Positions 1-64,000 of a DNA stretch of 64,000 nucleotides are shown here, piece by piece (within the stretch, counting starts at the first letter, position 1; each line of letters begins with the position of its first letter). A model generated the notes under the pieces. That model was not told where the DNA came from. It did not search any database and saw only the letters and a program-made list of their open reading frames with translations. This stretch comes from Leucobacter chromiiresistens (GTDB taxonomy: Bacteria > Actinomycetota > Actinomycetes > Actinomycetales > Microbacteriaceae): the NCBI RefSeq assembly GCF_001477055.1, contig NZ_LDRK01000018.1:62001-126000 (forward strand). Reading direction: 5' to 3'. A program made the position numbers and the translations under genes.

Positions 1-177
1 GTCGTTGATCGGCTTGCGGAGCACCTCCCACACCCAGGTCGACAGGAACCAGCCCGCCACGAGGGCGACCACGATCGCCGCAGCCGAGATCAGGAGCCGC
101 TTGCGGAACTCGACGAGGTGCTCTCCGAGGCTCATGCGCCCTTCGGAATTGCGCCGCTTCCGACCCCGCTCTGCCAT
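1..177 (-). CDS. tatC: TatC, twin-arginine translocase subunit (5' part only)
   Basis: Only the first 59 codons are in the window; the gene runs off the left edge. TatC is the polytopic receptor of the Tat pathway, which exports folded proteins across the cytoplasmic membrane. The N-terminus is basic, followed by MSLGEHLVEFRKRL at about residues 15-28, the typical start of TatC, and then by the beginning of a first membrane segment (LLISAAAIVVALVAGWF). The ATG at 177 gives an extension of 14 residues before the family's usual start; the internal ATG (MSLGEH) is an alternative. It lies 35 bases after pafC on the same strand, with no tatA between them, although tatA usually precedes tatC here in actinobacteria. 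Confidence 0.85.
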   Translation of the reverse strand, partial: MAERGRKRRNSEGRMSLGEHLVEFRKRLLISAAAIVVALVAGWFLSTWVWEVLRKPIND

Positions 178-212
178 TCGATCAGTGTATCCCAGCGGCC
201 TCGACGTCCGCT

Positions 213-1202
213 TCAGGCGCCGTACGCCGAGAGCGCTCGATCCGTCCACTCGCGGACGGCCGCTCGTGCGGATTCCGGCGACTCGATCTCGACGTCGCCC
301 GGGAGCACCTGAACGAGCTGCACCGCGGTGCCCCGGTGCCACGCCTCGATTCGCACGCGGAGCCGCCCGTCGTCCGCCTGCTCAAGCACCTCGGGATCGA
401 AGCCGGCGAGCTGCGCGAGGGCCGTCTCGGATACGCGGGCGATGAGGTGCGTCATGGCGGGAGGCCCCGCATCGGCGGCAGCGCCTCGGGTCGGGCGCGA
501 CGCGGGAGCGTCGCCGAGGCGCTCGGAACCCGCCGCGGAGGCCCGGCCCACCGAGATGTCGCGCATCTGATCGACGCGGAACGTGCGGTCCGCAGCGCGA
601 TCGAAGCAGTACGCGCGGAGATACCAGGTGCCCGATCCCTGGGTGAGCGAGCGCGGACGAACGGTGCGTCGGGAGTCCGAGCCCGAGGCATCGCGATAGA
701 CGAACGCGACCGGGCGATCCGCCTCGATGGCCGCCACGAGCTGCGGCAGGCGCGCATCGCCCGGCCCCTCCGTCACCGACATGGGCGCCGCGGCGCCCGC
801 GCCCAGCGCGGACCCGAGCTTCGCCGCGGTGGCCCGCGCGAGCTCGGCGTCCTCCGGTCCGAGCATCCCCGTGAGCGCCTGCAGACCCGCGATGAGCGCC
901 GCCGTCTCCATCGGGGCGAATCGGGGTGCGTCGTCGACCGCTACCGTCCGCGTCAGACTCACCACATCCTGCTGCTCCAGCGCATCCCAGTCGATGTCGA
1001 AGAGATCCTCATGCTGATAGTTCAACGTCTCGCCGGGAACCCCCGCAGTGCCCAGGAATCGGACCAGGCTGCGCACCAGCTCGGGCGGAACCGAGAAGCG
1101 CTCGGCGAGCTCGGCGACGGTGGCCGACCCCGCATCGCGCAGGTAGGCGACGAGCGAGAGCAGGAACGTGACGCGTTCGGGGGCGAGGACCTGTTTACGC
1201 AC
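213..1202 (-). CDS. pafC: PafC, WYL-domain DNA-damage response regulator subunit
   Basis: About 329 residues. PafC pairs with PafB to activate the LexA-independent mycobacterial-type DNA damage response; the WYL domain is thought to sense single-stranded nucleic acid. The N-terminus (LLSLVAYLRDAGSATVAELA) is a winged-helix domain. A WYL domain follows in the second half, with FVYRDASG, VRPRSL and TWYLRAYCFD. The GTG start at 1202 overlaps the pafB stop codon by eight bases, the usual arrangement for translationally coupled pafBC. The order FKBP-like lipoprotein, pafB, pafC, tatC suggests one operon. In this lineage the gene need not imply a proteasome; none of the proteasome genes is in the window. 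Confidence 0.9.
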   Translation of the reverse strand: MRKQVLAPERVTFLLSLVAYLRDAGSATVAELAERFSVPPELVRSLVRFLGTAGVPGETLNYQHEDLFDIDWDALEQQDVVSLTRTVAVDDAPRFAPMETAALIAGLQALTGMLGPEDAELARATAAKLGSALGAGAAAPMSVTEGPGDARLPQLVAAIEADRPVAFVYRDASGSDSRRTVRPRSLTQGSGTWYLRAYCFDRAADRTFRVDQMRDISVGRASAAGSERLGDAPASRPTRGAAADAGPPAMTHLIARVSETALAQLAGFDPEVLEQADDGRLRVRIEAWHRGTAVQLVQVLPGDVEIESPESARAAVREWTDRALSAYGA

Positions 1203-2322
1203 GGGCGGCTCCTCCCGGGCCGTCGCCCTCCGCCCCATCAGCGGCCGGGGCGACCGTCGGCGCGACCGCGCCCCCGCGCGTGCGGTGCACGTCGGCGATG
1301 CGGCGCAGCCCGGCCACGACCAGGTCGCGCAGCCGCTCCGGCTCGCAGACCGACACGTCGGCCCCGTATCCGATGAGCTCGGTCGCGAAGATGTGCGGAT
1401 CGAGCACGCCCACCTCGATCTCGCGGTGGTCCTCCGCACCGCAGCGCGCGGTTCCGGGCTCGTCGCTCGCGCGCGACAGGAGCCGCGCCTCCGCGATGCT
1501 CCCCCGGCGCACGCACAGGACCGCGCGCCGGTCGCTGCGGAGCCGCTCGAGATCGGCGACCGCATCGTCGATGCGCAGACGCAGCTCCGGGGCGACCTCC
1601 TCGGCGAGCTGCTGCACGCGCCCCTCGATGCGGGCGAGGAGGAAGGTGCGTGCGGCATCGCGCTCCAGATCCCACGAGATCAGATGCCAGCGGCCGTCGG
1701 CGCGATGCAGACGCAGCGGCGCCACCGTGCGCAGCAGCGGCTCGGAGCGGTCGGGCAGACGGTATGCGAAGCGCACCGTGCGCCCCGCATCGATGGCGCG
1801 CTGCAGGGGCGCCGCCGCCGCCTCAGCAGTGCCGAGCCGCGGCGCGATTCCGATCTGCTGCACATCGAGCCCCGCCCCGAGCGCTTCGAGCTTCATGGTG
1901 GCGCGCCGCGACTCCGCGCTCAGGCTCCCCTCGCTCCAGGCGAGGGCGGCCAGCCGCAGCAGCATGAGCTCCCGCTCGGAGAACCGCAGGTCGGAGGGGA
2001 ACTGGAGACGCTCCTTCGAGATGCGGTACCGCGTGAGCTGGTTGTTGCCCGCATCCTGAGGATCGTCGAACGCCTCGATCTGGATCCCGAGAGACCGCAG
2101 CTGGTCCTTGTCGCGCTCGAACTGCTTCTCGAGGGCGGGGCTGATGCGTCCATGCCGATACCGGTCGGCGTAGCCGTACACGGACGAGAGCAGCTCCCGC
2201 TTCGTCGCGCCGAGCGGACTGACGACGAGGGCGAGCACCAGGCTGAACAGCCGCTGCTCGCTCGGCACGGAGGATCGCGGCGCCTTCGCGGGCGCGTCGG
2301 AGGAGGCCGAGCTGCTCGGCAC
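1195..2322 (-). CDS. pafB: PafB, WYL-domain DNA-damage response regulator subunit
   Basis: 375 residues. It is the partner of PafC in the heterodimeric PafBC transcription activator. After a low-complexity Ser/Ala N-terminus there is a winged-helix segment (EQRLFSLVLALVVSPLGATK, about residues 22-41) and the helix RELLSSVYGYADRY. The WYL domain begins near residue 190 with VRFAYRLPDRSEP and continues with VAPLRLHRADGRWHLISWD. The ATG at 2322 is 8 bases from the stop of the lipoprotein gene upstream. The 3' end overlaps pafC. Confidence 0.9.
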   Translation of the reverse strand: MPSSSASSDAPAKAPRSSVPSEQRLFSLVLALVVSPLGATKRELLSSVYGYADRYRHGRISPALEKQFERDKDQLRSLGIQIEAFDDPQDAGNNQLTRYRISKERLQFPSDLRFSERELMLLRLAALAWSEGSLSAESRRATMKLEALGAGLDVQQIGIAPRLGTAEAAAAPLQRAIDAGRTVRFAYRLPDRSEPLLRTVAPLRLHRADGRWHLISWDLERDAARTFLLARIEGRVQQLAEEVAPELRLRIDDAVADLERLRSDRRAVLCVRRGSIAEARLLSRASDEPGTARCGAEDHREIEVGVLDPHIFATELIGYGADVSVCEPERLRDLVVAGLRRIADVHRTRGGAVAPTVAPAADGAEGDGPGGAARA

Positions 2323-2330
2323 GGCCGGCC

Positions 2331-3257
2331 TCAGCTGACCCCGAGGATGTCGACGACCACGACGCGGGCGTCGGCGCTGCCCTCGTTCTCGACGATGACC
2401 ACCTGGGAGCCGACCGGCTTGCCGGTCAGCTCGGCTCGGTACGTCACGCCGGACTGCGCGATGTCGGCCTCGGTGTAGAGCAGCTTGAGACCCGTGTTCC
2501 AGGTGTTCTCCTGCTCCATCCCGTCCCAGCCGACGGCGAGCACCTGGGCGATCACGTTGTCGGTGGCCGTGACGTCGTCGCCATCGCCCTCGATGCGCAC
2601 CGCCGAGGTCGTGCCCTCAGGCGCATCGGTCGGCGGCAGCACGACTCCGACGCGCCCCTCGTCGTCCGTGACCACCGCCGGGAACCCGTTCGGCAAGCCG
2701 CGAGCGGGGCCCTCCGCCGAGGTGGGAGCGGTCGAGATCACGTCGACGACGCCGATGAGCGCGCCGGCGTCGGGAGCGCCGAGCTGACCGGCGAGCTGCG
2801 CACTCTCCTGCGGTGCGAGCGCGAGCACCACGCGGTCGCCCGGCACGGAGCAGCGCACAGCCTCGCTCAGCGGGTTCGCGGTCTCCTCCGCGACGAGCAG
2901 CGGCTGCGGCGGACGCGACGAGTCGGTGAAGCCCTCGCTCTGGAACAGGGTCTCGCCCGTAGCGGCGTCGAAGAAGGCCATGTTGACGCCGACGAGCGAC
3001 TGCTCCCCCGCCGCGTAGCCGTCGCGGTCGCCGGATTCGACCACGGTGCGCTGCGTGGAGGTGATCTCGACGTTCTCGGGCGCCGAGATCTGCGGCGCCT
3101 CGCCGAAGCTCCCCAGCACGGTCGTGCTGTCGCTCAGCGCGCCCGGCTGCAGCGTCGCCGTGCAGTCGGAGGCCTGCGCCTGCTGCGCGCTGCATCCCGT
3201 CGCTCCGGCGAGGAGCAGCGCAGCGGCGGCGGTAGCGGGAATGATGCGACGGAGCAT
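2331..3257 (-). CDS. FKBP-type peptidyl-prolyl isomerase-like lipoprotein
   Basis: 308 residues. The N-terminus is a lipoprotein signal: basic MLRR, a hydrophobic stretch AAAALLLAG and the lipobox ATGC with Cys22, so the protein should be tethered outside the membrane. The C-terminal part (QVLAVGWDGMEQENTW, then GKPVGSQVVIVEN) resembles the degenerate FKBP folds of actinobacterial lipoproteins that sit next to pafB. The usual FKBP active-site residues are not obvious, so isomerase activity is uncertain. The ATG at 3257 was chosen because GAGAGG lies just upstream; a GTG two codons earlier is possible. A -10-like TAGGAT lies at 3298-3293. Confidence 0.75.
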   Translation of the reverse strand: MLRRIIPATAAAALLLAGATGCSAQQAQASDCTATLQPGALSDSTTVLGSFGEAPQISAPENVEITSTQRTVVESGDRDGYAAGEQSLVGVNMAFFDAATGETLFQSEGFTDSSRPPQPLLVAEETANPLSEAVRCSVPGDRVVLALAPQESAQLAGQLGAPDAGALIGVVDVISTAPTSAEGPARGLPNGFPAVVTDDEGRVGVVLPPTDAPEGTTSAVRIEGDGDDVTATDNVIAQVLAVGWDGMEQENTWNTGLKLLYTEADIAQSGVTYRAELTGKPVGSQVVIVENEGSADARVVVVDILGVS

Positions 3258-3373
3258 GAGCACCTCTCGAGGAAGCCGATGTGAACCCGGCCATCCTATC
3301 GAACCGGGGCTGAGCGGGCGCGCACGGCCCACGCGGATGGCGTCGCCCGCTGACCTTCCGCGAGCCGGTCGCG

Positions 3374-5212
3374 CTACGCGGCGCCGTCCGGCCGTGCGGG
3401 GTCCGCGCGCTCCGGGCGCTCCTCCGCCTCGCCCGCCGGGAGCTCACCGCCGCGCTCACGGGCGAACTGCTGCGTCTCGCGCACCTTCTTCCGCAGCACC
3501 TTGTCGCTCTTGCTCCGCTCGCCCACCGCCTCGGGCGTCCACACCTCGGCGCTCGCCGGGGCTGCGCCCTCCGGCCCGAGGTCGGGCAGCCAGCTGCCCA
3601 GGTCCGCCTCGCTGAAGTCGCTCTTCGACGCCCGGCGCTTCAGCTCGGGGAGCACGGTGCCCGGCGCAAGGCGCCTGGCGGTCACGAGGAAGCCCGTGTG
3701 CGCGACCATGCGATGATCGGGGCGCACCGCGAGCCCCTCCACGTGCCAGCCGCGCACCAGCGTCTCCGAGGCCTGGGCGTGGGCGAATCCACCGCTCCGT
3801 CGGATCTGCTCCACGGTGCGGGAGAGCTGCGTCACAGTGGCGACGTAGCAGATGAGCACTCCGCCCGGGGCGAGCGCCTCGGCGGCCACGTCGACGCACT
3901 CCCAGGGTGCGAGCATGTCGAGCACCACCCGGTCGATGCTGCCCGGCGCGCACACCGTCGGCAGGGTCTCCTGCAGATCGCCGACGGAGAGGGTCCAGTT
4001 CTCGGGCACGCTCCCCGAGAAGGCGACCACGTTCGCGGTGGCGATCTCCGCGAACTCGTCGCGGCGTTCGAAGGAGAAGAGCGCTCCGTCGGAGCCGACG
4101 CCCCTGAGCAGGTGCAGCGACAGGGCTCCGGATCCGACGCCCGCCTCCACGACGCGAGCGCCCGGGAAGATGTCGGCGAGCGAGAGGATCTGCGCGGCGT
4201 CCTTGGGGTACACGATCGCGGCGCCCCGCGGCATCGACATGACGAAGTCGGAGAGCAGGGGCCGGAGCGCGAGGTACTCCTCGCCGCTGCTGTTGACCAC
4301 GACCGAGGCGTCCGGTCGTCCGACGATCTCCGCGTGCGGGATCACACCGCGGTGGCTGTGGAACTCACCCTCGCGCACGAGGGTGATCGTGTTGAGCCGC
4401 CCCTTCGGCCCGGTGAGCTGCACGCGGTCGCCGTACTGGAACGGTCCCCGCACCGCGGGCGCCTCGCCCGCCGCGACCGCCGCGCCGTCGGCGTCCGCGC
4501 CGGCGACCGGCTGCGCCGCCTCGCCGCGCAGGGCGGCGTACCGCTCGCTCAGCGCCGCGGCGTCCACCCCGTCGAGCGACGGCCAGATCTCGTGCGCCGG
4601 CGCCTCCGCCAGGTCGAGCAGGTTCGGGATGCCGAAGGCGATCGCGCCGGAGGCGTGAGCCGATCGCAGCCCGGTGACCGAGTCCTCGAGCGCGACGCAC
4701 TCCGCGATGTCGACGCCGAGCAGCTGCGCTCCCCTGAGATACGGGTCGGGATGCGGCTTCTCGTGCGCCACCTCGTCCCCGCCGACCACGCGGGCGAAGA
4801 GCCCCTCGGGGAGCAGCGCCACCACGGCGTCCGCGATCTCGCGCACCGCCATGGTCACGAGGGCGCACGGGATGCCGGCGTCGCGCAGCGAGTGCAGCAG
4901 CTCGACGGCGCCCGGCCTCCAGAGCGGCGTCGAAGCGGCGAGCCCGGCGATGACGCCCGACTTCCACTCCTCGATGATCTCGTCGACCTCCATCGGCACG
5001 CCGAGCTCCCGGAACCGCTGCGCGGCGGCGCGCAGACCCGACCCGATCAGCGAGTTGCGGACCTCCGGGGTCAGTTCGATGCCGTAGCGGCCGAGCATGG
5101 CGAGCTCGGACTCGAGCCAGAGCGGCTCCGAATCGATCAGGGTGCCGTCCATGTCCCAGAGCACGGCAGCGGGGCGAGCGTCGGCTGTCCGCTCAGAGAG
5201 GAATGCGTTCAT
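3374..5212 (-). CDS. trmI: Fusion: HAD-family phosphohydrolase + tRNA (adenine-58-N1)-methyltransferase TrmI
   Basis: 612 residues in one open frame. Residues about 15-225 are a HAD-IA hydrolase: nucleophile motif DMDGT at 20-24, the LVTMA motif, and the distal KPHPDPY and LEDSVTG motifs. After an Ala/Asp-rich linker (about 228-252), GPFQYGDRVQL opens a complete TrmI: N-terminal beta domain, SAM-binding VVEAGVGSGALSLHLL near 352, and the family's usual basic C-terminal tail. TrmI methylates A58 in the T-loop of tRNAs. A GTG at 4453, just before GPFQYGD, could start TrmI alone (359 residues). The full-length ATG at 5212 is 7 bases after TACACT, so the message may be leaderless. The two genes are commonly separate in other bacteria. 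Confidence 0.88.
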   Translation of the reverse strand: MNAFLSERTADARPAAVLWDMDGTLIDSEPLWLESELAMLGRYGIELTPEVRNSLIGSGLRAAAQRFRELGVPMEVDEIIEEWKSGVIAGLAASTPLWRPGAVELLHSLRDAGIPCALVTMAVREIADAVVALLPEGLFARVVGGDEVAHEKPHPDPYLRGAQLLGVDIAECVALEDSVTGLRSAHASGAIAFGIPNLLDLAEAPAHEIWPSLDGVDAAALSERYAALRGEAAQPVAGADADGAAVAAGEAPAVRGPFQYGDRVQLTGPKGRLNTITLVREGEFHSHRGVIPHAEIVGRPDASVVVNSSGEEYLALRPLLSDFVMSMPRGAAIVYPKDAAQILSLADIFPGARVVEAGVGSGALSLHLLRGVGSDGALFSFERRDEFAEIATANVVAFSGSVPENWTLSVGDLQETLPTVCAPGSIDRVVLDMLAPWECVDVAAEALAPGGVLICYVATVTQLSRTVEQIRRSGGFAHAQASETLVRGWHVEGLAVRPDHRMVAHTGFLVTARRLAPGTVLPELKRRASKSDFSEADLGSWLPDLGPEGAAPASAEVWTPEAVGERSKSDKVLRKKVRETQQFARERGGELPAGEAEERPERADPARPDGAA

Positions 5213-5253
5213 CCGAACCAGTGTACTGTTCGACAGCCGATACCCTGGAGCGT
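5213..5253. promoter_or_regulatory. 41-base divergent promoter region with two apparent leaderless -10 boxes
   Basis: The gap separates the HAD-TrmI gene (minus) from the PAC2 gene (plus). On the minus strand TACACT (5225-5220) ends 7 bases before the ATG at 5212. On the plus strand TACCCT (5241-5246) ends 7 bases before the ATG at 5254. Both spacings fit leaderless transcripts, which are common in actinobacteria. No convincing -35 boxes are visible. Confidence 0.45.
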
Positions 5254-6375
5254 ATGTCCGAACCCTCCGCGCCGAATTCCCGTGTACTCATCGTCGCGTT
5301 CCAGGGATGGAGCGATGCCGGCGACGCCACCACGGAGGTGCTGCAGCATCTCGCGGGGCTGATCGACGCCGAGGTGCTCCACGAGATCGGCGCCGAGGGG
5401 TACGTCGACTTCCAGGTGCATCGCCCGAAGGTGCTCTTCGACGCGACGGGCAAGCGTGTGCTCGAATGGCCGGACACACGGCTGTTCGGCCCGGTGCAGC
5501 GCCCGGGCGCGTCGGCTGAGGCGCTCGAGGCGCCGCTCGCCTCCGAGAGCGAGACGGTGCGGCGGATCGACGGCAGCCCCGTGCGCGATCTCTTCCTCCT
5601 GGCCGGCGTCGAGCCCGCTCGCGACTGGCAGAACTTCGCCGATGAGGTCGTGGAGCTGGTCGACGTCTGGGCGATCGACTTCGTCATCATCCTGGGCTCC
5701 ATGTTCTCCGACGCCCCGCACACGCGTCCGATCGTCACGACCGTCACCTCGGAGTACGCGGCGCGCCGCGACGCGGTCGGGGCGGTGCGCAGCAGCTACG
5801 AGGGCCCGGCGGGCATCTCGACCGTGATCGACCTCGCACTCGCGGAGGCCGGCATCGAGACGCTCTCGCTCTGGGCGCAGGTACCCCACTACGTGCACAG
5901 CACGCCGTCCCCCAAGGCGTCGCTCGCGCTGCTCGACAAGCTCGAAGAGCTGCTCGACATCGTGATCCCCCGCGGCGAGCTGCTCGCGCAGGCGAACGAG
6001 TGGGAGGCGAACATCAATCGGATCGCCGACGCCGACGAGGACATGTCGCGCTACATCCGGCGCCTCGAGGAATCGCGGGACGAGGAGCTCGCGGCCGAGA
6101 CGACGGGCGACGCGATCGCGCTCGAGTTCGAGAAGTTCTTGAAGGGCGGGCCGCGGTTCGCCCGCGACGTCGAGGCCCCGCGGCCCGCCGCTGAGCGCCC
6201 GGCCGCACCGGGGCCCTCGCCCGCGCCGGAGCCCGCCGTCGACGCGGAACCCGCCGACGCGGAGCCCGCCGATGCGGAGACGGGCACCGGCCCGAGCGGA
6301 TCAGATCCCGGCGGATCGAATCCGCGGGAGGCGCCGGCCGGCGACGACGACGCTCCCGACGCGCCGCGCCCGTAG
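5254..6375 (+). CDS. PAC2-family protein
   Basis: 373 residues. PAC2 (proteasome assembly chaperone 2-like) proteins are ATP-grasp-neighbour or chaperone-like folds of unproven bacterial function. The domain covers about residues 8-285 (VLIVAFQGWSDAGDATTEVL, FVIILGSMFSDAPHTRP, ISTVIDLALAEAGI, VPHYVHSTPSPKA). The last 70 residues are low-complexity Pro/Ala/Asp/Glu with a repeated AEPAD unit, probably disordered. The ATG at 5254 has only a weak GGAG close by and a -10-like TACCCT 7 bases upstream, so a leaderless start is likely; an in-frame ATG at 5203 would add 17 unrelated residues and overlap the divergent gene. Confidence 0.85.
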   Translation: MSEPSAPNSRVLIVAFQGWSDAGDATTEVLQHLAGLIDAEVLHEIGAEGYVDFQVHRPKVLFDATGKRVLEWPDTRLFGPVQRPGASAEALEAPLASESETVRRIDGSPVRDLFLLAGVEPARDWQNFADEVVELVDVWAIDFVIILGSMFSDAPHTRPIVTTVTSEYAARRDAVGAVRSSYEGPAGISTVIDLALAEAGIETLSLWAQVPHYVHSTPSPKASLALLDKLEELLDIVIPRGELLAQANEWEANINRIADADEDMSRYIRRLEESRDEELAAETTGDAIALEFEKFLKGGPRFARDVEAPRPAAERPAAPGPSPAPEPAVDAEPADAEPADAETGTGPSGSDPGGSNPREAPAGDDDAPDAPRP

Positions 6376-6383
6376 CGCGGCTG

Positions 6384-7631
6384 TCAGCGCAGCTGCACCC
6401 CGAGCAGCGCGAGCGCGGCGTCGGCGATCAGGTCGGGCGAATCGACGCCCTGATCCAGCGCTGCGTCGAGCGTCGCGAGCATCACGGGCGTGTCGAGGTC
6501 GTTCGCGATCGCCGATCGCAGCTGCCTCACGACCGCGGCCGCGGGCACGGGATCGGCGGTCGTGCGCTGCAGCCCCGAACGCCAGGCCTCCAGCCGTCGG
6601 TTCGCGACGTCCAGATCGCTGTCGTGCCACTCCCACTCCGAGCGGTAGTGGTGCGCGAGCAGCCCCAGACGGATCGCCGAGGGGTCTGCGCCGCCGTCGA
6701 GCAGCTTCGACACGAAGACGAGGTTGCCCCGCGACTTCGACATCTTGTGCCCCTGGTACGAGACGAGGCCGGCGTGGCAGTAGGCGTGCGCGAGCGGCGT
6801 GCCCGACAGCGCCGTCGCGTGCGCCGCGGTGAACTCGTGGTGCGGGAAGACGAGATCCGAGCCGCCGCCCTGCACCGTGAACGCGCCGCCCAGCGCGCCC
6901 CGCGCGATGACGGAGCACTCGATGTGCCAGCCGGGCCGACCGGCGCCGACAGAGGTCTCCCAGCTCGGCTCGTCGGCGCGGGCCGCGCGCCAGAGCAGCG
7001 GGTCGAGCGGCCCCCGCTTGCCGGGCCGCTCGGGGTCTCCCCCGCGCTCCGCGCTCAGCCGCAGCATCAGATCGTGATCGTATGGTGCGACATCGCCCAG
7101 TCGCCACTGGGAATCCCGCTCCGCGGCGCGCGTGTCGAAGTAGATGTCGTCGCCCGCGGCCTCCGCGGTGGGAACCGGGTACGCGAAGCCGCGCTCGAGC
7201 AGCTCGCCCACCGCGTCGGCGATCTCGTCGATCTGCTCGGTCACCGCGATGTAGTGCTCGGGCGGCAGCATGCCCATGCGATGCATGTCGGAGCGGAAGA
7301 GCCCGATCTGCTCATCGGCGAGGGCGCGCCAGTCGACCCCGGTGTCGTTCGCCCGTTCGAGCAGCGGGTCGTCGATGTCGGTGATGTTCTGGCCGTACAC
7401 CGTCTCGATGCCCGCATCGCGCCACGCGCGCTGCATGATGTCGAAGGCGAGGTAGGTGAATGCGTGGCCCAGGTGCGTGGCGTCGTACGGGGTGATGCCG
7501 CAGACGTACAGGTGCGCGCGGCCCTCCGGGATGGCGGGATGCTCGAGCCGCTCCGTCGCGGTGTTGTAGAGCTTGGGCGCGACGCCCGTTCCGGGGAGGT
7601 CGGGCACTTCGGGCGGGGTCCAGGTTCTCAT
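6384..7631 (-). CDS. mshC: MshC, L-cysteine:1D-myo-inositol 2-amino-2-deoxy-glucopyranoside ligase
   Basis: 415 residues. MshC uses ATP to join cysteine to GlcN-Ins in mycothiol biosynthesis, the main low-molecular-weight thiol of actinobacteria. It is a cysteinyl-tRNA synthetase paralogue: Zn-binding Cys44 in [10 protein letters not shown], the HIGH-like motif HLGH at 53-56, further Zn ligands in HIECSVIA and PHHEF, and a KMSKS motif ([10 protein letters not shown]). Length fits MshC and is shorter than CysS because the tRNA-anticodon domain is absent. The ATG overlaps the uppP stop as ATGA, so the two are translationally coupled, a usual pairing in actinobacteria. Confidence 0.95.
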
Positions 7632-8524
7632 CGTGCGCCTCCCGCGACGAGGGCGTGGGCATTGCTCGCGGCGCCCTCGGCGACCGATGCGCCGCCGTCG
7701 GCGGAGAGCACGCCGGTGGCGAGCAGGACGATGATGACGGCGCCGATGACGACGCGGTACACGACGAACGGCATGAAGCTGCGCTTCGAGATGTACTTCA
7801 TGAAGAGCCCGATCACGAGCAGCGCGATGACGAACGCCACGACCGTAGCGACGATCGTGAGGCCCATGGGCGTCTCCTGCGCAGGAGCGCGCAGCGCCTT
7901 GAACACCTGGTAGAAGCCCGACCCGAGCACCGCCGGGATCGCCAGGAGGAACGAGTAGCGCGCGGCGGCCTCGCGGGTGTAGCCCATGAGCAGGCCCGCG
8001 GTGATGGTGCCGCCCGAGCGCGAGACGCCGGGGATGAGGGCGAGCGCCTGTGCGAAGCCGTAGACGAGGCCGTGCTTCCAGGTGAGCTGCTCGATCGGCC
8101 GCACCTTCGATCCCACGCGGTCCGCGACGCCGAGCAGCAGACCGAACACGATGAGGCTGATGGCGACGAACCAGAGCGAGCGGAGCGTGGTCTCGATCTG
8201 ATCCTGGAAGAGGAGGCCGAGCACGACGATCGGCAGCGTGCCGATGATGATCCACCACCCCATGAGCGCGTCGGGGTCGGTGCGCGGCACGCGCCTCCCT
8301 CCGAGCGACTGCGCCCAGCGACCGATGATGCGCACGATGTCGCGCCAGAAGAACACGATCACGGCCGCTTCCGTGCCGATCTGCGTGATCGCGGTGAACG
8401 CCGCGCCGGCGTCGCCGATGCCGAGCAGCTCGCTCGCGATGCGCAGGTGCGCGCTCGACGAGATGGGCAGGAACTCGGTGAGTCCCTGAATGATTCCCAG
8501 GAGGATCGCCTCGAAGATTCCCAT
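7628..8524 (-). CDS. uppP: Undecaprenyl-diphosphatase UppP (BacA)
   Basis: 298 residues and strongly hydrophobic (about eight membrane segments). It dephosphorylates undecaprenyl diphosphate on the outer face of the membrane, recycling the lipid carrier for peptidoglycan synthesis; high dosage gives bacitracin resistance. The two signature segments are present: [14 protein letters not shown] (about 14-27) and PGVSRSGGT in the second half. The ATG at 8524 starts [14 protein letters not shown], a typical beginning. A -10-like TAGTCT lies at 8589-8584. The C-terminal 25 residues are a non-membrane Gly/Ala tail. Confidence 0.95.
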
Positions 8525-8669
8525 GATTCCTTTCCTGGCTGCGCGACGCTCGACTCGCCCGCGCCGCGTTTGGACCGCCGTCCAGACTAGCCCACGGCGC
8601 GCGGAGATCTCGTGAGGGGCGCCCTCCCGCGCGGCGGCCGGGCCGTCATCAGCAGGCGCTGAGCCGGCG

Positions 8670-9983
8670 TCAGTAGGTGCGGAGCAGGTCCACCAGCACG
8701 GCGTGCCCGAACTCGAGCGCATCGAGCGGAACGCGCTCGTCGACGCCGTGGAACATGCCGGGGAAGTCGAGATCCGCGGGCAGCCGCAGCGGGGCGAAGC
8801 CGTAGCCGGTGATGCCGAGGCGGGCCAGCGACTTGTTGTCGGTTCCGCCCGAGAGCAGGTAGGGCAGTACGCGCGCGCCCGGGTCGGCCCGCTGCAGGCA
8901 AGCCGTCATCGCGTCGACCAGTTCGCCGGAGAACGGCACCTCGAGGCCGATGTCGGAGTGCACCTGCTCGAGCTCGATGTCGTCGCCCACGATGGCGCGG
9001 ATCTGGTCGAGGATCGTCGCCTGGTCTGCGGGCAGGGCGCGCACATCCACGAGCGCCTCCGCCGTGTCGGGGATGACGTTGTGCTTGTACCCCGCCTGCA
9101 GCACCGTCGGGTTGCTGGTGCTGCGCAGGCTCGCCTGGATGAAGCCGCCGCCCTTGCCCAGGCGCAGCACGAGATCCTCCGGGGTGACCTCGTGAGGATC
9201 CTCGCCCAGGATGCCCGCGATCGCGTCGACGAGGTCACGGGTCGTGTCGGTGAGCGTCACCGGCCACTCGTGCCGCCCGAGCGCGGCGATCGCCTCCGCA
9301 AGCCGCGTCACGGCGTTGTCGTGCCAGACCCGCGAGCCGTGGGCGGCGGTCCCCCGGGCGCGCAACCGAATCCACTCGAGCGACTTCTCGCCCGTCTGCA
9401 CGAGGTACGCGCGCGTCCCGTCGATGTCGATCGAATAGCCCCCGACCTCGCTGATGGCGGTCTCCGCTCCGGCGAAGAGCTCCGGGCGGTGCCGCACGAG
9501 GTGCTGAGCGCCGTACACCCCGCCGTTCTCCTCGTCGGCGAAGAAGGCCAGCACGACGTCGCGGCGGGGCCGCTCTCCCCCGCGCAGCAGCTCGGCGATC
9601 GCGGTGAGGATCATGGCGTCCATGTCCTTCATGTCGACGGCGCCGCGCCCCCACAGCATCCCGTCCTTGACGACGCCTGCGAACGGGTCCACCGTCCAGT
9701 TCGCGGGATCGGCGGGCACGACGTCGAGGTGTCCGTGGAGCACGAGCGCCGGTAGGGCCGGATCGGCGCCGCGCACGCGCGCGACCACGCTCGCGCGACC
9801 CGGATCGGTCTCGATGATCTCCGGTTCGAGGCCGAGGTCGCGGAGATACGCCGCGACGTACTCCGCCGCCGGCCGCTCGGGTTCGGCGTCCCCGCCCCCG
9901 CGGTTGGAGGTGTCGAATCGGATCAGGTCGCGGGCGACGCGGGCCGTTTCCGACAGTGTCTGCTCGGAGGTCTCGGGACTCAT
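8670..9983 (-). CDS. M20/M25/M40-family metallopeptidase (dipeptidase/deacylase-like)
   Basis: 437 residues. Zinc-dependent amidohydrolases of this family cleave dipeptides or N-acyl amino acids; the substrate is not predictable here. Metal-binding motifs are intact: [10 protein letters not shown], the bridging-Asp motif [13 protein letters not shown], the catalytic FADEENGG, and a late His in [10 protein letters not shown]/region. The lid (dimerisation) domain lies between. The ATG at 9983 ([12 protein letters not shown]) follows a weak GGGAT. It stands alone, between uppP and tRNA-Leu. Confidence 0.88.
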
Positions 9984-10084
9984 GATCCCAGCGTAGCCGG
10001 AGCGCACCGCTCGGCACACACTCCGGCAACGGGTCGCCTCGCAGCAGGTTCCGCGTGCAGACGAAGGCGCGGGGCCGCAACGCA

Positions 10085-10115
10085 AAAGAGGCCCTCCATC
10101 ACGGAGAGCCTCTTT
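10085..10115 (-). terminator. Rho-independent terminator of tRNA-Leu(GAG)
   Basis: Inverted arms AAAGAGGC (10085-10092) and GCCTCTTT (10108-10115) enclose a short inner CTCC/GGAG pairing. On the minus strand the stem is followed by TTTT. It lies 9 bases after the 3' end of the tRNA. Confidence 0.75.
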
Positions 10116-10123
10116 CGTTCACG

Positions 10124-10208
10124 TGCGCGGAGGGGGACTTGAACCCCCACGCCCTAATACGGGCACTAGCACCTCAAGCTAGCGCGTCTGCCATTCCGCC
10201 ACCCGCGC
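10124..10208 (-). tRNA. tRNA-Leu(GAG)
   Basis: 85 nucleotides with a 7-bp acceptor stem (GCGCGGG with TCCGCGC, closing G-U), the D-loop start TGGCGGAATGGCAGACGCGC, anticodon stem CTAGC/GCTAG with loop TTGAGGT (anticodon GAG, reading CUC/CUU), a class II long variable arm (GCCCGTATTAGGGC) and T-loop GGTTCAAGTCC. The 3' CCA is not encoded. Confidence 0.95.
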
Positions 10209-10320
10209 GAACGATCCGCACCTTCATCGGCCGAACAGAAGATAACTTAGCACGGATTTCGATCCCCGTTCGAATCGGTCCGGGATCTCGCGCGCGTCGC
10301 GCCGTCGCGCCGGGCTCCCG

Positions 10321-10364
10321 CGCCCGCCTTCTCCGGCCCCGGCGCCCGCCCTCTCCGGCCCCGG
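10321..10364. repeat. Two tandem copies of a 22-bp GC-rich unit
   Basis: The unit CGCCCGCCYTCTCCGGCCCC plus GG occurs twice in direct succession, differing at one base. It lies between the stop of the SF2 helicase gene and tRNA-Leu. A function is not apparent. Confidence 0.6.
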
Positions 10365-10373
10365 CGCCGTCGA

Positions 10374-12185
10374 TCACGGGCGCAGCCGCCGCCGCAGCAG
10401 CTCGATCCGCTTCTGCAGCTGCGTCACCGAGGCCTGCGCCACGGCGGGCCCGCCGCAGACACGCCGGAGCTCGGTATGGATGTCCTTGTGGGCTTCGCCC
10501 GACACCTTCGCGTACATGCCGACGAGGGAGCTGAGCAGCTTGCGCTGCTCGCCGAGGGTGCGGTGCAGGGCCTCCGGCGGCTCCGACCTCTCGGGAGCGT
10601 GCTCCAGGATCCCCTGCCGCCCCGCGCTGCGGCGGGCCTGCTTGGCCTGCCGCTGCTGCAGCAGCGCCCGCACCTCCTGCGGCTCGAGCAGCCCGGGGAA
10701 CCCGAGGAAGTCGAGCTCCTCCTCCGTCTCGACCTCGGCGTACCCGCCGAACTCCGCCCCGTCGAACACGGCGCGGTCGAAGTGCGCGTCCGAGGCGAGC
10801 GCCTGATACGAGAACGTCTCCCCCTCGACGAGTTCGGACGAGGCCTGATCCCCGCGCTCGGCCTCGGCCATGAGCGCCGCCTCGGCATCCCACATCTCCT
10901 CGGCGCTCTTCGGCCCCTCGAGCACGTGGTTGCGCTCCTTCTCGAGCTCGGAGGCCAGCTGCATGAGCGCGGGGACGTTCGGGATGAACACCGACGCCAC
11001 CTCGCCCCGACGCCGCGACCGCACGAAGCGGCCGATCGCCTGCGCGAAGAAGAGCGGCGTCGACGAGCTCGTCGCATACACGCCGACTGAGAGCCGCGGC
11101 ACGTCGACGCCCTCGGACACCATGCGCACCGCGACCATCCACCGCTGCTCACCGCGCGAGAACTCGTCGATCTTCTCCGACGCGCCGGCGTCGTCCGAGA
11201 GGATGAGCGAGACCTCCTCGCCCGTGATCTCCTGCAGTTGCGCGGCGTACGACCGGGCCGAGGCATGGTCCGTCGCGATGACGAGGCCGCCCGCGTCGTG
11301 CACCTGCTGGCGCACTTCGGTCAGGCGGCGATCCGCGGCGCGCAGCACCTTGCCGATCCAGTCCCCCGCGGGGTCGAGAGCGGTGCGCCACGCCTGCGAC
11401 GTCACGTCCTTCGTGTTGCCCTCGCCGAGCGCCGCCTCCATCTCCTCGCCGGCCGACGTCTGCCAGCGCATCTTGCCCGCGTAGACCATGAAGATCACCG
11501 GCCGCACGATGCCGTCGGCGAGGGCCCGCCCGTAGCCGTAGTCGTAGTCGGTGAGCGACAGGCGCGAGCCGTCGCCCTGCGGCGCGTACTGCACGAAGGG
11601 GATCGGCGCGTCGTCGGAGCGGAACGGGGTTCCGGTGAGCGACAGCCGTCGCCGCGCATTGCCGTACGCCTCTCGGATCGCGTCGCCCCAGCTGAGCGCG
11701 TCGCCGCCGTGGTGCACCTCGTCCATGATCACGAGCGTGTCCTCGTGCTCGGTCAGCAGCCGGTGCTGCACCGGCTTCATCGCGACCTGCGCGTACGTCA
11801 CCGCGACGCCGTGGAAGTGCCGTCCGTACGCGAGCCCGTCGCTGTTCGAGTAGTGCGGGTTCAGACGGATGCCCGCACGGGCCGCCGCGTCGGCCCACTG
11901 CGTCTTCAGGTGCTCGGTGGGCGCGACGACGATGATCTGCCGCACGGTGTGGTTGGAGCGCAGGATCGCGGCGAGCCGGAGCGCGAACGTCGTCTTGCCG
12001 GCGCCGGGCGTCGCCGATGCGAGGAAGTCGCGCGGAGCGGTGTCGAGGTAGCGTCTGATGGCCTCCTCCTGCCAGGCGCGCAGCGTGCCCGCCGTGCCGT
12101 GCGCGGCCCGCTCGGGATAGGCGGGCGGCAGGTGCTCGGCCGCACTCGTCCCAGGAAGGTGGAGGCCCGGGTCCGAATCTGTCAC
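10374..12185 (-). CDS. Uncharacterised DEAD/DEAH-box SF2 helicase/ATPase
   Basis: 603 residues. Two RecA-like domains carry the SF2 motifs: Q-like RAWQEEAIRRYL, Walker A ATPGAGKTT (58-66), motif II MDEVHHGGD, motif III SLTGTPFRSD, and motif VI-like QAIGRFVRSRRRG. The architecture resembles the RadD/type-III-restriction helicase branch. The last 170 residues (Glu/Gln-rich, ending in a predicted coiled helix QLQKRIELLRRRLRP) match no domain I recognise. The GTG at 12185 is the first codon; no strong ribosome-binding site is seen. No nuclease, methylase or other defence partner lies beside it, so a role in DNA or RNA metabolism rather than restriction is more likely. Confidence 0.85.
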   Translation of the reverse strand: MTDSDPGLHLPGTSAAEHLPPAYPERAAHGTAGTLRAWQEEAIRRYLDTAPRDFLASATPGAGKTTFALRLAAILRSNHTVRQIIVVAPTEHLKTQWADAAARAGIRLNPHYSNSDGLAYGRHFHGVAVTYAQVAMKPVQHRLLTEHEDTLVIMDEVHHGGDALSWGDAIREAYGNARRRLSLTGTPFRSDDAPIPFVQYAPQGDGSRLSLTDYDYGYGRALADGIVRPVIFMVYAGKMRWQTSAGEEMEAALGEGNTKDVTSQAWRTALDPAGDWIGKVLRAADRRLTEVRQQVHDAGGLVIATDHASARSYAAQLQEITGEEVSLILSDDAGASEKIDEFSRGEQRWMVAVRMVSEGVDVPRLSVGVYATSSSTPLFFAQAIGRFVRSRRRGEVASVFIPNVPALMQLASELEKERNHVLEGPKSAEEMWDAEAALMAEAERGDQASSELVEGETFSYQALASDAHFDRAVFDGAEFGGYAEVETEEELDFLGFPGLLEPQEVRALLQQRQAKQARRSAGRQGILEHAPERSEPPEALHRTLGEQRKLLSSLVGMYAKVSGEAHKDIHTELRRVCGGPAVAQASVTQLQKRIELLRRRLRP

Positions 12186-12278
12186 GACGTTCTAGACTAT
12201 CGCTGTACGCCGAGCGCTGCGTCTTCGTCGAGGCCCGCACCCGGCTCCCCTGCACCCCGACACACTCAGAGGTAGGCA

Positions 12279-13106
12279 ATGGCACAGGATGGCAGCGCTC
12301 AGCAGGAGCGGGTCGAACTTCCGTGGTCGCGTTTCGTCGCCCTCGGCGATTCCTTCACCGAGGGCGTCGGAGATCCGGATCCCGACAGCCCCGGCGGGTT
12401 GCGCGGCTGGGCTGATCGCCTCGCCGAGGTGCTCAGCGAATTCGACGAGGACTTCGCCTACGCGAACCTCGCCGTGCGCGGAAAGCTCATCCAGCAGATC
12501 GCCGACACGCAGGTGGAGGCCGCGCTCGACCTGCGACCCGACCTGATCAGCGTCTGCGCGGGCGGCAATGATGTGATCCGCCCCGGCACCGACCCCGATG
12601 AGGTCGCTGCGAAGCTCGAGCGCATCGTCGAGCGGCTGAGCGCGGGCGGCGCCACCATCATGCTGTTCACCGGCGTCGACACGGCGTTCCAGCCGGTCTT
12701 CCGCTCCATTCGCGGCAAGGTGGCCATCTACAACGAGAACGTGCGCAAGGTCGCGCAGCGCCACGACTGCATCGTGGTCGACCAGTGGGCGCTCGACGAG
12801 CTGCACGACAGCCGCTACTGGGCCGGGGATCGCCTGCACCTGAATGCGCTGGGCCACCACACGATCGCTCGCGCTGCGCTCGCCGCCCTCGGCGTGCCGC
12901 ACGAGCTCGAGCCGCTCGAGGTGCCCGACCTGCCGGAGCGGAGCTGGCGCGAGGCCCGCCGCGAAGACGTGGTGTGGGCCCGCGAGCACTTCGTGCCCTG
13001 GGTCATCCGCCGGATCAAGCACGTGTCGTCGGGCGACCACATCGAGGCGAAGCGGCCGGTCGCCGCGGCCCTGCGCGCCTCGCGTCACGGGGCTGCCGAA
13101 GACTAG
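12279..13106 (+). CDS. SGNH/GDSL-family hydrolase (esterase/lipase-like)
   Basis: 275 residues. The SGNH blocks are all visible: block I ALGDSFTEG with nucleophile Ser25, block III CAGGNDVI, and block V GDRLHLNALGHH with the catalytic Asp and His. No signal peptide is present, so it is probably cytoplasmic. The substrate is unknown; family members cleave acyl esters of lipids, sugars or thioesters. The ATG at 12279 is preceded by GAGGTAGGCA. The C-terminal 60 residues (from DLPERSWREARR) form a basic extension common to actinobacterial members. Confidence 0.88.
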   Translation: MAQDGSAQQERVELPWSRFVALGDSFTEGVGDPDPDSPGGLRGWADRLAEVLSEFDEDFAYANLAVRGKLIQQIADTQVEAALDLRPDLISVCAGGNDVIRPGTDPDEVAAKLERIVERLSAGGATIMLFTGVDTAFQPVFRSIRGKVAIYNENVRKVAQRHDCIVVDQWALDELHDSRYWAGDRLHLNALGHHTIARAALAALGVPHELEPLEVPDLPERSWREARREDVVWAREHFVPWVIRRIKHVSSGDHIEAKRPVAAALRASRHGAAED

Positions 13107-13129
13107 ACCGAACGAGTAGGGTGGGGCGC

Positions 13130-13474
13130 ATGACTCACCTCACGAAGCAGATCGCAGATACCCTGGTCGAGGTCGGCGTGCACTCCGCGTACGGCGATCC
13201 CGTCGAGGTCGACGGAACGACCCTCATCCCGGTGGCGTACACCGCGTACGGCTTCGGTGCCGGCGAGGGCGCAGGCGGCGGCGAGGGAGCCGCGCAGGGC
13301 GAGGGCTCCGGCGGAGGCGGCGGCGGATTCTCGATCCCGGTCGGTTCGTACGTCACCCGCGAGGGGACCACGCGGTTCGAACCCAACATCATCGCGCTGC
13401 TCGCCGTGGGCACCCCGTTCGTCTGGGTCGCCGGTCGCGCGCTCGCGCGCATCGTCAAAGCCCTCAAGAAGTAG
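13130..13474 (+). CDS. GerW/YtfJ-family small protein
   Basis: 114 residues. The pattern (N-terminal helix, GDPVEVDGTTLIPVAYTAYGFG, a Gly-rich loop, FSIPVGSYVTREG, then a C-terminal hydrophobic helix) fits the sporulation-protein YtfJ family, which in Bacillus is needed for spore germination. Actinobacteria without spores keep homologues of unknown function. The ATG at 13130 follows GGGTGGGGCG and starts 23 bases after the SGNH gene, so the two may be co-transcribed. Confidence 0.75.
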   Translation: MTHLTKQIADTLVEVGVHSAYGDPVEVDGTTLIPVAYTAYGFGAGEGAGGGEGAAQGEGSGGGGGGFSIPVGSYVTREGTTRFEPNIIALLAVGTPFVWVAGRALARIVKALKK

Positions 13475-13482
13475 CGCACCGC

Positions 13483-14430
13483 TCACGGCGCGGCGAGCCG
13501 CTCCGCCCCCGGCCAGGTCCACGGCGACCGCGGCAGGGCGGCGGGGTCGAACCGCCCGACGAGCTCTGCCGCGGAGACGCGCTCTCCGGGCGCGGCGAGC
13601 CCGAGCGATCGCGCGAGCACGGCCAGCACCGCGCCCGCGTCGATGCCGTCTGCGCGCAGGTCGGCCAGCGTCACGGCGCCGTCGCGCTTCGCCAGGCGGG
13701 ATCCCGTGGGTCCGAGCACCAGAGGCACGTGCGCGTACGCGATCTCCGGCGGCGACGGCAGCCCCAGCAGCCGCTGCAGGAGGATGTGCCTCGGAGTCGA
13801 GGGCGCGAGATCGTCGCCCCGCACGATCTGGTCCACCCCCATCGAGGCATCGTCGACGACGACGGCGAGGTTGTACGCGACCGTGCCGTCGCCCCGGCGC
13901 AGCACGAAGTCGTCGATGTCGCCGGCCACCTCCCCGAGCAGCGCGTCGGAGAATCGCGGAGCGACCGTCCCCGCCGGCACGCGCAGCCGCAGAGCGGGAC
14001 GGCGTGGCGCGATGCGCTCCCGCTCCCGCTCGCGCACGGCTCCGCTCCGATCGCGGCACGTCCCGGGATACGCCCCGGGCGGCGCATGCGGGGCGCTCGG
14101 CGCCGCGAGAATGTCGGCGCGCGTGCAGGTGCATTCGTAGACGAGTCCCGCATCTCGCAGCGCAGCGATCGCGGCCTCGTGCGCCTCGCCGAGTTCGGAT
14201 TGCAGCACGGGCGCGCCATCCCAGTCGATGCCGAGCCGGGCGAGATCCTCCAGCTGCCGCGACGCCGAGCCGGCGTCGCGCGCGCGATCGAGATCCTCGA
14301 CGCGCACGACGAACCGGCGGCCGCTCGCGCGGGCGAAGCACCAGGCGAGCAGCGCCGTGCGCAGATTGCCGATGTGGAGGTCTCCCGACGGACTCGGAGC
14401 GTATCGCCCCGCCCCGCTCCATCCCGTCAT
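13483..14430 (-). CDS. gluQ: Glutamyl-Q tRNA(Asp) synthetase
   Basis: 315 residues, the length of GluQRS rather than full GltX because the anticodon-binding domain is missing. It charges glutamate onto queuosine-34 of tRNA(Asp). Visible are the start GRYAPSPSGDLHIGNLRTAL with the HIGH-like HIGN, the zinc site CTCTRADIL with YPGTC, and a KMSKS-equivalent GSRLAKRDGAV. The ATG at 14430 has GAGAGG 9 bases upstream; the ATG at 14439 overlaps that site and is less likely. It is convergent with the GerW-like gene (8-base gap) and divergent from the FAD oxidase gene. Confidence 0.92.
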   Translation of the reverse strand: MTGWSGAGRYAPSPSGDLHIGNLRTALLAWCFARASGRRFVVRVEDLDRARDAGSASRQLEDLARLGIDWDGAPVLQSELGEAHEAAIAALRDAGLVYECTCTRADILAAPSAPHAPPGAYPGTCRDRSGAVRERERERIAPRRPALRLRVPAGTVAPRFSDALLGEVAGDIDDFVLRRGDGTVAYNLAVVVDDASMGVDQIVRGDDLAPSTPRHILLQRLLGLPSPPEIAYAHVPLVLGPTGSRLAKRDGAVTLADLRADGIDAGAVLAVLARSLGLAAPGERVSAAELVGRFDPAALPRSPWTWPGAERLAAP

Positions 14431-14498
14431 GCTCTTCATCCTCTCACGCGGTGCGGCCGGCCGCCGCTACGCTGGTTCCCGAACGCAAGGAGGCGCAC

Positions 14499-15869
14499 GT
14501 GACCGACACCCGCACCGCACCGCACCCCGATCTCTCCGCGTTGGAGTCCGCCCTCGGGCCGCGACTCGTCCGCGACCCCGACCTGATCGCGCCGTACGCG
14601 CGCGACACGTCGCGGGCCGTCGACGAGGGGACGCCGCTCGCGGTCGTGCTCGCCGAATCGACGGCCGACGTCTCGGCCGCCCTCGCCTGGGCCGACCGCT
14701 TCGGAGTGCAGGTGAGCGTGCGCGGCGCCGGCACCGGACTCGCGGGAGGGGCCATGGCGTACTCGGGCGGCCTCGTCGTGTCGGTGGACCGCATGACCGC
14801 GATCCTCGACATCGATGTGGCCAACCGGCTCGCAACCGTGCAGCCCGGCGTGATCACCGCCGACCTCGATGCGGCGGCCCGGCGACACGGCCTCTTCTTC
14901 CCGCCGGACCCGGCGAGCGCGCGGATGAGCACGGTCGGCGGCAACATCGCGACGAACGCCGGCGGCCTGCGCTGCGTCGCGCACGGCGTCACCAGCGATG
15001 CCGTGTCGGCACTCGAGGTGGTGCTCGCCGACGGTCGGGTGATGCGCACCGGGGCCCGCACGCGGAAGAACGTGGTGGGGTACGACCTCACGCGCCTCTT
15101 CGTCGGATCGGAGGGCACGCTCGGAGTGATCACCGAGGCCACCGTTCGGCTCAAGCCCGTGCCGCCCGGCTCGCCGCGCACCTTCCGAGCGAGTTTCCCG
15201 GAGCTCGAAGATGCGGGGCGAGCGGTCACCGCGATCGTCAACAGCGCCGTGCGGCCGGAAGTGCTCGAACTGATGGATTCGCTGAGCGTCGAGATCATCG
15301 AATCGTTCCACCCGAGCGGCCTGACGGCGCCGGCGGGCGCGATGCTCGTCGGCCAGACCGTCGGCTGGGATGCGCAGGTGCAGGCCGAGACCATCACGGC
15401 GCTCTGCCGCGAACTCGGCTCCGACGACACGGAGATCTCGGAGACCGACGCGCTCCTCGAAGCGCGCCGTCTCTCGAACCCGGCGCTCAATGCGCGCGGA
15501 TTGAAGATCTCGTGCGACGTCGGCGTGCCCGTCGCGGCGCTCGCCGAGGTCTTCCGCGGAATCGCGCAGATCTCGGCCCAGCATGGCAAGCGCGTCTCCA
15601 CCGTCGCGCACGCCGGCGACGGCAACCTGCACAGCACGGTCGAATCCCCGGACACTCCCGAGGGGATTCGTGAGGCCGACGCCGTGATCGACGACATCAC
15701 GCGCCTCGCGCTCTTGCTCGGCGGCACCATCTCCGGGGAGCACGGCATCGGGTCTGTGAAGCGGCACGAGCTCGCCTGGCAACTCGACCCGGTGGCGCTC
15801 GACGTGCAGCGCGCCATCAAGGATGCGCTCGATCCGAACGGCATCCTCACCCCCGACCGCGCGATCTGA
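14499..15869 (+). CDS. FAD-binding oxidase (GlcD/D-lactate dehydrogenase type)
   Basis: 456 residues. It belongs to the VAO/PCMH flavoproteins that oxidise D-2-hydroxy acids such as glycolate or D-lactate. The FAD-binding half has VSVRGAGTGLAGGAMAYSGG, MSTVGGNIATNAGGLRC and a GSEGTLGVIT motif. The C-terminal oxidase half ends with HAGDGNLHST, SGEHGIGSVK and the usual ANPDGILTPDRAI-like DPNGILTP. The GTG at 14499 has a strong AAGGAGG 5 bases upstream. The exact substrate cannot be told; no glcE/F partners are nearby. Confidence 0.9.
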   Translation: MTDTRTAPHPDLSALESALGPRLVRDPDLIAPYARDTSRAVDEGTPLAVVLAESTADVSAALAWADRFGVQVSVRGAGTGLAGGAMAYSGGLVVSVDRMTAILDIDVANRLATVQPGVITADLDAAARRHGLFFPPDPASARMSTVGGNIATNAGGLRCVAHGVTSDAVSALEVVLADGRVMRTGARTRKNVVGYDLTRLFVGSEGTLGVITEATVRLKPVPPGSPRTFRASFPELEDAGRAVTAIVNSAVRPEVLELMDSLSVEIIESFHPSGLTAPAGAMLVGQTVGWDAQVQAETITALCRELGSDDTEISETDALLEARRLSNPALNARGLKISCDVGVPVAALAEVFRGIAQISAQHGKRVSTVAHAGDGNLHSTVESPDTPEGIREADAVIDDITRLALLLGGTISGEHGIGSVKRHELAWQLDPVALDVQRAIKDALDPNGILTPDRAI

Positions 15870-15990
15870 ACGGATCCGCGCAGCGACGCGCCATCGCGTC
15901 GTGTCAACGGTCTTTCGCGCCGCCCCGAGCCGCGCGAAACTGCGTATGAGCATGCACCCGTGTGCGCAGACGATCGACTGGAGGACGAAC

Positions 15991-16476
15991 ATGAGCGAAT
16001 CGACCGAGCTGACCCCGGAGACCGTGATCGAGGTGATGCGCGAGGAGCGCTTCGTGATGCTGTCGACGGCGACTCCGGATGGGAAGATCGTGTCGCACCC
16101 GATGACCCCGCAGGAGGTCACGGACGACGGCGACGTCTGGTTCTTCATCGGGTTGCAGGGCGACCAGGCCGACGCGATTCGCGCGAACCCGCAGGTCAAC
16201 CTGGCGTTCGCCGAGACGGGAAGCTGGCTCTCGGTCTCGGGCGTCGCCGAGTTCGTCTCCGATCGCGCGAAGGCCGCCGAGCTGTGGGACGGCGAGGTCG
16301 AGGCCTACTTCGACGGCGGACTCGAGGATCCGAACCTCGGCCTGCTCCGCGTGAAAGGCGAGTCGGCGCAGTACTGGGGCATCCCGGGAGGCAGGGTGGC
16401 GGCGGCCGTGAAGATCGCCGCGGCGAAGATCACCGGCAGCGAGGGCCCCGGACGTTCGGGCACCACCGAGCTCTGA
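15991..16476 (+). CDS. Pyridoxamine 5'-phosphate oxidase-like (general stress protein 26 family)
   Basis: 161 residues. It has the split-barrel flavin/F420-binding fold (FVMLSTATPDGKIVSHPM, VWFFIGLQGDQADAIRANP, VNLAFAETGSWLSVSGVAEF). Proteins of this group bind FMN or F420 and are linked to stress responses; genuine PdxH catalytic residues are not evident. The ATG at 15991 has GGAGGACGAAC directly upstream. It sits 76 bases before pdxY, which hints at a PLP-related neighbourhood but proves nothing. Confidence 0.8.
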   Translation: MSESTELTPETVIEVMREERFVMLSTATPDGKIVSHPMTPQEVTDDGDVWFFIGLQGDQADAIRANPQVNLAFAETGSWLSVSGVAEFVSDRAKAAELWDGEVEAYFDGGLEDPNLGLLRVKGESAQYWGIPGGRVAAAVKIAAAKITGSEGPGRSGTTEL

Positions 16477-16492
16477 CCGCATCAACTGCACG

Positions 16493-16539
16493 TGGTCCTC
16501 GCGTTGGAACGGCAACTGGTCCATCGCGGGGACCACTGG
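16493..16539 (+). promoter_or_regulatory. Possible operator upstream of pdxY: repeated TGGTCC with inverted GGACCA
   Basis: TGGTCC occurs at 16493-16498 and 16517-16522, each followed by a TCGCG-containing stretch, 24 bases apart. The second forms an inverted repeat with GGACCA at 16530-16535, and ACTGG recurs at 16515 and 16535. Direct plus inverted repeats of this sort are known for MocR/PdxR-type PLP-responsive regulators; that assignment here is inference. Confidence 0.4.
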
Positions 16540-16552
16540 CATGATCGTCACC

Positions 16553-17404
16553 ATGCGCATCCTCTCGATCCAGTCATCGGTCTCGTTCGGTCACGTGGGA
16601 AACTCCGCCGCTGTTTTCCCGCTGCAGCGCATCGGCGTCGAGGTGATGCCGATCTACACCGTGATGTTCTCGAACCACACCGGGTACGGCTCGTGGCGCG
16701 GCCCGATGATGTCGGGCGATGATGTGCGCGAGATCGTTGCGGGCATCGAGGAGCGGGGCGGCCTGGCCGACGTCGACGCGGTGCTGTCGGGGTACCAGGG
16801 CGGCGACAGCATCGGCGACGCGATCCTCGACGCGGTCGCACGCGTGAAGCAGGCGAGCCCCGATGCGATCTACGCCTGCGATCCGGTGCTGGGCAATGCG
16901 CGATCCGGGTGCCACGTCTCCCCCGAAGTGCAGAACCTGATCCGCGATCGCGTCGTCCCGCGGGCGGACCTCATCACGCCCAACCAGTTCGAGCTCGGGT
17001 TCCTCACCGGCACGACGCCGGACACGCTCGAGTCGACGCTCGCGTCGGTCGATCTCGTGCGCGCGGGCGGCCCTTCCACGGTGCTCGTCACGAGTGTGGA
17101 ACGACCCGAGCGCCCGGAGGAGTCCATCGAGATGCTCGCGGTGACGGATGAGGGAGCCTGGCTGATCGAGACGCCGCGCATCCCGTTCAAGGTGAACGGG
17201 TCGGGCGACGTGACGGCGGCGCTCTTCACTGCGCACTACCGGAGCACGGGGAGCGGAGCCGAAGCGCTCGAGCGCACGACCGCCAGTGTGTTCTCGCTGC
17301 TCGAGCGCACCTTCGCGACCGGCGCCCGTGAGCTCGCGCTCGTCGAGGCGCAGGACGCATACGCGCACCCGGATCTCCGGTTCTCGGCGCAGCGCGTGCG
17401 CTGA
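16553..17404 (+). CDS. pdxY: Pyridoxal/pyridoxamine kinase PdxY
   Basis: About 283 residues. The kinase phosphorylates pyridoxal (salvage of vitamin B6) and is a ribokinase-fold protein. The N-terminus MRILSIQSSVSFGHVGN matches PdxY/PdxK. Also visible are LSGYQGGDSIGDAI, CDPVLGNA, the substrate-side TPNQFELGFLTG, and the anion-hole/catalytic motif KVNGSGDVTAALF with its Asp. The ATG at 16553 fits the family start; an ATG at 16541 adds four residues. No clear ribosome-binding site is present, so the transcript may be leaderless or nearly so. Confidence 0.92.
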   Translation: MRILSIQSSVSFGHVGNSAAVFPLQRIGVEVMPIYTVMFSNHTGYGSWRGPMMSGDDVREIVAGIEERGGLADVDAVLSGYQGGDSIGDAILDAVARVKQASPDAIYACDPVLGNARSGCHVSPEVQNLIRDRVVPRADLITPNQFELGFLTGTTPDTLESTLASVDLVRAGGPSTVLVTSVERPERPEESIEMLAVTDEGAWLIETPRIPFKVNGSGDVTAALFTAHYRSTGSGAEALERTTASVFSLLERTFATGARELALVEAQDAYAHPDLRFSAQRVR

Positions 17405-17473
17405 GGGGCGGCGGCGCGACGCCGCATCGGCACGGGCGCCGCGGTGCCGGCGATGCTCGGTGACGGGCGCGGC

Positions 17474-17845
17474 TCAAACGAGGGATCGGCCGAGCAGCAT
17501 CCCGCACACCGCGAGCACAACGGCCGCCACGAGCATCCCGGCCCCATTGGCGAGCGCCGCGCGGTAGCGTCGCCGCCCGAGGAGCTGCACCGTATCGAGG
17601 CTCGCCGTGCTGAATGTCGTGTACCCGCCGAGGAAACCGGTCGTTGCGACGACGACGAGCGGCTGATCGGCGGCGAAGCCCATGAGCACCCCGATCGCGA
17701 ACGCCCCGGTCAGGTTCACGACGAGGATGCCCCACGGGAAGCGCGCGCGCGTGCGGGCGCTGACCGCCTGGTCGAGGAGGTGCCGGGCTCCGGCTCCGAC
17801 GCCCCCGGCCGCAGCGATGGCGAGCGCCAGTCCCGCGTCGTTCAT
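17474..17845 (-). CDS. crcB: CrcB/Fluc fluoride channel subunit 1
   Basis: 123 residues and four membrane helices. Fluc proteins form dual-topology dimers that export fluoride. Motifs: GGVGAGARHLL, the pore Asn in VNLTGAFAIG, and GFLGGYTTFSTAS, which carries the central Na+ site and the Phe-box Phe. The ATG at 17845 overlaps the stop of the second crcB as ATGA. Tandem crcB genes usually encode a heterodimeric channel. No fluoride riboswitch is recognised upstream. Confidence 0.93.
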   Translation of the reverse strand: MNDAGLALAIAAAGGVGAGARHLLDQAVSARTRARFPWGILVVNLTGAFAIGVLMGFAADQPLVVVATTGFLGGYTTFSTASLDTVQLLGRRRYRAALANGAGMLVAAVVLAVCGMLLGRSLV

Positions 17846-18300
17846 CGGCGCGGCCCTGCTCCCTGCGGCCCTGCTCCCCGCGCATCCCGTGCGCCGGCCT
17901 GCGCAATGCCCCGCCCGGCGAGGAGACCGAGCCAGCTCGCCAGCGCACCCCCGAGGAGCGTCGCTGCCGCGTAGACGGCCGCGAGAGCGTATCGACCGGC
18001 GAGCAGCGACTCGGCGAGTTCGCCGGCCAGCAGACTGTACGTGGTGAAACCGCCGAGCAGCCCGGTGCCGAGGAGCAGGCGGATGCGACGTCGTGCCGGA
18101 TCGCTCCGGTGGGCGATGACCTCGACGAGCAGCCCGAGCGCGAACGCCCCGGTCACGTTCACCAGGAGGGCCGCGAACGGCAGGCCGCGCCCGTCGGTCG
18201 TCGCTGCGAGGGCCGCGGAGATCGCGGCGCGGCCGAGCGACCCGACCGCTCCCCCGAGCACGACCAGGCCGAGCTCGATCAGGCCGTCGCGTGAGGTCAC
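17842..18300 (-). CDS. crcB: CrcB/Fluc fluoride channel subunit 2
   Basis: About 152 residues with four membrane helices and a Gly/Ala/Arg-rich C-terminal tail. It has GGAVGSLGRAAIS, VNVTGAFALG and GLLGGFTTYSLLAGE; note TTYS where subunit 1 has TTFS, so the Phe-box residue is replaced by Tyr. Partner of the downstream crcB. The GTG at 18300 lies 6 bases after TACACT (18312-18307), consistent with a leaderless start; an upstream in-frame GTG at 18324 would place the -10 box inside the gene. Confidence 0.9.
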   Translation of the reverse strand: MTSRDGLIELGLVVLGGAVGSLGRAAISAALAATTDGRGLPFAALLVNVTGAFALGLLVEVIAHRSDPARRRIRLLLGTGLLGGFTTYSLLAGELAESLLAGRYALAAVYAAATLLGGALASWLGLLAGRGIAQAGARDARGAGPQGAGPRR

Positions 18301-18358
18301 CGGATCAGTGTACGCGGTGCGCACTCGCCATATCGACGCCGTTCCGCTACCATCGCAG

Positions 18359-18382
18359 GAAAGTTCGGTATGTCGAACTTTC
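18359..18382 (+). promoter_or_regulatory. Perfect 9-bp-arm palindrome, probable metalloregulator operator
   Basis: GAAAGTTCG (18359-18367) and CGAACTTTC (18374-18382) are exact inverted repeats around the spacer GTATGT. A -10-like TACCAT (18348-18353) places the transcription start at the left edge of the palindrome, where a bound repressor would block it. The operon behind it is a Mn/Zn-type importer, so a DtxR/MntR-family or Zur-type repressor is the natural candidate; the regulator is not in the window. Confidence 0.65.
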
Positions 18383-18412
18383 AGGTTCGTTGAGACTGGA
18401 AAGCGGTGGAGC

Positions 18413-19420
18413 GTGCAGGTTCGGGCTGTGGAGGTGCGGAGGAAGCGGGAGAGCGAGCAGACGCAGCGGTGGAAGCGGCGGGGGCTCCGAAGCGCGGTGG
18501 CGCTGGCCGGCGCGGCGGTGGTCCTCACGGGCTGCGCGGCACCGTCGGGGGACGACGGCGCGGCTGGCGCGGGGGCCGCCGACGACGATCGCCCGGTCGT
18601 ACTCACCACGTTCACCGTGCTCGCCGACATGGCCCGAGAGGTCGGCGGCGATCGCCTCGACGTGCGCTCCATCACGAAGGTCGGGGCCGAGATCCACGGG
18701 TACGAGCCCACTCCGCTCGACATCGCCAAGGCGTCGGAGGCCGACCTGATCCTCGACAACGGTCTCGGGCTCGAGGCGTGGTTCGCGCGCTTCGTCGACC
18801 AGGCCGACGTTCCCCATGTCGTCGTCTCCGACGGCATCGATCCCATCGACATCGCCGGCGACGCGTACGCCGGCAAGCCGAACCCGCACGCGTGGATGAG
18901 TCCCCGCAACGCGCAGCTCTACATCGACCGCATGGTGGACGCCTTCAGCGATCTGGCCCCCGAGCACGCGGACGAGTTCGCCGACCGGGGCGACGCGTAT
19001 CAGGCGGAGCTCCAGCAGGTGCAGGATCGTCTCGCGAACGCCGTCGCCGCGCTCCCCGAGTCGCATCGCGCCCTGGTGACCTGCGAGGGGGCGTTCTCGT
19101 ACCTCGCCCGGGACGCGGGTCTCACCGAGCGCTACATCTGGCCGGTGAACGCCGAGCAGCAGGCGACGCCGCGGCAGATCGCCGACACCATCGAGTTCGT
19201 GCGTGAGCACGACGTGCCCGCGGTGTTCTGCGAGTCGACCGTCTCCGATCGTCCGATGCGACAGGTCGCCGAGGCGTCGGGGGCCGCCTTCGGGGGCACC
19301 CTGTACGTCGATTCGCTCTCAGAGCCCGACGGTCCGGTGCCGACGTACCTCGACCTGCTCGCCCACGACACCGATGTGATCGTGGAGGCCCTGAGCGACG
19401 CGTCCGAGGGTCGATCGTGA
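18413..19420 (+). CDS. Metal ABC transporter substrate-binding lipoprotein (Mn/Zn type)
   Basis: About 335 residues. It captures divalent metal outside the membrane (cluster A-I, TroA/MntC family). A basic N-terminus leads to the signal ALAGAAVVLTGC with the lipobox Cys at about 41. The metal ligands are in the expected places: EIHGYEPTP, KPNPHAWMSP, TCEGAFSYLA and the late Asp of YVDSLSEPDGP. The His-rich loop of zinc-specific proteins is absent, which favours manganese. There is no ATG; GTG at 18413, 18428 or 18434 are possible starts, the first having GGTGGAG upstream. It overlaps the ATPase gene by four bases. Confidence 0.9.
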   Translation: MQVRAVEVRRKRESEQTQRWKRRGLRSAVALAGAAVVLTGCAAPSGDDGAAGAGAADDDRPVVLTTFTVLADMAREVGGDRLDVRSITKVGAEIHGYEPTPLDIAKASEADLILDNGLGLEAWFARFVDQADVPHVVVSDGIDPIDIAGDAYAGKPNPHAWMSPRNAQLYIDRMVDAFSDLAPEHADEFADRGDAYQAELQQVQDRLANAVAALPESHRALVTCEGAFSYLARDAGLTERYIWPVNAEQQATPRQIADTIEFVREHDVPAVFCESTVSDRPMRQVAEASGAAFGGTLYVDSLSEPDGPVPTYLDLLAHDTDVIVEALSDASEGRS

Positions 19421-20220
19421 CCGCGGCCATCGACGTGCAGAACGTCACGGTGCGGTACGGCGACGTGCTGGCACTCGACGACGCGACGCTGCAGGTGGAC
19501 GCGGGCCGCGTGACCGGGTTGATCGGCATGAACGGCTCGGGCAAGTCGACGCTCTTCAAGTCGATCATGGGGGCGGTCAGACCCGAGCGCGGCGCGGTCC
19601 GCATCGGCGGGCTGACTCCCGCGGCCGCGCGCGCGAGCGGGCGGGTGGCGTACGTTCCGCAGAGCGAAGACGTCGACTGGGCGTTCCCGGTCTCCGTGCG
19701 GGACGTGGTGATGATGGGCCGGTACGGCCGTCTGGGCATCACGCGGCGCGCGGGCTCCGCGGACCGCCGCGCGGTGGAGCACGCCCTCGAGCGCGTCGAG
19801 CTCGCGGACCTCGGCGACCGCCAGATCGGTGCGCTGTCGGGCGGGCAGAAGAAGCGCGCCTTCGTCGCGCGATCCATCGCGCAGGATGCGGAGACGCTGC
19901 TGCTCGACGAGCCGTTCGCGGGCGTCGATCAGCGCAGTGAGGCGACGATCGTGCGCCTGCTCCGCGAACTCGCGAGCGGCGGACGCACGGTGCTCGTCTC
20001 GACGCACGACCTGCACGCGCTTCCCGATCTCGCCGACGAGGCCGCGCTGCTGCTGCGCCGGGTGCTCTTCCGAGGTTCGGTGCGGGAGGCGCTGACTCCG
20101 GAGCGCCTCGCTCAGGCGTTCGGACTGGAGCGTTCGGCGCCCCGGACGGCGAACAACGCCGAGTGCAGCGAGACCGCTGAACGCACGCACCCGACGGAGC
20201 AGACAGGAGAGACCGCATGA
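19417..20220 (+). CDS. Metal ABC transporter ATP-binding protein (Mn/Zn type)
   Basis: 267 residues. ATPase of the three-gene importer. Walker A GMNGSGKST (37-45), Q-loop YVPQSEDVDW (the DVDW signature is typical of Mn/Zn importers), ABC signature LSGGQKKR, Walker B TLLLDEPFAGVD and the H-loop STHDLH are all present. The last 30 residues are a Thr/Glu-rich tail. The GTG start overlaps the upstream stop (GTGA), and the stop overlaps the permease ATG (ATGA), so all three genes are coupled. Confidence 0.95.
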   Translation: MTAAIDVQNVTVRYGDVLALDDATLQVDAGRVTGLIGMNGSGKSTLFKSIMGAVRPERGAVRIGGLTPAAARASGRVAYVPQSEDVDWAFPVSVRDVVMMGRYGRLGITRRAGSADRRAVEHALERVELADLGDRQIGALSGGQKKRAFVARSIAQDAETLLLDEPFAGVDQRSEATIVRLLRELASGGRTVLVSTHDLHALPDLADEAALLLRRVLFRGSVREALTPERLAQAFGLERSAPRTANNAECSETAERTHPTEQTGETA

Positions 20221-21083
20221 CGCCCCTCGACTTCCTCCTCGAACCCCTGCAGTACGGGTTCATGGTGCGCGCGCTGGTCACCACGACGATCGCCGCGGTC
20301 GTGTGCGCGCTGCTCTCGTGCTGGCTCGTGCTCACCGGATGGTCGCTCATGGGCGACGCCGTCTCGCACGCCGTGCTGCCGGGTGTCGTGCTCGCCTACC
20401 TCGTCGGCGCCCCCTTCGCCCTCGGCGCGCTCGTATTCGGCTTCCTCGCGGTGGCGCTCATCGGTGCGATCCGCGATACCAGCCGCGTGAAGGAGGATGC
20501 GGCGATCGGCATCGTGTTCACCACGCTGTTCGCGCTCGGGCTCGTGCTGATCTCCGTGATCCCGAGCCAGACCGATCTCACGCACATCGTGTTCGGCAAC
20601 ATCCTCGGGGTCTCCGATGGCGACCTCCTGCAGATCGGCGTGCTGGCCGCCGTGGCGTTCGTCGTGCTGATCGTGAAGCGCCGCGATCTGACCCTGTACG
20701 CCTTCGATCCGACGCACGCGCACGCGATCGGTCTCAGCCCGCGCCGGCTCGGCGCGCTCCTGCTCGGGCTGCTCGCGCTGACCTCCGTGGTCGCGCTGCA
20801 GGTGGTCGGCGTGATCCTCGTCGTCGCGATGCTCATCATCCCGGGAGCGACCGCGTACCTGCTCACCGACCGGTTCGGTCGGATGCTCGTCATCGCCCCG
20901 GTGCTCTCCGCGAGCTGCTCCGTGGTGGGCATCATGGTGAGTTTCTGGCTCGACGCATCGTCAGGGGGTCTGGTGATTCTGGTGCAGGGGATCGCCTTCG
21001 CGCTCGCCTACCTCGGCAGCCCGAGACAGGGCCTGCTGGTGCGCGCGTTCCGCCGCCGGCGTCACGCCTCGACGCACGCGTGA
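20217..21083 (+). CDS. Metal ABC transporter permease (Mn/Zn type)
   Basis: 288 residues with about eight or nine membrane segments; membrane component of the importer. It has the family features GWSLMGDAVSHAVLPGVVLA (near residues 41-60), DTSRVKEDAAIGIVFT and VVGVILVVAMLIIPGATAYLL. The C-terminus is a short basic tail. The gene ends 55 bases before a strong hairpin terminator. Confidence 0.95.
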   Translation: MTPLDFLLEPLQYGFMVRALVTTTIAAVVCALLSCWLVLTGWSLMGDAVSHAVLPGVVLAYLVGAPFALGALVFGFLAVALIGAIRDTSRVKEDAAIGIVFTTLFALGLVLISVIPSQTDLTHIVFGNILGVSDGDLLQIGVLAAVAFVVLIVKRRDLTLYAFDPTHAHAIGLSPRRLGALLLGLLALTSVVALQVVGVILVVAMLIIPGATAYLLTDRFGRMLVIAPVLSASCSVVGIMVSFWLDASSGGLVILVQGIAFALAYLGSPRQGLLVRAFRRRRHASTHA

Positions 21084-21138
21084 CCGGCCGCGCGCGGCGC
21101 GCGTGACCGGCCGTGCACCGCGCGCAGTCCCGGAAGAC

Positions 21139-21170
21139 GAGAACAGCCCCGCCGAAGCGGGGCTGTTCTC
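21139..21170. terminator. Bidirectional hairpin terminator
   Basis: A perfect 14-bp stem (arms 21139-21152 and 21157-21170, GAGAACAGCCCCGC) with a CGAA loop. It lies between the metal importer operon (plus) and tRNA-Ala (minus) and can serve both. There is no long T-run on either side. Confidence 0.75.
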
Positions 21171-21174
21171 GATG

Positions 21175-21250
21175 TGGTGGATCTAAGGGGACTCGAACCC
21201 CTGACCCCCTGCATGCCATGCAGGTGCGCTACCAGCTGCGCCATAGACCC
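21175..21250 (-). tRNA. tRNA-Ala(GGC)
   Basis: 76 nucleotides including an encoded CCA. Acceptor stem GGGTCTA/TAGATCC with discriminator A, D-arm GCGCAGCTGGTAGCGC, anticodon stem CCTGC/GCAGG with loop ATGGCAT (anticodon GGC), and T-arm AGGGGTTCGAGTCCCCT. Confidence 0.95.
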
Positions 21251-21344
21251 AGGGAAGTCGGACGAATTCTCGCCCGACAACTCTTCTACTGTACATCACC
21301 CGGCTACCCGAAGACCAAATCGTGGAATCTCGGGCGCGTCACGC

Positions 21345-21773
21345 TCAGTCGCCCGCCGGCTCCTGCTCGACGGGCGCCGAGAACTCGGCCAGGTCGATCG
21401 TCGGGCAGTCCTGCCAGAGCCGCTCGAGTTGGTAGAAGTCGCGCTCCTCCTGATGGAAAACGTGGACGATGAGGTCGCCGAAGTCGAGCAGGATCCAGCG
21501 CCCGCTCTCACGGCCCTCGCGGCGCACCGTGCGCACGCCCGCCCCGTTCAGGGCGTCCTCGATGCCGTCCGAGATCGCCTGCACGTTGCGCTCCACGGAG
21601 CCGCTGACGATCAGGAACACGTCGGCGAGGCCGAACTGCTCCGTCACCTCGAGCGCCACGGGCCCCGTGGCGCCCTTCGCATCGGCGGCGTTCACCGCCA
21701 GCTTCAGATCGCTTCGCACGTCTCGTGCGTCAGTTGCAGCGTTCAGTTCGTGTCCTTCGTTCGCTCTGTCCAA
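21345..21773 (-). CDS. rsfS: Ribosomal silencing factor RsfS
   Basis: Up to 142 residues. RsfS binds ribosomal protein uL14 and blocks subunit joining during starvation. The conserved core is clear: VALEVTEQFGLADVFLIVSG, ERNVQAISDGIEDAL, REGRESGRWILLDFGDLIVHVF and RDFYQLERLW. The start is uncertain: a TTG at 21773 gives the longest product, but the GTG at 21719 (124 residues) matches the family's usual beginning better; neither has a strong ribosome-binding site. It follows the large acidic protein and nadD on the same strand, the standard nadD-rsfS neighbourhood. Confidence 0.9.
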   Translation of the reverse strand: MDRANEGHELNAATDARDVRSDLKLAVNAADAKGATGPVALEVTEQFGLADVFLIVSGSVERNVQAISDGIEDALNGAGVRTVRREGRESGRWILLDFGDLIVHVFHQEERDFYQLERLWQDCPTIDLAEFSAPVEQEPAGD

Positions 21774-21784
21774 GCTTCGGCCGG

Positions 21785-23587
21785 TCAGCCGAAGAAACCG
21801 TTGCTCGCGCCCCAGGCACCCAGGCCGACGACGACGATCAGCAGGCCGCCACCGGTCAGCGAGAGCACCAGCGGCAGCTTGCTCTTCTCCCGCGTGGGCT
21901 TCGCGACCACGGGGATGCCGGAGTCGACTCGGGCGCTGACCGCGTGACGAGCGGAGACGGGTGCCGGCCCCTCGTTCGGATCGTCCCGGTGCGGCATCTG
22001 ATCCCCCGTGATGGGATCCATCTCGATCGAGTCGTGGAGCGCCGAGTGGCCGCCGGTCTCGCCGAGCGACTTCGGCAGCTTCAACGAACCCGTCACGTAC
22101 AGGTCGCCGGTCGCTCCGAGCGGGCCGGTGAGGCCGCCGGTGTCCTCGGGCATCGAGGGCAGGATCAGGGCGGAGGTGCCCGTGCTGCTCGTCGACCCCT
22201 CCTGCGCGACCGCTCGGGAGATCAGGTCGTCGAAGTCGCCGTCATTCTGGGCGCCGCCGCTTCGGGCGGGGAACTCGCGCCCGGAGGGGTCGTCGAACAC
22301 CGATCGCCATTCCTCCGGGGGCGCGATGTCGGGGAACGAGTAGTTCTCCCGCTGCTGAGGGTTCCCAGCGCTGGCGCGCTTCGCGTCGGGCGTCACGGCG
22401 TCATCGGTCGCGGGATCCGCCGCCGTGGGCGTCGCGTCGCCGCCTTGGGCGGGCAGCACCGTCGTCTCCGGGGGCGCCGTGGGCAGGTCTTCGGGGGCGT
22501 CCGCAGGGGCGGGTGCCCCGGGCGTCGCGTCGAGCACGGTGGTCTCGGCCTCGCTGCGCTCGTCGCGTGCGCCCGACTCATCCGCGCTCTCGTCGACGAG
22601 CTCGGCGATCACCGGCTCGGTCTCGGGCGCGCCCGATGCATCCCCGGTGCGGGAGCCCGATGCAGCGGATGCGGGCGGCGCGGTCTCAGCCTCGAACGAC
22701 CCCGCGTCGATCGGCTCGGCATCGACGGACTCGAGCACGGCGGTCTCGGGGGCGTCGGTCGGCGTCGCGCCGGCTGCGGCCACCGGGTGCGCGGCCTCGC
22801 CGGTCTCGTCGGAGCGCTCCTCGGTCTGCTTCGCACGCTGCCACGGGAAGCGCCGCTTGCTCTTGACCGGGGCGTCTGTCTCCTCCGGCTCCGCCGTCGC
22901 CTCGGCGTCGGCCTCGCCCGTCGTCACGTGCTCTGCAGCTCCCGATACGACCTCGTCCCGAGCGGCGGGCCCGGAGGCCCCGGACTGCTCGGCGGGCTCG
23001 GCGTTCTCGGAGGATTCTGCCTCGCGCAGCTCTTCGACCGTGAATGGCTCCGTCGGCGGCGACATGAGGGTGTCGAAGTCGGGTTCGTCACTCGCGGGGG
23101 CACCGGGAGGGTTCGAGGCCTCGGGCTCCGGGGCGACCGGCTCCTCGATGGCCTGGGCGGACTCCTCGGGCGCCTGCGCGGGAGCCTCCGGCTCGGAGTC
23201 GTTCGCCGCAGCGGGGGCCTCCGCCTCCGCCGCCGAGTCGTCCGCGGATGCCGACTGCTCGGCCGCGTCGGGCTGCGCGGTCGCGATCGACTCGTCCTCG
23301 GCAGGTGCTCCGGCTGCTGCGCCTCCGCCGCTGCGCGCGGCGAGTTCGGCGAGCGCTTCCTCGCGCAGCTGCCGCATCTCTCGTCGGCTGCGCGGGGTGC
23401 CGTCGGGATGGAACGGGGAGATCTCGATGTCCGCTTCCGTCGCCGGCTGTGCTGCGGGCGCCTCCGGCTGCGGAGCGCCACTCGGCGGCTCCCCCACCTC
23501 CGAGAGGTCCATGGCGCCGGTTTCCCCGAGGTCGCGCATGCGTCGCTCACGCCGGGTCAGCGGTCGTTGTTCGTCCTGCTCGCTCAT
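21785..23587 (-). CDS. Large acidic, disordered, C-terminally membrane-anchored protein of unknown function
   Basis: 600 residues. I recognise no domain. The sequence is dominated by Glu, Ala, Pro, Ser and Asp and should be largely disordered and very acidic. Two similar basic patches, TRRERR (11-16) and SRREMR (67-72), lie near the N-terminus, another (KSKRRFPWQRAK) sits mid-protein, and a hydrophobic segment (LPLVLSLTGGGLLIVVVGLGAW) lies within the last 30 residues. This suggests a tail-anchored protein with a long cytoplasmic arm. A more conserved stretch, NPQQRENYSFPDIAPPEEWRS-like (about 400-425), precedes the last third. The ATG at 23587 overlaps the nadD stop as TGATG; it lies between nadD and rsfS and is coupled to both. 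Confidence 0.8.
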   Translation of the reverse strand: MSEQDEQRPLTRRERRMRDLGETGAMDLSEVGEPPSGAPQPEAPAAQPATEADIEISPFHPDGTPRSRREMRQLREEALAELAARSGGGAAAGAPAEDESIATAQPDAAEQSASADDSAAEAEAPAAANDSEPEAPAQAPEESAQAIEEPVAPEPEASNPPGAPASDEPDFDTLMSPPTEPFTVEELREAESSENAEPAEQSGASGPAARDEVVSGAAEHVTTGEADAEATAEPEETDAPVKSKRRFPWQRAKQTEERSDETGEAAHPVAAAGATPTDAPETAVLESVDAEPIDAGSFEAETAPPASAASGSRTGDASGAPETEPVIAELVDESADESGARDERSEAETTVLDATPGAPAPADAPEDLPTAPPETTVLPAQGGDATPTAADPATDDAVTPDAKRASAGNPQQRENYSFPDIAPPEEWRSVFDDPSGREFPARSGGAQNDGDFDDLISRAVAQEGSTSSTGTSALILPSMPEDTGGLTGPLGATGDLYVTGSLKLPKSLGETGGHSALHDSIEMDPITGDQMPHRDDPNEGPAPVSARHAVSARVDSGIPVVAKPTREKSKLPLVLSLTGGGLLIVVVGLGAWGASNGFFG

Positions 23588-24183
23588 CACTTAGTCGCTT
23601 CCTCGGTGTATAGCCCGTGCTTCGCAATGTACTGCACCACACCGTCCGGGACGAGGTACCACACCGGATAACCTCGGGCGACTCGCGCCCGGCAGTCGGT
23701 CGACGAGATCGCCAGCGCGGGGACTTCCAACAAGCTTACGTGCTCCTCTGACAAACCTGAAAGCGAGAGCTCGTGCCCGGGCCGCGAGACGGCGATGAAG
23801 TGCGCGTAGTCCCAGAGGTGGTCGACGTCCTTCCAGCTGAGGATCTGCTCCACGGCATCGGCGCCGGAGATGAAGAAGAGCTCGGCGTCGGGATGCTGCT
23901 CGTGCAGATCGCGCAGGGTGTCCACCGTGTACGTGGGGCCCGCACGATCCACATCGACGCGACTCACGGTGAACCTGGGGTTCGATGCGGTGGCGATCAC
24001 CGTCATGAGATAGCGGTGCTCGCTCGCGGATACGTTCTGCTTCTGCCACGGCTGCCCGGTCGGGACGAACAGCACCTCGTCGAGCCCGAAGCTCTGCGCG
24101 ACCTCGCTCGCGGCGACGAGATGACCGTGGTGGATCGGGTCGAACGTTCCGCCCATCACCCCGATCCGACGTGTGTGTGACAC
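23587..24183 (-). CDS. nadD: Nicotinate-nucleotide adenylyltransferase
   Basis: 198 residues. NadD adenylates nicotinate mononucleotide in NAD synthesis. It has the nucleotidyltransferase motif [12 protein letters not shown] (11-22), [27 protein letters not shown] and the C-terminal [21 protein letters not shown] (ISSTxxR motif). The start is a GTG at 24183, 12 bases downstream of a small membrane-protein gene on the same strand. Confidence 0.96.
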
Positions 24184-24195
24184 GTTCGGCGCGCT

Positions 24196-24411
24196 TTACG
24201 GGTGATGCGTCGCTGAGCCGTGGTCGCGGGCGTATGCCTCGGCCTTCGCCGCGTGGCGGTTCGCGACGTCGCGGAAGGAGAAGGTGACCGCCGCGAAGAC
24301 GACGAAGATGGCGAAGACGACGATGCCGAACACGACAGCCGGGAACGGCAGCTCATTGACGATGTGGTGCCCCTCTTCGGCGGCAGCTGCGATCGTGGCA
24401 AGAAGTGACAT
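24196..24411 (-). CDS. Small single-pass membrane protein, unknown function
   Basis: 71 residues: a short N-terminal helix, one membrane segment (FPAVVFGIVVFAIFVVFAAVTF) and a cytoplasmic tail rich in Ala, His and Lys. I do not recognise the family, though small proteins like this often precede nadD in Microbacteriaceae. The ATG has AGGGGACC upstream and a -10-like TAGACT at 24458-24453, so it may lead the nadD-acidic protein-rsfS operon. Confidence 0.75.
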   Translation of the reverse strand: MSLLATIAAAAEEGHHIVNELPFPAVVFGIVVFAIFVVFAAVTFSFRDVANRHAAKAEAYARDHGSATHHP

Positions 24412-24468
24412 TGGTGGTCCCCTGCGTTCGTAACGGAAAGTGGTACCGAATCAGTCTAGCGGGTGGCG

Positions 24469-25728
24469 TCAGCGTATCTGGCCAGCGCCGCGCACGAGCC
24501 ACTTGGTGCTGGTCAGCTCGGGAAGCCCCATGGGACCGCGGGCGTGCAGCTTCTGGGTGGAGATGCCGACCTCCGCACCGAATCCGAACTCCCCGCCATC
24601 GGTGAAGCGCGTCGACGCGTTCACCATGACCACGGCCGAATCGACCTCGGCGAGGAACCGTTCTGCGCTGGCGTAGTCCCGCGTCACGATCGCCTCCGTG
24701 TGCCGTGTCGAATACCGATCGATGTGGGCGAGCGCCTCGTCGAGCGAGTCGACGATCCGGATCCCCATCTCCAGCGCGAGATGCTCCGTCGCCCAGGTCT
24801 CCTCGTCGGCCGGCGCGATTCCCGCGATCCGCTCGACCGTCGCCGCATCTCCGTACATCGACACGTCGGCCTCGCGGAGCGCGTCGGTGAGCCGCGGCAG
24901 CAGGCGATCGGCAGCTCCGCGGTGCACCAGCAGCGTCTCGGCCGCGTTGCAGACGCTCGGCCGGTGGGTCTTCGCGTTGAGCGCGATGTCGACCGCCATG
25001 TCGTCGTCGGCGGTCTCGTCGACATACACGTGCACGACGCCCGAGCCCGTTTCGATCACCGGAACCGTCGACTCGGTGACCACGGTCGAGATGAGCGCAG
25101 CGCTGCCGCGCGGGATCAGCACGTCCACGTAGCCCCGCGCTCGCATCAGGCGCCCCGCGCCCTCACGGCCGAACGGGTCGATGGTCTGCACCGCCCCGCC
25201 ATCCAGCCCGACGCTCGAGATCGCACGCTGCACGACGTCGACGAGGGCGGCGTTCGTCTGCTCGGCAGCGCTCCCCCCGCGCAGCACCACGCCGTTGCCG
25301 CTCTTCAGCGCGAGCGCGGCGATGTCGATGGTGACGTTCGGGCGGGCCTCGTAGATCGCGCCGATCACGCCGAAGGGCACGCGCACCTGGCTGATGCCGA
25401 TGCCGTTCGCGAGCGTGCTGCCCCGCACCACCTGTCCGACCGGGTCGGGCAGCGCGATGATCTCGCGAACTGCGCCCGCGAGTGCGCGCACGCGGGGCTC
25501 GTCCAGGCGCAGCCGGTCGAGCAGCCCGGCGCCGATCTCGTTCTGCTCGCCACGCTCCAGATCCTGCGCATTGGCGTCGACGATGCTCGGTGCACTGCGC
25601 TCGAGGCCGACGGCGATCGCCTCGAGTGCGGCGTTCTTCGCGTCGGTCGTCGCTCCGGCGAGCGATCGGGCGGCGTCGCGGGCGTTCTGGAGACGTTCGA
25701 TGAAGGCGTCGGCAGCAGGCATGGCCAT
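24469..25728 (-). CDS. proA: Gamma-glutamyl phosphate reductase
   Basis: 419 residues. ProA reduces gamma-glutamyl phosphate to glutamate semialdehyde with NADPH, the second step of proline synthesis. It is an aldehyde-dehydrogenase-fold enzyme: VPFGVIGAIYEARPNVT, ALKSGNGVVLRGGS, the catalytic Cys in KTHRPSVCNAAETLLVH and the C-terminal RFTDGGEFGFGAEVGIST. ATG at 25728 or 25722; neither has a strong ribosome-binding site. It follows proB after 59 bases. Confidence 0.96.
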   Translation of the reverse strand: MAMPAADAFIERLQNARDAARSLAGATTDAKNAALEAIAVGLERSAPSIVDANAQDLERGEQNEIGAGLLDRLRLDEPRVRALAGAVREIIALPDPVGQVVRGSTLANGIGISQVRVPFGVIGAIYEARPNVTIDIAALALKSGNGVVLRGGSAAEQTNAALVDVVQRAISSVGLDGGAVQTIDPFGREGAGRLMRARGYVDVLIPRGSAALISTVVTESTVPVIETGSGVVHVYVDETADDDMAVDIALNAKTHRPSVCNAAETLLVHRGAADRLLPRLTDALREADVSMYGDAATVERIAGIAPADEETWATEHLALEMGIRIVDSLDEALAHIDRYSTRHTEAIVTRDYASAERFLAEVDSAVVMVNASTRFTDGGEFGFGAEVGISTQKLHARGPMGLPELTSTKWLVRGAGQIR

Positions 25729-25787
25729 CAGCCTAGTGCCTCGCCGGCCGCTCGGCCGCCCGGCGCAGCGCCGTTGCGATTCGCGCG

Positions 25788-26564
25788 CTACGCGGGACGG
25801 GCGGCGAAGCGCGTGCCGTGGTCCGAGCCCCCGAGCACGGCGGCGAGCAGCCGCGTCTCCGTGAGCAGCACGGTCGCCCCGGCATCCGCGGCGAGCCGGG
25901 CGGCCTGCACCTTGGTCGCCGCCCCTCCGGTGCCCCAACCCGACTGGCTCTCGCCGATCTCGATGCCCGCGAGAGGATCGCCGTACGCCACCTCGGAGAT
26001 GCGCTCCGCCCCGGCCATCGCCGGCGGAGCCGTGTACAGCGCGTCGACATCCGAGAGCAGTACGAGTCGATCGGCGTCGACGAGCCGGGCGACGAGCGCC
26101 GCGAGGCGATCGTTGTCGCCGAAGCGGATCTCGTGGGTCGCGACCGTGTCGTTCTCGTTGATGATCGGCAGGATGCCGAGTTGCAGCAGCCGCTCGATGG
26201 CCCGACGCGCGTTGTCGCGGTGGGTCGGGTTCTCGATGTCGTGCGCGGTGAGCAGCACCTGGCCGGCGATGATCTCGTGCGTGGTCAGCGCGCGCTGGTA
26301 GCGGTTCACCAGGATGTTCTGGCCGACCGCCGCAGCCGCCTGCTGCGTCGCGAGATCATCGGGTCGTTCTTCGAGATGCAGGAACGGCACGCCGGTCGCG
26401 ATCGCGCCGCTCGAGACGAGGATCACCTGAGCGCCCGCCGCATGGAGTTGGGCGAGCGACGCCACGAGTTCGGGGATCTGCCCGGCGTTCTCACCGCTCA
26501 CCGATGAGGAGCCCACCTTCACGACGACGCGTCGGGCTGCGAGCAGCTCGTCGCCGTGCGTCAC
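25788..26564 (-). CDS. proB: Glutamate 5-kinase without PUA domain
   Basis: 258 residues. ProB phosphorylates glutamate in the first step of proline synthesis. The amino-acid-kinase domain is complete ([65 protein letters not shown]). The protein stops right after this domain; the RNA-binding-like PUA domain found in many ProB proteins (about 370 residues) is missing. The GTG start overlaps the obg stop (GTGA), which couples the genes. Confidence 0.95.
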
Positions 26565-28066
26565 TGCTGATCCTCCCAGAGTCCCGCCTTCCGCTCGCGC
26601 TCGAGCTCGGCGCGCGCCGCGGCCTTGGCATCCATGAGGTTGTGGTACTCCGCACGGCGCTCCTGGTTCGTCCGTCGCCCGTTGGGGTCGACGCGCAGGT
26701 CGGTGCCGCGCGCACCCATCTGCACCTCTGCGGCGCTCGTCATGGTCGGCTCCCAGTCGAAGACGACTCCGGCCCCGGGACCGATGACGACCGTGGAACC
26801 GGCGACGGCGCCCGCCTTCACGAGCGCATCCTCGATACCGATCTTCTGCAGGCGATCTGCGAGGTACCCCACCGCTTCGTCGTTCTTGAAGTCGGTCTGC
26901 GCCACCCAGCGCTCCGGTTTCGCGCCGAGAATGCGGTACAGGGTGCCGTAGCTGCCCCCTTCGGTGACGACGCGGAAACCGCCGTCGTCGACCGCCTTGG
27001 GCTGCAGCACGATGCGTTCCTGCACCGGGGCTTCGTCGATGCGGCGCTGCCGCTCAGCCTCCACGAGTTCGGCCAGCGCGAACCCGAGCTCCCGGAGCCC
27101 CTCGTGGGAGACCGTCGAGATCTCGAAGACGCGGTATCCCTGGGCCTCGAGCTCGGGCCGCACGAACTCGGCGAGTTCCCGCCCCTCGGGCACGTCGATC
27201 TTGTTGAGGGCGATGAGCTGCGGCCGTTCGAGGAGGGCGGTCTGCCCCTCCGGCACGGGGTAGGCGGCGAGTTCGTTCTTGATGACCTCGAGATCGGAGA
27301 GCGGATCCCGCCCCGGCTCCAACGTCGCGCAGTCGAGCACATGGAGCAGCGCGCTGCACCGCTCGACGTGGCGGAGGAAGTCGAGCCCGAGTCCCTTGCC
27401 CTCGCTCGCGCCCTCGATCAGGCCGGGCACGTCGGCGACGGTGAACCGGTGATCCGCCACCTGCACCACGCCGAGGTTCGGGTGGAGCGTCGTGAACGGA
27501 TAGTCGGCGATCTTCGGCTTCGCCGCGCTCATCGCGGCGATGAGGCTCGACTTGCCCGCAGAGGGATACCCGACGAGCGCGACATCTGCGATCGTCTTCA
27601 GCTCCAGCGTGAGAGTACCCGCCCAGCCGTCCGTGCCGAGGAGCGCGAAGCCCGGTGCCTTCCGCTTGCTGCTGGCCAGCGCGAGGTTGCCGAGGCCCCC
27701 CACGCCGCCCTTCGCCGCGATGAAGCGCGTGCCCGGCTCCGTGAGATCGACCAGGGTCTCCCCCGCCTCGTTCTTCACGACGGTGCCCACCGGCACGGGC
27801 AGCACGAGGTCGGCGCCGTTCGTCCCGGCCCGGTAGTCGCCCGCGCCGTAGCCGCCGTTCTCGGCGCTCCGGTGCGGGCGCCGGTGGTAGTCGAGCAGCG
27901 TGGTCACCTGGGGGTCGGCGACGAGCACGACGTCTCCGCCGTGCCCGCCCGCCCCGCCGTCGGGGCCGGCGAGCGGCTTGAACTTCTCACGACGGATCGA
28001 CACGCAGCCGTTTCCGCCGCGGCCTGATTGGACGTGCACCTGCACCCGATCGACAAACGTGACCAT
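26561..28066 (-). CDS. obg: GTPase ObgE/CgtA
   Basis: 501 residues. Obg is an essential GTPase in 50S ribosome assembly and stress control. The glycine-rich OBG domain occupies about residues 1-158 ([34 protein letters not shown]), followed by the G domain with [10 protein letters not shown] (G1), [12 protein letters not shown] (G3) and LNKIDVPEG (G4), then the OCT C-terminal domain and a basic tail. The ATG at 28066 has GGAAAG upstream. It lies between rpmA and proB in the usual order. Confidence 0.97.
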
Positions 28067-28094
28067 AACCGTCTTTCCTACCCCGAGATACGGC

Positions 28095-28121
28095 AAAAGG
28101 CGAGCCGAAGCCCGCCTCGCC
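28095..28121 (-). terminator. Rho-independent terminator after rpmA
   Basis: On the minus strand GGCGAG and CTCGCC pair around a GC-rich loop that ends in TTTT (28098-28095). It lies 16 bases after the rpmA stop and 29 bases before obg, so obg is read by leakage or from its own promoter. Confidence 0.6.
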
Positions 28122-28136
28122 GTTGAACGCCTGCAG

Positions 28137-28391
28137 TCAGGCTGCGGCTACGATGTTGACGACCTTGCGGCCGCCCTTCGCTCCGAACTCCACCGCGCCC
28201 GCAGCGAGTGCGAACAGCGTGTCGTCTCCGCCACGGCCGACATTGGCGCCCGGGTGGAAATGGGTTCCGCGCTGGCGAACGATGATCTCGCCGGCGTTCA
28301 CCTGCTGGCCGCCGAAGCGCTTGACGCCGAGGCGCTGAGCGTTCGAGTCGCGACCGTTGCGGGTGGAGCTGGCGCCCTTCTTATGTGCCAT
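28137..28391 (-). CDS. rpmA: 50S ribosomal protein L27
   Basis: 84 residues, the usual length. L27 reaches into the peptidyl-transferase centre. The sequence [20 protein letters not shown] and [19 protein letters not shown] are diagnostic. The N-terminus begins directly with AHKKG, without the cleaved extension seen in Firmicutes. It follows rplU by 33 bases. Confidence 0.98.
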
Positions 28392-28424
28392 GAGTCTCTA
28401 CTCCTTGAATCGTTGTCGAGGCGA

Positions 28425-28733
28425 TTACTTGATGCCGGTGACCTTGAGGCGCGTCAGATCCTGACGGTGCCCCTGGCGGCTCTTGTAACCGGTCTTGTTC
28501 TTGTACCGCTGGATCACGATCTTCGGCCCGCGGAGGTCGTTGAGCACCTCTGCAGTCACGGTGACCTTGGCCAGCTCGGCCGCATCGGTGGTCACCTTGT
28601 CGCCGTCGACGAGGAGCACCGCGGGAAGCTGAAGCTTGCCCGTGGAGTCGCCCGAAACACGGTTGACGGTGATGATCGAGCCGACCTCGACCTTTTCCTG
28701 ACGTCCGCTTGTGCGCACTACTGCGTAAACCAC
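28425..28733 (-). CDS. rplU: 50S ribosomal protein L21
   Basis: 102 residues, the family's normal length when started at the GTG at 28733 ([18 protein letters not shown]). Also visible are [12 protein letters not shown] and the C-terminal [18 protein letters not shown], which contacts 23S rRNA. AAAGGG lies 7 bases upstream of the GTG. An upstream in-frame ATG would add 31 residues that do not belong to L21. Confidence 0.97.
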
Positions 28734-28834
28734 TTCATACCCTTTTCTCGAGGATCGCCTTGCGTGTCGAACCGCAGCGCCGCCGCGATCGAAGCTTGTG
28801 TTCGCCACCCCGAAGAGTGGCACCAACGGTCAAT
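28734..28834 (-). promoter_or_regulatory. Leader of rplU-rpmA, possible L21 autoregulatory leader
   Basis: About 95 untranslated bases lie between the predicted transcription start and rplU. They contain a hairpin (CCAC and GTGG around TCTTCGGG, 28806-28821) near the 5' end. Autogenous L21 leaders are known in other bacteria; whether this is one is inference. Confidence 0.35.
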
Positions 28835-28862
28835 ATTATCTCGAAGCACCAATTCTGGTCAA
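28835..28862 (-). promoter_or_regulatory. Sigma-70-type promoter of rplU-rpmA
   Basis: TTGACC (28862-28857) and GATAAT (28840-28835) on the minus strand, 16 bases apart, in an AT-rich island that stands out from the GC-rich surroundings. Confidence 0.7.
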
Positions 28863-28879
28863 ATAGGCGCCTGCGCGTG

Positions 28880-31420
28880 TCACGAACGACCCGCGTCCTT
28901 CCGCTTCGCGGTCGCATCGAGCGCCTCCGCGAGCGCGATCTGCGCGGCCCGCTGAGGATCGGCCGGCTCCGCCGCAGCCGCACGAGCCTCGCTCCGCGCA
29001 GCACCCTCGGAGCGCTCCGCATCCATGCCGCCCCGCACGGGCGCGGTCGACACTCGCCGATTGCGCGCGCGACCGTTCCCCGCGGCGGGAGCCGCCGGAA
29101 GGGCGTCGAGCACCGAGTCCAGCAGGCCGCTCGCGGCGGCCTCGGGACGCTCCTGACGCGCTTCCGGGGCGCGCTGCGACTGCGAGCCTCCGAGTTGCAC
29201 GCGACCCGTGGCCCCGGCTTCCTCGCGCTGAGCGCCCCGCGGCTCCTGGCGCACGTCCGATCGGGCGCCCGACCGGGTGCTGCGCACCGAGTCCGCTGCC
29301 TCGGCGGCACCGCGGAGGGCCTGCACCAGCTCGTCGCGCTCGGGCTCCTTGGCGGCGTGCAGCGTGGATGCCGCCACCTGGGCGAGCATGTTCTTCGCTC
29401 CGTCCGTGATCGCGTGCGTCTGCGCCTTCGCCTCGGCCTGGTGGTGCTGCTGCGAAGCGGCGTGCTGCTGACCCTTGCCGCGCTTCGATCCCCGTGACGG
29501 AGCGTCGCTTCGGTGGTGCTTGCTGACCGGCTCGTGATGCACGATCACACCGCGACCCGCGCAGACGTCGCACGGCTCGCTGAACGATTCGAGGAGCCCG
29601 AGACCGAGCTTCTTGCGCGTCATCTGCACGAGGCCCAGCGAGGTCACCTCGGCGACCTGGTGCTTCGTGCGGTCGCGGCTCAGGCACTCGACCATGCGCC
29701 GCAGTACCAGGTCCCGGTTCGATTCGAGCACCATGTCGATGAAGTCGACCACGATGATGCCGCCGATGTCGCGCAGCCGCAGCTGGCGCACGATCTCCTC
29801 GGCCGCCTCCAGGTTGTTCTTCGTGACGGTCTCCTCGAGATTTCCGCCGGACCCCACGAACTTGCCCGTGTTGACGTCGACGACGGTCATCGCCTCCGTG
29901 CGGTCGATCACGAGGGATCCGCCCGAGGGCAGCCAGACCTTGCGATCCAGCGCCTTCGCGATCTGCTCGGTGACGCGGTACTCGTCGAAGATGTCGCGGT
30001 CGCCCTGGTACTGCTCGACGCGCTCCAGGAGATCGGGAGCGACCTGCGAGAGATAGTGCTCGATCGTGCCGTACGTGTCGGCGCCCGAGATCGTGAGGCG
30101 GTGGAAGTCCTCGTTGAAGACGTCCCGCACGATCTTGATGAGCATGTCGGGCTCCGAGTGCAGCAGCACCGGCCCGCCGCCCTTCTCGACGCGCTTCTGG
30201 ATCGACTCCCACTGGCGGGCGAGGCGCTGCACGTCGTGCGTGAGCTGATCCTCGCTCGCCCCTTCGGCGGCCGTGCGCACGATGACGCCGGCACCCGTGG
30301 GCAGCACCTCCTTGAGGATCTTCTTCAGACGGGCGCGCTCCGTGTCGGGAAGCTTGCGTGAGATGCCGTTCATCGCGCCGCCGGGCACGTACACGAGGAA
30401 GCGTCCGGGCAGCGAGATCTGACTGGTGAGCCGCGCGCCCTTGTGGCCGACCGGATCCTTAGTCACCTGGACGAGCACCTGGTCGCCCGGCTTCAACGCG
30501 TTCTCGATGCGCCGGGCCGTGTTGCCGCCCTCGAACTCCGACCAATCGACCTCACCCGAGTACAGCACAGCGTTGCGACCGCGCCCGATGTCGACGAAGG
30601 CGGCCTCCATGCTGGGGAGCACGTTCTGCACGCGGCCGAGGTAGACGTTGCCGATGAGCGAGTTCTCGCTGGATCGCGCGACGTAGTGCTCGACGAGCAC
30701 CTTGTCCTCCAGCACGCCGATCTGCACGCGATCGGCCGTCGTGCGCACGATCATCTCGCGGTCCACCGACTCGCGGCGCGCGAGGAACTCCGACTCCGTG
30801 ATGACCACGCGCCGTCGGCCCGCGTCCCTCCCGTCGCGGCGGCGCTGCTTCTTGGCTTCGAGGCGCGTCGACCCCTTGACCTTCTGGGGCTCCGTGATCA
30901 CCGGCGCCTGTCGCGGCTGGCGGCGGGGCGCCTCCTCCTCCGGCGCCGCGGGCGCCTCGCCCGTCGAGCGCCGACGATTGCGCCGCTGCGAGGACGCGGT
31001 CTCGCGCTCCCCGCCCGCCTCATCGCGGGAGAAACGCTCGTCGAGCAGGTCGTCGAGCTGGCGCAGCTCGGCCGGACGGAAGTCCACGCGTCGGGGCCGC
31101 GGCGCGATCGGCGGCACATCGGGCGCGAGGAAGATCAGTCGAGTCGTCGCTCGAAAGCGCTCCTCGGGCGTCATCTCGGAGAGGGGCAGGATGAGCTGCG
31201 GGGCGTCGGCCTTCGGCGCATCCGCTGCGGTCTGCTCAGACGGTTCGCCGGTCGCGGGCGCGGCCGCGTCTCCAGCGGGCGCATCGCCCTCGGTGTGCGA
31301 GCGGGCCTCGCCGCTCTGCGCCTCCGGTGCACCGGGAGCGGACTCCGCCGCCTGCTCGCGCTCCTCCACGGGTTCGGTCCCGGAGCCGTCGTGCTCTGCT
31401 TCTGCTGTGTGCTTCACCAT
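28880..31420 (-). CDS. rne: Ribonuclease E/G
   Basis: About 846 residues. Main endoribonuclease of mRNA turnover and rRNA processing. The catalytic core begins near residue 240: an S1 domain (GNVYLGRVQNVLPSMEAAFVD), the RNase H-like and 5'-sensor regions, the DNase I-like catalytic Asp motifs in MTVVDVNTGKF and GGIIVVDFIDM, and the Zn-link CDVCAGRG. A long acidic/Pro-rich N-terminal arm and a Glu/Arg-rich C-terminal tail surround it, as in actinobacterial RNase E, where catalytic core and scaffold arms are rearranged relative to E. coli. The ATG at 31420 follows GAGGAGACACCAGGA; a GTG at 31486 would add 22 residues. Confidence 0.95.
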   Translation of the reverse strand: MVKHTAEAEHDGSGTEPVEEREQAAESAPGAPEAQSGEARSHTEGDAPAGDAAAPATGEPSEQTAADAPKADAPQLILPLSEMTPEERFRATTRLIFLAPDVPPIAPRPRRVDFRPAELRQLDDLLDERFSRDEAGGERETASSQRRNRRRSTGEAPAAPEEEAPRRQPRQAPVITEPQKVKGSTRLEAKKQRRRDGRDAGRRRVVITESEFLARRESVDREMIVRTTADRVQIGVLEDKVLVEHYVARSSENSLIGNVYLGRVQNVLPSMEAAFVDIGRGRNAVLYSGEVDWSEFEGGNTARRIENALKPGDQVLVQVTKDPVGHKGARLTSQISLPGRFLVYVPGGAMNGISRKLPDTERARLKKILKEVLPTGAGVIVRTAAEGASEDQLTHDVQRLARQWESIQKRVEKGGGPVLLHSEPDMLIKIVRDVFNEDFHRLTISGADTYGTIEHYLSQVAPDLLERVEQYQGDRDIFDEYRVTEQIAKALDRKVWLPSGGSLVIDRTEAMTVVDVNTGKFVGSGGNLEETVTKNNLEAAEEIVRQLRLRDIGGIIVVDFIDMVLESNRDLVLRRMVECLSRDRTKHQVAEVTSLGLVQMTRKKLGLGLLESFSEPCDVCAGRGVIVHHEPVSKHHRSDAPSRGSKRGKGQQHAASQQHHQAEAKAQTHAITDGAKNMLAQVAASTLHAAKEPERDELVQALRGAAEAADSVRSTRSGARSDVRQEPRGAQREEAGATGRVQLGGSQSQRAPEARQERPEAAASGLLDSVLDALPAAPAAGNGRARNRRVSTAPVRGGMDAERSEGAARSEARAAAAEPADPQRAAQIALAEALDATAKRKDAGRS

Positions 31421-31609
31421 TCCTGGTGTCTCCTCTGCCCCGGGAGAATGCGCATTCCCCTGGGGTTGCTCATCGTGCGGTGTCACCCGCGAATCCTGTT
31501 CTCCGCGAGCGTGTCGGCTCGCGCTCGGTCGTTCATCGACCGGTGAAGGTACCCGACCTTCAAAAGACTGTGCATGAGCCGCGCCGGTTCGGCACCGCTC
31601 ACCCAGTCC

Positions 31610-31618
31610 ATTATGTCA
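31610..31618 (-). promoter_or_regulatory. Extended -10 promoter element of rne
   Basis: TGACATAAT on the minus strand is an extended -10 (TG-N-CATAAT), about 190 bases upstream of the ATG, giving a long 5' leader such as rne mRNAs often have. No good -35 is visible. Confidence 0.45.
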
Positions 31619-31679
31619 CGTCGGTGTCCGGGAAGGGGGTCGGAGCTGAACTTGCAGGTGGACGCAGTAGGATCGCGCC

Positions 31680-32291
31680 ATGAGTTCAGAGCTCCGCGCC
31701 GCGTCGCGCCCCGTCGCCTTCGCAGTCTTCACCATCATCGCCGGAGCGGTCGGGTGGTTCGCCTCGTTCGAACTGCTCACGGAGTACATCAAGACTCTGC
31801 AGAACCCCGATTACATCCCGAACTGCTCGGTCAGCATCCTGGTGACCTGCGGGCCGAACATGGCCTCCTGGCAGGGGTCCATCTTCGGATTCAGCAACAC
31901 GATCATCGGCGTCGCCGCCTTCATCGCGCCGATCGCCGTCGGCGTCGCGCTCCTCGCGGGCGCCCGGTTCGCCCCCTGGTTCTGGGTCGCCTACCAGGTC
32001 GGCCTGCTCGGGGCCTTCACCCTGGTCTGCTGGCTGTTCGTGCAGAGCGTGTTCATGCTCGGCACGCTCTGCCCGTGGTGCATGGTGGTCTGGACGGCCA
32101 CCATTCCGCTCTTCTGGATCACGCTCCTGCGCCCCTACGCCGTGGGCGATGTTCCGGTGGGCTCCGGCGCGCAGCGCGTCCTTGCTCGATGCTACGCCTG
32201 GAGCTGGGTGATCATTCTCGCGTGCTTCGCCGTCATCGCGTTCATCGCGCAGCTGCAGCTCGACTGGGTCTCGGAGTTCAGTCGAGGCTGA
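31680..32291 (+). CDS. Vitamin K epoxide reductase (VKOR) family membrane protein
   Basis: 203 residues with about five membrane segments. Bacterial VKOR re-oxidises DsbA-like proteins using quinones to make disulfides in exported proteins. It has the quinone-side CxxC (LCPWCMVVW) and the loop cysteine pair (NCSVSILVTC), plus the conserved Ser/Trp region SWQGSIFGFSN. No fused thioredoxin domain is present. The ATG at 31680 is 6 bases after TAGGAT, so it may be leaderless. Its 3' end overlaps coaE by 14 bases, convergently. Confidence 0.9.
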   Translation: MSSELRAASRPVAFAVFTIIAGAVGWFASFELLTEYIKTLQNPDYIPNCSVSILVTCGPNMASWQGSIFGFSNTIIGVAAFIAPIAVGVALLAGARFAPWFWVAYQVGLLGAFTLVCWLFVQSVFMLGTLCPWCMVVWTATIPLFWITLLRPYAVGDVPVGSGAQRVLARCYAWSWVIILACFAVIAFIAQLQLDWVSEFSRG

Positions 32292-32883
32292 TGAGGCGCT
32301 CCCAGAGGCGGTCGGCGTGGGCGAGCGTCTCCTCCTCCGCGCCCGAGGTGTCGATGACGATATCGGCGATGGCGCGACGCTCGGCGTCGCTCCCCTGACG
32401 GTCGATGCGCTGCCGCGCGGCTTCGGCGGTCATGCCCCGGAGCGCCGTCATGCGCCCGATCCGGGTCTCGGCGTCCGCCTCGGCGACGACCACCAGGTCC
32501 CACGGCTCCTCCCGGGCAGAGGTCTCGACGAGCAGCGGCACCTCGTAGACGATGATGGCATCGGGGTCGGCCGCCACGGCCCGATCGACCTGCTCCCGGA
32601 AGAGGCGCCGCACCTCCGGATGCACGATGGCGTTGAGATCGCCCAGAGCGGCCGGATCTCCGAATACGACGGCGCCGAGTGCGGCACGGTCGAGGGATCC
32701 ATCCTCGTGCACGACCCCCGCACCGAACCTCTCCGCCACGCGCGCGAGCCCCGGCGAACCTGGTGCCACCGCCTCGCGGGCGAGCGCATCGGCGTCGATC
32801 CGATGCGCTCCGTGATGCGCGAGACGCCGCCCGATCGTCGACTTCCCCGCCGCGATGCCGCCTGTCAACCCGATCAATCGCAT
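32278..32883 (-). CDS. coaE: Dephospho-CoA kinase
   Basis: 201 residues. CoaE phosphorylates dephospho-CoA, the last step of coenzyme A synthesis. Walker A GGIAAGKST (8-16), the substrate-binding HRIDADALAREAV, and IVYEVPLLVE are clear. The length fits the kinase alone, without the GrpB-like C-terminal fusion seen in mycobacteria. The ATG at 32883 starts MRLIGLTGG. Confidence 0.95.
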   Translation of the reverse strand: MRLIGLTGGIAAGKSTIGRRLAHHGAHRIDADALAREAVAPGSPGLARVAERFGAGVVHEDGSLDRAALGAVVFGDPAALGDLNAIVHPEVRRLFREQVDRAVAADPDAIIVYEVPLLVETSAREEPWDLVVVAEADAETRIGRMTALRGMTAEAARQRIDRQGSDAERRAIADIVIDTSGAEEETLAHADRLWERLISLD

Positions 32884-32931
32884 GGTGCCAGCTTAACCGT
32901 CGACCCCGTAGGCTGAACTCGGGAGGCAGTC

Positions 32932-33546
32932 ATGCTCGAGGTGATCACCGGAGTCGTACTCGCTGCGTCGGCGGGCCTCAATGCGTACATTCCCCTGCTC
33001 GGGCTCGGCCTGCTCTCGCGGTTCACGGAGTGGGTGTCCCTGCCGAGCGGCTGGAGTTGGATCGAGAACGAGTGGTGCCTCGGCATTCTGGCCGTGCTGC
33101 TGGTGTTCGAGATGCTGGTCGACAAGGTGCCGGCGCTCGATTCCGTCAACGACGCGCTCCACACGCTCATCCGCCCGGCATCGGGCGGCATGGTGTTCGC
33201 CGCGGGCGCGGGCAGCGACACCGTCGCAGTCGCCGACCCCGCCCAGTTCATCGCCTCAGCCGACGTGTGGCCAGTGGTGCTGGGCGCGTGCATCGCGCTC
33301 GTTCCCCACGCATTGAAGGCGATCGCACGTCCGATCGTCAACGTGCTGACCGCGGGTGCGGGGGCGGCGGTCGCGAGCGTCCTCGAGGATCTCGGGGCGG
33401 TCGTGCTCACGCTGCTCGCCGTCGTCGCCCCGGTGATCGCGCTCGTGGCGCTCGCCTGCGTCATCGTGCTGCTCGTGCGCAGGCTCCGGCGCGCGCTGCG
33501 CGATCGGCGCGCCCGGGCCGTGCGATCCGGACTTCCGGCGTCCTGA
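32932..33546 (+). CDS. DUF4126-family membrane protein
   Basis: 204 residues with about five membrane segments and a basic C-terminal tail. The pattern GVVLAASAGLNAYIPLLGLG at the N-terminus, FEMLVDKVPALDSVNDALHT and RPASGGMVFAAG matches the DUF4126 family, whose function is unknown. The ATG at 32932 has GGGAGGC upstream. It starts 48 bases from the divergent coaE and ends before a strong terminator shared with rpsA. Confidence 0.85.
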   Translation: MLEVITGVVLAASAGLNAYIPLLGLGLLSRFTEWVSLPSGWSWIENEWCLGILAVLLVFEMLVDKVPALDSVNDALHTLIRPASGGMVFAAGAGSDTVAVADPAQFIASADVWPVVLGACIALVPHALKAIARPIVNVLTAGAGAAVASVLEDLGAVVLTLLAVVAPVIALVALACVIVLLVRRLRRALRDRRARAVRSGLPAS

Positions 33547-33558
33547 GCCGGAGACGCC

Positions 33559-33595
33559 GGAAGGCCCGGCCCCCGAACCGGGGGCCGGGCCTTCC
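33559..33595. terminator. Strong bidirectional hairpin terminator
   Basis: A perfect 16-bp stem (arms 33559-33574 and 33580-33595, GGAAGGCCCGGCCCCC) with loop GAACC, located between the convergent DUF4126 and rpsA genes, 13 and 16 bases from their stops. Confidence 0.8.
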
Positions 33596-33611
33596 GCACT
33601 GCGGCTGAGGG

Positions 33612-35057
33612 TCAGTTGCCCTCGAGCTGCGCCTTCAGCGCTGCGAGAGCAGCGTCGTCGGCGAGAGCGCCGGCCGAAGCGGCATCGCTCGAGAACGTCG
33701 ACGAGGGCGAGTCCGCTGCGGGTGCAGCGGCGGCCTCGGCGAGCATCGAAGCGACCTGCTTCTTGTGCGCCTCCCAGCGCTCCTGAGCGGCAGCGTACTC
33801 CTGCTCCCACTTCTCGCGCTGCGACTCGAAGCCTTCCTTCCACTCCTGAGTCTCGGGATCGAAGCCCTCGGGGTACTTGTACTCCCCGTTCTCGTCGTAC
33901 TCGGTGGTCATGCCGTAGAGCGCCGGATCGAACTCGGTGCCCTCGGGATCGACGCCCTCGTTGGCCTGCTTGAGGCTGAGCGAGATGCGACGGCGGTCGA
34001 GATCGATGTCGATGATCTTGACGAAGACCTCCTGGCCCGCCTGCACGACCTGCTCGGCGAGCTCGACGTGCTGGCCCGAGAGCTCGGAGATGTGCACGAG
34101 GCCCTCGATGCCGTCCGCGACGCGCACGAATGCGCCGAAGGGAACGAGCTTCGTCACGACGCCCGGGGCGATCTGGCCGATCGCGTGGGTGCGTGCGAAG
34201 ACCTGCCACGGGTCCTCCTGCGTCGCCTTGAGCGACAGCGAGACGCGCTCGCGATCGAGCTCGACGGAGAGCACCTCGACGGTGACTTCCTGGCCGACCT
34301 CGACGACGTCGGATGCGTGCTCGATGTGCTTCCAGGAGAGCTCGGAGACGTGCACGAGACCGTCGACTCCGCCGAGGTCGACGAACGCGCCGAAGTTGAC
34401 GATCGACGAGATGACGCCCTTGCGCACCTGGCCGGGCTTGAGCTCGGCGAGGAACGAGGAGCGGGTGGCCGACTGGGTCTCCTCGAGGAGCGCACGACGC
34501 GAGAGCACCACGTTGTTGCGGTTCTTGTCGAGCTCGAGAATCTTCGCCTCGATCTCCTGCCCCAGGTAGGGGGTGAGATCGCGCACGCGGCGCAGCTCGA
34601 TGAGCGACGCCGGGAGGAAGCCGCGGAGCCCGATGTCCACGATGAGGCCGCCCTTGACGACCTCGATGACGGTGCCGGTGACGACGCCCTCGTTCTCCTT
34701 GATCTTCTCCACGTCGCCCCAAGCGCGCTCGTACTGAGCACGCTTCTTCGACAGGATGAGGCGGCCTTCCTTGTCCTCCTTCTGGAGCACGAGCGCCTCG
34801 ACGGAATCGCCGACCTCGACGACCTCACCGGGGTCGACGTCGTGCTTGATGGACAGCTCGCGCGAGGGGATGACGCCCTCGGTCTTGTACCCGACGTCGA
34901 GGAGCACCTCGTCGCGGTCGATCTTCACAACGGTGCCTTCGATGAGGTCGCCGTCGTTGAAGAACTTCAGGGTCGATTCGACCGCTGCAAGGAAGTCGTC
35001 GGCAGAGCCGATGTCGTTTACTGCGACCTGCTTGCGTTCGGTCGTTGCGTTCGTCAT
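33612..35057 (-). CDS. rpsA: 30S ribosomal protein S1
   Basis: 481 residues. Four S1 domains (about residues 33-103, 120-190, 205-275 and 290-360), the actinobacterial form (E. coli has six). S1 recruits mRNA to the 30S subunit. Repeated signatures are DLIEGTVVKIDRDEVLLDVG, GGLIVDIGLRGFLPAS, SSIVNFGAFVDLGGVDGLVH and LVPFGAFVRVADGIEGLVH. The C-terminal 120 residues are acidic and disordered (Glu/Ala/Asp). The ATG at 35057 (MTNATTERKQ) fits the family. Confidence 0.97.
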   Translation of the reverse strand: MTNATTERKQVAVNDIGSADDFLAAVESTLKFFNDGDLIEGTVVKIDRDEVLLDVGYKTEGVIPSRELSIKHDVDPGEVVEVGDSVEALVLQKEDKEGRLILSKKRAQYERAWGDVEKIKENEGVVTGTVIEVVKGGLIVDIGLRGFLPASLIELRRVRDLTPYLGQEIEAKILELDKNRNNVVLSRRALLEETQSATRSSFLAELKPGQVRKGVISSIVNFGAFVDLGGVDGLVHVSELSWKHIEHASDVVEVGQEVTVEVLSVELDRERVSLSLKATQEDPWQVFARTHAIGQIAPGVVTKLVPFGAFVRVADGIEGLVHISELSGQHVELAEQVVQAGQEVFVKIIDIDLDRRRISLSLKQANEGVDPEGTEFDPALYGMTTEYDENGEYKYPEGFDPETQEWKEGFESQREKWEQEYAAAQERWEAHKKQVASMLAEAAAAPAADSPSSTFSSDAASAGALADDAALAALKAQLEGN

Positions 35058-35180
35058 GTAATTGGTCTCCAGAATGGACAGGGTATCGAGGCGGAAGCAC
35101 GCCGATCGCGGCCGAATCCGAGGGATTCGCGAGCGCTCCCACGCGTGGACATGGTTGAGTCGCCACAGTTGTGACACTTC

Positions 35181-35209
35181 ATGTTACCCGGGGACGCGCC
35201 CGGGATCAA
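35181..35209 (-). promoter_or_regulatory. Sigma-70-type promoter of rpsA
   Basis: TTGATC (35209-35204) and TAACAT (35186-35181) on the minus strand, separated by exactly 17 bases. It implies a leader of about 115 bases before rpsA. Confidence 0.7.
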
Positions 35210-35276
35210 TCGAGAATCGCGTCGGCGCGTCGGCGCGTGTGAGCACGCGGGCCGTCCCCGGAGTCCCCTCGTGCGA

Positions 35277-37928
35277 TCAGTGCGCAGCCGCGTTCCAATT
35301 CGGCCCGTGCCCCACCTGCACCTCGAGCGGCACGGAGAGCTCCGCGGCGCCCGCCATCTCCTCGCGGACGATCGCCTCGAGCGCGTCCCACTCGCCGGGC
35401 GCGACTTCGAACATGAGTTCGTCGTGGATCTGCAGGAGCATGCGAGAGGCGAGGCGCGCCTCGGCGATGCGGTGTTCGACGCGGATCATGGCGCGCTTGA
35501 TGATGTCGGCTGCGGAGCCCTGGATCGGAGCGTTCAGCGCGGCCCGTTCGGCGTTCTCCCGCAGCACGCGATTCGGGCTGGCGAGATCGGGGAAGGGACG
35601 CCGACGACCGTAGATAGTCTCGGTGAACATGTCGCGCTTGGCCTGATCGACAACGGACCGAAGGTAGTCGCGCACGCCGCCGAACCGTTCGAAGTAGTCG
35701 GTCATCAGCTGCTTGGCCTCGGCGGAGCTGATGTTGAGCTGCTTCGACAGACCGAACGCGGAGAGTCCGTAGGCGAGGCCGTACGACATCGCCTTCACCT
35801 TGGAGCGCATCTCGTTCGTCACCTCGGCGGGTGCGACGCCGAAGATGCGCGATCCCACGAAGCGGTGCAGGTCCTCGCCCTCGTTGAACGCCTGGATGAG
35901 CCCCGCGTCACCCGAGAGATGCGCCATGATGCGCATCTCGATCTGCGAGTAGTCCGCCGTCATCAGCGTCTCGTACTCGCCGGCGTGGATGAAGCCCTCG
36001 CGAATGCGACGCCCCTCTTCGGACCGAACCGGGATGTTCTGGAGGTTCGGATCGGTCGACGCCAGCCGCCCGGTGCTCGAACCCGTCTGCACGAACGTGG
36101 TGTGAATGCGGCCGTCGGGTCGAACCGACTTGATCAGCGTCTCGATCATCTGGCGGAGCTTGTTGGCGTCCCGATGCCCGAGCAGCGCATCGAGGAAGGG
36201 ATGGGGCTGCTTCGCCTGCAGGTCGGCGAGCGCCGCGGCATCGGTCGTGTACCCGCGCTGCGTCTTCCGCGTCTTCGGCATGTCGAGCTCGTCGAACAGC
36301 ACCTCCTGGAGCTGCTTCGGCGACGACAGGTTGACCTCGTGCCCGATCGCGTCGAACGCCGCCTGCTGGAGCTGGGCGACGCGCTCGGTGAGTTCGGCGT
36401 GATGCGCCTCGAACAGCGGCCCGTCGACCTGCACGCCGCGCGTCTCCAGCGCGTCGAGCACCGGCACGAGCGGAAGCTCGATCTCCTGATAGATCTCCCC
36501 CGAGCGCGACTCGAACCGCTCGACGGCCGCCGCATGCGTGCGCACCGCGTACCACGCGAGCGTCGCAGCATCGGCGACGCTGCCCTCTTCGGGCACGAGC
36601 TGGTTGGGATCGCCCTCGGGCACCTGCTCGCCGAGGTAGCGGAACACCGCATCGGCGAGGCTCTTCTCGGCGTTCGAGGGACGCAGCACCCAGGTGGCGA
36701 GCAGCACATCGCCGGCGATCCCGCCGACCGCAGCCCCCGCGCGACGCGCGAGCGCGAGCTGCTGCTTCGCATCGTAGAAGACCTTGGGCGCGTCCGAAGC
36801 CAGCCACTGCTCGAACAGCGTGTAATCGCGGCCGCCGGGCTGCCAGTCGAACCGCACCGAGCTCTCCGGCGTGGCGATGCCGACCTCGAAGGCGCCGCCG
36901 ACCTCGCGGATCAGCACCGCCGGCGCCTCGTGCTTCGCGAGCCAGTCCGCCAGCTCCTCGTCGATGAGGTTCTTCGGCGTGGGGCGCTCCGGTGCGAGCG
37001 ACGCAGCGGGTGCCGACACCGCACCCGCCACCGGGACCTCGGCGCCCGCGAGCTTGCCGACCCGCTGCAGCAGCGTGCGGAATTCGAGCTTCGCGAAGAT
37101 CTCCTGCACGGCCCCCATGTCGATCTCCCCGCGCTTGAGCTCGTCGAGCCCGATGCCGAGGTCGACATCGCGCACCAGACGATTCAGGCGCCGGTTGCGC
37201 TCCGCCAGATGCGCGTGCTCGCGGAGGCTCTCCCCCACCTTCCCGCCGACCTCGTCCTGCCGGCGCAGAATCTCCTCGAGCGAGCCGAACTGATTGATCC
37301 ACTTGACGGCGGTCTTCTCGCCGACCCGCGGGATTCCCGGCAGGTTGTCGCTCGTCTCGCCGACGAGGGCCGCGATCTCGGGATACTGCTCGGGGCGGAT
37401 GCCGTAGCGCTCCATCACCTTCGCCGCGTCGTAGCGCGTGAGCTCGCTCACCCCCTGCTTCGACGGATACAGCAGGGTCACGCGATCGTCGACGAGCTGG
37501 ATCGTATCGCGATCACCGCTGACGACGAGTACGCGGTACCCCTGCTCCGACGCGCGCGTCGCGAGCGTCGCGAGAATGTCGTCGGCCTCGTAGTTCTCCT
37601 TCTCGATGGTGCGGATGCCCATCGCATGCAGTGCATCCTGCAGCAGCGGGATCTGGCCCTTGAACTCGGGCGGCGTCTCGCCGCGCGTGCCCTTGTACTC
37701 GGGATACTCCTCGGTGCGGAACGAGTGCCGTGAGATGTCGAAGGCCACCGCCAGCGCATCGGGCCGCTCGTTGCCGAGCAGGTTGATCAGCATCGCGATG
37801 AAGCCGTGGATCGCATTCGTGTGCTGGCCGGACTGCGTCTGGAAGCTGTCGACCGGGAGCGCGTAGAAGGCGCGGAAGGCGAGCGAGTGGCCGTCGATGA
37901 CCATGAGGGTAGGCTGAGTGTTCGACAC
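35277..37928 (-). CDS. polA: DNA polymerase I
   Basis: 883 residues. N-terminal 5'-3' exonuclease (DGHSLAFRAFYAL, YKGTRGETPPEF, VSGDRDTIQLVDD, ETSDNLPGIPRVGEKTA) for RNA-primer removal, a middle 3'-5' exonuclease fold, and the family A polymerase domain with motif A DYSQIEMRIMAHLSGD, motif B RSKVKAMSYGLAYGL and motif C QIHDELMFEV. The acidic proofreading residues of the middle domain are missing (no DxE where expected), so it should not proofread, as in other actinobacterial Pol I. The start is a GTG at 37928. Confidence 0.97.
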   Translation of the reverse strand: MSNTQPTLMVIDGHSLAFRAFYALPVDSFQTQSGQHTNAIHGFIAMLINLLGNERPDALAVAFDISRHSFRTEEYPEYKGTRGETPPEFKGQIPLLQDALHAMGIRTIEKENYEADDILATLATRASEQGYRVLVVSGDRDTIQLVDDRVTLLYPSKQGVSELTRYDAAKVMERYGIRPEQYPEIAALVGETSDNLPGIPRVGEKTAVKWINQFGSLEEILRRQDEVGGKVGESLREHAHLAERNRRLNRLVRDVDLGIGLDELKRGEIDMGAVQEIFAKLEFRTLLQRVGKLAGAEVPVAGAVSAPAASLAPERPTPKNLIDEELADWLAKHEAPAVLIREVGGAFEVGIATPESSVRFDWQPGGRDYTLFEQWLASDAPKVFYDAKQQLALARRAGAAVGGIAGDVLLATWVLRPSNAEKSLADAVFRYLGEQVPEGDPNQLVPEEGSVADAATLAWYAVRTHAAAVERFESRSGEIYQEIELPLVPVLDALETRGVQVDGPLFEAHHAELTERVAQLQQAAFDAIGHEVNLSSPKQLQEVLFDELDMPKTRKTQRGYTTDAAALADLQAKQPHPFLDALLGHRDANKLRQMIETLIKSVRPDGRIHTTFVQTGSSTGRLASTDPNLQNIPVRSEEGRRIREGFIHAGEYETLMTADYSQIEMRIMAHLSGDAGLIQAFNEGEDLHRFVGSRIFGVAPAEVTNEMRSKVKAMSYGLAYGLSAFGLSKQLNISSAEAKQLMTDYFERFGGVRDYLRSVVDQAKRDMFTETIYGRRRPFPDLASPNRVLRENAERAALNAPIQGSAADIIKRAMIRVEHRIAEARLASRMLLQIHDELMFEVAPGEWDALEAIVREEMAGAAELSVPLEVQVGHGPNWNAAAH

Positions 37929-38018
37929 GTGCCCAGCCTACAATCCGGCGCCGACATTCCCCAGGGCGGCCGCCGTCGCCCCGGGCTCGCGCGTGTCGCC
38001 GATCGACGAAAGGCACCG

Positions 38019-38477
38019 ATGACCAGTCCCGCAGCCTCAGCCGCATCCGCACCGAAGCGCGAGGACGGCCTCGCGTACATCCGCGAGCGGGGGCTCGGCG
38101 CCCTCGCCGACCGCATGGGCATCGAGATGGTCGAGTTCACCGCCGAGCGCGCCGTGGCGACCATGCCGGTGGCGGGCAACACGCAGCCCGTCATGCTCCT
38201 GCACGGGGGCGCATACGTGGTGCTCGGAGAGACGCTGGGTTCGATGCACGCGAACTTCCACGCCCCGGCGGGCTGCGTGGCCGTCGGTCTCGACATCAAC
38301 GCCACCCACACGGGCTCGGCCGTCGACGGAATGGTCACGGGCGTCTGCACGCCGATCAAGCTCGGCACCAGCATCGCCGTGCACGAGATCGTCGTGTCCG
38401 ACGAGCGCGGGCGGCGCTGCTCGACCGTGCGCATCACGAACTTCTACAAGCGGGCGGCTCCCGAGCCGTCCCCCTGA
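38019..38477 (+). CDS. PaaI-family hotdog thioesterase
   Basis: 152 residues. A single hotdog domain with the catalytic-site motif LLHGGAYVVLGETLGS, as in PaaI/EntH-type acyl-CoA thioesterases. The substrate is unknown. The ATG at 38019 has GAAAGGCACC upstream. It is divergent from polA and convergent with the ANTAR regulator, separated from the latter by a terminator hairpin. Confidence 0.88.
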   Translation: MTSPAASAASAPKREDGLAYIRERGLGALADRMGIEMVEFTAERAVATMPVAGNTQPVMLLHGGAYVVLGETLGSMHANFHAPAGCVAVGLDINATHTGSAVDGMVTGVCTPIKLGTSIAVHEIVVSDERGRRCSTVRITNFYKRAAPEPSP

Positions 38478-38486
38478 CAACGCGAA

Positions 38487-38517
38487 CGCCCCGGATCGCA
38501 ACAGCGGATCCGGGGCG
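38487..38517. terminator. Hairpin terminator between PaaI thioesterase and ANTAR regulator
   Basis: 11-bp arms CGCCCCGGATC (38487-38497) and GATCCGGGGCG (38507-38517) around a 9-base loop, located between two convergent genes. Confidence 0.7.
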
Positions 38518-38535
38518 CTCGACGGCGGGGCGCGA

Positions 38536-39147
38536 CTAGTCCTTCTTCGGCCCCAGCTGATCGATGATGGTCTTCGCGACGTCCTGCATCGTCAGGCGAC
38601 GGTCCATCGAGGCCTTCTGGATCCAGCGGAACGCCTCGGGCTCGCTCAGGCCCATCTTGTCGTTGAGGATGCCCTTGGCGCGGTCGACCAGCTTGCGGGT
38701 CTCGAACCGCTCCGCGAGATCGGCGACCTCGCTCTCGAGCGCGACGATCTGCTGGAAGCGCGAGAGGGCGATCTCGATGGCGGGGATCAGGTCGGCCGGG
38801 GTGAACGGCTTGACGACGTAGGCGAGCGCGCCGGCCTCGCTCGCGCGCTCCACCAGCTCGCGCTGGCTGAACGCGGTCAGCAGGACGACGGGCGCGAGAT
38901 GCGTCTTGTTGATGCGCTCTGCAGCGGAGATGCCGTCGAGCTGCGGCATCTTCACGTCCATCACGACGAGGTCGGGTCGCAGTTCCTCGACGAGCTTCAC
39001 CGCGGTCTCGCCGTCTCCCGCTTCGCCGACCACTTCGAAGCCGTTGTCGCGCAGGGTCTCGACGATGTCGAGACGGATCAGGGATTCGTCTTCCGCGACG
39101 ACGACGCGTCGCGGAGCGCTCGGTGCAGTGCTCTGGTCATTCACCAT
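38536..39147 (-). CDS. ANTAR-domain response regulator (PdtaR-like)
   Basis: 203 residues. Receiver domain (about 14-128) with the phospho-acceptor in LVVMDVKMPQLDG, the acidic pocket AEDES and the Lys in VVKPF; C-terminal ANTAR domain (about 140-197, KLVDRAKGILNDKMGLSEPE) that binds RNA hairpins and prevents termination. The mycobacterial orthologue PdtaR works with the kinase PdtaS; no kinase gene lies here. The ATG at 39147 is the first codon. Confidence 0.93.
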   Translation of the reverse strand: MVNDQSTAPSAPRRVVVAEDESLIRLDIVETLRDNGFEVVGEAGDGETAVKLVEELRPDLVVMDVKMPQLDGISAAERINKTHLAPVVLLTAFSQRELVERASEAGALAYVVKPFTPADLIPAIEIALSRFQQIVALESEVADLAERFETRKLVDRAKGILNDKMGLSEPEAFRWIQKASMDRRLTMQDVAKTIIDQLGPKKD

Positions 39148-39183
39148 TCCAGCTTACGACATTCTCTCTGGGGATATCCGACG

Positions 39184-39345
39184 CTACTCGAGATTCGCGA
39201 CGGGCTCTTCGGCGTCGTCCTCGCCGAACTCCGGAGCCTCCGGATGCCCGTGCTGCACCAGCAGGTCGTCCTCGCCGGCGGGCTGGGCGAGCGGCGCGCG
39301 GCCCTCTTCGCCCTCGGGGTTCGCGCTCGTGTTGTTCATCGACAT
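39184..39345 (-). CDS. Small acidic protein, unknown function
   Basis: 53 residues from the ATG at 39345, which has a strong GGAGGAGG 5 bases upstream. Very acidic and Pro/Glu/Asp-rich (MSMNNTSANPEGEEG at the start, a C-terminal FGEDDAEEPVANLE), with no membrane segment; likely disordered. I do not recognise the family. It lies 36 bases upstream of the ANTAR regulator on the same strand, so the two may be co-expressed. Confidence 0.65.
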   Translation of the reverse strand: MSMNNTSANPEGEEGRAPLAQPAGEDDLLVQHGHPEAPEFGEDDAEEPVANLE

Positions 39346-39480
39346 GGTGTCCTCCTCCAAAACCTGGAATGCAGCTGCGTCGCGCGCTGCGTGGAACACC
39401 AGTGTGCGCGCGGCGGAAGCGCTCCGCCAGGGGCTAGCCGGAGAGCCCCCGCCGCCCTATTCTGCGGGTCCCGCTGCGCG

Positions 39481-39527
39481 ACGAAGCCCCCGCTCCGTCG
39501 CGCGCTGCGACAAGACGGGGGCTTCGT
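39481..39527 (-). terminator. Terminator of tRNA-Leu(CAA)
   Basis: 12-bp arms ACGAAGCCCCCG (39481-39492) and CGGGGGCTTCGT (39516-39527). The 23-base loop contains a second small stem (GTCGC/GCGAC). It starts 5 bases after the tRNA 3' end. Confidence 0.65.
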
Positions 39528-39532
39528 GTTCG

Positions 39533-39614
39533 TGCCGAATGCGGGACTTGAACCCGCACGCCTTTCGGCAACGCATTTTGAGTGCGCCGTGTCTGCCAAT
39601 TCCACCAATTCGGC
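39533..39614 (-). tRNA. tRNA-Leu(CAA)
   Basis: 82 nucleotides. Acceptor stem GCCGAAT/ATTCGGC, discriminator A, D-arm TGGTGGAATTGGCAGACAC, anticodon loop CTCAAAA (anticodon CAA) on a GCGCA/TGCGT stem, a class II variable arm (TGCCGAAAGGCG) and T-loop GGTTCAAGTCC. The CCA end is not encoded. Confidence 0.95.
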
Positions 39615-39697
39615 GAACTCCCCCAGCCTACCGCAGGGGCGCACCACCCGGCACGCGCCCTGCGGGAATGCGGAGCGCGTGGCCGGCGGCTCGAGCG

Positions 39698-41173
39698 TCA
39701 GGCCTCGGACGTCTCGGGGCCCTTCGTGAACTTCCTCGGCCCGGCCTCCGGCAGAAGACCCGTGGCCTCGCCGATCCGATGGATCCGCAGGGTGTTGGTG
39801 GTACCCACCACTCCGGGAGGCGATCCGGCGATGATGACGACCTTCTCGCCCACCTCGACGCGCGAGTGCTCCAGCAAGACCTTGTCGACCTGGACGAACA
39901 TCTCATCCGTGCTGTCCACGCGCGGAACCTCGTAACTGCGCGCGCCCCACGTCAGCTCCATGCGGCGCCGCGTGTCGGGGTCGGGCGTGAAACCGATGAT
40001 CGGCATCGGCCGGCGCAGACGCGACATGCGCCGAACGGTATCGCCCGACTCCGTGAACACGCAGATGTAACGCGCGCCGACGAAGTCCGCGACATCGGAC
40101 GCCGCCAGCGTCAGCACCCCACCCTGGGTGCGCGGTGCGGCGCCCAGCGGCTCGATGCGCTCAAGCGCGTGATCCTCGGTCGCCTCGATGATCCGCGCCA
40201 TCGTCGCGACGGCCTCGATCGGGTACGCGCCGACACTCGTCTCGCCGGAGAGCATCACGGCATCCGCACCGTCGAGCACCGCGTTCGCGCAGTCCGACGC
40301 CTCCGCGCGCGTCGGGCGTGGGTTCTCGATCATCGACTCCAGCACCTGCGTCGCCACGATGACGGGCTTCGCGTTCCTGCGGGCGATCGCCACAGCCTCG
40401 GTCTGCACCAGCGGCACCTGCTCGAGCGGCAGCTCGACGCCGAGATCGCCGCGGGCGACCATGATGCCGTCGAACGCGGCGACGATCTCCTCCAGCCGCT
40501 CCGCAGCCTGCGGCTTCTCGATCTTGGCGATCACGGGCAGGCGCACGCCCGTCTCGTCCATGATCTCGTGCACCCGGTCGATGTCGGCGGCGTCGCGCAC
40601 GAACGAGAGGGCGATGTAGTCCACGCCCAGGGCGAGCGCCCAGCGAAGATCCTCCTCGTCCTTGTCGGAGAGCGCGGGCACGTTGACCGCGACGCCCGGG
40701 AGGTTGATGCCCTTGTTGTTCGAGATCGAGCCCGGCACCTCGACGACGGTGTGCACCGTGTCCTCGGTGACCCGTACGGCCCGCAGCGTCACCTTGCCGT
40801 CGTCGATGAGCAGCGGATCCCCCGGGTTCACGTCACCGGCCAGCCCCTTGTGGGTCGTACCGCCGATCGTACGGTCGCCGACGATGTCTCGCGTCGTGAT
40901 CGCGAACTCGTCGCCGACGGCGAGGGCGTACGGGCCGTCCTCGAACACGCCGAGCCGGATCTTCGGCCCCTGGAGGTCGGCGAGCACCGCGATCGGCCGG
41001 CCCACCTCGTCTTCCGCGCGCCTGATGTTGCGATAGATCCCCTCGTGCACGTTGTACGTGCCGTGGGACATGTTGAGCCGAGCAACGTTCACGCCGGCCT
41101 GGATCAGCGCGAGCGTATGGTCATAGCTGGAAACGGCGGGTCCCCATGTGGCGACGATCTTCGCGTGACGCAT
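39698..41173 (-). CDS. pyk: Pyruvate kinase
   Basis: 491 residues. Converts phosphoenolpyruvate and ADP to pyruvate and ATP. Visible are MRHAKIVATWGPAV, ARLNMSHGTYNVHEG, ADLQGPKIRLGVF, the catalytic Lys/Glu in VIAKIEKPQA, MVARGDLGVELP and the C-terminal allosteric domain. The gene follows lgt after 17 bases; this trp-lgt-pyk order is typical of Microbacteriaceae. Confidence 0.97.
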   Translation of the reverse strand: MRHAKIVATWGPAVSSYDHTLALIQAGVNVARLNMSHGTYNVHEGIYRNIRRAEDEVGRPIAVLADLQGPKIRLGVFEDGPYALAVGDEFAITTRDIVGDRTIGGTTHKGLAGDVNPGDPLLIDDGKVTLRAVRVTEDTVHTVVEVPGSISNNKGINLPGVAVNVPALSDKDEEDLRWALALGVDYIALSFVRDAADIDRVHEIMDETGVRLPVIAKIEKPQAAERLEEIVAAFDGIMVARGDLGVELPLEQVPLVQTEAVAIARRNAKPVIVATQVLESMIENPRPTRAEASDCANAVLDGADAVMLSGETSVGAYPIEAVATMARIIEATEDHALERIEPLGAAPRTQGGVLTLAASDVADFVGARYICVFTESGDTVRRMSRLRRPMPIIGFTPDPDTRRRMELTWGARSYEVPRVDSTDEMFVQVDKVLLEHSRVEVGEKVVIIAGSPPGVVGTTNTLRIHRIGEATGLLPEAGPRKFTKGPETSEA

Positions 41174-41190
41174 GCAGCGTGCTCCTTCGG

Positions 41191-42192
41191 TTAGTGGGTC
41201 TTGCTGGGCTCGACGTCGCCCTCGGGCGCGTGACTCGTTCCGCGTGTCTCGTCGTCGGCGTCCCCCGCCGATCCGGGCGCGTCACGGCGATCGATCACGT
41301 GGTAGAACTCGTCCGCATTCGCGGTGTCGACGAGCACCGTGTCACCGGGATGCCGGCGCCCGGGCAGGTACACGCTGTTCTCGATCCCCACGTGACGGCG
41401 ACGGCGCAGCACGAACAGCACGATCCCCGCGACGACCGCGAGCACCGCTGCGAGCACGTTGGTGCGCACTCCGAAGAAGAGCAGGCTCGGATCCACGCGC
41501 AGCGACTCCGTGAAGACGCGCCCGATGCCGTACCAGACGAGGTACAGCGCGAAGAACGTGCCCCAGCGCGGCCGCCACTTGCGCTCGACCGCGAGCAGTA
41601 CGACGATGCCGAGGATGTTCCACAGCGCCTCGTAGAGGAAGGTCGGGTGGAAGAGCGTGCCCTCGGGGAGGCCGATCGGGAACGCGGCATTGGTCGACTC
41701 GATCTCGAGCCCCCAGGGGAGCGTCGTGGGGCCGCCGAACAGCTCGTGGTTGAACCAGTTGCCGAGGCGGCCGACGGCCTGCGCGAGGAGCAGACCGGGC
41801 ACGAGCGCGTCGGCGAACGACCAGAAGCGGATGCCGGTGATGCGCGAGGCGATGAGCACGCCGATCGCGCCGCCGATCAGGGCGCCGAAGATCGCGATTC
41901 CGCCGTTCCAGAACGCGAAGATCTCGAGGGGGTTCTTCCCGGGGCCGAAGTAGTCGCCCCAGTGGGTGACGACGTGGTAGAGACGCGCGCCGAGGATGCC
42001 GAGCACGAGGGACCAGACGAGGAAGTCGAAGACCGCGCCCCGCTCGCCGCCGCGTCGGCCGAGCCGCCGCGCAGTCCAGATGCCGGCCGCGATGATGCCG
42101 ACGATGATGCAGAGCGCGTAGAAGTAGATCCGGAACGGCCCGAGCTGGAGATACTGCAGCTCGGGGCTCGGAATGCTCAACGGGAGAATCAT
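41191..42192 (-). CDS. lgt: Prolipoprotein diacylglyceryl transferase
   Basis: 333 residues with about seven membrane segments. Lgt transfers diacylglycerol from phosphatidylglycerol to the lipobox Cys of prolipoproteins. The signature GRLGNWFNHELFG is present, as are the ARLYHVVTHW and RVFTESLRVDPS motifs. A cytoplasmic acidic tail of about 70 residues follows the last helix. The ATG at 42192 starts MILPLSIPSP. Confidence 0.96.
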   Translation of the reverse strand: MILPLSIPSPELQYLQLGPFRIYFYALCIIVGIIAAGIWTARRLGRRGGERGAVFDFLVWSLVLGILGARLYHVVTHWGDYFGPGKNPLEIFAFWNGGIAIFGALIGGAIGVLIASRITGIRFWSFADALVPGLLLAQAVGRLGNWFNHELFGGPTTLPWGLEIESTNAAFPIGLPEGTLFHPTFLYEALWNILGIVVLLAVERKWRPRWGTFFALYLVWYGIGRVFTESLRVDPSLLFFGVRTNVLAAVLAVVAGIVLFVLRRRRHVGIENSVYLPGRRHPGDTVLVDTANADEFYHVIDRRDAPGSAGDADDETRGTSHAPEGDVEPSKTH

Positions 42193-42241
42193 TCACTCCT
42201 CTTTCGCCGACGGCCTCGCGCCGCAGGACTCTGGGTGGATA

Positions 42242-42262
42242 CCGCGCGGCTGCACCGCGCGG
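42242..42262 (-). other. Intercistronic hairpin between trpA and lgt
   Basis: The palindrome CCGCGCGG occurs twice (42242-42249, 42255-42262) and can pair across a 5-base loop. It may be a weak terminator or a processing/stability element; no T-run follows. Confidence 0.5.
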
Positions 42263-42276
42263 CGGACGGGACAATC

Positions 42277-43071
42277 TTAGCGCGCGGTGCCCTGCGCGAT
42301 GCTCGCCACGGTCTCCGCGAGACGCTCCACGCCGCCGTCGCGGAGCGCACGCACGAAGGCGGTGCCGACGATGGCTCCGTCGGCGTACTCGAGCGCGGCG
42401 GCGACCTGCTCCGCCGTGGAGATCCCGATGCCGACGCACGCCAGCTCCGCACCCTGCTCGCGCAGCCGCGCGGTCAATCCGCGAGCCGCAGCGTCGAGTT
42501 CCGCGCGCTCCCCCGTGATGCCCATGGTCGAGACCGTGTACACGAACCCGGTGCTCGAACGGCTGACGAGGCCGAGCCGCTCATCCGTCGAGCTCGGCGC
42601 CGCGAGGAAGACCCGGTCGAGACCGTGCGCCTCGCTCGCCGCAATCCACTCGTCGGCGGAGTCCGGCGTGATATCGGGCGTGATGAGGCCCGCACCCCCG
42701 GCCGCGGCGAGGTCGCGCGCGAACGCGTCGACGCCGTACTGCACGACGGGGTTCCAGTACGTCATCACGAGCACCGGCACGTCGACCGCCTCGCGGACGC
42801 GGCGCACGGCCTCGAAGACGTGGGCGAGGCGGAAGCCCCCGGCGAGCGCCGTCTGGGTCGCCTCCTGGATCACGGCGCCGTCCATCACCGGATCGGAGTA
42901 GGGCACGCCGAACTCCAGGACGTCCGCACCGCTGCGCGCCATGGCGATGGCCGCCTCCACACTGGTATCGAGGTCGGGGAACCCCACCGGGAGATACCCG
43001 ACGAGCGCTCCCCGCCGGTCGCGATTCGCCGAGCGGATCACCTCGGCGACGCTCGAAGCCTGCCGTGTCAT
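42277..43071 (-). CDS. trpA: Tryptophan synthase alpha chain
   Basis: 264 residues. Cleaves indole-3-glycerol phosphate to indole. Motifs: [27 protein letters not shown] with the catalytic Asp, [10 protein letters not shown], and the Gly-rich phosphate site [11 protein letters not shown]. The ATG overlaps the trpB stop as ATGA. Confidence 0.97.
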
Positions 43072-44309
43072 CCGTCGACCTCCGGTCCGTCCTCGGGAAG
43101 CAGGCCGAAGTACCGGCCGGCAGTCGCCATGTCCTTGTCTCCCCGTCCGGACAGGCTCACGAGCACGACGCCGTCCGGCCCGAGCTCACGTCCGATCCGC
43201 TGCGCGCCCGCCAGGGCGTGCGCGGACTCGATAGCGGGAATGATGCCCTCGGTGCGACTCAGCAGTTTGAGCGCCTGCATCGCCTCGTCGTCGGTCGCGG
43301 GGATGTAGGTCGCCCGCCCGATGTCGGAGAGCCAGGCGTGCTCGGGCCCCACGCCGGGGTAATCGAGTCCGGCGGAGATCGAGTGGGACTCGACGGTCTG
43401 GCCGTCCTCGTTCTGCAGCACGTACGTCCGCGCGCCGTGGAGCACACCGGGCCGCCCGCGTTCGATCGAGGCCGCGTGCTGCTCGGTGTCGACCCCGTCG
43501 CCCGCTGCCTCGACGCCGTACAGGCGCACGTCGGCGTCGTCGAGGAACGCGTCGAACATGCCGATGGCGTTCGAGCCGCCGCCCACGCAGGCGACGACCG
43601 CGTCGGGGAGCCTCCCGATGCGGTCGAGCAGCTGCGCGCGAGCCTCCTCGGAGATGACCTTCTGGAAATCGCGCACCATCGCGGGGAACGGGTGCGGGCC
43701 CGCGGCGGTGCCGAAGATGTAGTTCGTGCGATCCACGCTCGCGACCCAGTCGCGGTAGGCCTCGTTGATGGCGTCCTTGAGCGTGCGCGAGCCGGTGCGC
43801 ACGGGAACGACGTCGGCTCCGAGCAGGCGCATGCGCGCCACGTTCAGCGCCTGCCGCTCGGTGTCGACCTCGCCCATGTAGACCGTGCACTCGAGCCCGA
43901 ACAGCGCCGCAGCGGTCGCCGTCGCGACGCCGTGCTGGCCGGCGCCCGTCTCGGCGATGACCCGCGTCTTGCCGAGGCGCTTCGTGAGGAGCGCCTGGCC
44001 GAGCACGTTGTTGATCTTGTGCGAGCCCGTGTGATTCAGGTCCTCGCGCTTGAGGAACACGCGCGCACCGCCCGCATGCTCGGCGAACCGCGGTACCTCG
44101 GTGATGGGCGACGGACGCCCCGCGTACGTGAGCAGGAGCTCGGCGAGCTCGGCGCGGAACGCCGGGTCGGCCTGCGCCGCCGAGTACGCCTCGGTGAGCT
44201 CGTCGATGGCCGCGATGAGCGACTCCGGCATGAAGCGCCCGCCGAACTCCCCGAAGAAGGGGCCGTGCTGGTCGCGCAGGCTGGTGACGACGGGGGTCGA
44301 TTCGGTCAC
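43068..44309 (-). CDS. trpB: Tryptophan synthase beta chain
   Basis: 413 residues. PLP enzyme that condenses indole with serine. The PLP Lys is in [18 protein letters not shown], with [15 protein letters not shown], the Gly-rich [12 protein letters not shown] loop and the C-terminal [13 protein letters not shown]. The GTG start at 44309 lies 25 bases after trpC. Confidence 0.97.
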
Positions 44310-44334
44310 GAGTGTCCTTTTCAGCTGGTGACGC

Positions 44335-45105
44335 TCAGACGTTGAGGTACGTCTGCAGCGTCGCGATGGGATCGTTCGTCACGAGCGCCTCGCCGACGAG
44401 CACCGCGTCGGCGCCGGCTTCCCGGTAGTGCTCGACATCGGCGACGCTCAGCACGGCGGACTCCGCGACGCGGATCACGCCCGCCGGGATCTGATCCGCG
44501 ACGTTCCCGAAGAGGTCGCGGTCGAGTTCGAAGGTGCGGAGGTCGCGCGCGTTGACGCCGACGAGCTGCGCTCCGAGGTCGACGGCGCGGGCCACCTCCT
44601 CGGCGCTGTGCGCCTCGACGAGGGGGGTCATGCCGAGCTCGCGGATGACGTCGTGCAGACGCACCAGGCGGTCCTGCGGTAGCGCGGCGACGATGAGCAG
44701 CACCAGGTCGGCACCCGCGGCGCGGGCCTCGAGCACCTGGTACTCGTCGCCGATGAAGTCCTTGCGCAGCACCGGGATGCTGATCGCCTTGCGCACGGCC
44801 TCGAGATCGGCGAGCGACCCCTTGAACTTGCGCTCCTCGGTGAGCACGCTCACCGCGCTCGCGCCGCCCGCCTCGTACTGGGTGGCGAGCTCCTGCGGCT
44901 GCGCGATCGCGGCGAGGTCGCCGCGCGATGGGCTCGCGCGCTTCACCTCGGCGATCACCTTCATGTGCTCGGCCGGCGCGAGGGCCGCGAGCGCATCGAG
45001 CGCCGGGCGAGCCGCGAGGGCTTCGGCTTCGACGACGGAGTAGGAGCGCTGCTGACGACGCGCTGCGGCGTCCTCGAGCGAACCGGCGAGAAGATCCTCG
45101 AGCAC
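44335..45105 (-). CDS. trpC: Indole-3-glycerol-phosphate synthase
   Basis: 256 residues. Ring-closes CdRP to indole-3-glycerol phosphate. Characteristic motifs are [51 protein letters not shown] and [14 protein letters not shown]. The GTG at 45105 is one base from the stop of the HGxxPAAW protein gene. No TrpF fusion is present. Confidence 0.97.
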
Positions 45106-45106
45106 G

Positions 45107-45340
45107 TCAGTCGTGCGCGGGAGGAGTGAACTTCGGTCCGTTCACGCCGTATCCGGCCTTCGAGAGGATCCACCCGAGCAGAGCGCCGACGACGACGACT
45201 CCCACGCATGCCCACACGAGAACGGGCATATCAAGGAAGAAGAAGACGGTGCCGGCGGCGATGCCGATCAGCATCACCACGACCGCTGTCCATGCCGCCG
45301 GCGAATCGCCGTGGCCGGGGTCTCCGTGCTGGGTACTCAT
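45107..45340 (-). CDS. HGxxPAAW-motif small membrane protein
   Basis: 77 residues with two membrane segments. The N-terminal HGDSPAAW motif (about residues 10-17) defines an actinobacterial family of unknown function, normally found within trp operons just before trpC. The second helix pair (LVWACVGVVVVGALLGWIL) precedes a short polar end. One base separates it from trpC, so they should be co-translated. Confidence 0.85.
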   Translation of the reverse strand: MSTQHGDPGHGDSPAAWTAVVVMLIGIAAGTVFFFLDMPVLVWACVGVVVVGALLGWILSKAGYGVNGPKFTPPAHD

Positions 45341-45442
45341 GAATCTCCTCTGAACAGATTTCGACGGTTCAAGACTAGCGGAAATCTCGAGGGCGTTCCG
45401 GCACCCGCGCCCGCGCTCCCGAGGAATGCCCCACGATCGCCC

Positions 45443-46108
45443 TCACCGGTCGGCGCCGCCGCCGATGCCGCCCTGCTCGGGTCGTCCGTCGGTGTCGAAG
45501 ACGGGGCCGTCGCCACCGCGGTCGTCCTCGGCATCGCTCGGATCGTCGCCCTCGGAGAGCGCATCCCAATCCGAGATGCGATCCGGAGCGCCCGGCCTCG
45601 CGCCGCTCCCGGCGGCGTTCGCCGCGGCGCCGTACTTCCGGCCGCCCGATGCCCACGCTCCGCCGAACACGGCGACGACGAGCCCCAGGAGCGCGGCCAG
45701 CACGCCCGCGGCGACGCACACCCACGCCCACGGCGACACGCTGCTCCACAGGACCAGCGACGTGGTGGCGTCGCCCGAGATCCCTGTGAGGTCGGTGATC
45801 GTGCCGGTGATCGCGGTGAGCGGCGCGGCGAGCACGCTGATCGTGAGCGCGGCCAGGCCCGCGCCGAGCAGCACGACGAGCACTCCGAGCGCGCGGCGGA
45901 ATACCGGGCCGGCGATCGTGAGGGCGAGCGCCGCGGCGACGATCGCGATGGAGATCGGCGACACCGCGGCGTTCACCTCGTGACCGGCGACGGTCTCGAG
46001 GCTGTGCGTGCCGTCGAGCATGAAGGAGATCCACGTCTGCGATCCGGCGAGGAGCCCGAGTGCACCCGTCAGCGCGACCGCGGCGATGGTGAGCGGTTTA
46101 CGACGCAT
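45443..46108 (-). CDS. Trp biosynthesis-associated membrane protein
   Basis: 221 residues with four membrane segments, then a disordered acidic tail of about 60 residues. It fits the tryptophan-associated transmembrane protein family of actinobacterial trp operons (first segment ALTGALGLLAGSQTW, first extracellular loop TWISFMLDGTHSLETVAG). Function unknown. The ATG overlaps the trpE stop by 11 bases, and 102 bases separate it from the HGxxPAAW gene. Confidence 0.85.
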   Translation of the reverse strand: MRRKPLTIAAVALTGALGLLAGSQTWISFMLDGTHSLETVAGHEVNAAVSPISIAIVAAALALTIAGPVFRRALGVLVVLLGAGLAALTISVLAAPLTAITGTITDLTGISGDATTSLVLWSSVSPWAWVCVAAGVLAALLGLVVAVFGGAWASGGRKYGAAANAAGSGARPGAPDRISDWDALSEGDDPSDAEDDRGGDGPVFDTDGRPEQGGIGGGADR

Positions 46109-47732
46109 GGACGCTCTCCCCGAGCGTGCGCAGCGTATTCGCGATGGCGATCGCGCGCAGCGGAGCCGCCGCCTTGCTGCGGCACTCCGCATCCTCGGTC
46201 TCCGGTACCGAGTCGGCGACCACGCCGGCTCCCGCCTGCACCATCGCCACGCCGCCCTTGATCGTCGCGGTGCGGATCGCGATCGCGAGATCGGCGGCGC
46301 CGCCGAGCCCGAAGTACCCGACGACTCCCCCGTACACGCCCCGCTGCACGGGCTCCAGCTCGTCGATGATCTGCAGGGCGCGCGGCTTCGGCGCCCCCGA
46401 CAGCGTGCCCGCCGGGAAGGTGGCGCGGAACACGTCGATGGGGTTCGCGTCGGGCCGCCTCCGCCCCTCGACGCTCGACACGATGTGCATGATGTGGCTG
46501 AATCGCTCGATCCGCATGAACTCCGTCACCTCGACGGAGCCCGGCTCGCAGACCCGCAGCAGGTCGTTCCGCGCGAGATCGACGAGCATGAGATGCTCGG
46601 CCCGCTCCTTCTCGTCGGCGAGCAGATCGCGCTCGTGCTGCTGATCCTCCTCGATGCTCGCGCCGCGCGGCCGCGACCCCGCGATCGGGTGCGTCAGCAC
46701 GTGCCCGCCCTCCTGCACCGTCACCAGCGCTTCGGGGCTCGACCCCACGACCGAGAACGGCTCGCCCGCGGCGTCTTCGAGCTGCAGCAGGTAGAGGTAC
46801 GGGCTCGGGTTCAGATGGCGGAGCACCCGGTACACGTCGAGCGGGTCGGCGGTGCACTCCTGGTCGAAGCGCTGCGACGGCACCACCTGGAAGATGTCTC
46901 CGTCGACGATGTAGCGCTTCGCCGCCTCGACGGCTGCCACGTACTCCGGGGTGCTCGTCAACCGATGCGGATCGGCGGTCGCCGCACGATCGACCGAGCT
47001 CAGCGGCGACGACTCCGGTGCGGAGAGGGCCGCCTGGAGCGCGTCGAGGCGCGCCTGCGCGTGCGCCCACTGCGCGTCGGCCGTCTCGACGGCCGCGACA
47101 TCGACGGACGCTGCATCGCCGGGCGCGGCATCGACGAGACCGGCGTCGCCGGGCGCGGCATCGACGAGGGCGGCGTCGTTCAGCACATTTGCGAGCAGCA
47201 CGACGCTGCCCTCGCGGTGATCGATGACGACGAGCTCCGAGACGAAGCTCAGCCCCTGCGTCGGGAGGCCCGATCCGACCGCCGGAGCGTCGTCGAGCTT
47301 CTCGAACTGGCGCACCGTCTCCCAACCGAGGTAGCCGACGAAGCCGCTCGCGAGGGGCGGGAGCCCCGCCACCTGCGGGGACCGCCACCGCTCGTAGAGC
47401 GCACTGAGCGCCGCCACCGGCGCCAGCGAGTCGACGCCACCGGGCAGCAGACGCTCCGCGGAGACGTCGAACGCCGGATCGGGAGCCCAGTGCGCCGCGC
47501 CGTCGCGCTCCCCGAGCACGCCGAAGCTGCCCGCTCCGACGAAGCTGAATCGCGTCCACACGCCGCCCTGCTCCGCCGACTCCAGCAGGAAGGTGCCGGG
47601 CCGCGACCCGGCGACCTTGCGATAGATGCCGACGGGCGTATCGGCGTCCGCGAAGATCTCGCGGCAAACGGGGATCACGGCGTGGGAGGCGCGCGCGGCG
47701 TCGAACGCGGCGCGCGTGGTGGTCAGGCTCAC
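46098..47732 (-). CDS. trpE: Anthranilate synthase component I
   Basis: 544 residues. Uses chorismate and ammonia (from TrpG) to make anthranilate, the first committed tryptophan step. N-terminal regulatory region with LLESAEQGGVWTRFSFVG (the LLES-type feedback site) and chorismate-binding domain with PSQRFDQE, SPEALVTV, IAGSRPRG, DLARNDLLRVC, GTLSGAPKPRAL and YGGVVGYFG. An internal Ala/Asp-rich repeat (VDAAPGDA, near residues 175-200) is a lineage-specific insertion. GTG start at 47732. No trpG or trpD lies in the window. Confidence 0.96.
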   Translation of the reverse strand: MSLTTTRAAFDAARASHAVIPVCREIFADADTPVGIYRKVAGSRPGTFLLESAEQGGVWTRFSFVGAGSFGVLGERDGAAHWAPDPAFDVSAERLLPGGVDSLAPVAALSALYERWRSPQVAGLPPLASGFVGYLGWETVRQFEKLDDAPAVGSGLPTQGLSFVSELVVIDHREGSVVLLANVLNDAALVDAAPGDAGLVDAAPGDAASVDVAAVETADAQWAHAQARLDALQAALSAPESSPLSSVDRAATADPHRLTSTPEYVAAVEAAKRYIVDGDIFQVVPSQRFDQECTADPLDVYRVLRHLNPSPYLYLLQLEDAAGEPFSVVGSSPEALVTVQEGGHVLTHPIAGSRPRGASIEEDQQHERDLLADEKERAEHLMLVDLARNDLLRVCEPGSVEVTEFMRIERFSHIMHIVSSVEGRRRPDANPIDVFRATFPAGTLSGAPKPRALQIIDELEPVQRGVYGGVVGYFGLGGAADLAIAIRTATIKGGVAMVQAGAGVVADSVPETEDAECRSKAAAPLRAIAIANTLRTLGESVHAS

Positions 47733-47783
47733 CGCATCAGCCTATCGCGGACCTCCGACGCGGAGCTGCGTCGCCGGGCCGCA

Positions 47784-48182
47784 TCAGGCATCCGCCTCGG
47801 GATCCCCGACGAGGGCAGCGATGTCGCGGTCGGTGAAGCAGGTGCGGGTGCCGGTGTGGCACGCCGCCCCGATCTGCACGACCCGCACGAGCAGCGTGTC
47901 CCCGTCGCAGTCCATCTGCACGCCGCGCACGTACTGCCGGTGGCCCGAGGTGTCGCCCTTCCTCCAGTACTCCTGGCGCGATCGCGACCAGAACGTGACG
48001 CGGCCCGAGGTCAGCGTGCGTCGCACCGCCTCGCGATCCATCCAGGCGAGCATCAGCACGTCGCCGGAATCGTCGTCCTGGATGATCGCGGGCAGCAGGC
48101 CGTCGTTCGCGAAGACGAGGTCGCCCGGCACCGGATCGGGGCCGCTCGCGAGTTCGCTCGGCACCGGATCGACGCCGCTCAC
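47784..48182 (-). CDS. hisI: Phosphoribosyl-AMP cyclohydrolase
   Basis: 132 residues. Hydrolyses the adenine ring of PR-AMP in histidine synthesis. Metal-binding residues are in [14 protein letters not shown] and [12 protein letters not shown]; the substrate region is [14 protein letters not shown] and [17 protein letters not shown]. No HisE fusion (hisE is separate at 49910). The GTG start overlaps the hisF stop (GTGA). Confidence 0.95.
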
Positions 48183-48964
48183 GACTCCTCCCCCGCGATG
48201 GCGGTGCGCACGCTGCAGCCCGCCTCGGCGAGCGCCGACTTGACCTCGCCGATTGTGAACGTGCCGTCGTGGAACACCGACGCCGCAAGCACCGCATCGG
48301 CGCCCGCGTCGACCGCGGGCGCGAAGTGCTCCAGGCGCCCCGCACCGCCGGAGGCGATGATCGGCACCGGCGAGATCTCTCGGACGAGCGCCATGAGCTC
48401 CAGGTCGAAGCCCGCGAGCGTGCCGTCGGCGTCCATCGAGTTCACGAGCAGCTCGCCGGCGCCCCGATCGACCGCCTCGCGGCACCACTCCAGCGCGTCG
48501 AGGTCGGTCTCCCGCTTGCCGCCGTGCGTCGTGACGACGAAGCCCGACGGCGTGCGCGGACTGCGCTTCACATCCAGGGAGAGCACGAGGACCTGGGCGC
48601 CGAACCGGTCGGCGATCTCGCCGATCACCGCGGGGCGGGCGATCGCACCGCTGTTGATCCCGATCTTGTCGGCGCCGACCCCGAGGAGCCTCGCGACGTC
48701 CTCCGGCCCGCGCACGCCGCCGCCGACCGTCAGCGGGATGAACACCTGCTCCGCGGTGCGGCGCACGACGTCGTACGTGGTGGAGCGGTCGTCGACCGTT
48801 GCGGTGACGTCGAGGAAGGTCAGCTCATCCGCCCCCTGGGCCGCGTACCGCGCCGCGAGCTCGACCGGGTCGCCCGCGTCGCGCAGATTCAGGAAGTTGA
48901 CGCCCTTGACGACGCGCCCGCCCGACACGTCGAGGCAGGGGATGACGCGGGTTGCGATCGACAT
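48179..48964 (-). CDS. hisF: Imidazole glycerol phosphate synthase subunit HisF
   Basis: 261 residues. Cyclase subunit that uses ammonia from HisH. The TIM barrel shows catalytic Asp residues in [14 protein letters not shown] and [10 protein letters not shown], the phosphate site [14 protein letters not shown] and [12 protein letters not shown]. HisH is not in the window. The ATG at 48964 lies 10 bases after hisG. Confidence 0.97.
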
Positions 48965-48974
48965 GCCGTCCCCC

Positions 48975-49817
48975 TCAGAGTCGCGCCGCGTGAATCGCGG
49001 TCACGAGGATCGCGCGGGCGCCCAGGTCGTAGAGACGGTCCATGATCTCGTTCGCGTCGTCGGCGGGAACCATGACGCGCACCGCGACCCACCGCTCGTC
49101 GTGCAGCGGCGAGACGGTCGGCGACTCCATGCCGCCGGCGACCCGCGAGGCCGCCTCAAGCTGCTCGACCGGGAGGTCGTAGTCCATGAGCACGTACTTG
49201 CGCGCCACGAGCACGCCCTGCAGGCGTCGCAGCAGGCGGTCGATGTCGGGGTGCGAGTTGGGCCCGCCGATGAGCACCGCGGTCGATTCGAGGATAACCG
49301 GCCCGAAGATCTCGAGGCCCGCCGCGCGGAGGGTGGCGCCGGTCGACACGACGTCGGCCACCGCGTCGGCGACGCCGAGCTGCACGGCCGATTCCACTGC
49401 GCCGTCGAGCTTCACGTGCTCGGCCTCGACGCCGCGGGCGCGGAGGAAGTCGTCGACGAGCTTGGGGTAGCTCGTGGCGACGCGCTTGCCCGAGAGGTCG
49501 GCGAGTTCGGCGAAGCCGCTCCCCGCCGGGGCCGCGAATCGGAAGGTGGAGTCGCCGAAGTCGAGTGCCGCGATCTCGCGCGCCGCCGAGCCGGAGTCGA
49601 GCAGCAGATCGCGGCCCGTGATGCCGACGTCGAGGGCGCCCGAACCGACGTACGTCGCGATGTCCTTCGGGCGCAGGTAGAAGAACTCCACCTGGTTGCG
49701 GGCGTCGGTGTGCACGAGCTTGCGGCTGTCGCGGCGGCCCGAGTAGCCGGCTTCGGCCAGCATCTCGGCGGCGGTGTCGGAGAGCGATCCCTTGTTGGGA
49801 ACAGCGATGCGGAGCAT
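48975..49817 (-). CDS. hisG: ATP phosphoribosyltransferase (long form)
   Basis: 280 residues, the long HisG with a C-terminal histidine-binding regulatory domain (about 205-280), so no HisZ is needed. It performs the first, feedback-inhibited step of histidine synthesis. Motifs include [34 protein letters not shown] and [14 protein letters not shown]. The ATG at 49817 begins MLRIAVPN. Confidence 0.97.
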
Positions 49818-49876
49818 GGTGCGGGAAGTCCTTCCGTGCGGCCGGGCAGCCGGCCAGTGAGTGAGATCAGCGGCGA

Positions 49877-49910
49877 GCATCGACGCGCGGGGAGACCGGC
49901 GCGCCGATGC
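49877..49910 (-). other. Hairpin in the hisE-hisG gap
   Basis: 12-base arms (49877-49888 GCATCGACGCGC; 49899-49910 GCGCGCCGATGC) pair with a single mismatch around a 10-base loop. It starts at the hisE stop codon and lies 59 bases before hisG, a position where it could attenuate or set differential expression. No Trp/His leader peptide is visible. Confidence 0.5.
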
Positions 49911-50173
49911 TACAGATGCGCGTAGACGTCTTCGAGCGTCATGCCCTTCGCGAGCATGAGCACCTGCAGGTGGTAGAGCAGCTGGCTGATCTCCTCCGCG
50001 CACGCCTCGTCGGATTCGTGCTCGGCGGCCATCCACACCTCGGCGGCCTCTTCGACGATCTTCTTGCCGATCGTGTGCACGCCCGCGTCGAGGCGGGCGA
50101 CCGTGTCGCTGCCTGCGGGGCGCGCGGCGGCCTTCTCGCTGAGCTCGGAGAAGAGCGCTTCGAACGATTTCAC
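49910..50173 (-). CDS. hisE: Phosphoribosyl-ATP diphosphatase
   Basis: 87 residues. Hydrolyses PR-ATP to PR-AMP; MazG-like fold with the metal-binding helix [15 protein letters not shown] and [18 protein letters not shown] start at 50173, 55 bases after rpe. Confidence 0.95.
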
Positions 50174-50228
50174 GTGAACAGCCTAGCGGGTTTCGCGCGG
50201 GCTCCGGATCGCGGGGGCGCCGGCCGGC

Positions 50229-50891
50229 TCAGTGCGCGTGCGCCGCGGCCGCCCGTCGGAGGTCGGCGATGCGCTCTTCGGGCACTCCCGAGTAGACGGC
50301 GGAGCCCGCGACGAAGGTGTCGGCTCCCGCCTCGGCCGCGATGCCGATCGTGTCAGCGGTGATGCCGCCGTCGACCTGCAGCCAGACGTCGAGCCCGTGC
50401 CGTGCCCGGGCCTCGGCGAAACGCCGCAGTTTCGGCATCATGTCGGGCATGAAGGCCTGCCCGCCGAAGCCGGGCTCGACCGTCATCACGAGCACCTGAT
50501 CGAATTCGGGCAGCAGTTCGAGGTACGGCTCAGCCGCCGTGCCCGGCTTGAGCGCGATGCCGGCGCGCGCACCGCGTTCGCGGAGGGCGCGCGCGACGGC
50601 TACGGGGTCGGCCGCCGCCTCGGCGTGGAACGTCACGGAGTAGGCGCCGAGTTCGGCGTAGCCGGGCGCCCAGCGATCGGCGTCGGCGATCATGAGGTGG
50701 ACGTCGAGCGGCACCGGCGAGACCGCCTGGATGCGCTCGACGATGGGCGGACCCATGGTGAGGTTCGGCACGAAGTGGTTGTCCATGACGTCGACGTGCA
50801 CCAGGTCGGCGGTGCGGATCGCCTCGAGTTCGGACTGCAGGTTGACGAAGTCGGCGGACAGGATGCTCGGGTTGATGCGCTGCTCGGTCAC
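50229..50891 (-). CDS. rpe: Ribulose-phosphate 3-epimerase
   Basis: 220 residues. TIM-barrel epimerase of the pentose phosphate pathway. Metal/catalytic motifs: [53 protein letters not shown] and VDGGITADT. The GTG at 50891 is the first start. Its place upstream of hisEGFI links PRPP supply and use, but the operon is probably just conserved order. Confidence 0.96.
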
Positions 50892-50901
50892 GGAGGACAG
50901 C

Positions 50902-52341
50902 CTACGGCGTCGCGGAGGTCTCGTCGGACGCCGGGGCCGGCGAGACCGGCGACGCGGGCGCGGGCGACGCGGGCGCGGGCGACGCGGGCGCGTCGGCGTA
51001 GCTCCGGGAGAGCACCCGGTATGCGCGCGTGCCGAAGGCGCCCGCGGCGACCAGCACCATCGCCGCTCCGGCCCACACGAAGATGAGCGCGATGCCGCGG
51101 CTCTCCCCCTCCCCGAGCAGCCAGCCCCACTGCGCGGCTCCGGCGGGCTGCTCCATGTACGGCACGACCCAGAACTCCGCGATGGGGGCGATCAGCAGCG
51201 AGGTGATCGGCGCCGCGGCCGCCTCGAAGGTCATCGCGAGCCCGAAGACACGCCCCTGCTTCTCGAACGGGACGACCTTCTGGATGACGGTCTGCTCCGC
51301 CGCCTCCACCGCGGGCATCATCGCCATGAACAACCAGATCCCGGCGATGAACAGCCACGGCCAGTCGCGCACGGTGAACACCATGCCGAGCACGCCGAGC
51401 AGACCGGCGAGCACGAGCATCGTGCGGATCGGGTTCCGCCCCAAGCCCCATTTCGCAACGACGGCGCCGCCGACGATGAACCCCGTCGAGGCGATGCCGA
51501 ACACGACGCCCCACACCTCGACCGGGAACAGTTCGAGCCCGTACGGGTCGAGCAGCGCCATGAACACGCCGCCGGAGAGGTTGTTGAGCGTCGAGAAGAA
51601 CACGAGGGCGATCAGGCCGGGGACCGCGAGCATCGCGGTCATGCCGCCGCGGAAGTCGACGGCGCTCCGGTTCGGGTCGTGCACGATCGCGGGCTCCGGA
51701 ATGCGGAGGGCGAGCAGGTGGAGGATCGGCGCCCCCACGAACACGGTGGCGATGATGATCGTGCCGCCCATGCCGAGCAGCCCGACCGAGAGCCCGCTGA
51801 AGACGCTCGTGGCGATGAACGCGAGGCCCTGCACCGTGCCGACGAGCCCGTTCGCGTTCGCGTGCCGTTCCGTCGGGACGAGCAGCGTCACGGTCGTGGC
51901 CAGCGCGAGGTTGCGGAGCAGCTCGACGACGCACCCGGCGAGCACGATGAGCGTGAACAGCCAGAACCAGGGGCGATCGAGCCTGAGGAGCTCGCTCTGC
52001 GGCACGCCGAAGAAGATCACGCACCCCGTGACGAACGCCACGAGCGACGCGGTGGCGGAGACGAGCATGACCCGCTGCTTGCGCATGCGGTCGACGAGCG
52101 ACCCGAACCACATCGAGCACACGGCGATGAGGATCATGTACACCGCGCCGAGTACGCCCGTCGCGAGAATGCTGCGCGTCTCGAGGTACACCCAGAACAC
52201 GACGGCGAACCAGAGGAAGTTCGTCGTGAGGTTGGCCACCGCGGTGTTCACGAGCACGTGCAGGAAGGTGCGCATTCCTCCTGGCGGAGGCGTCGGTGCG
52301 ATCGGAGGCGGCGCCGGCTCCGACCCGGGATGTTCGTCCAT
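50902..52341 (-). CDS. Major facilitator superfamily transporter
   Basis: 479 residues with about 12 membrane segments; drug/metabolite exporter-like (resembles the MFS_3 enterobactin-exporter group), substrate unknown. Conserved features include [18 protein letters not shown] after helix 2. Disordered cytoplasmic tails lie at both ends; the C-terminal tail has a repeated SPAPA unit. The ATG at 52341 lies 6 bases after TACCCT, consistent with a leaderless transcript; an ATG at 52374 would sit upstream of that box. Confidence 0.85.
50949..50993. repeat. Three tandem 15-bp units in the MFS C-terminal tail
   Basis: GCGACGCGGGCGCGG is repeated three times (50949-50963, 50964-50978, 50979-50993), encoding a SPAPA repeat at the protein's end. 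Such repeats can vary in number between strains. Confidence 0.8.
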
Positions 52342-52378
52342 GCTGACAGGGTAAGCCCGGCCTCCGACATCCACCAGA

Positions 52379-53836
52379 CTAGGCGCCGGTCGCCCGCCGT
52401 TCCACGAGCGCGATGAACATCGCGTCGGTGCCGTGCCGGTGGGGCCAGAGCTGCACGCTCAGCGACGCGCCGCCGAGATCGATCTCCGAGCGCGCGACTT
52501 CGCCCACCACCGCTCGCGCGTCGATCTCGCGCAGCTCGGGGTGGTCTCGGAGCAGGCGATCCAGCGTGACGCGGGTCTCCGCGAGGTGCGGCGAGCAGGT
52601 GACGTAGGCGAGCACTCCCCCCGGCGCCAGGTGCGCGGTCGCCTGCCGCAGCAGCTCCGCCTGCAGACGGGTCAGCTCGGGAAGATCGGACGGCTGCTTG
52701 CGCCAGCGCGCCTCGGGGCGGCGCCGCAGCGCGCCGAGGCCGGAGCACGGGGCGTCCACGAGAATGCGGTCGAACGCCTCCCCGCCGTAGGCGTCATCGC
52801 TCCTGCCGTCGAAGGAGACCACCTCGACGGCGTCCGCGACGCCGCTCACCGACCTCTGCACCAGCTCAGCGCGATGCTCGGAGACCTCGTTCGCGCGCAC
52901 GCGCGCCCCCGCAGCGAGCGCCTCAGCGCCGAGCACCGCCGTCTTGCCTCCCGGGCCGGCGCAGAGGTCGAGCCACCGCTCCCCGCGGCGCACCGGACGC
53001 ACGCGCGTGAGCGCCAGCGCGGCGAGCTGCGATCCCTGATCCTGCACGCGCGCGTAGCCGGGGCGGGCACCGCTGGCTGTGATCGCACGCGCGGGATCGC
53101 CCGCGCCGATCTCCACCCCGAGCGGGGAGGGGCCGGTGGCGGTCGCACCCGACTCGGCTGCGGCCAGTGCCGCCGCCGCGACGGAGACGCCTGCGCCGGG
53201 CAGGATCGCGAGGCTGACGCGCGGGGCGTCGTTGTCGGCAGCGAGCAGTGCGTCCAGCTCGGCCTCCCGCCCCTCCGCGCGCAGCGCGTCCTGCAGTGCC
53301 CGGATGATCCACGTCGGGTGCGACGCGAGTGCCGCGCGCGCGTCGTTCGCGCTCGTCGCGGCGTCGGCGATCCGAGCGTCCCACTCGTCGTTCGATGCGC
53401 GGCCGATGCTCCGCAGCACCCCGTTCACGAACCCGGCTGCCGCGCGGTTGCCCACGCGCCGCTGCAGCTCGACGCTCTCGTTCACCGCGGCGTGCGCGGC
53501 CGTGCGCATGCCGAGCAGCTGATGAGCACCCAACCGCAGCACCGTGCGCGTGCGCGCGTCGATGCGTTCGATCTCGCGCCCCGCGGAAAGTTCGATGATG
53601 CGGTCGTACCGACCGCGCCAGCGCAGCGCTCCGGCCGCGAGCTCGGTGGCGAGGCCGGCATCGCGGGCGTCGAGCCCCGCGTCCCGAATGCGACCGGGCA
53701 GTGCGAGGTTCGCGTAGGAATCACGCTCCTCGACATCTTGCAGCACCTCGTACGCCACGAGGCGGGCGGGCGAGATCCTCCCGCCGCCGGGGCGGCGCTG
53801 CCCGTCGGCTCGTGCGCCGCGCGCGCTGCCGCTCAT
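52379..53836 (-). CDS. rsmB: 16S rRNA (cytosine-967-C5)-methyltransferase RsmB
   Basis: 485 residues. N-terminal NusB-like RNA-binding domain (about 20-150) and SAM-dependent C5-methyltransferase domain with DLCAGPGGKTAVLG (motif I), ILVDAPCSGLGALRRRPE (motif IV with a catalytic-site Cys) and LAYVTCSPH (motif VI with the second Cys). The ATG overlaps the fmt stop (ATGA). Confidence 0.95.
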   Translation of the reverse strand: MSGSARGARADGQRRPGGGRISPARLVAYEVLQDVEERDSYANLALPGRIRDAGLDARDAGLATELAAGALRWRGRYDRIIELSAGREIERIDARTRTVLRLGAHQLLGMRTAAHAAVNESVELQRRVGNRAAAGFVNGVLRSIGRASNDEWDARIADAATSANDARAALASHPTWIIRALQDALRAEGREAELDALLAADNDAPRVSLAILPGAGVSVAAAALAAAESGATATGPSPLGVEIGAGDPARAITASGARPGYARVQDQGSQLAALALTRVRPVRRGERWLDLCAGPGGKTAVLGAEALAAGARVRANEVSEHRAELVQRSVSGVADAVEVVSFDGRSDDAYGGEAFDRILVDAPCSGLGALRRRPEARWRKQPSDLPELTRLQAELLRQATAHLAPGGVLAYVTCSPHLAETRVTLDRLLRDHPELREIDARAVVGEVARSEIDLGGASLSVQLWPHRHGTDAMFIALVERRATGA

Positions 53837-54783
53837 GCGAGCACCGCGCTGCCGCCGCGTCCGCGCAGCCAGGCGACGCCGTCCATGGCCGCCTTCCCCG
53901 CCGGTTGCACGCGCACGAGCTCGAGGGCCCCGTCGTGCAGCGCGAGCATCGCGCGGCCGTCTTGCAGCGACACCGCGCCGACGCCCTCCGCGGCGCCCGC
54001 AGCAGACGCGCCCGTGCGGGCTTCGCCCGAGTCCTCGGGCACCGCCCGCAGTTCGAGCACTTTCAGCGGGGCGTGCTCATGCAGCGCATACGCTCCGGGC
54101 TCCGGAGTCATACCGGCCCACTGCGCGAGCACCGAGCGGCTGCCGCCGCCGAGCCGCAGGCGGCCGTCGTCCCGGGAGAGCTTCCGGGCGTACGTCGCCT
54201 CGCCTGCTTGCGCCTCCCCCGCCCCCGGGTCTCGGTCGAGGGCCGCCACGGCGCTCGTGAGAGCCGCCGTGCCGAACGACGCGAGCTCGGTGAGCGCATC
54301 CCCCGCCGGGGTGCCCTCGGCGAACTCGCGCGCGTCCCGCGCGAGCACGTCCCCGGCGTCGAGTGCCGGGACCAGACGGAACACGGTGACTCCGAGGCGC
54401 TGCTCGCCGGCTTCGAGCGCCCGCTGCACCGGGGCGGCGCCGCGCCACCGGGGCAGCTCGGAGAAGTGCAGGTTGATCCAGCCGAGCTTCGGCAGGCTCA
54501 GGAGCGGCTCGCGCACGAGCCCGCCGTAGGCGACGATCACCCCGAGGTCCGCGTGGAGCTCCCGCACCCACGCCGTCGCCGTCTCATCGAGCCGATTCGC
54601 GCGGAGCACCGGGATGCTGAGCGCCTCGGCGGCGACCGCGACGGGTGACGGCGTGAGCACGCGCTTGCGTCCGAGCGGCGCGTCCTCGCGGGTGATCACA
54701 CCCGCGATCTCGTGGCCCGCGTCGCGGAGCGCTGCGAGGCTGGGCACGGCGAACTCGGGGGTTCCGGCAAAGACGATCCGCAT
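53833..54783 (-). CDS. fmt: Methionyl-tRNA formyltransferase
   Basis: 316 residues. Formylates initiator Met-tRNA using 10-formyl-THF. Formyltransferase core with RIVFAGTPEFAVPSLAAL, IVAYGGLVREPLLSLP, the catalytic INLHFSELPRWRGAAP (HxSLLPxxRG-type) and the C-terminal OB-like domain. ATG at 54783 (MRIVFAG); the upstream residues belong to no Fmt. priA-fmt-rsmB is a classical cluster. Confidence 0.95.
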   Translation of the reverse strand: MRIVFAGTPEFAVPSLAALRDAGHEIAGVITREDAPLGRKRVLTPSPVAVAAEALSIPVLRANRLDETATAWVRELHADLGVIVAYGGLVREPLLSLPKLGWINLHFSELPRWRGAAPVQRALEAGEQRLGVTVFRLVPALDAGDVLARDAREFAEGTPAGDALTELASFGTAALTSAVAALDRDPGAGEAQAGEATYARKLSRDDGRLRLGGGSRSVLAQWAGMTPEPGAYALHEHAPLKVLELRAVPEDSGEARTGASAAGAAEGVGAVSLQDGRAMLALHDGALELVRVQPAGKAAMDGVAWLRGRGGSAVLA

Positions 54784-54833
54784 CCCGCCATTCTCCCATG
54801 CTCCCGCAGCTCCCCGCGGCGGCCGGGGCAGCG

Positions 54834-56960
54834 TCACCCGTCGAAGACGCCCCGGTCGTCGAAGCGGAGCTTGAGCGCCTCGGGTCGGGCGCGCCCCGGC
54901 CCCCGGCCGCGCGCACGCGACGCCGATCCGGCCGCGTCGGCCACGAGCGCGCCGCGGAGGCGGCTCGCGACCTCCGCTCCGTGGCCGTAGTCGAACCGCA
55001 CGATCGCACGCACGAGTCCCGACGGGGTGCGCGCGGGGCCGCCGGACGGCAGCGGCGTGGGGCCGAGGTGATCGACGCCGGGGATCGACGCGAGCTGCTG
55101 CAGGGCCCGTTCGACCTCATCGGGCCCTCCGCTGACGCTCGCCACGCGCACCGCCGGCGGGTACCTCAGGGCGTGGCGGTCGCGCAGCTCGTCGTGCAGC
55201 CACTCCTCCACGCGCCCCGTGACGAACGCCCGCACCACCGGCCCGCCTCCGGATGCCATCAGGCAGAGGCCGTCGGGCGCCGTCAGCGCCGCGGCGTTCT
55301 CCCACCAGCGCAGGCAGTCCTCGCCGGCGCGCAGCGTCTCGATGCTGAGCAGGCGCTCCGCGTCGAGCAGCACCACCGCACGGTAGCCGCCCGCCGCAAG
55401 CGGCTCGGCGCCGCGGGTGGCGACCACGATCGCGGGTCGGGCGTCGACGCGCTCGCGCGGATGCTCGCCGTCGCTCAGCAGCACCCGCGCCCCCTCGAAC
55501 TGCCGCTCGAACTGCTCGACGGTGCGCCCGGATCCCATGCCGCGTTCGACGAGGCGGGTGCCGTCGCAGGTGCGGCAGTGCCAGTCGCTCGCGTACTCGC
55601 CGCACCAGCGGCAGGAGGCGCGGCCGATCACGCGGAAGCCGATCGGCCCGTTGCAGAAGCCGCACCGGGCGAGGTCGCCGCAGTCCTCGCAGACGGCGAC
55701 GGGCGCGTACCCGGGCGTGGCGACCTGCACGAGCACCGGTCCGGTGCGCAGCCCCTCCCGGATCGTCCGCGCCGCGAACTCGGGAACCCGGCCCGCGAAC
55801 GCGTCGGGGGCGAGCGCCGCGTCGGCGTGCACGACCCGCGCCCGTCGGGGCGGGTTGCGCTGCGCGCGCACGTAGCCCAGGTCGACGAGGCGCTGCACCT
55901 CGGCGCTCCGCGCGTGCGCCGCGAAGAACAGCCCAGCCGATTCCTGCTCGGCGCGCACCAGCGCCGCATCGCGCGCGTGCACGTAGGGCGAGAGCGGCTC
56001 GGCGAGCACGGGGTCGCCGTCGTCCCATATGATGATCGCGCCGAGGGCGTGGGCCGGCGCGTAGACCGCCGACCGGTTGCCGAGGATGATGCGCGGTTCC
56101 AGGTCTCGCGCGCGGAGGAACCCGGCGTAGCGCTCGGCGTTCGACTGGCGCGAGTCGACGCGCACGATGTCGTCGTGCCCGAGCGCAGCGAGTGCATCGC
56201 GCAGCTGATCGAGGTCTCGGTAGTCGGGGGCGACGAGGATCGCACTGCGCCCGAGCGCGTGCACCGCGATCGCGATGCGCGCCAACTGCGCGGCCCAGCC
56301 GCCGACCCATTCGCCCGTGTGCAGGCGGTCGGGTCCGTGGGATGCTGTGAGCGCGAGCCGGGAGCCGGCGATGAGCTGGGCGGCGATGTCGGCTTCGGCG
56401 CCCTCCTGCAGGGCCTCCAAGGCCTCCGGTGTGGCATCTTCCTCCGGCGCGGCGGCACCCTCGGACTCGGCGGCGCCCTCGGCCTCGGCGGCGTTCTCAG
56501 CCTCGGCGGACTGCTCCCGGGCAGCGGCCGCGGCGAGGTGCTGCTTCTCGACGCGCACCTGGCGCGCCGGAATCGCGAGGCGGAGGATGTCTCCTGCCGA
56601 TCCGCCCGCCCGGTCGGCGACCGCTCGTGCGAGGCGCCACACCGGAGCCGAGAGCAGCGGGACGAGCGTCACGAGGTCGGCGATCGGCGAGAGCTCACCG
56701 CCGAAATCGCTGCGCTCGGCGAACCCGATCACGTACCCGAACGTCTTCCGCTCCTTGGAGCGGAACGGCACGCGGACGCGCTGACCGACGCGGATGTCGT
56801 CCGCCAGTTCGGGCGGTATCGCGTAGTCGAACAGGTGGTCGAGCTGCGGAAGCGCCGAGTCGAGGAGGATCTTCGCGACGGGGCGGCCGTTCGCCGCCTC
56901 GGCGCTCGTGAAGGGCGAAGCGGGCGCGAACGGCGCGGCCGGCGCGCTCGGATCGGGCAT
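54834..56960 (-). CDS. priA: PriA-like primosomal protein N' without helicase ATP site
   Basis: 708 residues. PriA restarts collapsed replication forks. The 3'-DNA-binding domain (about 30-115) and the eight-Cys zinc region (CEDCGDLARCGFC, CRWCGEY, CRTC) are present, as is the C-terminal ALRYPPAVRVAS motif. The helicase motifs are not: no GxGKT Walker A is found, and the DEEH box is replaced by IIIWDDGD. This degenerate form is the rule in actinobacteria, so it probably acts as a loading scaffold rather than a helicase. An Ala/Glu-rich insertion (about 145-180) is lineage specific. ATG at 56960. Confidence 0.9.
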   Translation of the reverse strand: MPDPSAPAAPFAPASPFTSAEAANGRPVAKILLDSALPQLDHLFDYAIPPELADDIRVGQRVRVPFRSKERKTFGYVIGFAERSDFGGELSPIADLVTLVPLLSAPVWRLARAVADRAGGSAGDILRLAIPARQVRVEKQHLAAAAAREQSAEAENAAEAEGAAESEGAAAPEEDATPEALEALQEGAEADIAAQLIAGSRLALTASHGPDRLHTGEWVGGWAAQLARIAIAVHALGRSAILVAPDYRDLDQLRDALAALGHDDIVRVDSRQSNAERYAGFLRARDLEPRIILGNRSAVYAPAHALGAIIIWDDGDPVLAEPLSPYVHARDAALVRAEQESAGLFFAAHARSAEVQRLVDLGYVRAQRNPPRRARVVHADAALAPDAFAGRVPEFAARTIREGLRTGPVLVQVATPGYAPVAVCEDCGDLARCGFCNGPIGFRVIGRASCRWCGEYASDWHCRTCDGTRLVERGMGSGRTVEQFERQFEGARVLLSDGEHPRERVDARPAIVVATRGAEPLAAGGYRAVVLLDAERLLSIETLRAGEDCLRWWENAAALTAPDGLCLMASGGGPVVRAFVTGRVEEWLHDELRDRHALRYPPAVRVASVSGGPDEVERALQQLASIPGVDHLGPTPLPSGGPARTPSGLVRAIVRFDYGHGAEVASRLRGALVADAAGSASRARGRGPGRARPEALKLRFDDRGVFDG

Positions 56961-56969
56961 GCCGCGCGC

Positions 56970-58163
56970 CTACAGGCCCGCGGCGGCCCGCAGCTCGGCG
57001 ACGCGGGGGGTCGACTCCCAGGTGAACTCGGGCAGTTCGCGGCCGAAGTGACCGTAGGCGCTCGTGCGCGCGTAGACGGGCCGCAGCAGATCGAGATCTC
57101 GGATGATCGCCAGCGGGCGCAGGTCGAAGACCTCGCGCACTGCGCGCTCGATGCGGTCGAGAGGGACGGTCTCGGTACCGAACGTCTCGACGTACAACCC
57201 GACCGGGTGGGCGCGCCCGATGGCGTACGCCACCTGCAGCTCCGCGCGGGAGGCGAGCCCGGCCCGTACTACGTGCTTGGCGACCCAGCGCATCGCGTAC
57301 GCCGCCGAACGATCGACCTTCGAGGGGTCCTTGCCGCTGAAGGCACCCCCGCCGTGCCGGCTCGCCCCGCCGTAGGTGTCGATGATGATCTTGCGCCCCG
57401 TGAGCCCGGCATCTCCCATGGGGCCTCCGACGACGAAGGGACCGGCCGGGTTGATGAAGAGCTCGGCAGCCGCGCTGGAGAGCTCCACGCGCTCGAGCAC
57501 CGGGCGGATCACGAGCCGCTCGACGGCCTCGCGCAGCGCAGGCTGCGACATGCCCGCGTGGTGCTGCGTCGACACGACGATGGCCTCGACGCTGGCTGCG
57601 CGGTCTCCGTCGTAGCCGATGGTGACCTGCGTCTTGCCGTCGGGCCGCAGCTCGGGCAGCTCGCCGCTCTTGCGCACCTCCGTGAGCCGCTCCGCGAGTC
57701 GATGGGCGACCCAGCTCGGGAGGGGGTGCAGCTCGGGCGTCTCGTCCGTAGCGAAGCCGAACATGATGCCCTGGTCGCCCGCGCCCTGCTGGTTCAGCGC
57801 ATCATCCGCGTCGGCGCCGCTGCGCACCTCCAGCGACGTGTCCACGCCGCCGGCGATGTCCGGCGACTGCTGGCCGATCGACACCGACACGCCGCACGAC
57901 GACGCGTCGAAGCCCATCTCCGAGCTGGTGTACCCGATGTCGCGCACCGCCTCGCGCACCAGCTGCGGGATCTCGACGTACCCCGTGGTCGAGACCTCGC
58001 CCGCGACGTGCACGAGCCCCGTGGTCACGAGCGTCTCCACCGCCACCCGCGCCCCCGGATCCTGCGCGAGCATCGCGTCGAGGATGGTGTCGGAGATGCG
58101 ATCGCAAATCTTGTCGGGATGGCCCTCGGTGACGGACTCTGACGTGAACTGGCGAAGCGGCAC
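56970..58163 (-). CDS. metK: S-adenosylmethionine synthetase
   Basis: 397 residues. Makes SAM from methionine and ATP. Conserved motifs: [59 protein letters not shown] and [20 protein letters not shown] chose the GTG at 58163 ([11 protein letters not shown]), which has GAGGAG 6 bases upstream; the TTG at 58175 that would extend the frame is itself part of that ribosome-binding site. Confidence 0.97.
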
Positions 58164-58214
58164 GGTGCTCCTCAAGGTAAAGGCTGACGGCGGACGGATG
58201 GAGCCGGAAACAGC

Positions 58215-58252
58215 GGTGGCGCCGGACCCTGTTCAGGGTATCCGACGCCACC
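58215..58252 (-). other. Long hairpin between rpoZ and metK
   Basis: On the minus strand GGTGGCG...ACCCTG pairs with CAGGGT...CGCCACC, interrupted by small mismatches, with an AA loop. It could end rpoZ transcription, protect mRNA or serve in metK control; I cannot match it to a SAM riboswitch class by eye and no T-run follows. Confidence 0.5.
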
Positions 58253-58279
58253 GACACTGCTCGTGAATGCAGCTGAAGA

Positions 58280-58567
58280 TTACACTTCCTCGAGCTCGTC
58301 CGGCGCGCTCGCCTCTGCGTCGCGACGCGTCATCGTGAGCTTGCCCTCGACGATCTCGTGCAGCGCGATCGACAGCGGCTTGTCGTCGACGGACGAATCG
58401 ACCAGCGGGCCGACGTTGTCGAACAGGTTGCCGTCGTGCAGATCCGTGTAGTAATCGTTGATCTGACGTGCACGCTGCGAGGCGAAGACCACCAAGGCGT
58501 ACTTCGAATCGACCTTCTCGAGCAGATCGTCGATGGGCGGGTCGATGATGCCGTTGGGATTGGCCAT
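58280..58567 (-). CDS. rpoZ: RNA polymerase omega subunit
   Basis: 95 residues. Omega helps assemble RNA polymerase. The sequence [20 protein letters not shown] and [17 protein letters not shown] is diagnostic of the actinobacterial protein. The ATG at 58567 has GAGGAG 7 bases upstream; an upstream GTG at 58573 adds two residues. Confidence 0.96.
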
Positions 58568-58633
58568 GTACACACTCCTCTAGTTGACCGTCCCATCCTA
58601 CCCGAGGTTTCGGCGCTTCGCTGGGCGCACCCC

Positions 58634-59281
58634 TCAGCCGAGCAGAGATCGCACGAGCACATGCCCGCGCGGGGTGCGCAGCCGCACCCAGGTCAGCGAC
58701 CGGGCGACCTCGACGGTCGGCGCATCCTTCAGGAAGCCCATGGCCTCGGCGGCGAAGGCGGCGGCCGCCGGAATTCCGGGCGCCATCTCCAGCCCCCAGA
58801 CCGATGCGCGCACGCGATGCACGACCGCCTCACCCGGGTCGGCCGGGAGCAGTGCGGCGACGCGCTCGATCCCCTCCGCCGCGACCGAGCCGAGCGACGG
58901 CCCGTCCAGGGCGCCCTGCGGCATCCACCCGGAGGTCGGCGGCAGCACACCCGCCCAGGCCGCCAGCGCGCTCGCATCCGGCAGGTCGAGCCGTCGACCG
59001 GAGAATCCCAACCGCGCGATGCGATCGAGCAGGGCACGGCCCGGCACGGTCGCGTCGACGGGCGCACCCGGATCCTCGGCGAGCCCGAAGGCCCGCATCA
59101 CGAGCACGACGGGCACGGAGTCCGTGATGCCCCGCGGAGCCTGCACGCACCCGTACACCGCGAGTGCGCGCCCCCGCGACACCATGCGCACGTCCGGCTG
59201 TCCGGCGCGCAGCAGACGTTCGAGGAAGACGCGGAGATCGTCTCGCGTGGCGGCGTCGGAGAGCTCAAGCGTCACGGGCAT
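58634..59281 (-). CDS. Conserved hypothetical protein upstream of rpoZ
   Basis: 215 residues, Ala/Leu/Arg-rich and soluble, with no membrane segment. I do not recognise the family; no catalytic motifs stand out. The N-terminus MPVTLELSDAATRDDLRVFL reads as a real start, and an ATG at 59434 would run into GC-rich repeat sequence (ASLRSA/HR repeats) and is not credible. It lies 66 bases upstream of rpoZ on the same strand. Confidence 0.7.
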   Translation of the reverse strand: MPVTLELSDAATRDDLRVFLERLLRAGQPDVRMVSRGRALAVYGCVQAPRGITDSVPVVLVMRAFGLAEDPGAPVDATVPGRALLDRIARLGFSGRRLDLPDASALAAWAGVLPPTSGWMPQGALDGPSLGSVAAEGIERVAALLPADPGEAVVHRVRASVWGLEMAPGIPAAAAFAAEAMGFLKDAPTVEVARSLTWVRLRTPRGHVLVRSLLG

Positions 59282-59314
59282 GACGCCCGAGTCTACCGGC
59301 CGGAGATCCGCCGG

Positions 59315-59392
59315 GCGATGCGGAGCGGCGGAGCGCAGCGACGCGGAGCGCAGTGATGCGCAGCGATGCGGAGCGGCGGAGCGCAGCGACGC
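59315..59392. repeat. Imperfect GC-rich repeat with two 30-bp copies
   Basis: A 30-bp unit starting GCGATGCGGAGCGGCGGAGC recurs exactly at 59315-59344 and 59363-59392. The 18 bases between them (GGAGCGCAGTGATGCGCA) are a degenerate copy of part of it. The repeat fills the gap between the hypothetical gene (minus) and the TesB gene (plus), close to both starts, so it may influence the divergent promoters. Confidence 0.75.
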
Positions 59393-59457
59393 AGCAGACG
59401 CGCACCGGCGCATAGACTGAGGGCACCGATTCACATCGCGCCGACAACGGAGGATCC

Positions 59458-60339
59458 ATGACCGCGTCGCAAGGTCTCCTGGACATGCTCACCGTCATCG
59501 ACTCGGGAGCGCGCACGCGCGAGGACATCCTCATCGGCCCGCCGCTGCCCACGCCGCACGGCCGCTCCTTCGGCGGGCAGGTGCTCGGGCAGGCGATCGC
59601 GGCAGCCGGGAGCACCGCGCCGCGCGACCGCGAGATCCACTCGATGCACGGCTACTTCCTGCGCCCCGGCGATGCCGATGCCAGCATGACCTTCGAGGTG
59701 GATCGCCTGCACGACGGCCGATCCTTCTCCACCCGCCGAGTGCAGGCCTACCAGCACGGCGAAGCGCGGATGTCGATGATCGCGTCGTTCCAGACCGACG
59801 ACCCCGGGCTCGAGCATCAGGAGCGGCTCGACCTCTCCGGGATCCCCGACCCCGAGTCGCTGCCGACGGTGTGGGACAAGTACGGGCATCTCTCGGGCAA
59901 TGGTCGTGCGTCGTGGGTGCTCGACCGCCCCTTCGACTTCCGCTACGTCGAATCCGACATCATTCTGCAGGTGGCCGAGCGCACCTCCCGGCAGCGCGTC
60001 TGGATGCGGAGCCGGGAGGCGTTCGACGCCTCTCCGCTGCTCAACGCCGCGGCGCTCGCCTTCGGCAGCGACTACCTGCTGCTCGAGCCCGTGGCGCGTC
60101 GGCACGGCCTCCCCTGGGCGACGCCGGGAATGCGGGCGGCCAGCCTCGATCACGCGATGTGGTTCCATCGACCGTTCCGCGTGGACGAGTGGCTGCTCTA
60201 CGAGCTCGACTCCCCGACTTCCCAGGGCGGGCGGGGCCTCGCCCGCGGCCGCTTCTACGACCGCGACGGCGTCCACGTCGCGACGGTCGCTCAGGAGAGC
60301 ATGATGCGGCTCCCCGCGATCCCGCAGCAGGACGCGTAG
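59458..60339 (+). CDS. tesB: Acyl-CoA thioesterase II (TesB)
   Basis: 293 residues. A double hotdog thioesterase that hydrolyses medium/long-chain acyl-CoA. Features: RSFGGQVLGQAIAAAG, HSMHGYFLRPGDAD, DGRSFSTRRVQA in the N-terminal hotdog, and the C-terminal catalytic motifs AASLDHAMWFH (Asp) and VATVAQESMMR (Gln). The ATG at 59458 has GGAGG 5 bases upstream. It converges with the 4HBT-type thioesterase 24 bases downstream. Confidence 0.93.
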   Translation: MTASQGLLDMLTVIDSGARTREDILIGPPLPTPHGRSFGGQVLGQAIAAAGSTAPRDREIHSMHGYFLRPGDADASMTFEVDRLHDGRSFSTRRVQAYQHGEARMSMIASFQTDDPGLEHQERLDLSGIPDPESLPTVWDKYGHLSGNGRASWVLDRPFDFRYVESDIILQVAERTSRQRVWMRSREAFDASPLLNAAALAFGSDYLLLEPVARRHGLPWATPGMRAASLDHAMWFHRPFRVDEWLLYELDSPTSQGGRGLARGRFYDRDGVHVATVAQESMMRLPAIPQQDA

Positions 60340-60363
60340 CGGGCGCACGGCTCGCAGCCGCGC

Positions 60364-60831
60364 TCAGGTGCGGCGCAGCTCCAGCGGCGCATCCGTCCAC
60401 TCGCCGACCGAGGCGCGGCCCGCATCCGAGAGGCGGATCGGCCGCAGCGTCTCCCCGTCGACGATCACGATGTGCGAGATGGCGCGGGCCACCACCGAGC
60501 GGTCGGCGGCGGCGCCGTCCACGACCTCGTAGTGCACCTCCAGGCTCGATCCTCCGAGCCGCCCGATCCAGAGCTCCACGGTGATCGGGTGCTCGGAGTA
60601 CTCGAGCACCCGGAGGTACTCGATCTGCTGACCCGCGACGAGCATCTTCGGCCCGTGCGGATCATCGCTGCGGAAGTGCCGCTCCATGCCGGTGCGCTCC
60701 CGGCCGGAGCCGAGCCAGAACGTTCGCACCCGGGCCTCCTCGAGGAAGCGCGCGAAGGCGACGTTGTTCACGTGGCCGTACGCGTCCTGGTCGGCCCAGC
60801 GCAGCTCCATGTCGATGCGGGCGCGTGCCAT
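60364..60831 (-). CDS. 4-hydroxybenzoyl-CoA thioesterase-family protein
   Basis: 155 residues. A single hotdog domain with the catalytic motif WADQDAYGHVNNVAFARFLEEAR, as in YbgC/FcbC thioesterases; the Asp of QDAYGHVNN is the expected nucleophile. Substrate unknown. It follows ettA on the same strand after a terminator hairpin, so it may have its own promoter. Confidence 0.88.
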   Translation of the reverse strand: MARARIDMELRWADQDAYGHVNNVAFARFLEEARVRTFWLGSGRERTGMERHFRSDDPHGPKMLVAGQQIEYLRVLEYSEHPITVELWIGRLGGSSLEVHYEVVDGAAADRSVVARAISHIVIVDGETLRPIRLSDAGRASVGEWTDAPLELRRT

Positions 60832-60869
60832 TCCGCCTCCTCTCGTGTGCGCCGCCGATCGGGCGGCGG

Positions 60870-60903
60870 CGAGGAGGGCGCCGGGCCGGCGGCGCCCTCC
60901 TCG
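60870..60903 (-). terminator. Hairpin terminator after ettA
   Basis: Perfect 14-bp arms CGAGGAGGGCGCCG (60870-60883) and CGGCGCCCTCCTCG (60890-60903) with a GGCCGG loop, 9 bases after the ettA stop. Confidence 0.7.
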
Positions 60904-60911
60904 CTCGTCGA

Positions 60912-62594
60912 CTAGTCGCGCGTGAGCTTCCGGTAGGTGACGCGGGAGGGCTTCGCCGCCTCCACGCCCAGGCGCTCGATCTTGTTCGCCTCGTAGGCCT
61001 CGAAGTTGCCCTCGTACCAGTACCAGTTCGCGGGTTCCTCCTCGGTTCCCTCGTAGGCGAGGATGTGCGTGGCGATCCGGTCCAGGAACCACCGGTCGTG
61101 CGTGATGACCACCGCGCAACCGGGGAACTCGAGCAGAGCGTTCTCGAGGCTGGTGAGCGTCTCGACGTCGAGGTCGTTGGTCGGCTCGTCGAGCAGCAGC
61201 AGGTTGCCGCCCTGCTTCAGCGTCAGCGCGAGGTTCAGACGGTTGCGCTCACCGCCCGAGAGCACCCCGGCGGGCTTCTGCTGATCCGGCCCCTTGAACC
61301 CGAACGTGGAGACGTACGCGCGCGACGGGATCTCGACGTTGCCGACCTTCATGTAGTCGAGACCCTCGGAGACGACCTCCCAGACGGTCTTCTTCGGATC
61401 GATGCCGCCGCGCGTCTGGTCGACGTAGCTCAGCTTGACCGTCTCGCCGATCTTCAGCTCGCCGCCGTCGAGGGGCTCGATGCCGACGATCGTCTTGAAC
61501 AGCGTCGTCTTACCCACGCCGTTCGGTCCGATGATGCCGACGATGCCGTTGCGCGGCAGCGAGAAGGAGAGTCCGTCGATCAGCGTGCGGCCGTCGAAGC
61601 CCTTGTTGAGGTTCTTCGCCTCGAGCACCACGTTGCCGAGGCGCGGGCCGGCGGGGATCTGGATCTCCTCGAAGTCGAGCTTCCGCGTGCGCTCGGCCTC
61701 CGTCGCCATCTCCTCGTACCGGGCGAGACGCGCCTTCGACTTCGCCTGGCGTCCCTTCGCGTTGGTGCGCACCCACTCCAGCTCCTCCTTGAGGCGCTTC
61801 TGGAGCTTCTGGTCCTTCTTGCCCTGCACCTCGAGGCGCGCGGCCTTCTGCTCGAGGTACGTCGAGTAGTTGCCCTCGTAGGGGTAGAGCCGACCGCGAT
61901 CGACCTCGCAGATCCACGTCGCGACGTGGTCGAGGAAGTAACGGTCGTGCGTCACGGCCATGACGGCGCCGGGGTACTTCGCGAGGTGCTGCTCGAGCCA
62001 GAGCACGCTCTCGGCGTCGAGGTGGTTCGTGGGCTCGTCGAGGAGCAGCAGGTCGGGCTTCTCGAGCAGCAGCTTGCAGAGCGCGACGCGGCGCTTCTCG
62101 CCGCCGGAGAGGTGCGAGACGATCGCGTCGGCCGGCGGGCAGCGGAGGGCATCCATCGCCTGTTCGAGCTGGCTGTCGAGGTCCCAGCCGTCGACGGCGT
62201 CGATGGCCTCCTGCAGCTCCCCCATCTCCGGGAGCAGCTTGTCGTAGTCGGCGTCGGGATCGGCCATCTCGAGCGAGATCTCGTTGAACCGGTCGAGCTT
62301 GCCCTTGATCTCGGCGACGCCCTGCTGCACGTTCTCGAGCACCGTGGCATTCTCGTCGAGCTCGGGCTCCTGCATCAGGATGCCCACGGAGTACCCCGGG
62401 GTGAGGTGAGCCTCGCCGTTCGACGGCGTGTCGAGCCCCGCCATGATCTTCAGGATCGTCGACTTTCCGGCGCCGTTCGGGCCGACGACGCCGATCTTCG
62501 CGCCGGGCAAGAACGCCATGGTGACGTCGTCGAGAATCACCTTGTCGCCGTGCGCCTTGCGCGCGCGGACCATCTGGTAAATGTACTCAGCCAT
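60912..62594 (-). CDS. ettA: Energy-dependent translational throttle protein EttA
   Basis: 560 residues. ABC-F protein that binds the ribosomal E site and gates entry into elongation by the ATP/ADP ratio. Two ABC domains: Walker A GPNGAGKST (38-46) and GPNGVGKTT, signatures LSGGEKRR and LSGGERNR, and Walker B LLLLDEPTNHLD and LLLLDEPTNDLD. The EttA arm, the linker with a Lys-rich KKDQKLQKRLKEELEW, and a C-terminal VTYRKLTRD typical of EttA are present. The ATG at 62594 follows a GGGCGC/GCGCCC hairpin (62605-62620). Confidence 0.95.
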   Translation of the reverse strand: MAEYIYQMVRARKAHGDKVILDDVTMAFLPGAKIGVVGPNGAGKSTILKIMAGLDTPSNGEAHLTPGYSVGILMQEPELDENATVLENVQQGVAEIKGKLDRFNEISLEMADPDADYDKLLPEMGELQEAIDAVDGWDLDSQLEQAMDALRCPPADAIVSHLSGGEKRRVALCKLLLEKPDLLLLDEPTNHLDAESVLWLEQHLAKYPGAVMAVTHDRYFLDHVATWICEVDRGRLYPYEGNYSTYLEQKAARLEVQGKKDQKLQKRLKEELEWVRTNAKGRQAKSKARLARYEEMATEAERTRKLDFEEIQIPAGPRLGNVVLEAKNLNKGFDGRTLIDGLSFSLPRNGIVGIIGPNGVGKTTLFKTIVGIEPLDGGELKIGETVKLSYVDQTRGGIDPKKTVWEVVSEGLDYMKVGNVEIPSRAYVSTFGFKGPDQQKPAGVLSGGERNRLNLALTLKQGGNLLLLDEPTNDLDVETLTSLENALLEFPGCAVVITHDRWFLDRIATHILAYEGTEEEPANWYWYEGNFEAYEANKIERLGVEAAKPSRVTYRKLTRD

Positions 62595-62683
62595 ATACAC
62601 ACTCGGGCGCACAGGCGCCCCGAACTCCCTTATTGGAATGGTGGGTTGCGGATCGCCACCACTCTACCGCGCCGGCGCGGACC

Positions 62684-63172
62684 TCAGCCGATCGGCGCCG
62701 TCTCGCCGATGAGGCAGATGTCGCCCGCCGGTCCGACGGCCGGCTCGTTCCGCGCCACGAAACTGCGGTCCTCTGCCACGACCTGCCCGATGAGGCAGTC
62801 GGATCCGATGCGCACGGACACGAAGATGTTGTCGGCCGGCAGGTTGGTCTTGCTCTGGTCGAAGCTGACCTGCATCGCCGCACGATCGAATCCGGCGTCG
62901 GCCACCGCCTGCACGATCGGGGCGCCCTGCACGGGCTCCGTCCCCGCGCTGAAGACGCGCAGCACCTCGGTGAAGTACGGCAGATTCTCCTCGGCGGTGC
63001 CGCCGGGAACGAACTCCGGCGCGGTCTCGGGCGCGGGGGCCTCGGTGCGCTCCGGGGTCTCCGGCTGCGGGCCCTCGAGCAGGGCGCAGCCGCTCAGCAG
63101 TGCAGTGCTGAGACCGAGGGCGAGGCACGCGAGCGCGGCGGGACGACGGCGGGAGATCGAGGCAACAGGCAC
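62684..63172 (-). CDS. DUF6993-type lipoprotein, unknown function
   Basis: 162 residues. Lipoprotein signal LGLSTALLSGCALLEG with the lipobox Cys at about 29, then a Pro/Glu-rich linker and a C-terminal globular domain with two Cys in SDCLIGQ and DICLIGE, probably a disulfide. It resembles the DUF6993 proteins of Microbacteriaceae. GTG start at 63172; TACACT 6 bases upstream suggests a leaderless transcript. Confidence 0.8.
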   Translation of the reverse strand: MPVASISRRRPAALACLALGLSTALLSGCALLEGPQPETPERTEAPAPETAPEFVPGGTAEENLPYFTEVLRVFSAGTEPVQGAPIVQAVADAGFDRAAMQVSFDQSKTNLPADNIFVSVRIGSDCLIGQVVAEDRSFVARNEPAVGPAGDICLIGETAPIG

Positions 63173-63390
63173 GGCCCCAGTGTACGCACTCCGACTTCGG
63201 ACGCCCGATACTCGCTCACAGTTTCACTTCCGGCGGTGACCCGCGCATCGCTCCACAGATCGCTGCTTCCGCCACGGCGCGACAGGCTCGCCGGGGCAGG
63301 CTGAAGGCGAACGGGCGGATCGGACTCCGCACGGCACGGTCCGCCCGATCACCCCATCCCCGCCCTCAGGGCTCAGCGAAGGAGCGCACC

Positions 63391-63945
63391 ATGTCCACCA
63401 CTGTCACCGTCATCGGCACGATCGCCACCGATCCGCGCACCATCAGCGCACCAGGGAAGGCGACATTCTGCACGCTCCGCCTCGCCAGCACCGACCGCAG
63501 GTTCGACCGCGAGCAGAACCAGTGGGTCGATGGCGAGACCAACTGGTTCACGGTCAACGCCTTCCGCAGCCTGGCGTCGCACGCCGGCGCGTCCTTCCAG
63601 AAAGGGCAGCGGGTCGTCGTGCACGGCCGCCTCCGCGTGCGCAGGTGGGAGACCGACGAGAAGTCGGGCACCAGCGTCGAGATCGAAGCCGACGCGATCG
63701 GGCACGACCTGCGCTGGGGCGTCACCGCCTTCAGCAAGCGAACGCCCGCCGAGCCCGAAACGGGCGACAACCCCGATCCGGAGACCAGCGACCGCCGCGA
63801 GGAGCTCGCAGCAGCCGTTTCCAGCGCGACGCCGCACGGCTGGCCGGGTGAGGCATCCGAGCCGGGGGCCCAGCAGAGCCCCGACACCGAATCAGATGCC
63901 GGGGCTCCCGCCTCAGGCGCGAACGCGCTGCGGTCGGCTGCTTAA
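63391..63945 (+). CDS. ssb: Single-stranded DNA-binding protein (SSB paralogue)
   Basis: 184 residues. OB-fold SSB domain (about 1-115) with TVTVIGTIATDPRTI, FCTLRLASTDRRFDRE, TNWFTVNAFRSLASHAGASFQKGQRVVVHGRL and the strand VEIEADAIGHDLRWG. The C-terminal tail is Pro/Glu/Ser-rich but ends in NALRSAA, without the acidic DDDIPF-type tip that recruits other proteins. This suggests a paralogue (SsbB-like) rather than the main replicative SSB. The ATG at 63391 has GGAGCGCACC upstream. Confidence 0.9.
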   Translation: MSTTVTVIGTIATDPRTISAPGKATFCTLRLASTDRRFDREQNQWVDGETNWFTVNAFRSLASHAGASFQKGQRVVVHGRLRVRRWETDEKSGTSVEIEADAIGHDLRWGVTAFSKRTPAEPETGDNPDPETSDRREELAAAVSSATPHGWPGEASEPGAQQSPDTESDAGAPASGANALRSAA

Positions 63946-64000
63946 CGCAGATACTGCGAGAACGACGCGCGCACCTTGTTCACCTTCGGCACGGCCACCG
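63942..64000 (-). CDS. C-terminal end of an unidentified gene (partial)
   Basis: The last 18 codons before a TAA at 63944-63942 read VAVPKVNKVRASFSQYLR; no function can be assigned from this fragment. Its stop overlaps the ssb stop codon convergently. It is kept because the frame is open to the window edge and has the right codon composition. Confidence 0.45.
   Translation of the reverse strand, partial: VAVPKVNKVRASFSQYLR

Follow-up and report, generated by a model that had tools for sequence, protein, structure and literature searches.

The window, a stretch of 64,000 nt from a Leucobacter chromiiresistens contig, carries a single open reading frame in which a HAD-IA phosphatase domain is followed, after a linker, by the tRNA m1A58 methyltransferase TrmI (Table 1). 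All Pfam domains on the fused ORF score above cut-off: HAD_2 at residues 17-190 (7.4e-25), TrmI-like_N (2.9e-24; 85.2 bits, cut-off 24) and GCD14 (3e-21; 76.7 bits, cut-off 26). The HAD-IA class is characterized by motifs I-IV (DxDGT, T, K and ED), and all four are present, with DMDGT corresponding to D20-T24 and the motif residues invariant in 25/25 fused and 25/25 separate rows of the alignments. The SAM-binding and catalytic-loop motifs of TrmI are conserved across 25 fused and 25 separate rows, apart from single deviations at variable positions. The original prediction of a complete HAD-IA domain, with its DMDGT motif, joined in frame to a complete TrmI by an Ala/Asp linker is thus borne out by the ORF, Pfam and the motifs. 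GC content by codon position over the fused ORF is 0.75/0.51/0.94, and other genes of the window are alike. The fused gene is the one TrmI that the query finds in the window genome (93.7% complete), the second match being another HAD.

Table 1. Features of the fused gene and its divergent neighbour (positions in the window), and of HAD-GH18 fused ORFs (positions in their own loci)
Feature	Position	Strand	Remarks
HAD-TrmI fused CDS	3374..5212	-	612 aa + stop; ATG start; no internal stop
HAD-IA phosphatase domain, res. ~15-232	4517..5170	-	Pfam HAD_2; D20, D22, T120, K152, E176/D177
Ala/Gly/Asp-rich linker, res. ~233-253	4454..4516	-	Predicted disordered; occupies the place of the relatives' stop/start overlap (junction alignments)
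In-frame GTG, V254 (codon 254)	4451..4453	-	Candidate internal start, preceded by an SD-like GCGAGG; conservation weak
TrmI-like N-terminal domain, res. 256-305	4298..4447	-	Pfam TrmI-like_N
TrmI/GCD14 methyltransferase domain, res. 325-492	3737..4240	-	Pfam GCD14; carries EAGVGSG and LDMLAPW
PAC2-family gene, divergent neighbour	5254..6375	+	Pfam PAC2 1e-43; ORF open from 5203, likely start 5254
HAD-GH18 fused ORFs	L309:1155-3011, L310:1848-3701, L311:1523-3358, L312:1793-3646, L313:1182-3425

The window genome is a draft of 194 contigs, and an error of sequencing or assembly that removed the stop between two ordinary genes was the alternative that the original prediction had itself raised. 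However, orthologues of the window gene at 95, 88 and 82% identity are likewise fused, and their linkers have diverged while the reading frame is still open. Fused genes also occur in the single-contig genomes G014, G152, G153, G196 and G197 and in the named records Leucobacter sp. L43, L. celer subsp. astrifaciens, L. massiliensis and L. chromiisoli. A base-calling artefact is therefore excluded, and an origin of the fusion by such an error, which is vanishingly improbable, was rejected. A survey of homologues had been proposed as a check on the fusion, and it finds the fused state recurring among Leucobacter orthologues.

The junction class of HAD/TrmI loci was assigned by tblastn and stop mapping. 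In Leucobacter, 53 of 54 genomes yielded one locus each, and these comprise 22 fused genes, 24 pairs with a 4-nt stop/start overlap, six pairs that are otherwise separate and one locus without an upstream HAD (L189), which lies at a contig edge and leaves 52 judgeable loci. Elsewhere in Microbacteriaceae, 131 of 147 genomes were classified, the other 16 giving no match, a partial or weak match, or being unfetched. G190, with a TrmI fragment only, was also left out. The 4-nt overlap is found in 108 of these 131 loci, a 1-nt overlap in five and an otherwise separate arrangement in 13; three are fused (L006, L007 and L010, one in each of three genera) and two have no upstream HAD (L250, and L209, which ends at a contig edge). 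An overlap of the form ATGA, GTGA or TTGA is the usual arrangement of the pair in relatives, and two of the three fused genomes outside Leucobacter have a congener with the 4-nt overlap (G008 versus G091; G136 versus G073). Fifteen more family loci from an order-level search have a 4-nt overlap (14) or a 1-nt overlap (one), and 80 named loci, whose genomes partly overlap the others, comprise 66 with a 4-nt overlap, ten otherwise separate and four fused. Eight records are titled Leucobacter, of which four are fused and four separate (sp. PH1c, sp. OLIS6, a MAG and L. chinensis); the name of L073, titled Leucobacter chinensis, disagrees with its genome-based genus.

Beyond the family, no full-length HAD-TrmI match was present among the matches listed for 297 genomes of the order and 296 of the phylum, where such matches rank first. 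Two loci, titled Planococcus sp. APC 4015 (L106) and a Microthrixaceae MAG (L138), have HAD-TrmI pairs with family-like 4-nt overlaps and are probably mislabelled or contaminated. A fusion of a phosphatase to a tRNA methylase had been called unusual. Among the literature matches listed (titles and abstract openings, a scope that excludes most subscription journals), no earlier HAD-TrmI fusion is described.

A phylogenetic tree of 52 of the 53 Leucobacter loci plus two outgroups was built from the HAD and TrmI segments, omitting what lies between them. Seven changes between the fused and separate states are needed on this tree (7-8 across bootstraps), at least four of which are forced by starred branches. 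A clade holding all fused rows is rejected by the AU test (p 1.1e-50), also when L047 is added (2e-7), and with it a single origin of the fusion. The fused L034, for example, groups with the separate L058 (96/85) and L055 (100/99). All of the deepest branches in Leucobacter carry the separate state and the overlap prevails in the family, and most of the changes are therefore taken as fusions, with an inferred direction from separate to fused. Some could be fissions. In L047, HAD and TrmI are separate but lie in one frame, with TAA followed by GAGGAG and by a GTG 18 nt on, while the rest of its clade is fused, and this locus may represent re-fission of a fused gene. Comparison of the sequences indicates several fusion events in Leucobacter and one in each of three other genera.

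A 4-nt overlap necessarily sets the frames of its two genes apart, so HAD and TrmI of an overlapping pair lie in different frames, and the indels at the junction differ between fused lineages when the alignments are inspected by eye. In 10/25 fused genes (L034, L044, L045, L048-L051, L180, L007 and L010), an (A/G/T)TGA that follows an SD-like stretch (-5.8 to -8.7 kcal/mol, the limit of -5.8 having been chosen after the sites had been seen) is retained in frame. These sites lie 27-99 nt upstream of the TrmI core, approximately where separate relatives start TrmI, and the background of such sites is 29 in 22,553 coding-core codons, or about two expected over 61 codons x 25 genes. Seven of the ten come from a single clade, whose member L046 no longer has the relic, and the number of lineages with relics is therefore four. 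The remaining 15 of 25 fused genes, including that of the window, have no such relic; the window gene (L001), being fused, has no overlap, and it has no in-frame NTGA relic. The count leaves out L042, in which an in-frame GTGA at -132 has a weaker SD (-4.1). Where a relic is present, the old overlap can still be read in the gene, but a frameshift upstream of it has brought its start into frame and shifted its stop into another. A frameshift route from overlapping pair to fusion is well supported, and it is most likely that the fusion came by small frameshifts rather than from a shared task of the two enzymes. The ATGA/GTGA overlap in most of the family is like that of the translationally coupled pairs described in the available part of PMC10666635, a subject that PMC6728339 also covers to judge from its listing, but the HAD/TrmI overlap has, several times, turned into a fusion; frame transitions in prokaryotes are the background subject of PMC3711429, as far as the available part of that paper goes.

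The GTG at position 4453 had been proposed as a site that might yield free TrmI as well. This codon lies in frame shortly ahead of the TrmI N-terminal domain, and its SD pairing of -7.0 kcal/mol compares with a median of -6.45 for the TrmI starts of 30 separate loci, a level of -7 being attained by 4.7% of the 1029 start-like codons that lie in frame within TrmI cores. Within the window lineage, L031 (95% identical) shares both the GTG and the SD (-6.4), but in L032 the GTG has a weak SD of -1.7, two more GTGs of this frame having -5.8 and -5.5, and in L033 a start codon is missing at this place. This GTG is no relic of the old overlap. From these sequence features, free TrmI from this GTG is possible; the proposed start holds as to frame and SD, and falls short in conservation. 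Internal initiation is better supported in the other fused lineages that keep the ancestral SD and start in frame. With such initiation, at the GTG here and at the retained ancestral start elsewhere, the fused frame would give two products and TrmI would assemble into mixed fused/free tetramers. Retention of the ancestral SD and start in 10/25 fused genes and the SD-like stretch at 4453 speak for such dual products, but five fused loci (L002, L035, L038, L042 and L046) have no start codon within 110 nt before the TrmI core, and together with the limited sharing in the window lineage this makes dual products unlikely.

Values of dN/dS in ten fused-fused pairs are 0.06-0.23 for HAD and 0.006-0.07 for TrmI, and in six separate pairs they are 0.07-0.19 and 0.015-0.11, respectively. 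Both domains of the fusion are under purifying selection by this measure, the HAD showing no decay since fusing, and both look functional. An AlphaFold2 model of the whole fusion has a mean pLDDT of 83.5, with residues 236-250 below 50, and a pTM of 0.55, while HAD alone gives a pLDDT of 94.8 and a pTM of 0.90. The model can be read as two firm domains on a probably flexible tether, with a domain orientation that is not firm; its alignment was shallow (75 rows) and came without inter-domain error output, such that a weak HAD-TrmI interface could be missed. The rows of alignments A1 (75 rows) and A2 (69 rows) were hand-picked from all loci, and in A1 the separate TrmI rows begin three codons before the BLAST core rather than at their own start codon, the rows of L006, L007 and L010 being without a start codon. 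Linker length, as delimited by BLAST, varies from 13 to 57 codons across the fused genes.

The TrmI half matches Rv2118c, the TrmI of M. tuberculosis (PDB 1i9g), over residues 26-296 of that half (E 5.2e-89), but Rv2118c is a free protein of 280 aa whereas the window TrmI has a HAD domain in front of it. Other TrmI enzymes are tetramers according to the available part of PMC3281791, and by analogy the fusion would carry four HADs per tetramer. The HAD half is confidently modelled as a HAD core with a helical cap as in CbbY and YniC, and it scores 45.6 bits against the HAD-IA family TIGR01509 (cut-off 29.4). Its best sequence match is YniC/HxpB (1te2), a 2-deoxyglucose-6-P phosphatase, with E 6.5e-17 and a common fold and motifs; HxpB, CbbY and beta-phosphoglucomutase have TM-scores of about 0.7-0.8 to the HAD model and 19-28% identity in the fold list. 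With the HxpB equivalog (NF008087) it reaches 87.2 bits, where the cut-off is 191, so the substrate of HxpB is not transferable, and no equivalog cut-off is reached among the best 25 of 26 NCBIfam families. The best fold match is MtlD of Acinetobacter baumannii (7ocn), in which an N-terminal HAD of the same clade is also fused to a second enzyme. In MtlD, however, the HAD phosphatase and the mannitol-1-P dehydrogenase both act on mannitol-1-phosphate, and no such link is known for HAD and TrmI. A role of the HAD in the histidine operon, suggested by the name of a C. glutamicum gene, was also considered. It was dropped, the gene name being absent from the available part of PMC5516325 and from the literature matches listed, and hisG lying ~44 kb away.

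The original prediction was that the fusion could link nucleotide or modified-sugar clean-up to tRNA maturation. In a reading of this kind, the HAD would work with TrmI, for example by dephosphorylating modified nucleotides or a tRNA-derived product, and the fusion would be selected for proximity. Among the nearer solved relatives of the HAD are the human pseudouridine-5'-phosphatase HDHD1A (3l5k, 9m7l; 29% identity, TM about 0.7, E 1.3e-15), itself a separate enzyme, and AlnB, an alnumycin P phosphatase, but sugar phosphatases are equally near, and the nearest solved folds (MtlD, CbbY, YniC, HDHD1A, beta-PGM and AlnB; ~19-29% identity) mix sugar and nucleotide-like substrates. Gene order in other families of the order also tells against such a link. 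In 7/20 loci, TrmI has a homologous HAD 0.9-3.2 kb upstream on its own strand, and the intervening ORF is an M50 peptidase in 5/5 of these seven that were scanned (L290, L297, L299, L303 and L305), which makes the direct adjacency of HAD and TrmI look secondary. These M50 peptidases are site-2-protease-like, and L303 additionally has a PD-(D/E)XK nuclease gene on the opposite strand. In the stretch examined the other 13/20 loci have no HAD, in some because the contig ends. In G201, G217 and G233, which are among those 13, the strand of TrmI carries a HAD at a distance of 5-12 kb.

The fusion partners of the HAD also differ. In a distant actinomycetote family, 5/5 proteins scanned carry within one ORF a HAD of this subfamily (45-48% identity) followed by a GH18 domain (Table 1), and in L317, from that same family, HAD and GH18 are separate neighbours; in L318, the one neighbour of the HAD that was scanned is not GH18. 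A hydrophobic stretch can be seen by eye between the domains of the HAD-GH18 proteins L309-L312.

Recurrence of the fusion speaks for a functional link. The control pairs trpB-trpA, obg-proB and fmt-rsmB are each fused in 0/54 genomes of the genus Leucobacter, no match spanning both proteins of a pair, with the caveats that their 4-nt overlap was confirmed in the window only and that both genes were not seen in some genomes. Some rsmB matches reach back into fmt (furthest in G169, to residue 183 of 316), where a separate fmt lies in another frame. A general Leucobacter habit of fusing overlapping genes is thus not seen in these three pairs, and the HAD-TrmI fusion is unusually frequent in comparison and might be favoured rather than just tolerated, although the excess would also be explained if both genes had disordered ends. 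Overlapping pairs are, in the available part of PMC10666635, enriched for subunits of complexes and often encode partners, which would fit an interaction of HAD and TrmI by analogy. Set against the M50 gene, the GH18 fusions, the mixed nearest HADs, the loose domain orientation of the model and the variable linker, this leaves a selected role in a common tRNA pathway very unlikely, and the claim is not upheld; it is more likely that the fusion couples the expression of neighbours. A further reading is that the fusion was repeatedly favoured, in some ten frameshift events within one family (seven changes in Leucobacter and three other genera), that some fusions, with the old ribosome-binding site and start retained, yield tethered and free TrmI in mixed tetramers with a tunable HAD content, and that the HAD then regulates, or is metabolically coupled to, m1A58 modification; this is quite unlikely.

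The preferred reading is that the gene is probably a bifunctional fusion made from an overlapping pair by recurrent frameshift, with one-to-one expression and no need of a shared pathway. In an ancestor of the family, the HAD gene would have come to adjoin trmI on its upstream side, the stop of the one overlapping the start of the other by 4 bases, and translation of TrmI probably relied on termination-reinitiation. Within the window lineage, an indel near the disordered HAD end would have shifted HAD into the TrmI frame, such that the HAD stop was lost from the frame and the ribosome continued into TrmI. Later loss of the old overlap would leave TrmI made mainly or only as HAD-linker-TrmI. 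TrmI would still be a tetramer that methylates A58 of tRNA, now with HAD domains on flexible tethers, while the HAD would independently act as a phosphatase on a small phosphomonoester; as for the HxpB/MtlD/CbbY/beta-PGM clade, this is most likely a sugar phosphate. One-to-one expression would be fixed by the fusion, with no shared pathway required. A single genus that holds the pair as an overlap, as a fusion with the old start and as a fusion without it constitutes a compact natural experiment on gene merging, in which fusions of overlapping genes as neutral run-throughs can be tested against selection for stoichiometry. It also cautions that a single fusion does not show a shared pathway, since a close homologue of this HAD joins GH18 elsewhere.

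Immediately 3' of the fusion, window positions 2331-3332 (reverse strand) hold a 333-aa ORF that has a lipoprotein-like N-terminus by eye and no Pfam or NCBIfam match. Also near TrmI, a WYL/WCX regulator is encoded at 1195-2322 (reverse strand) and the next ORF lies at 213-1658 (reverse strand), an arrangement that resembles the pafBC neighbourhood of other actinobacteria.
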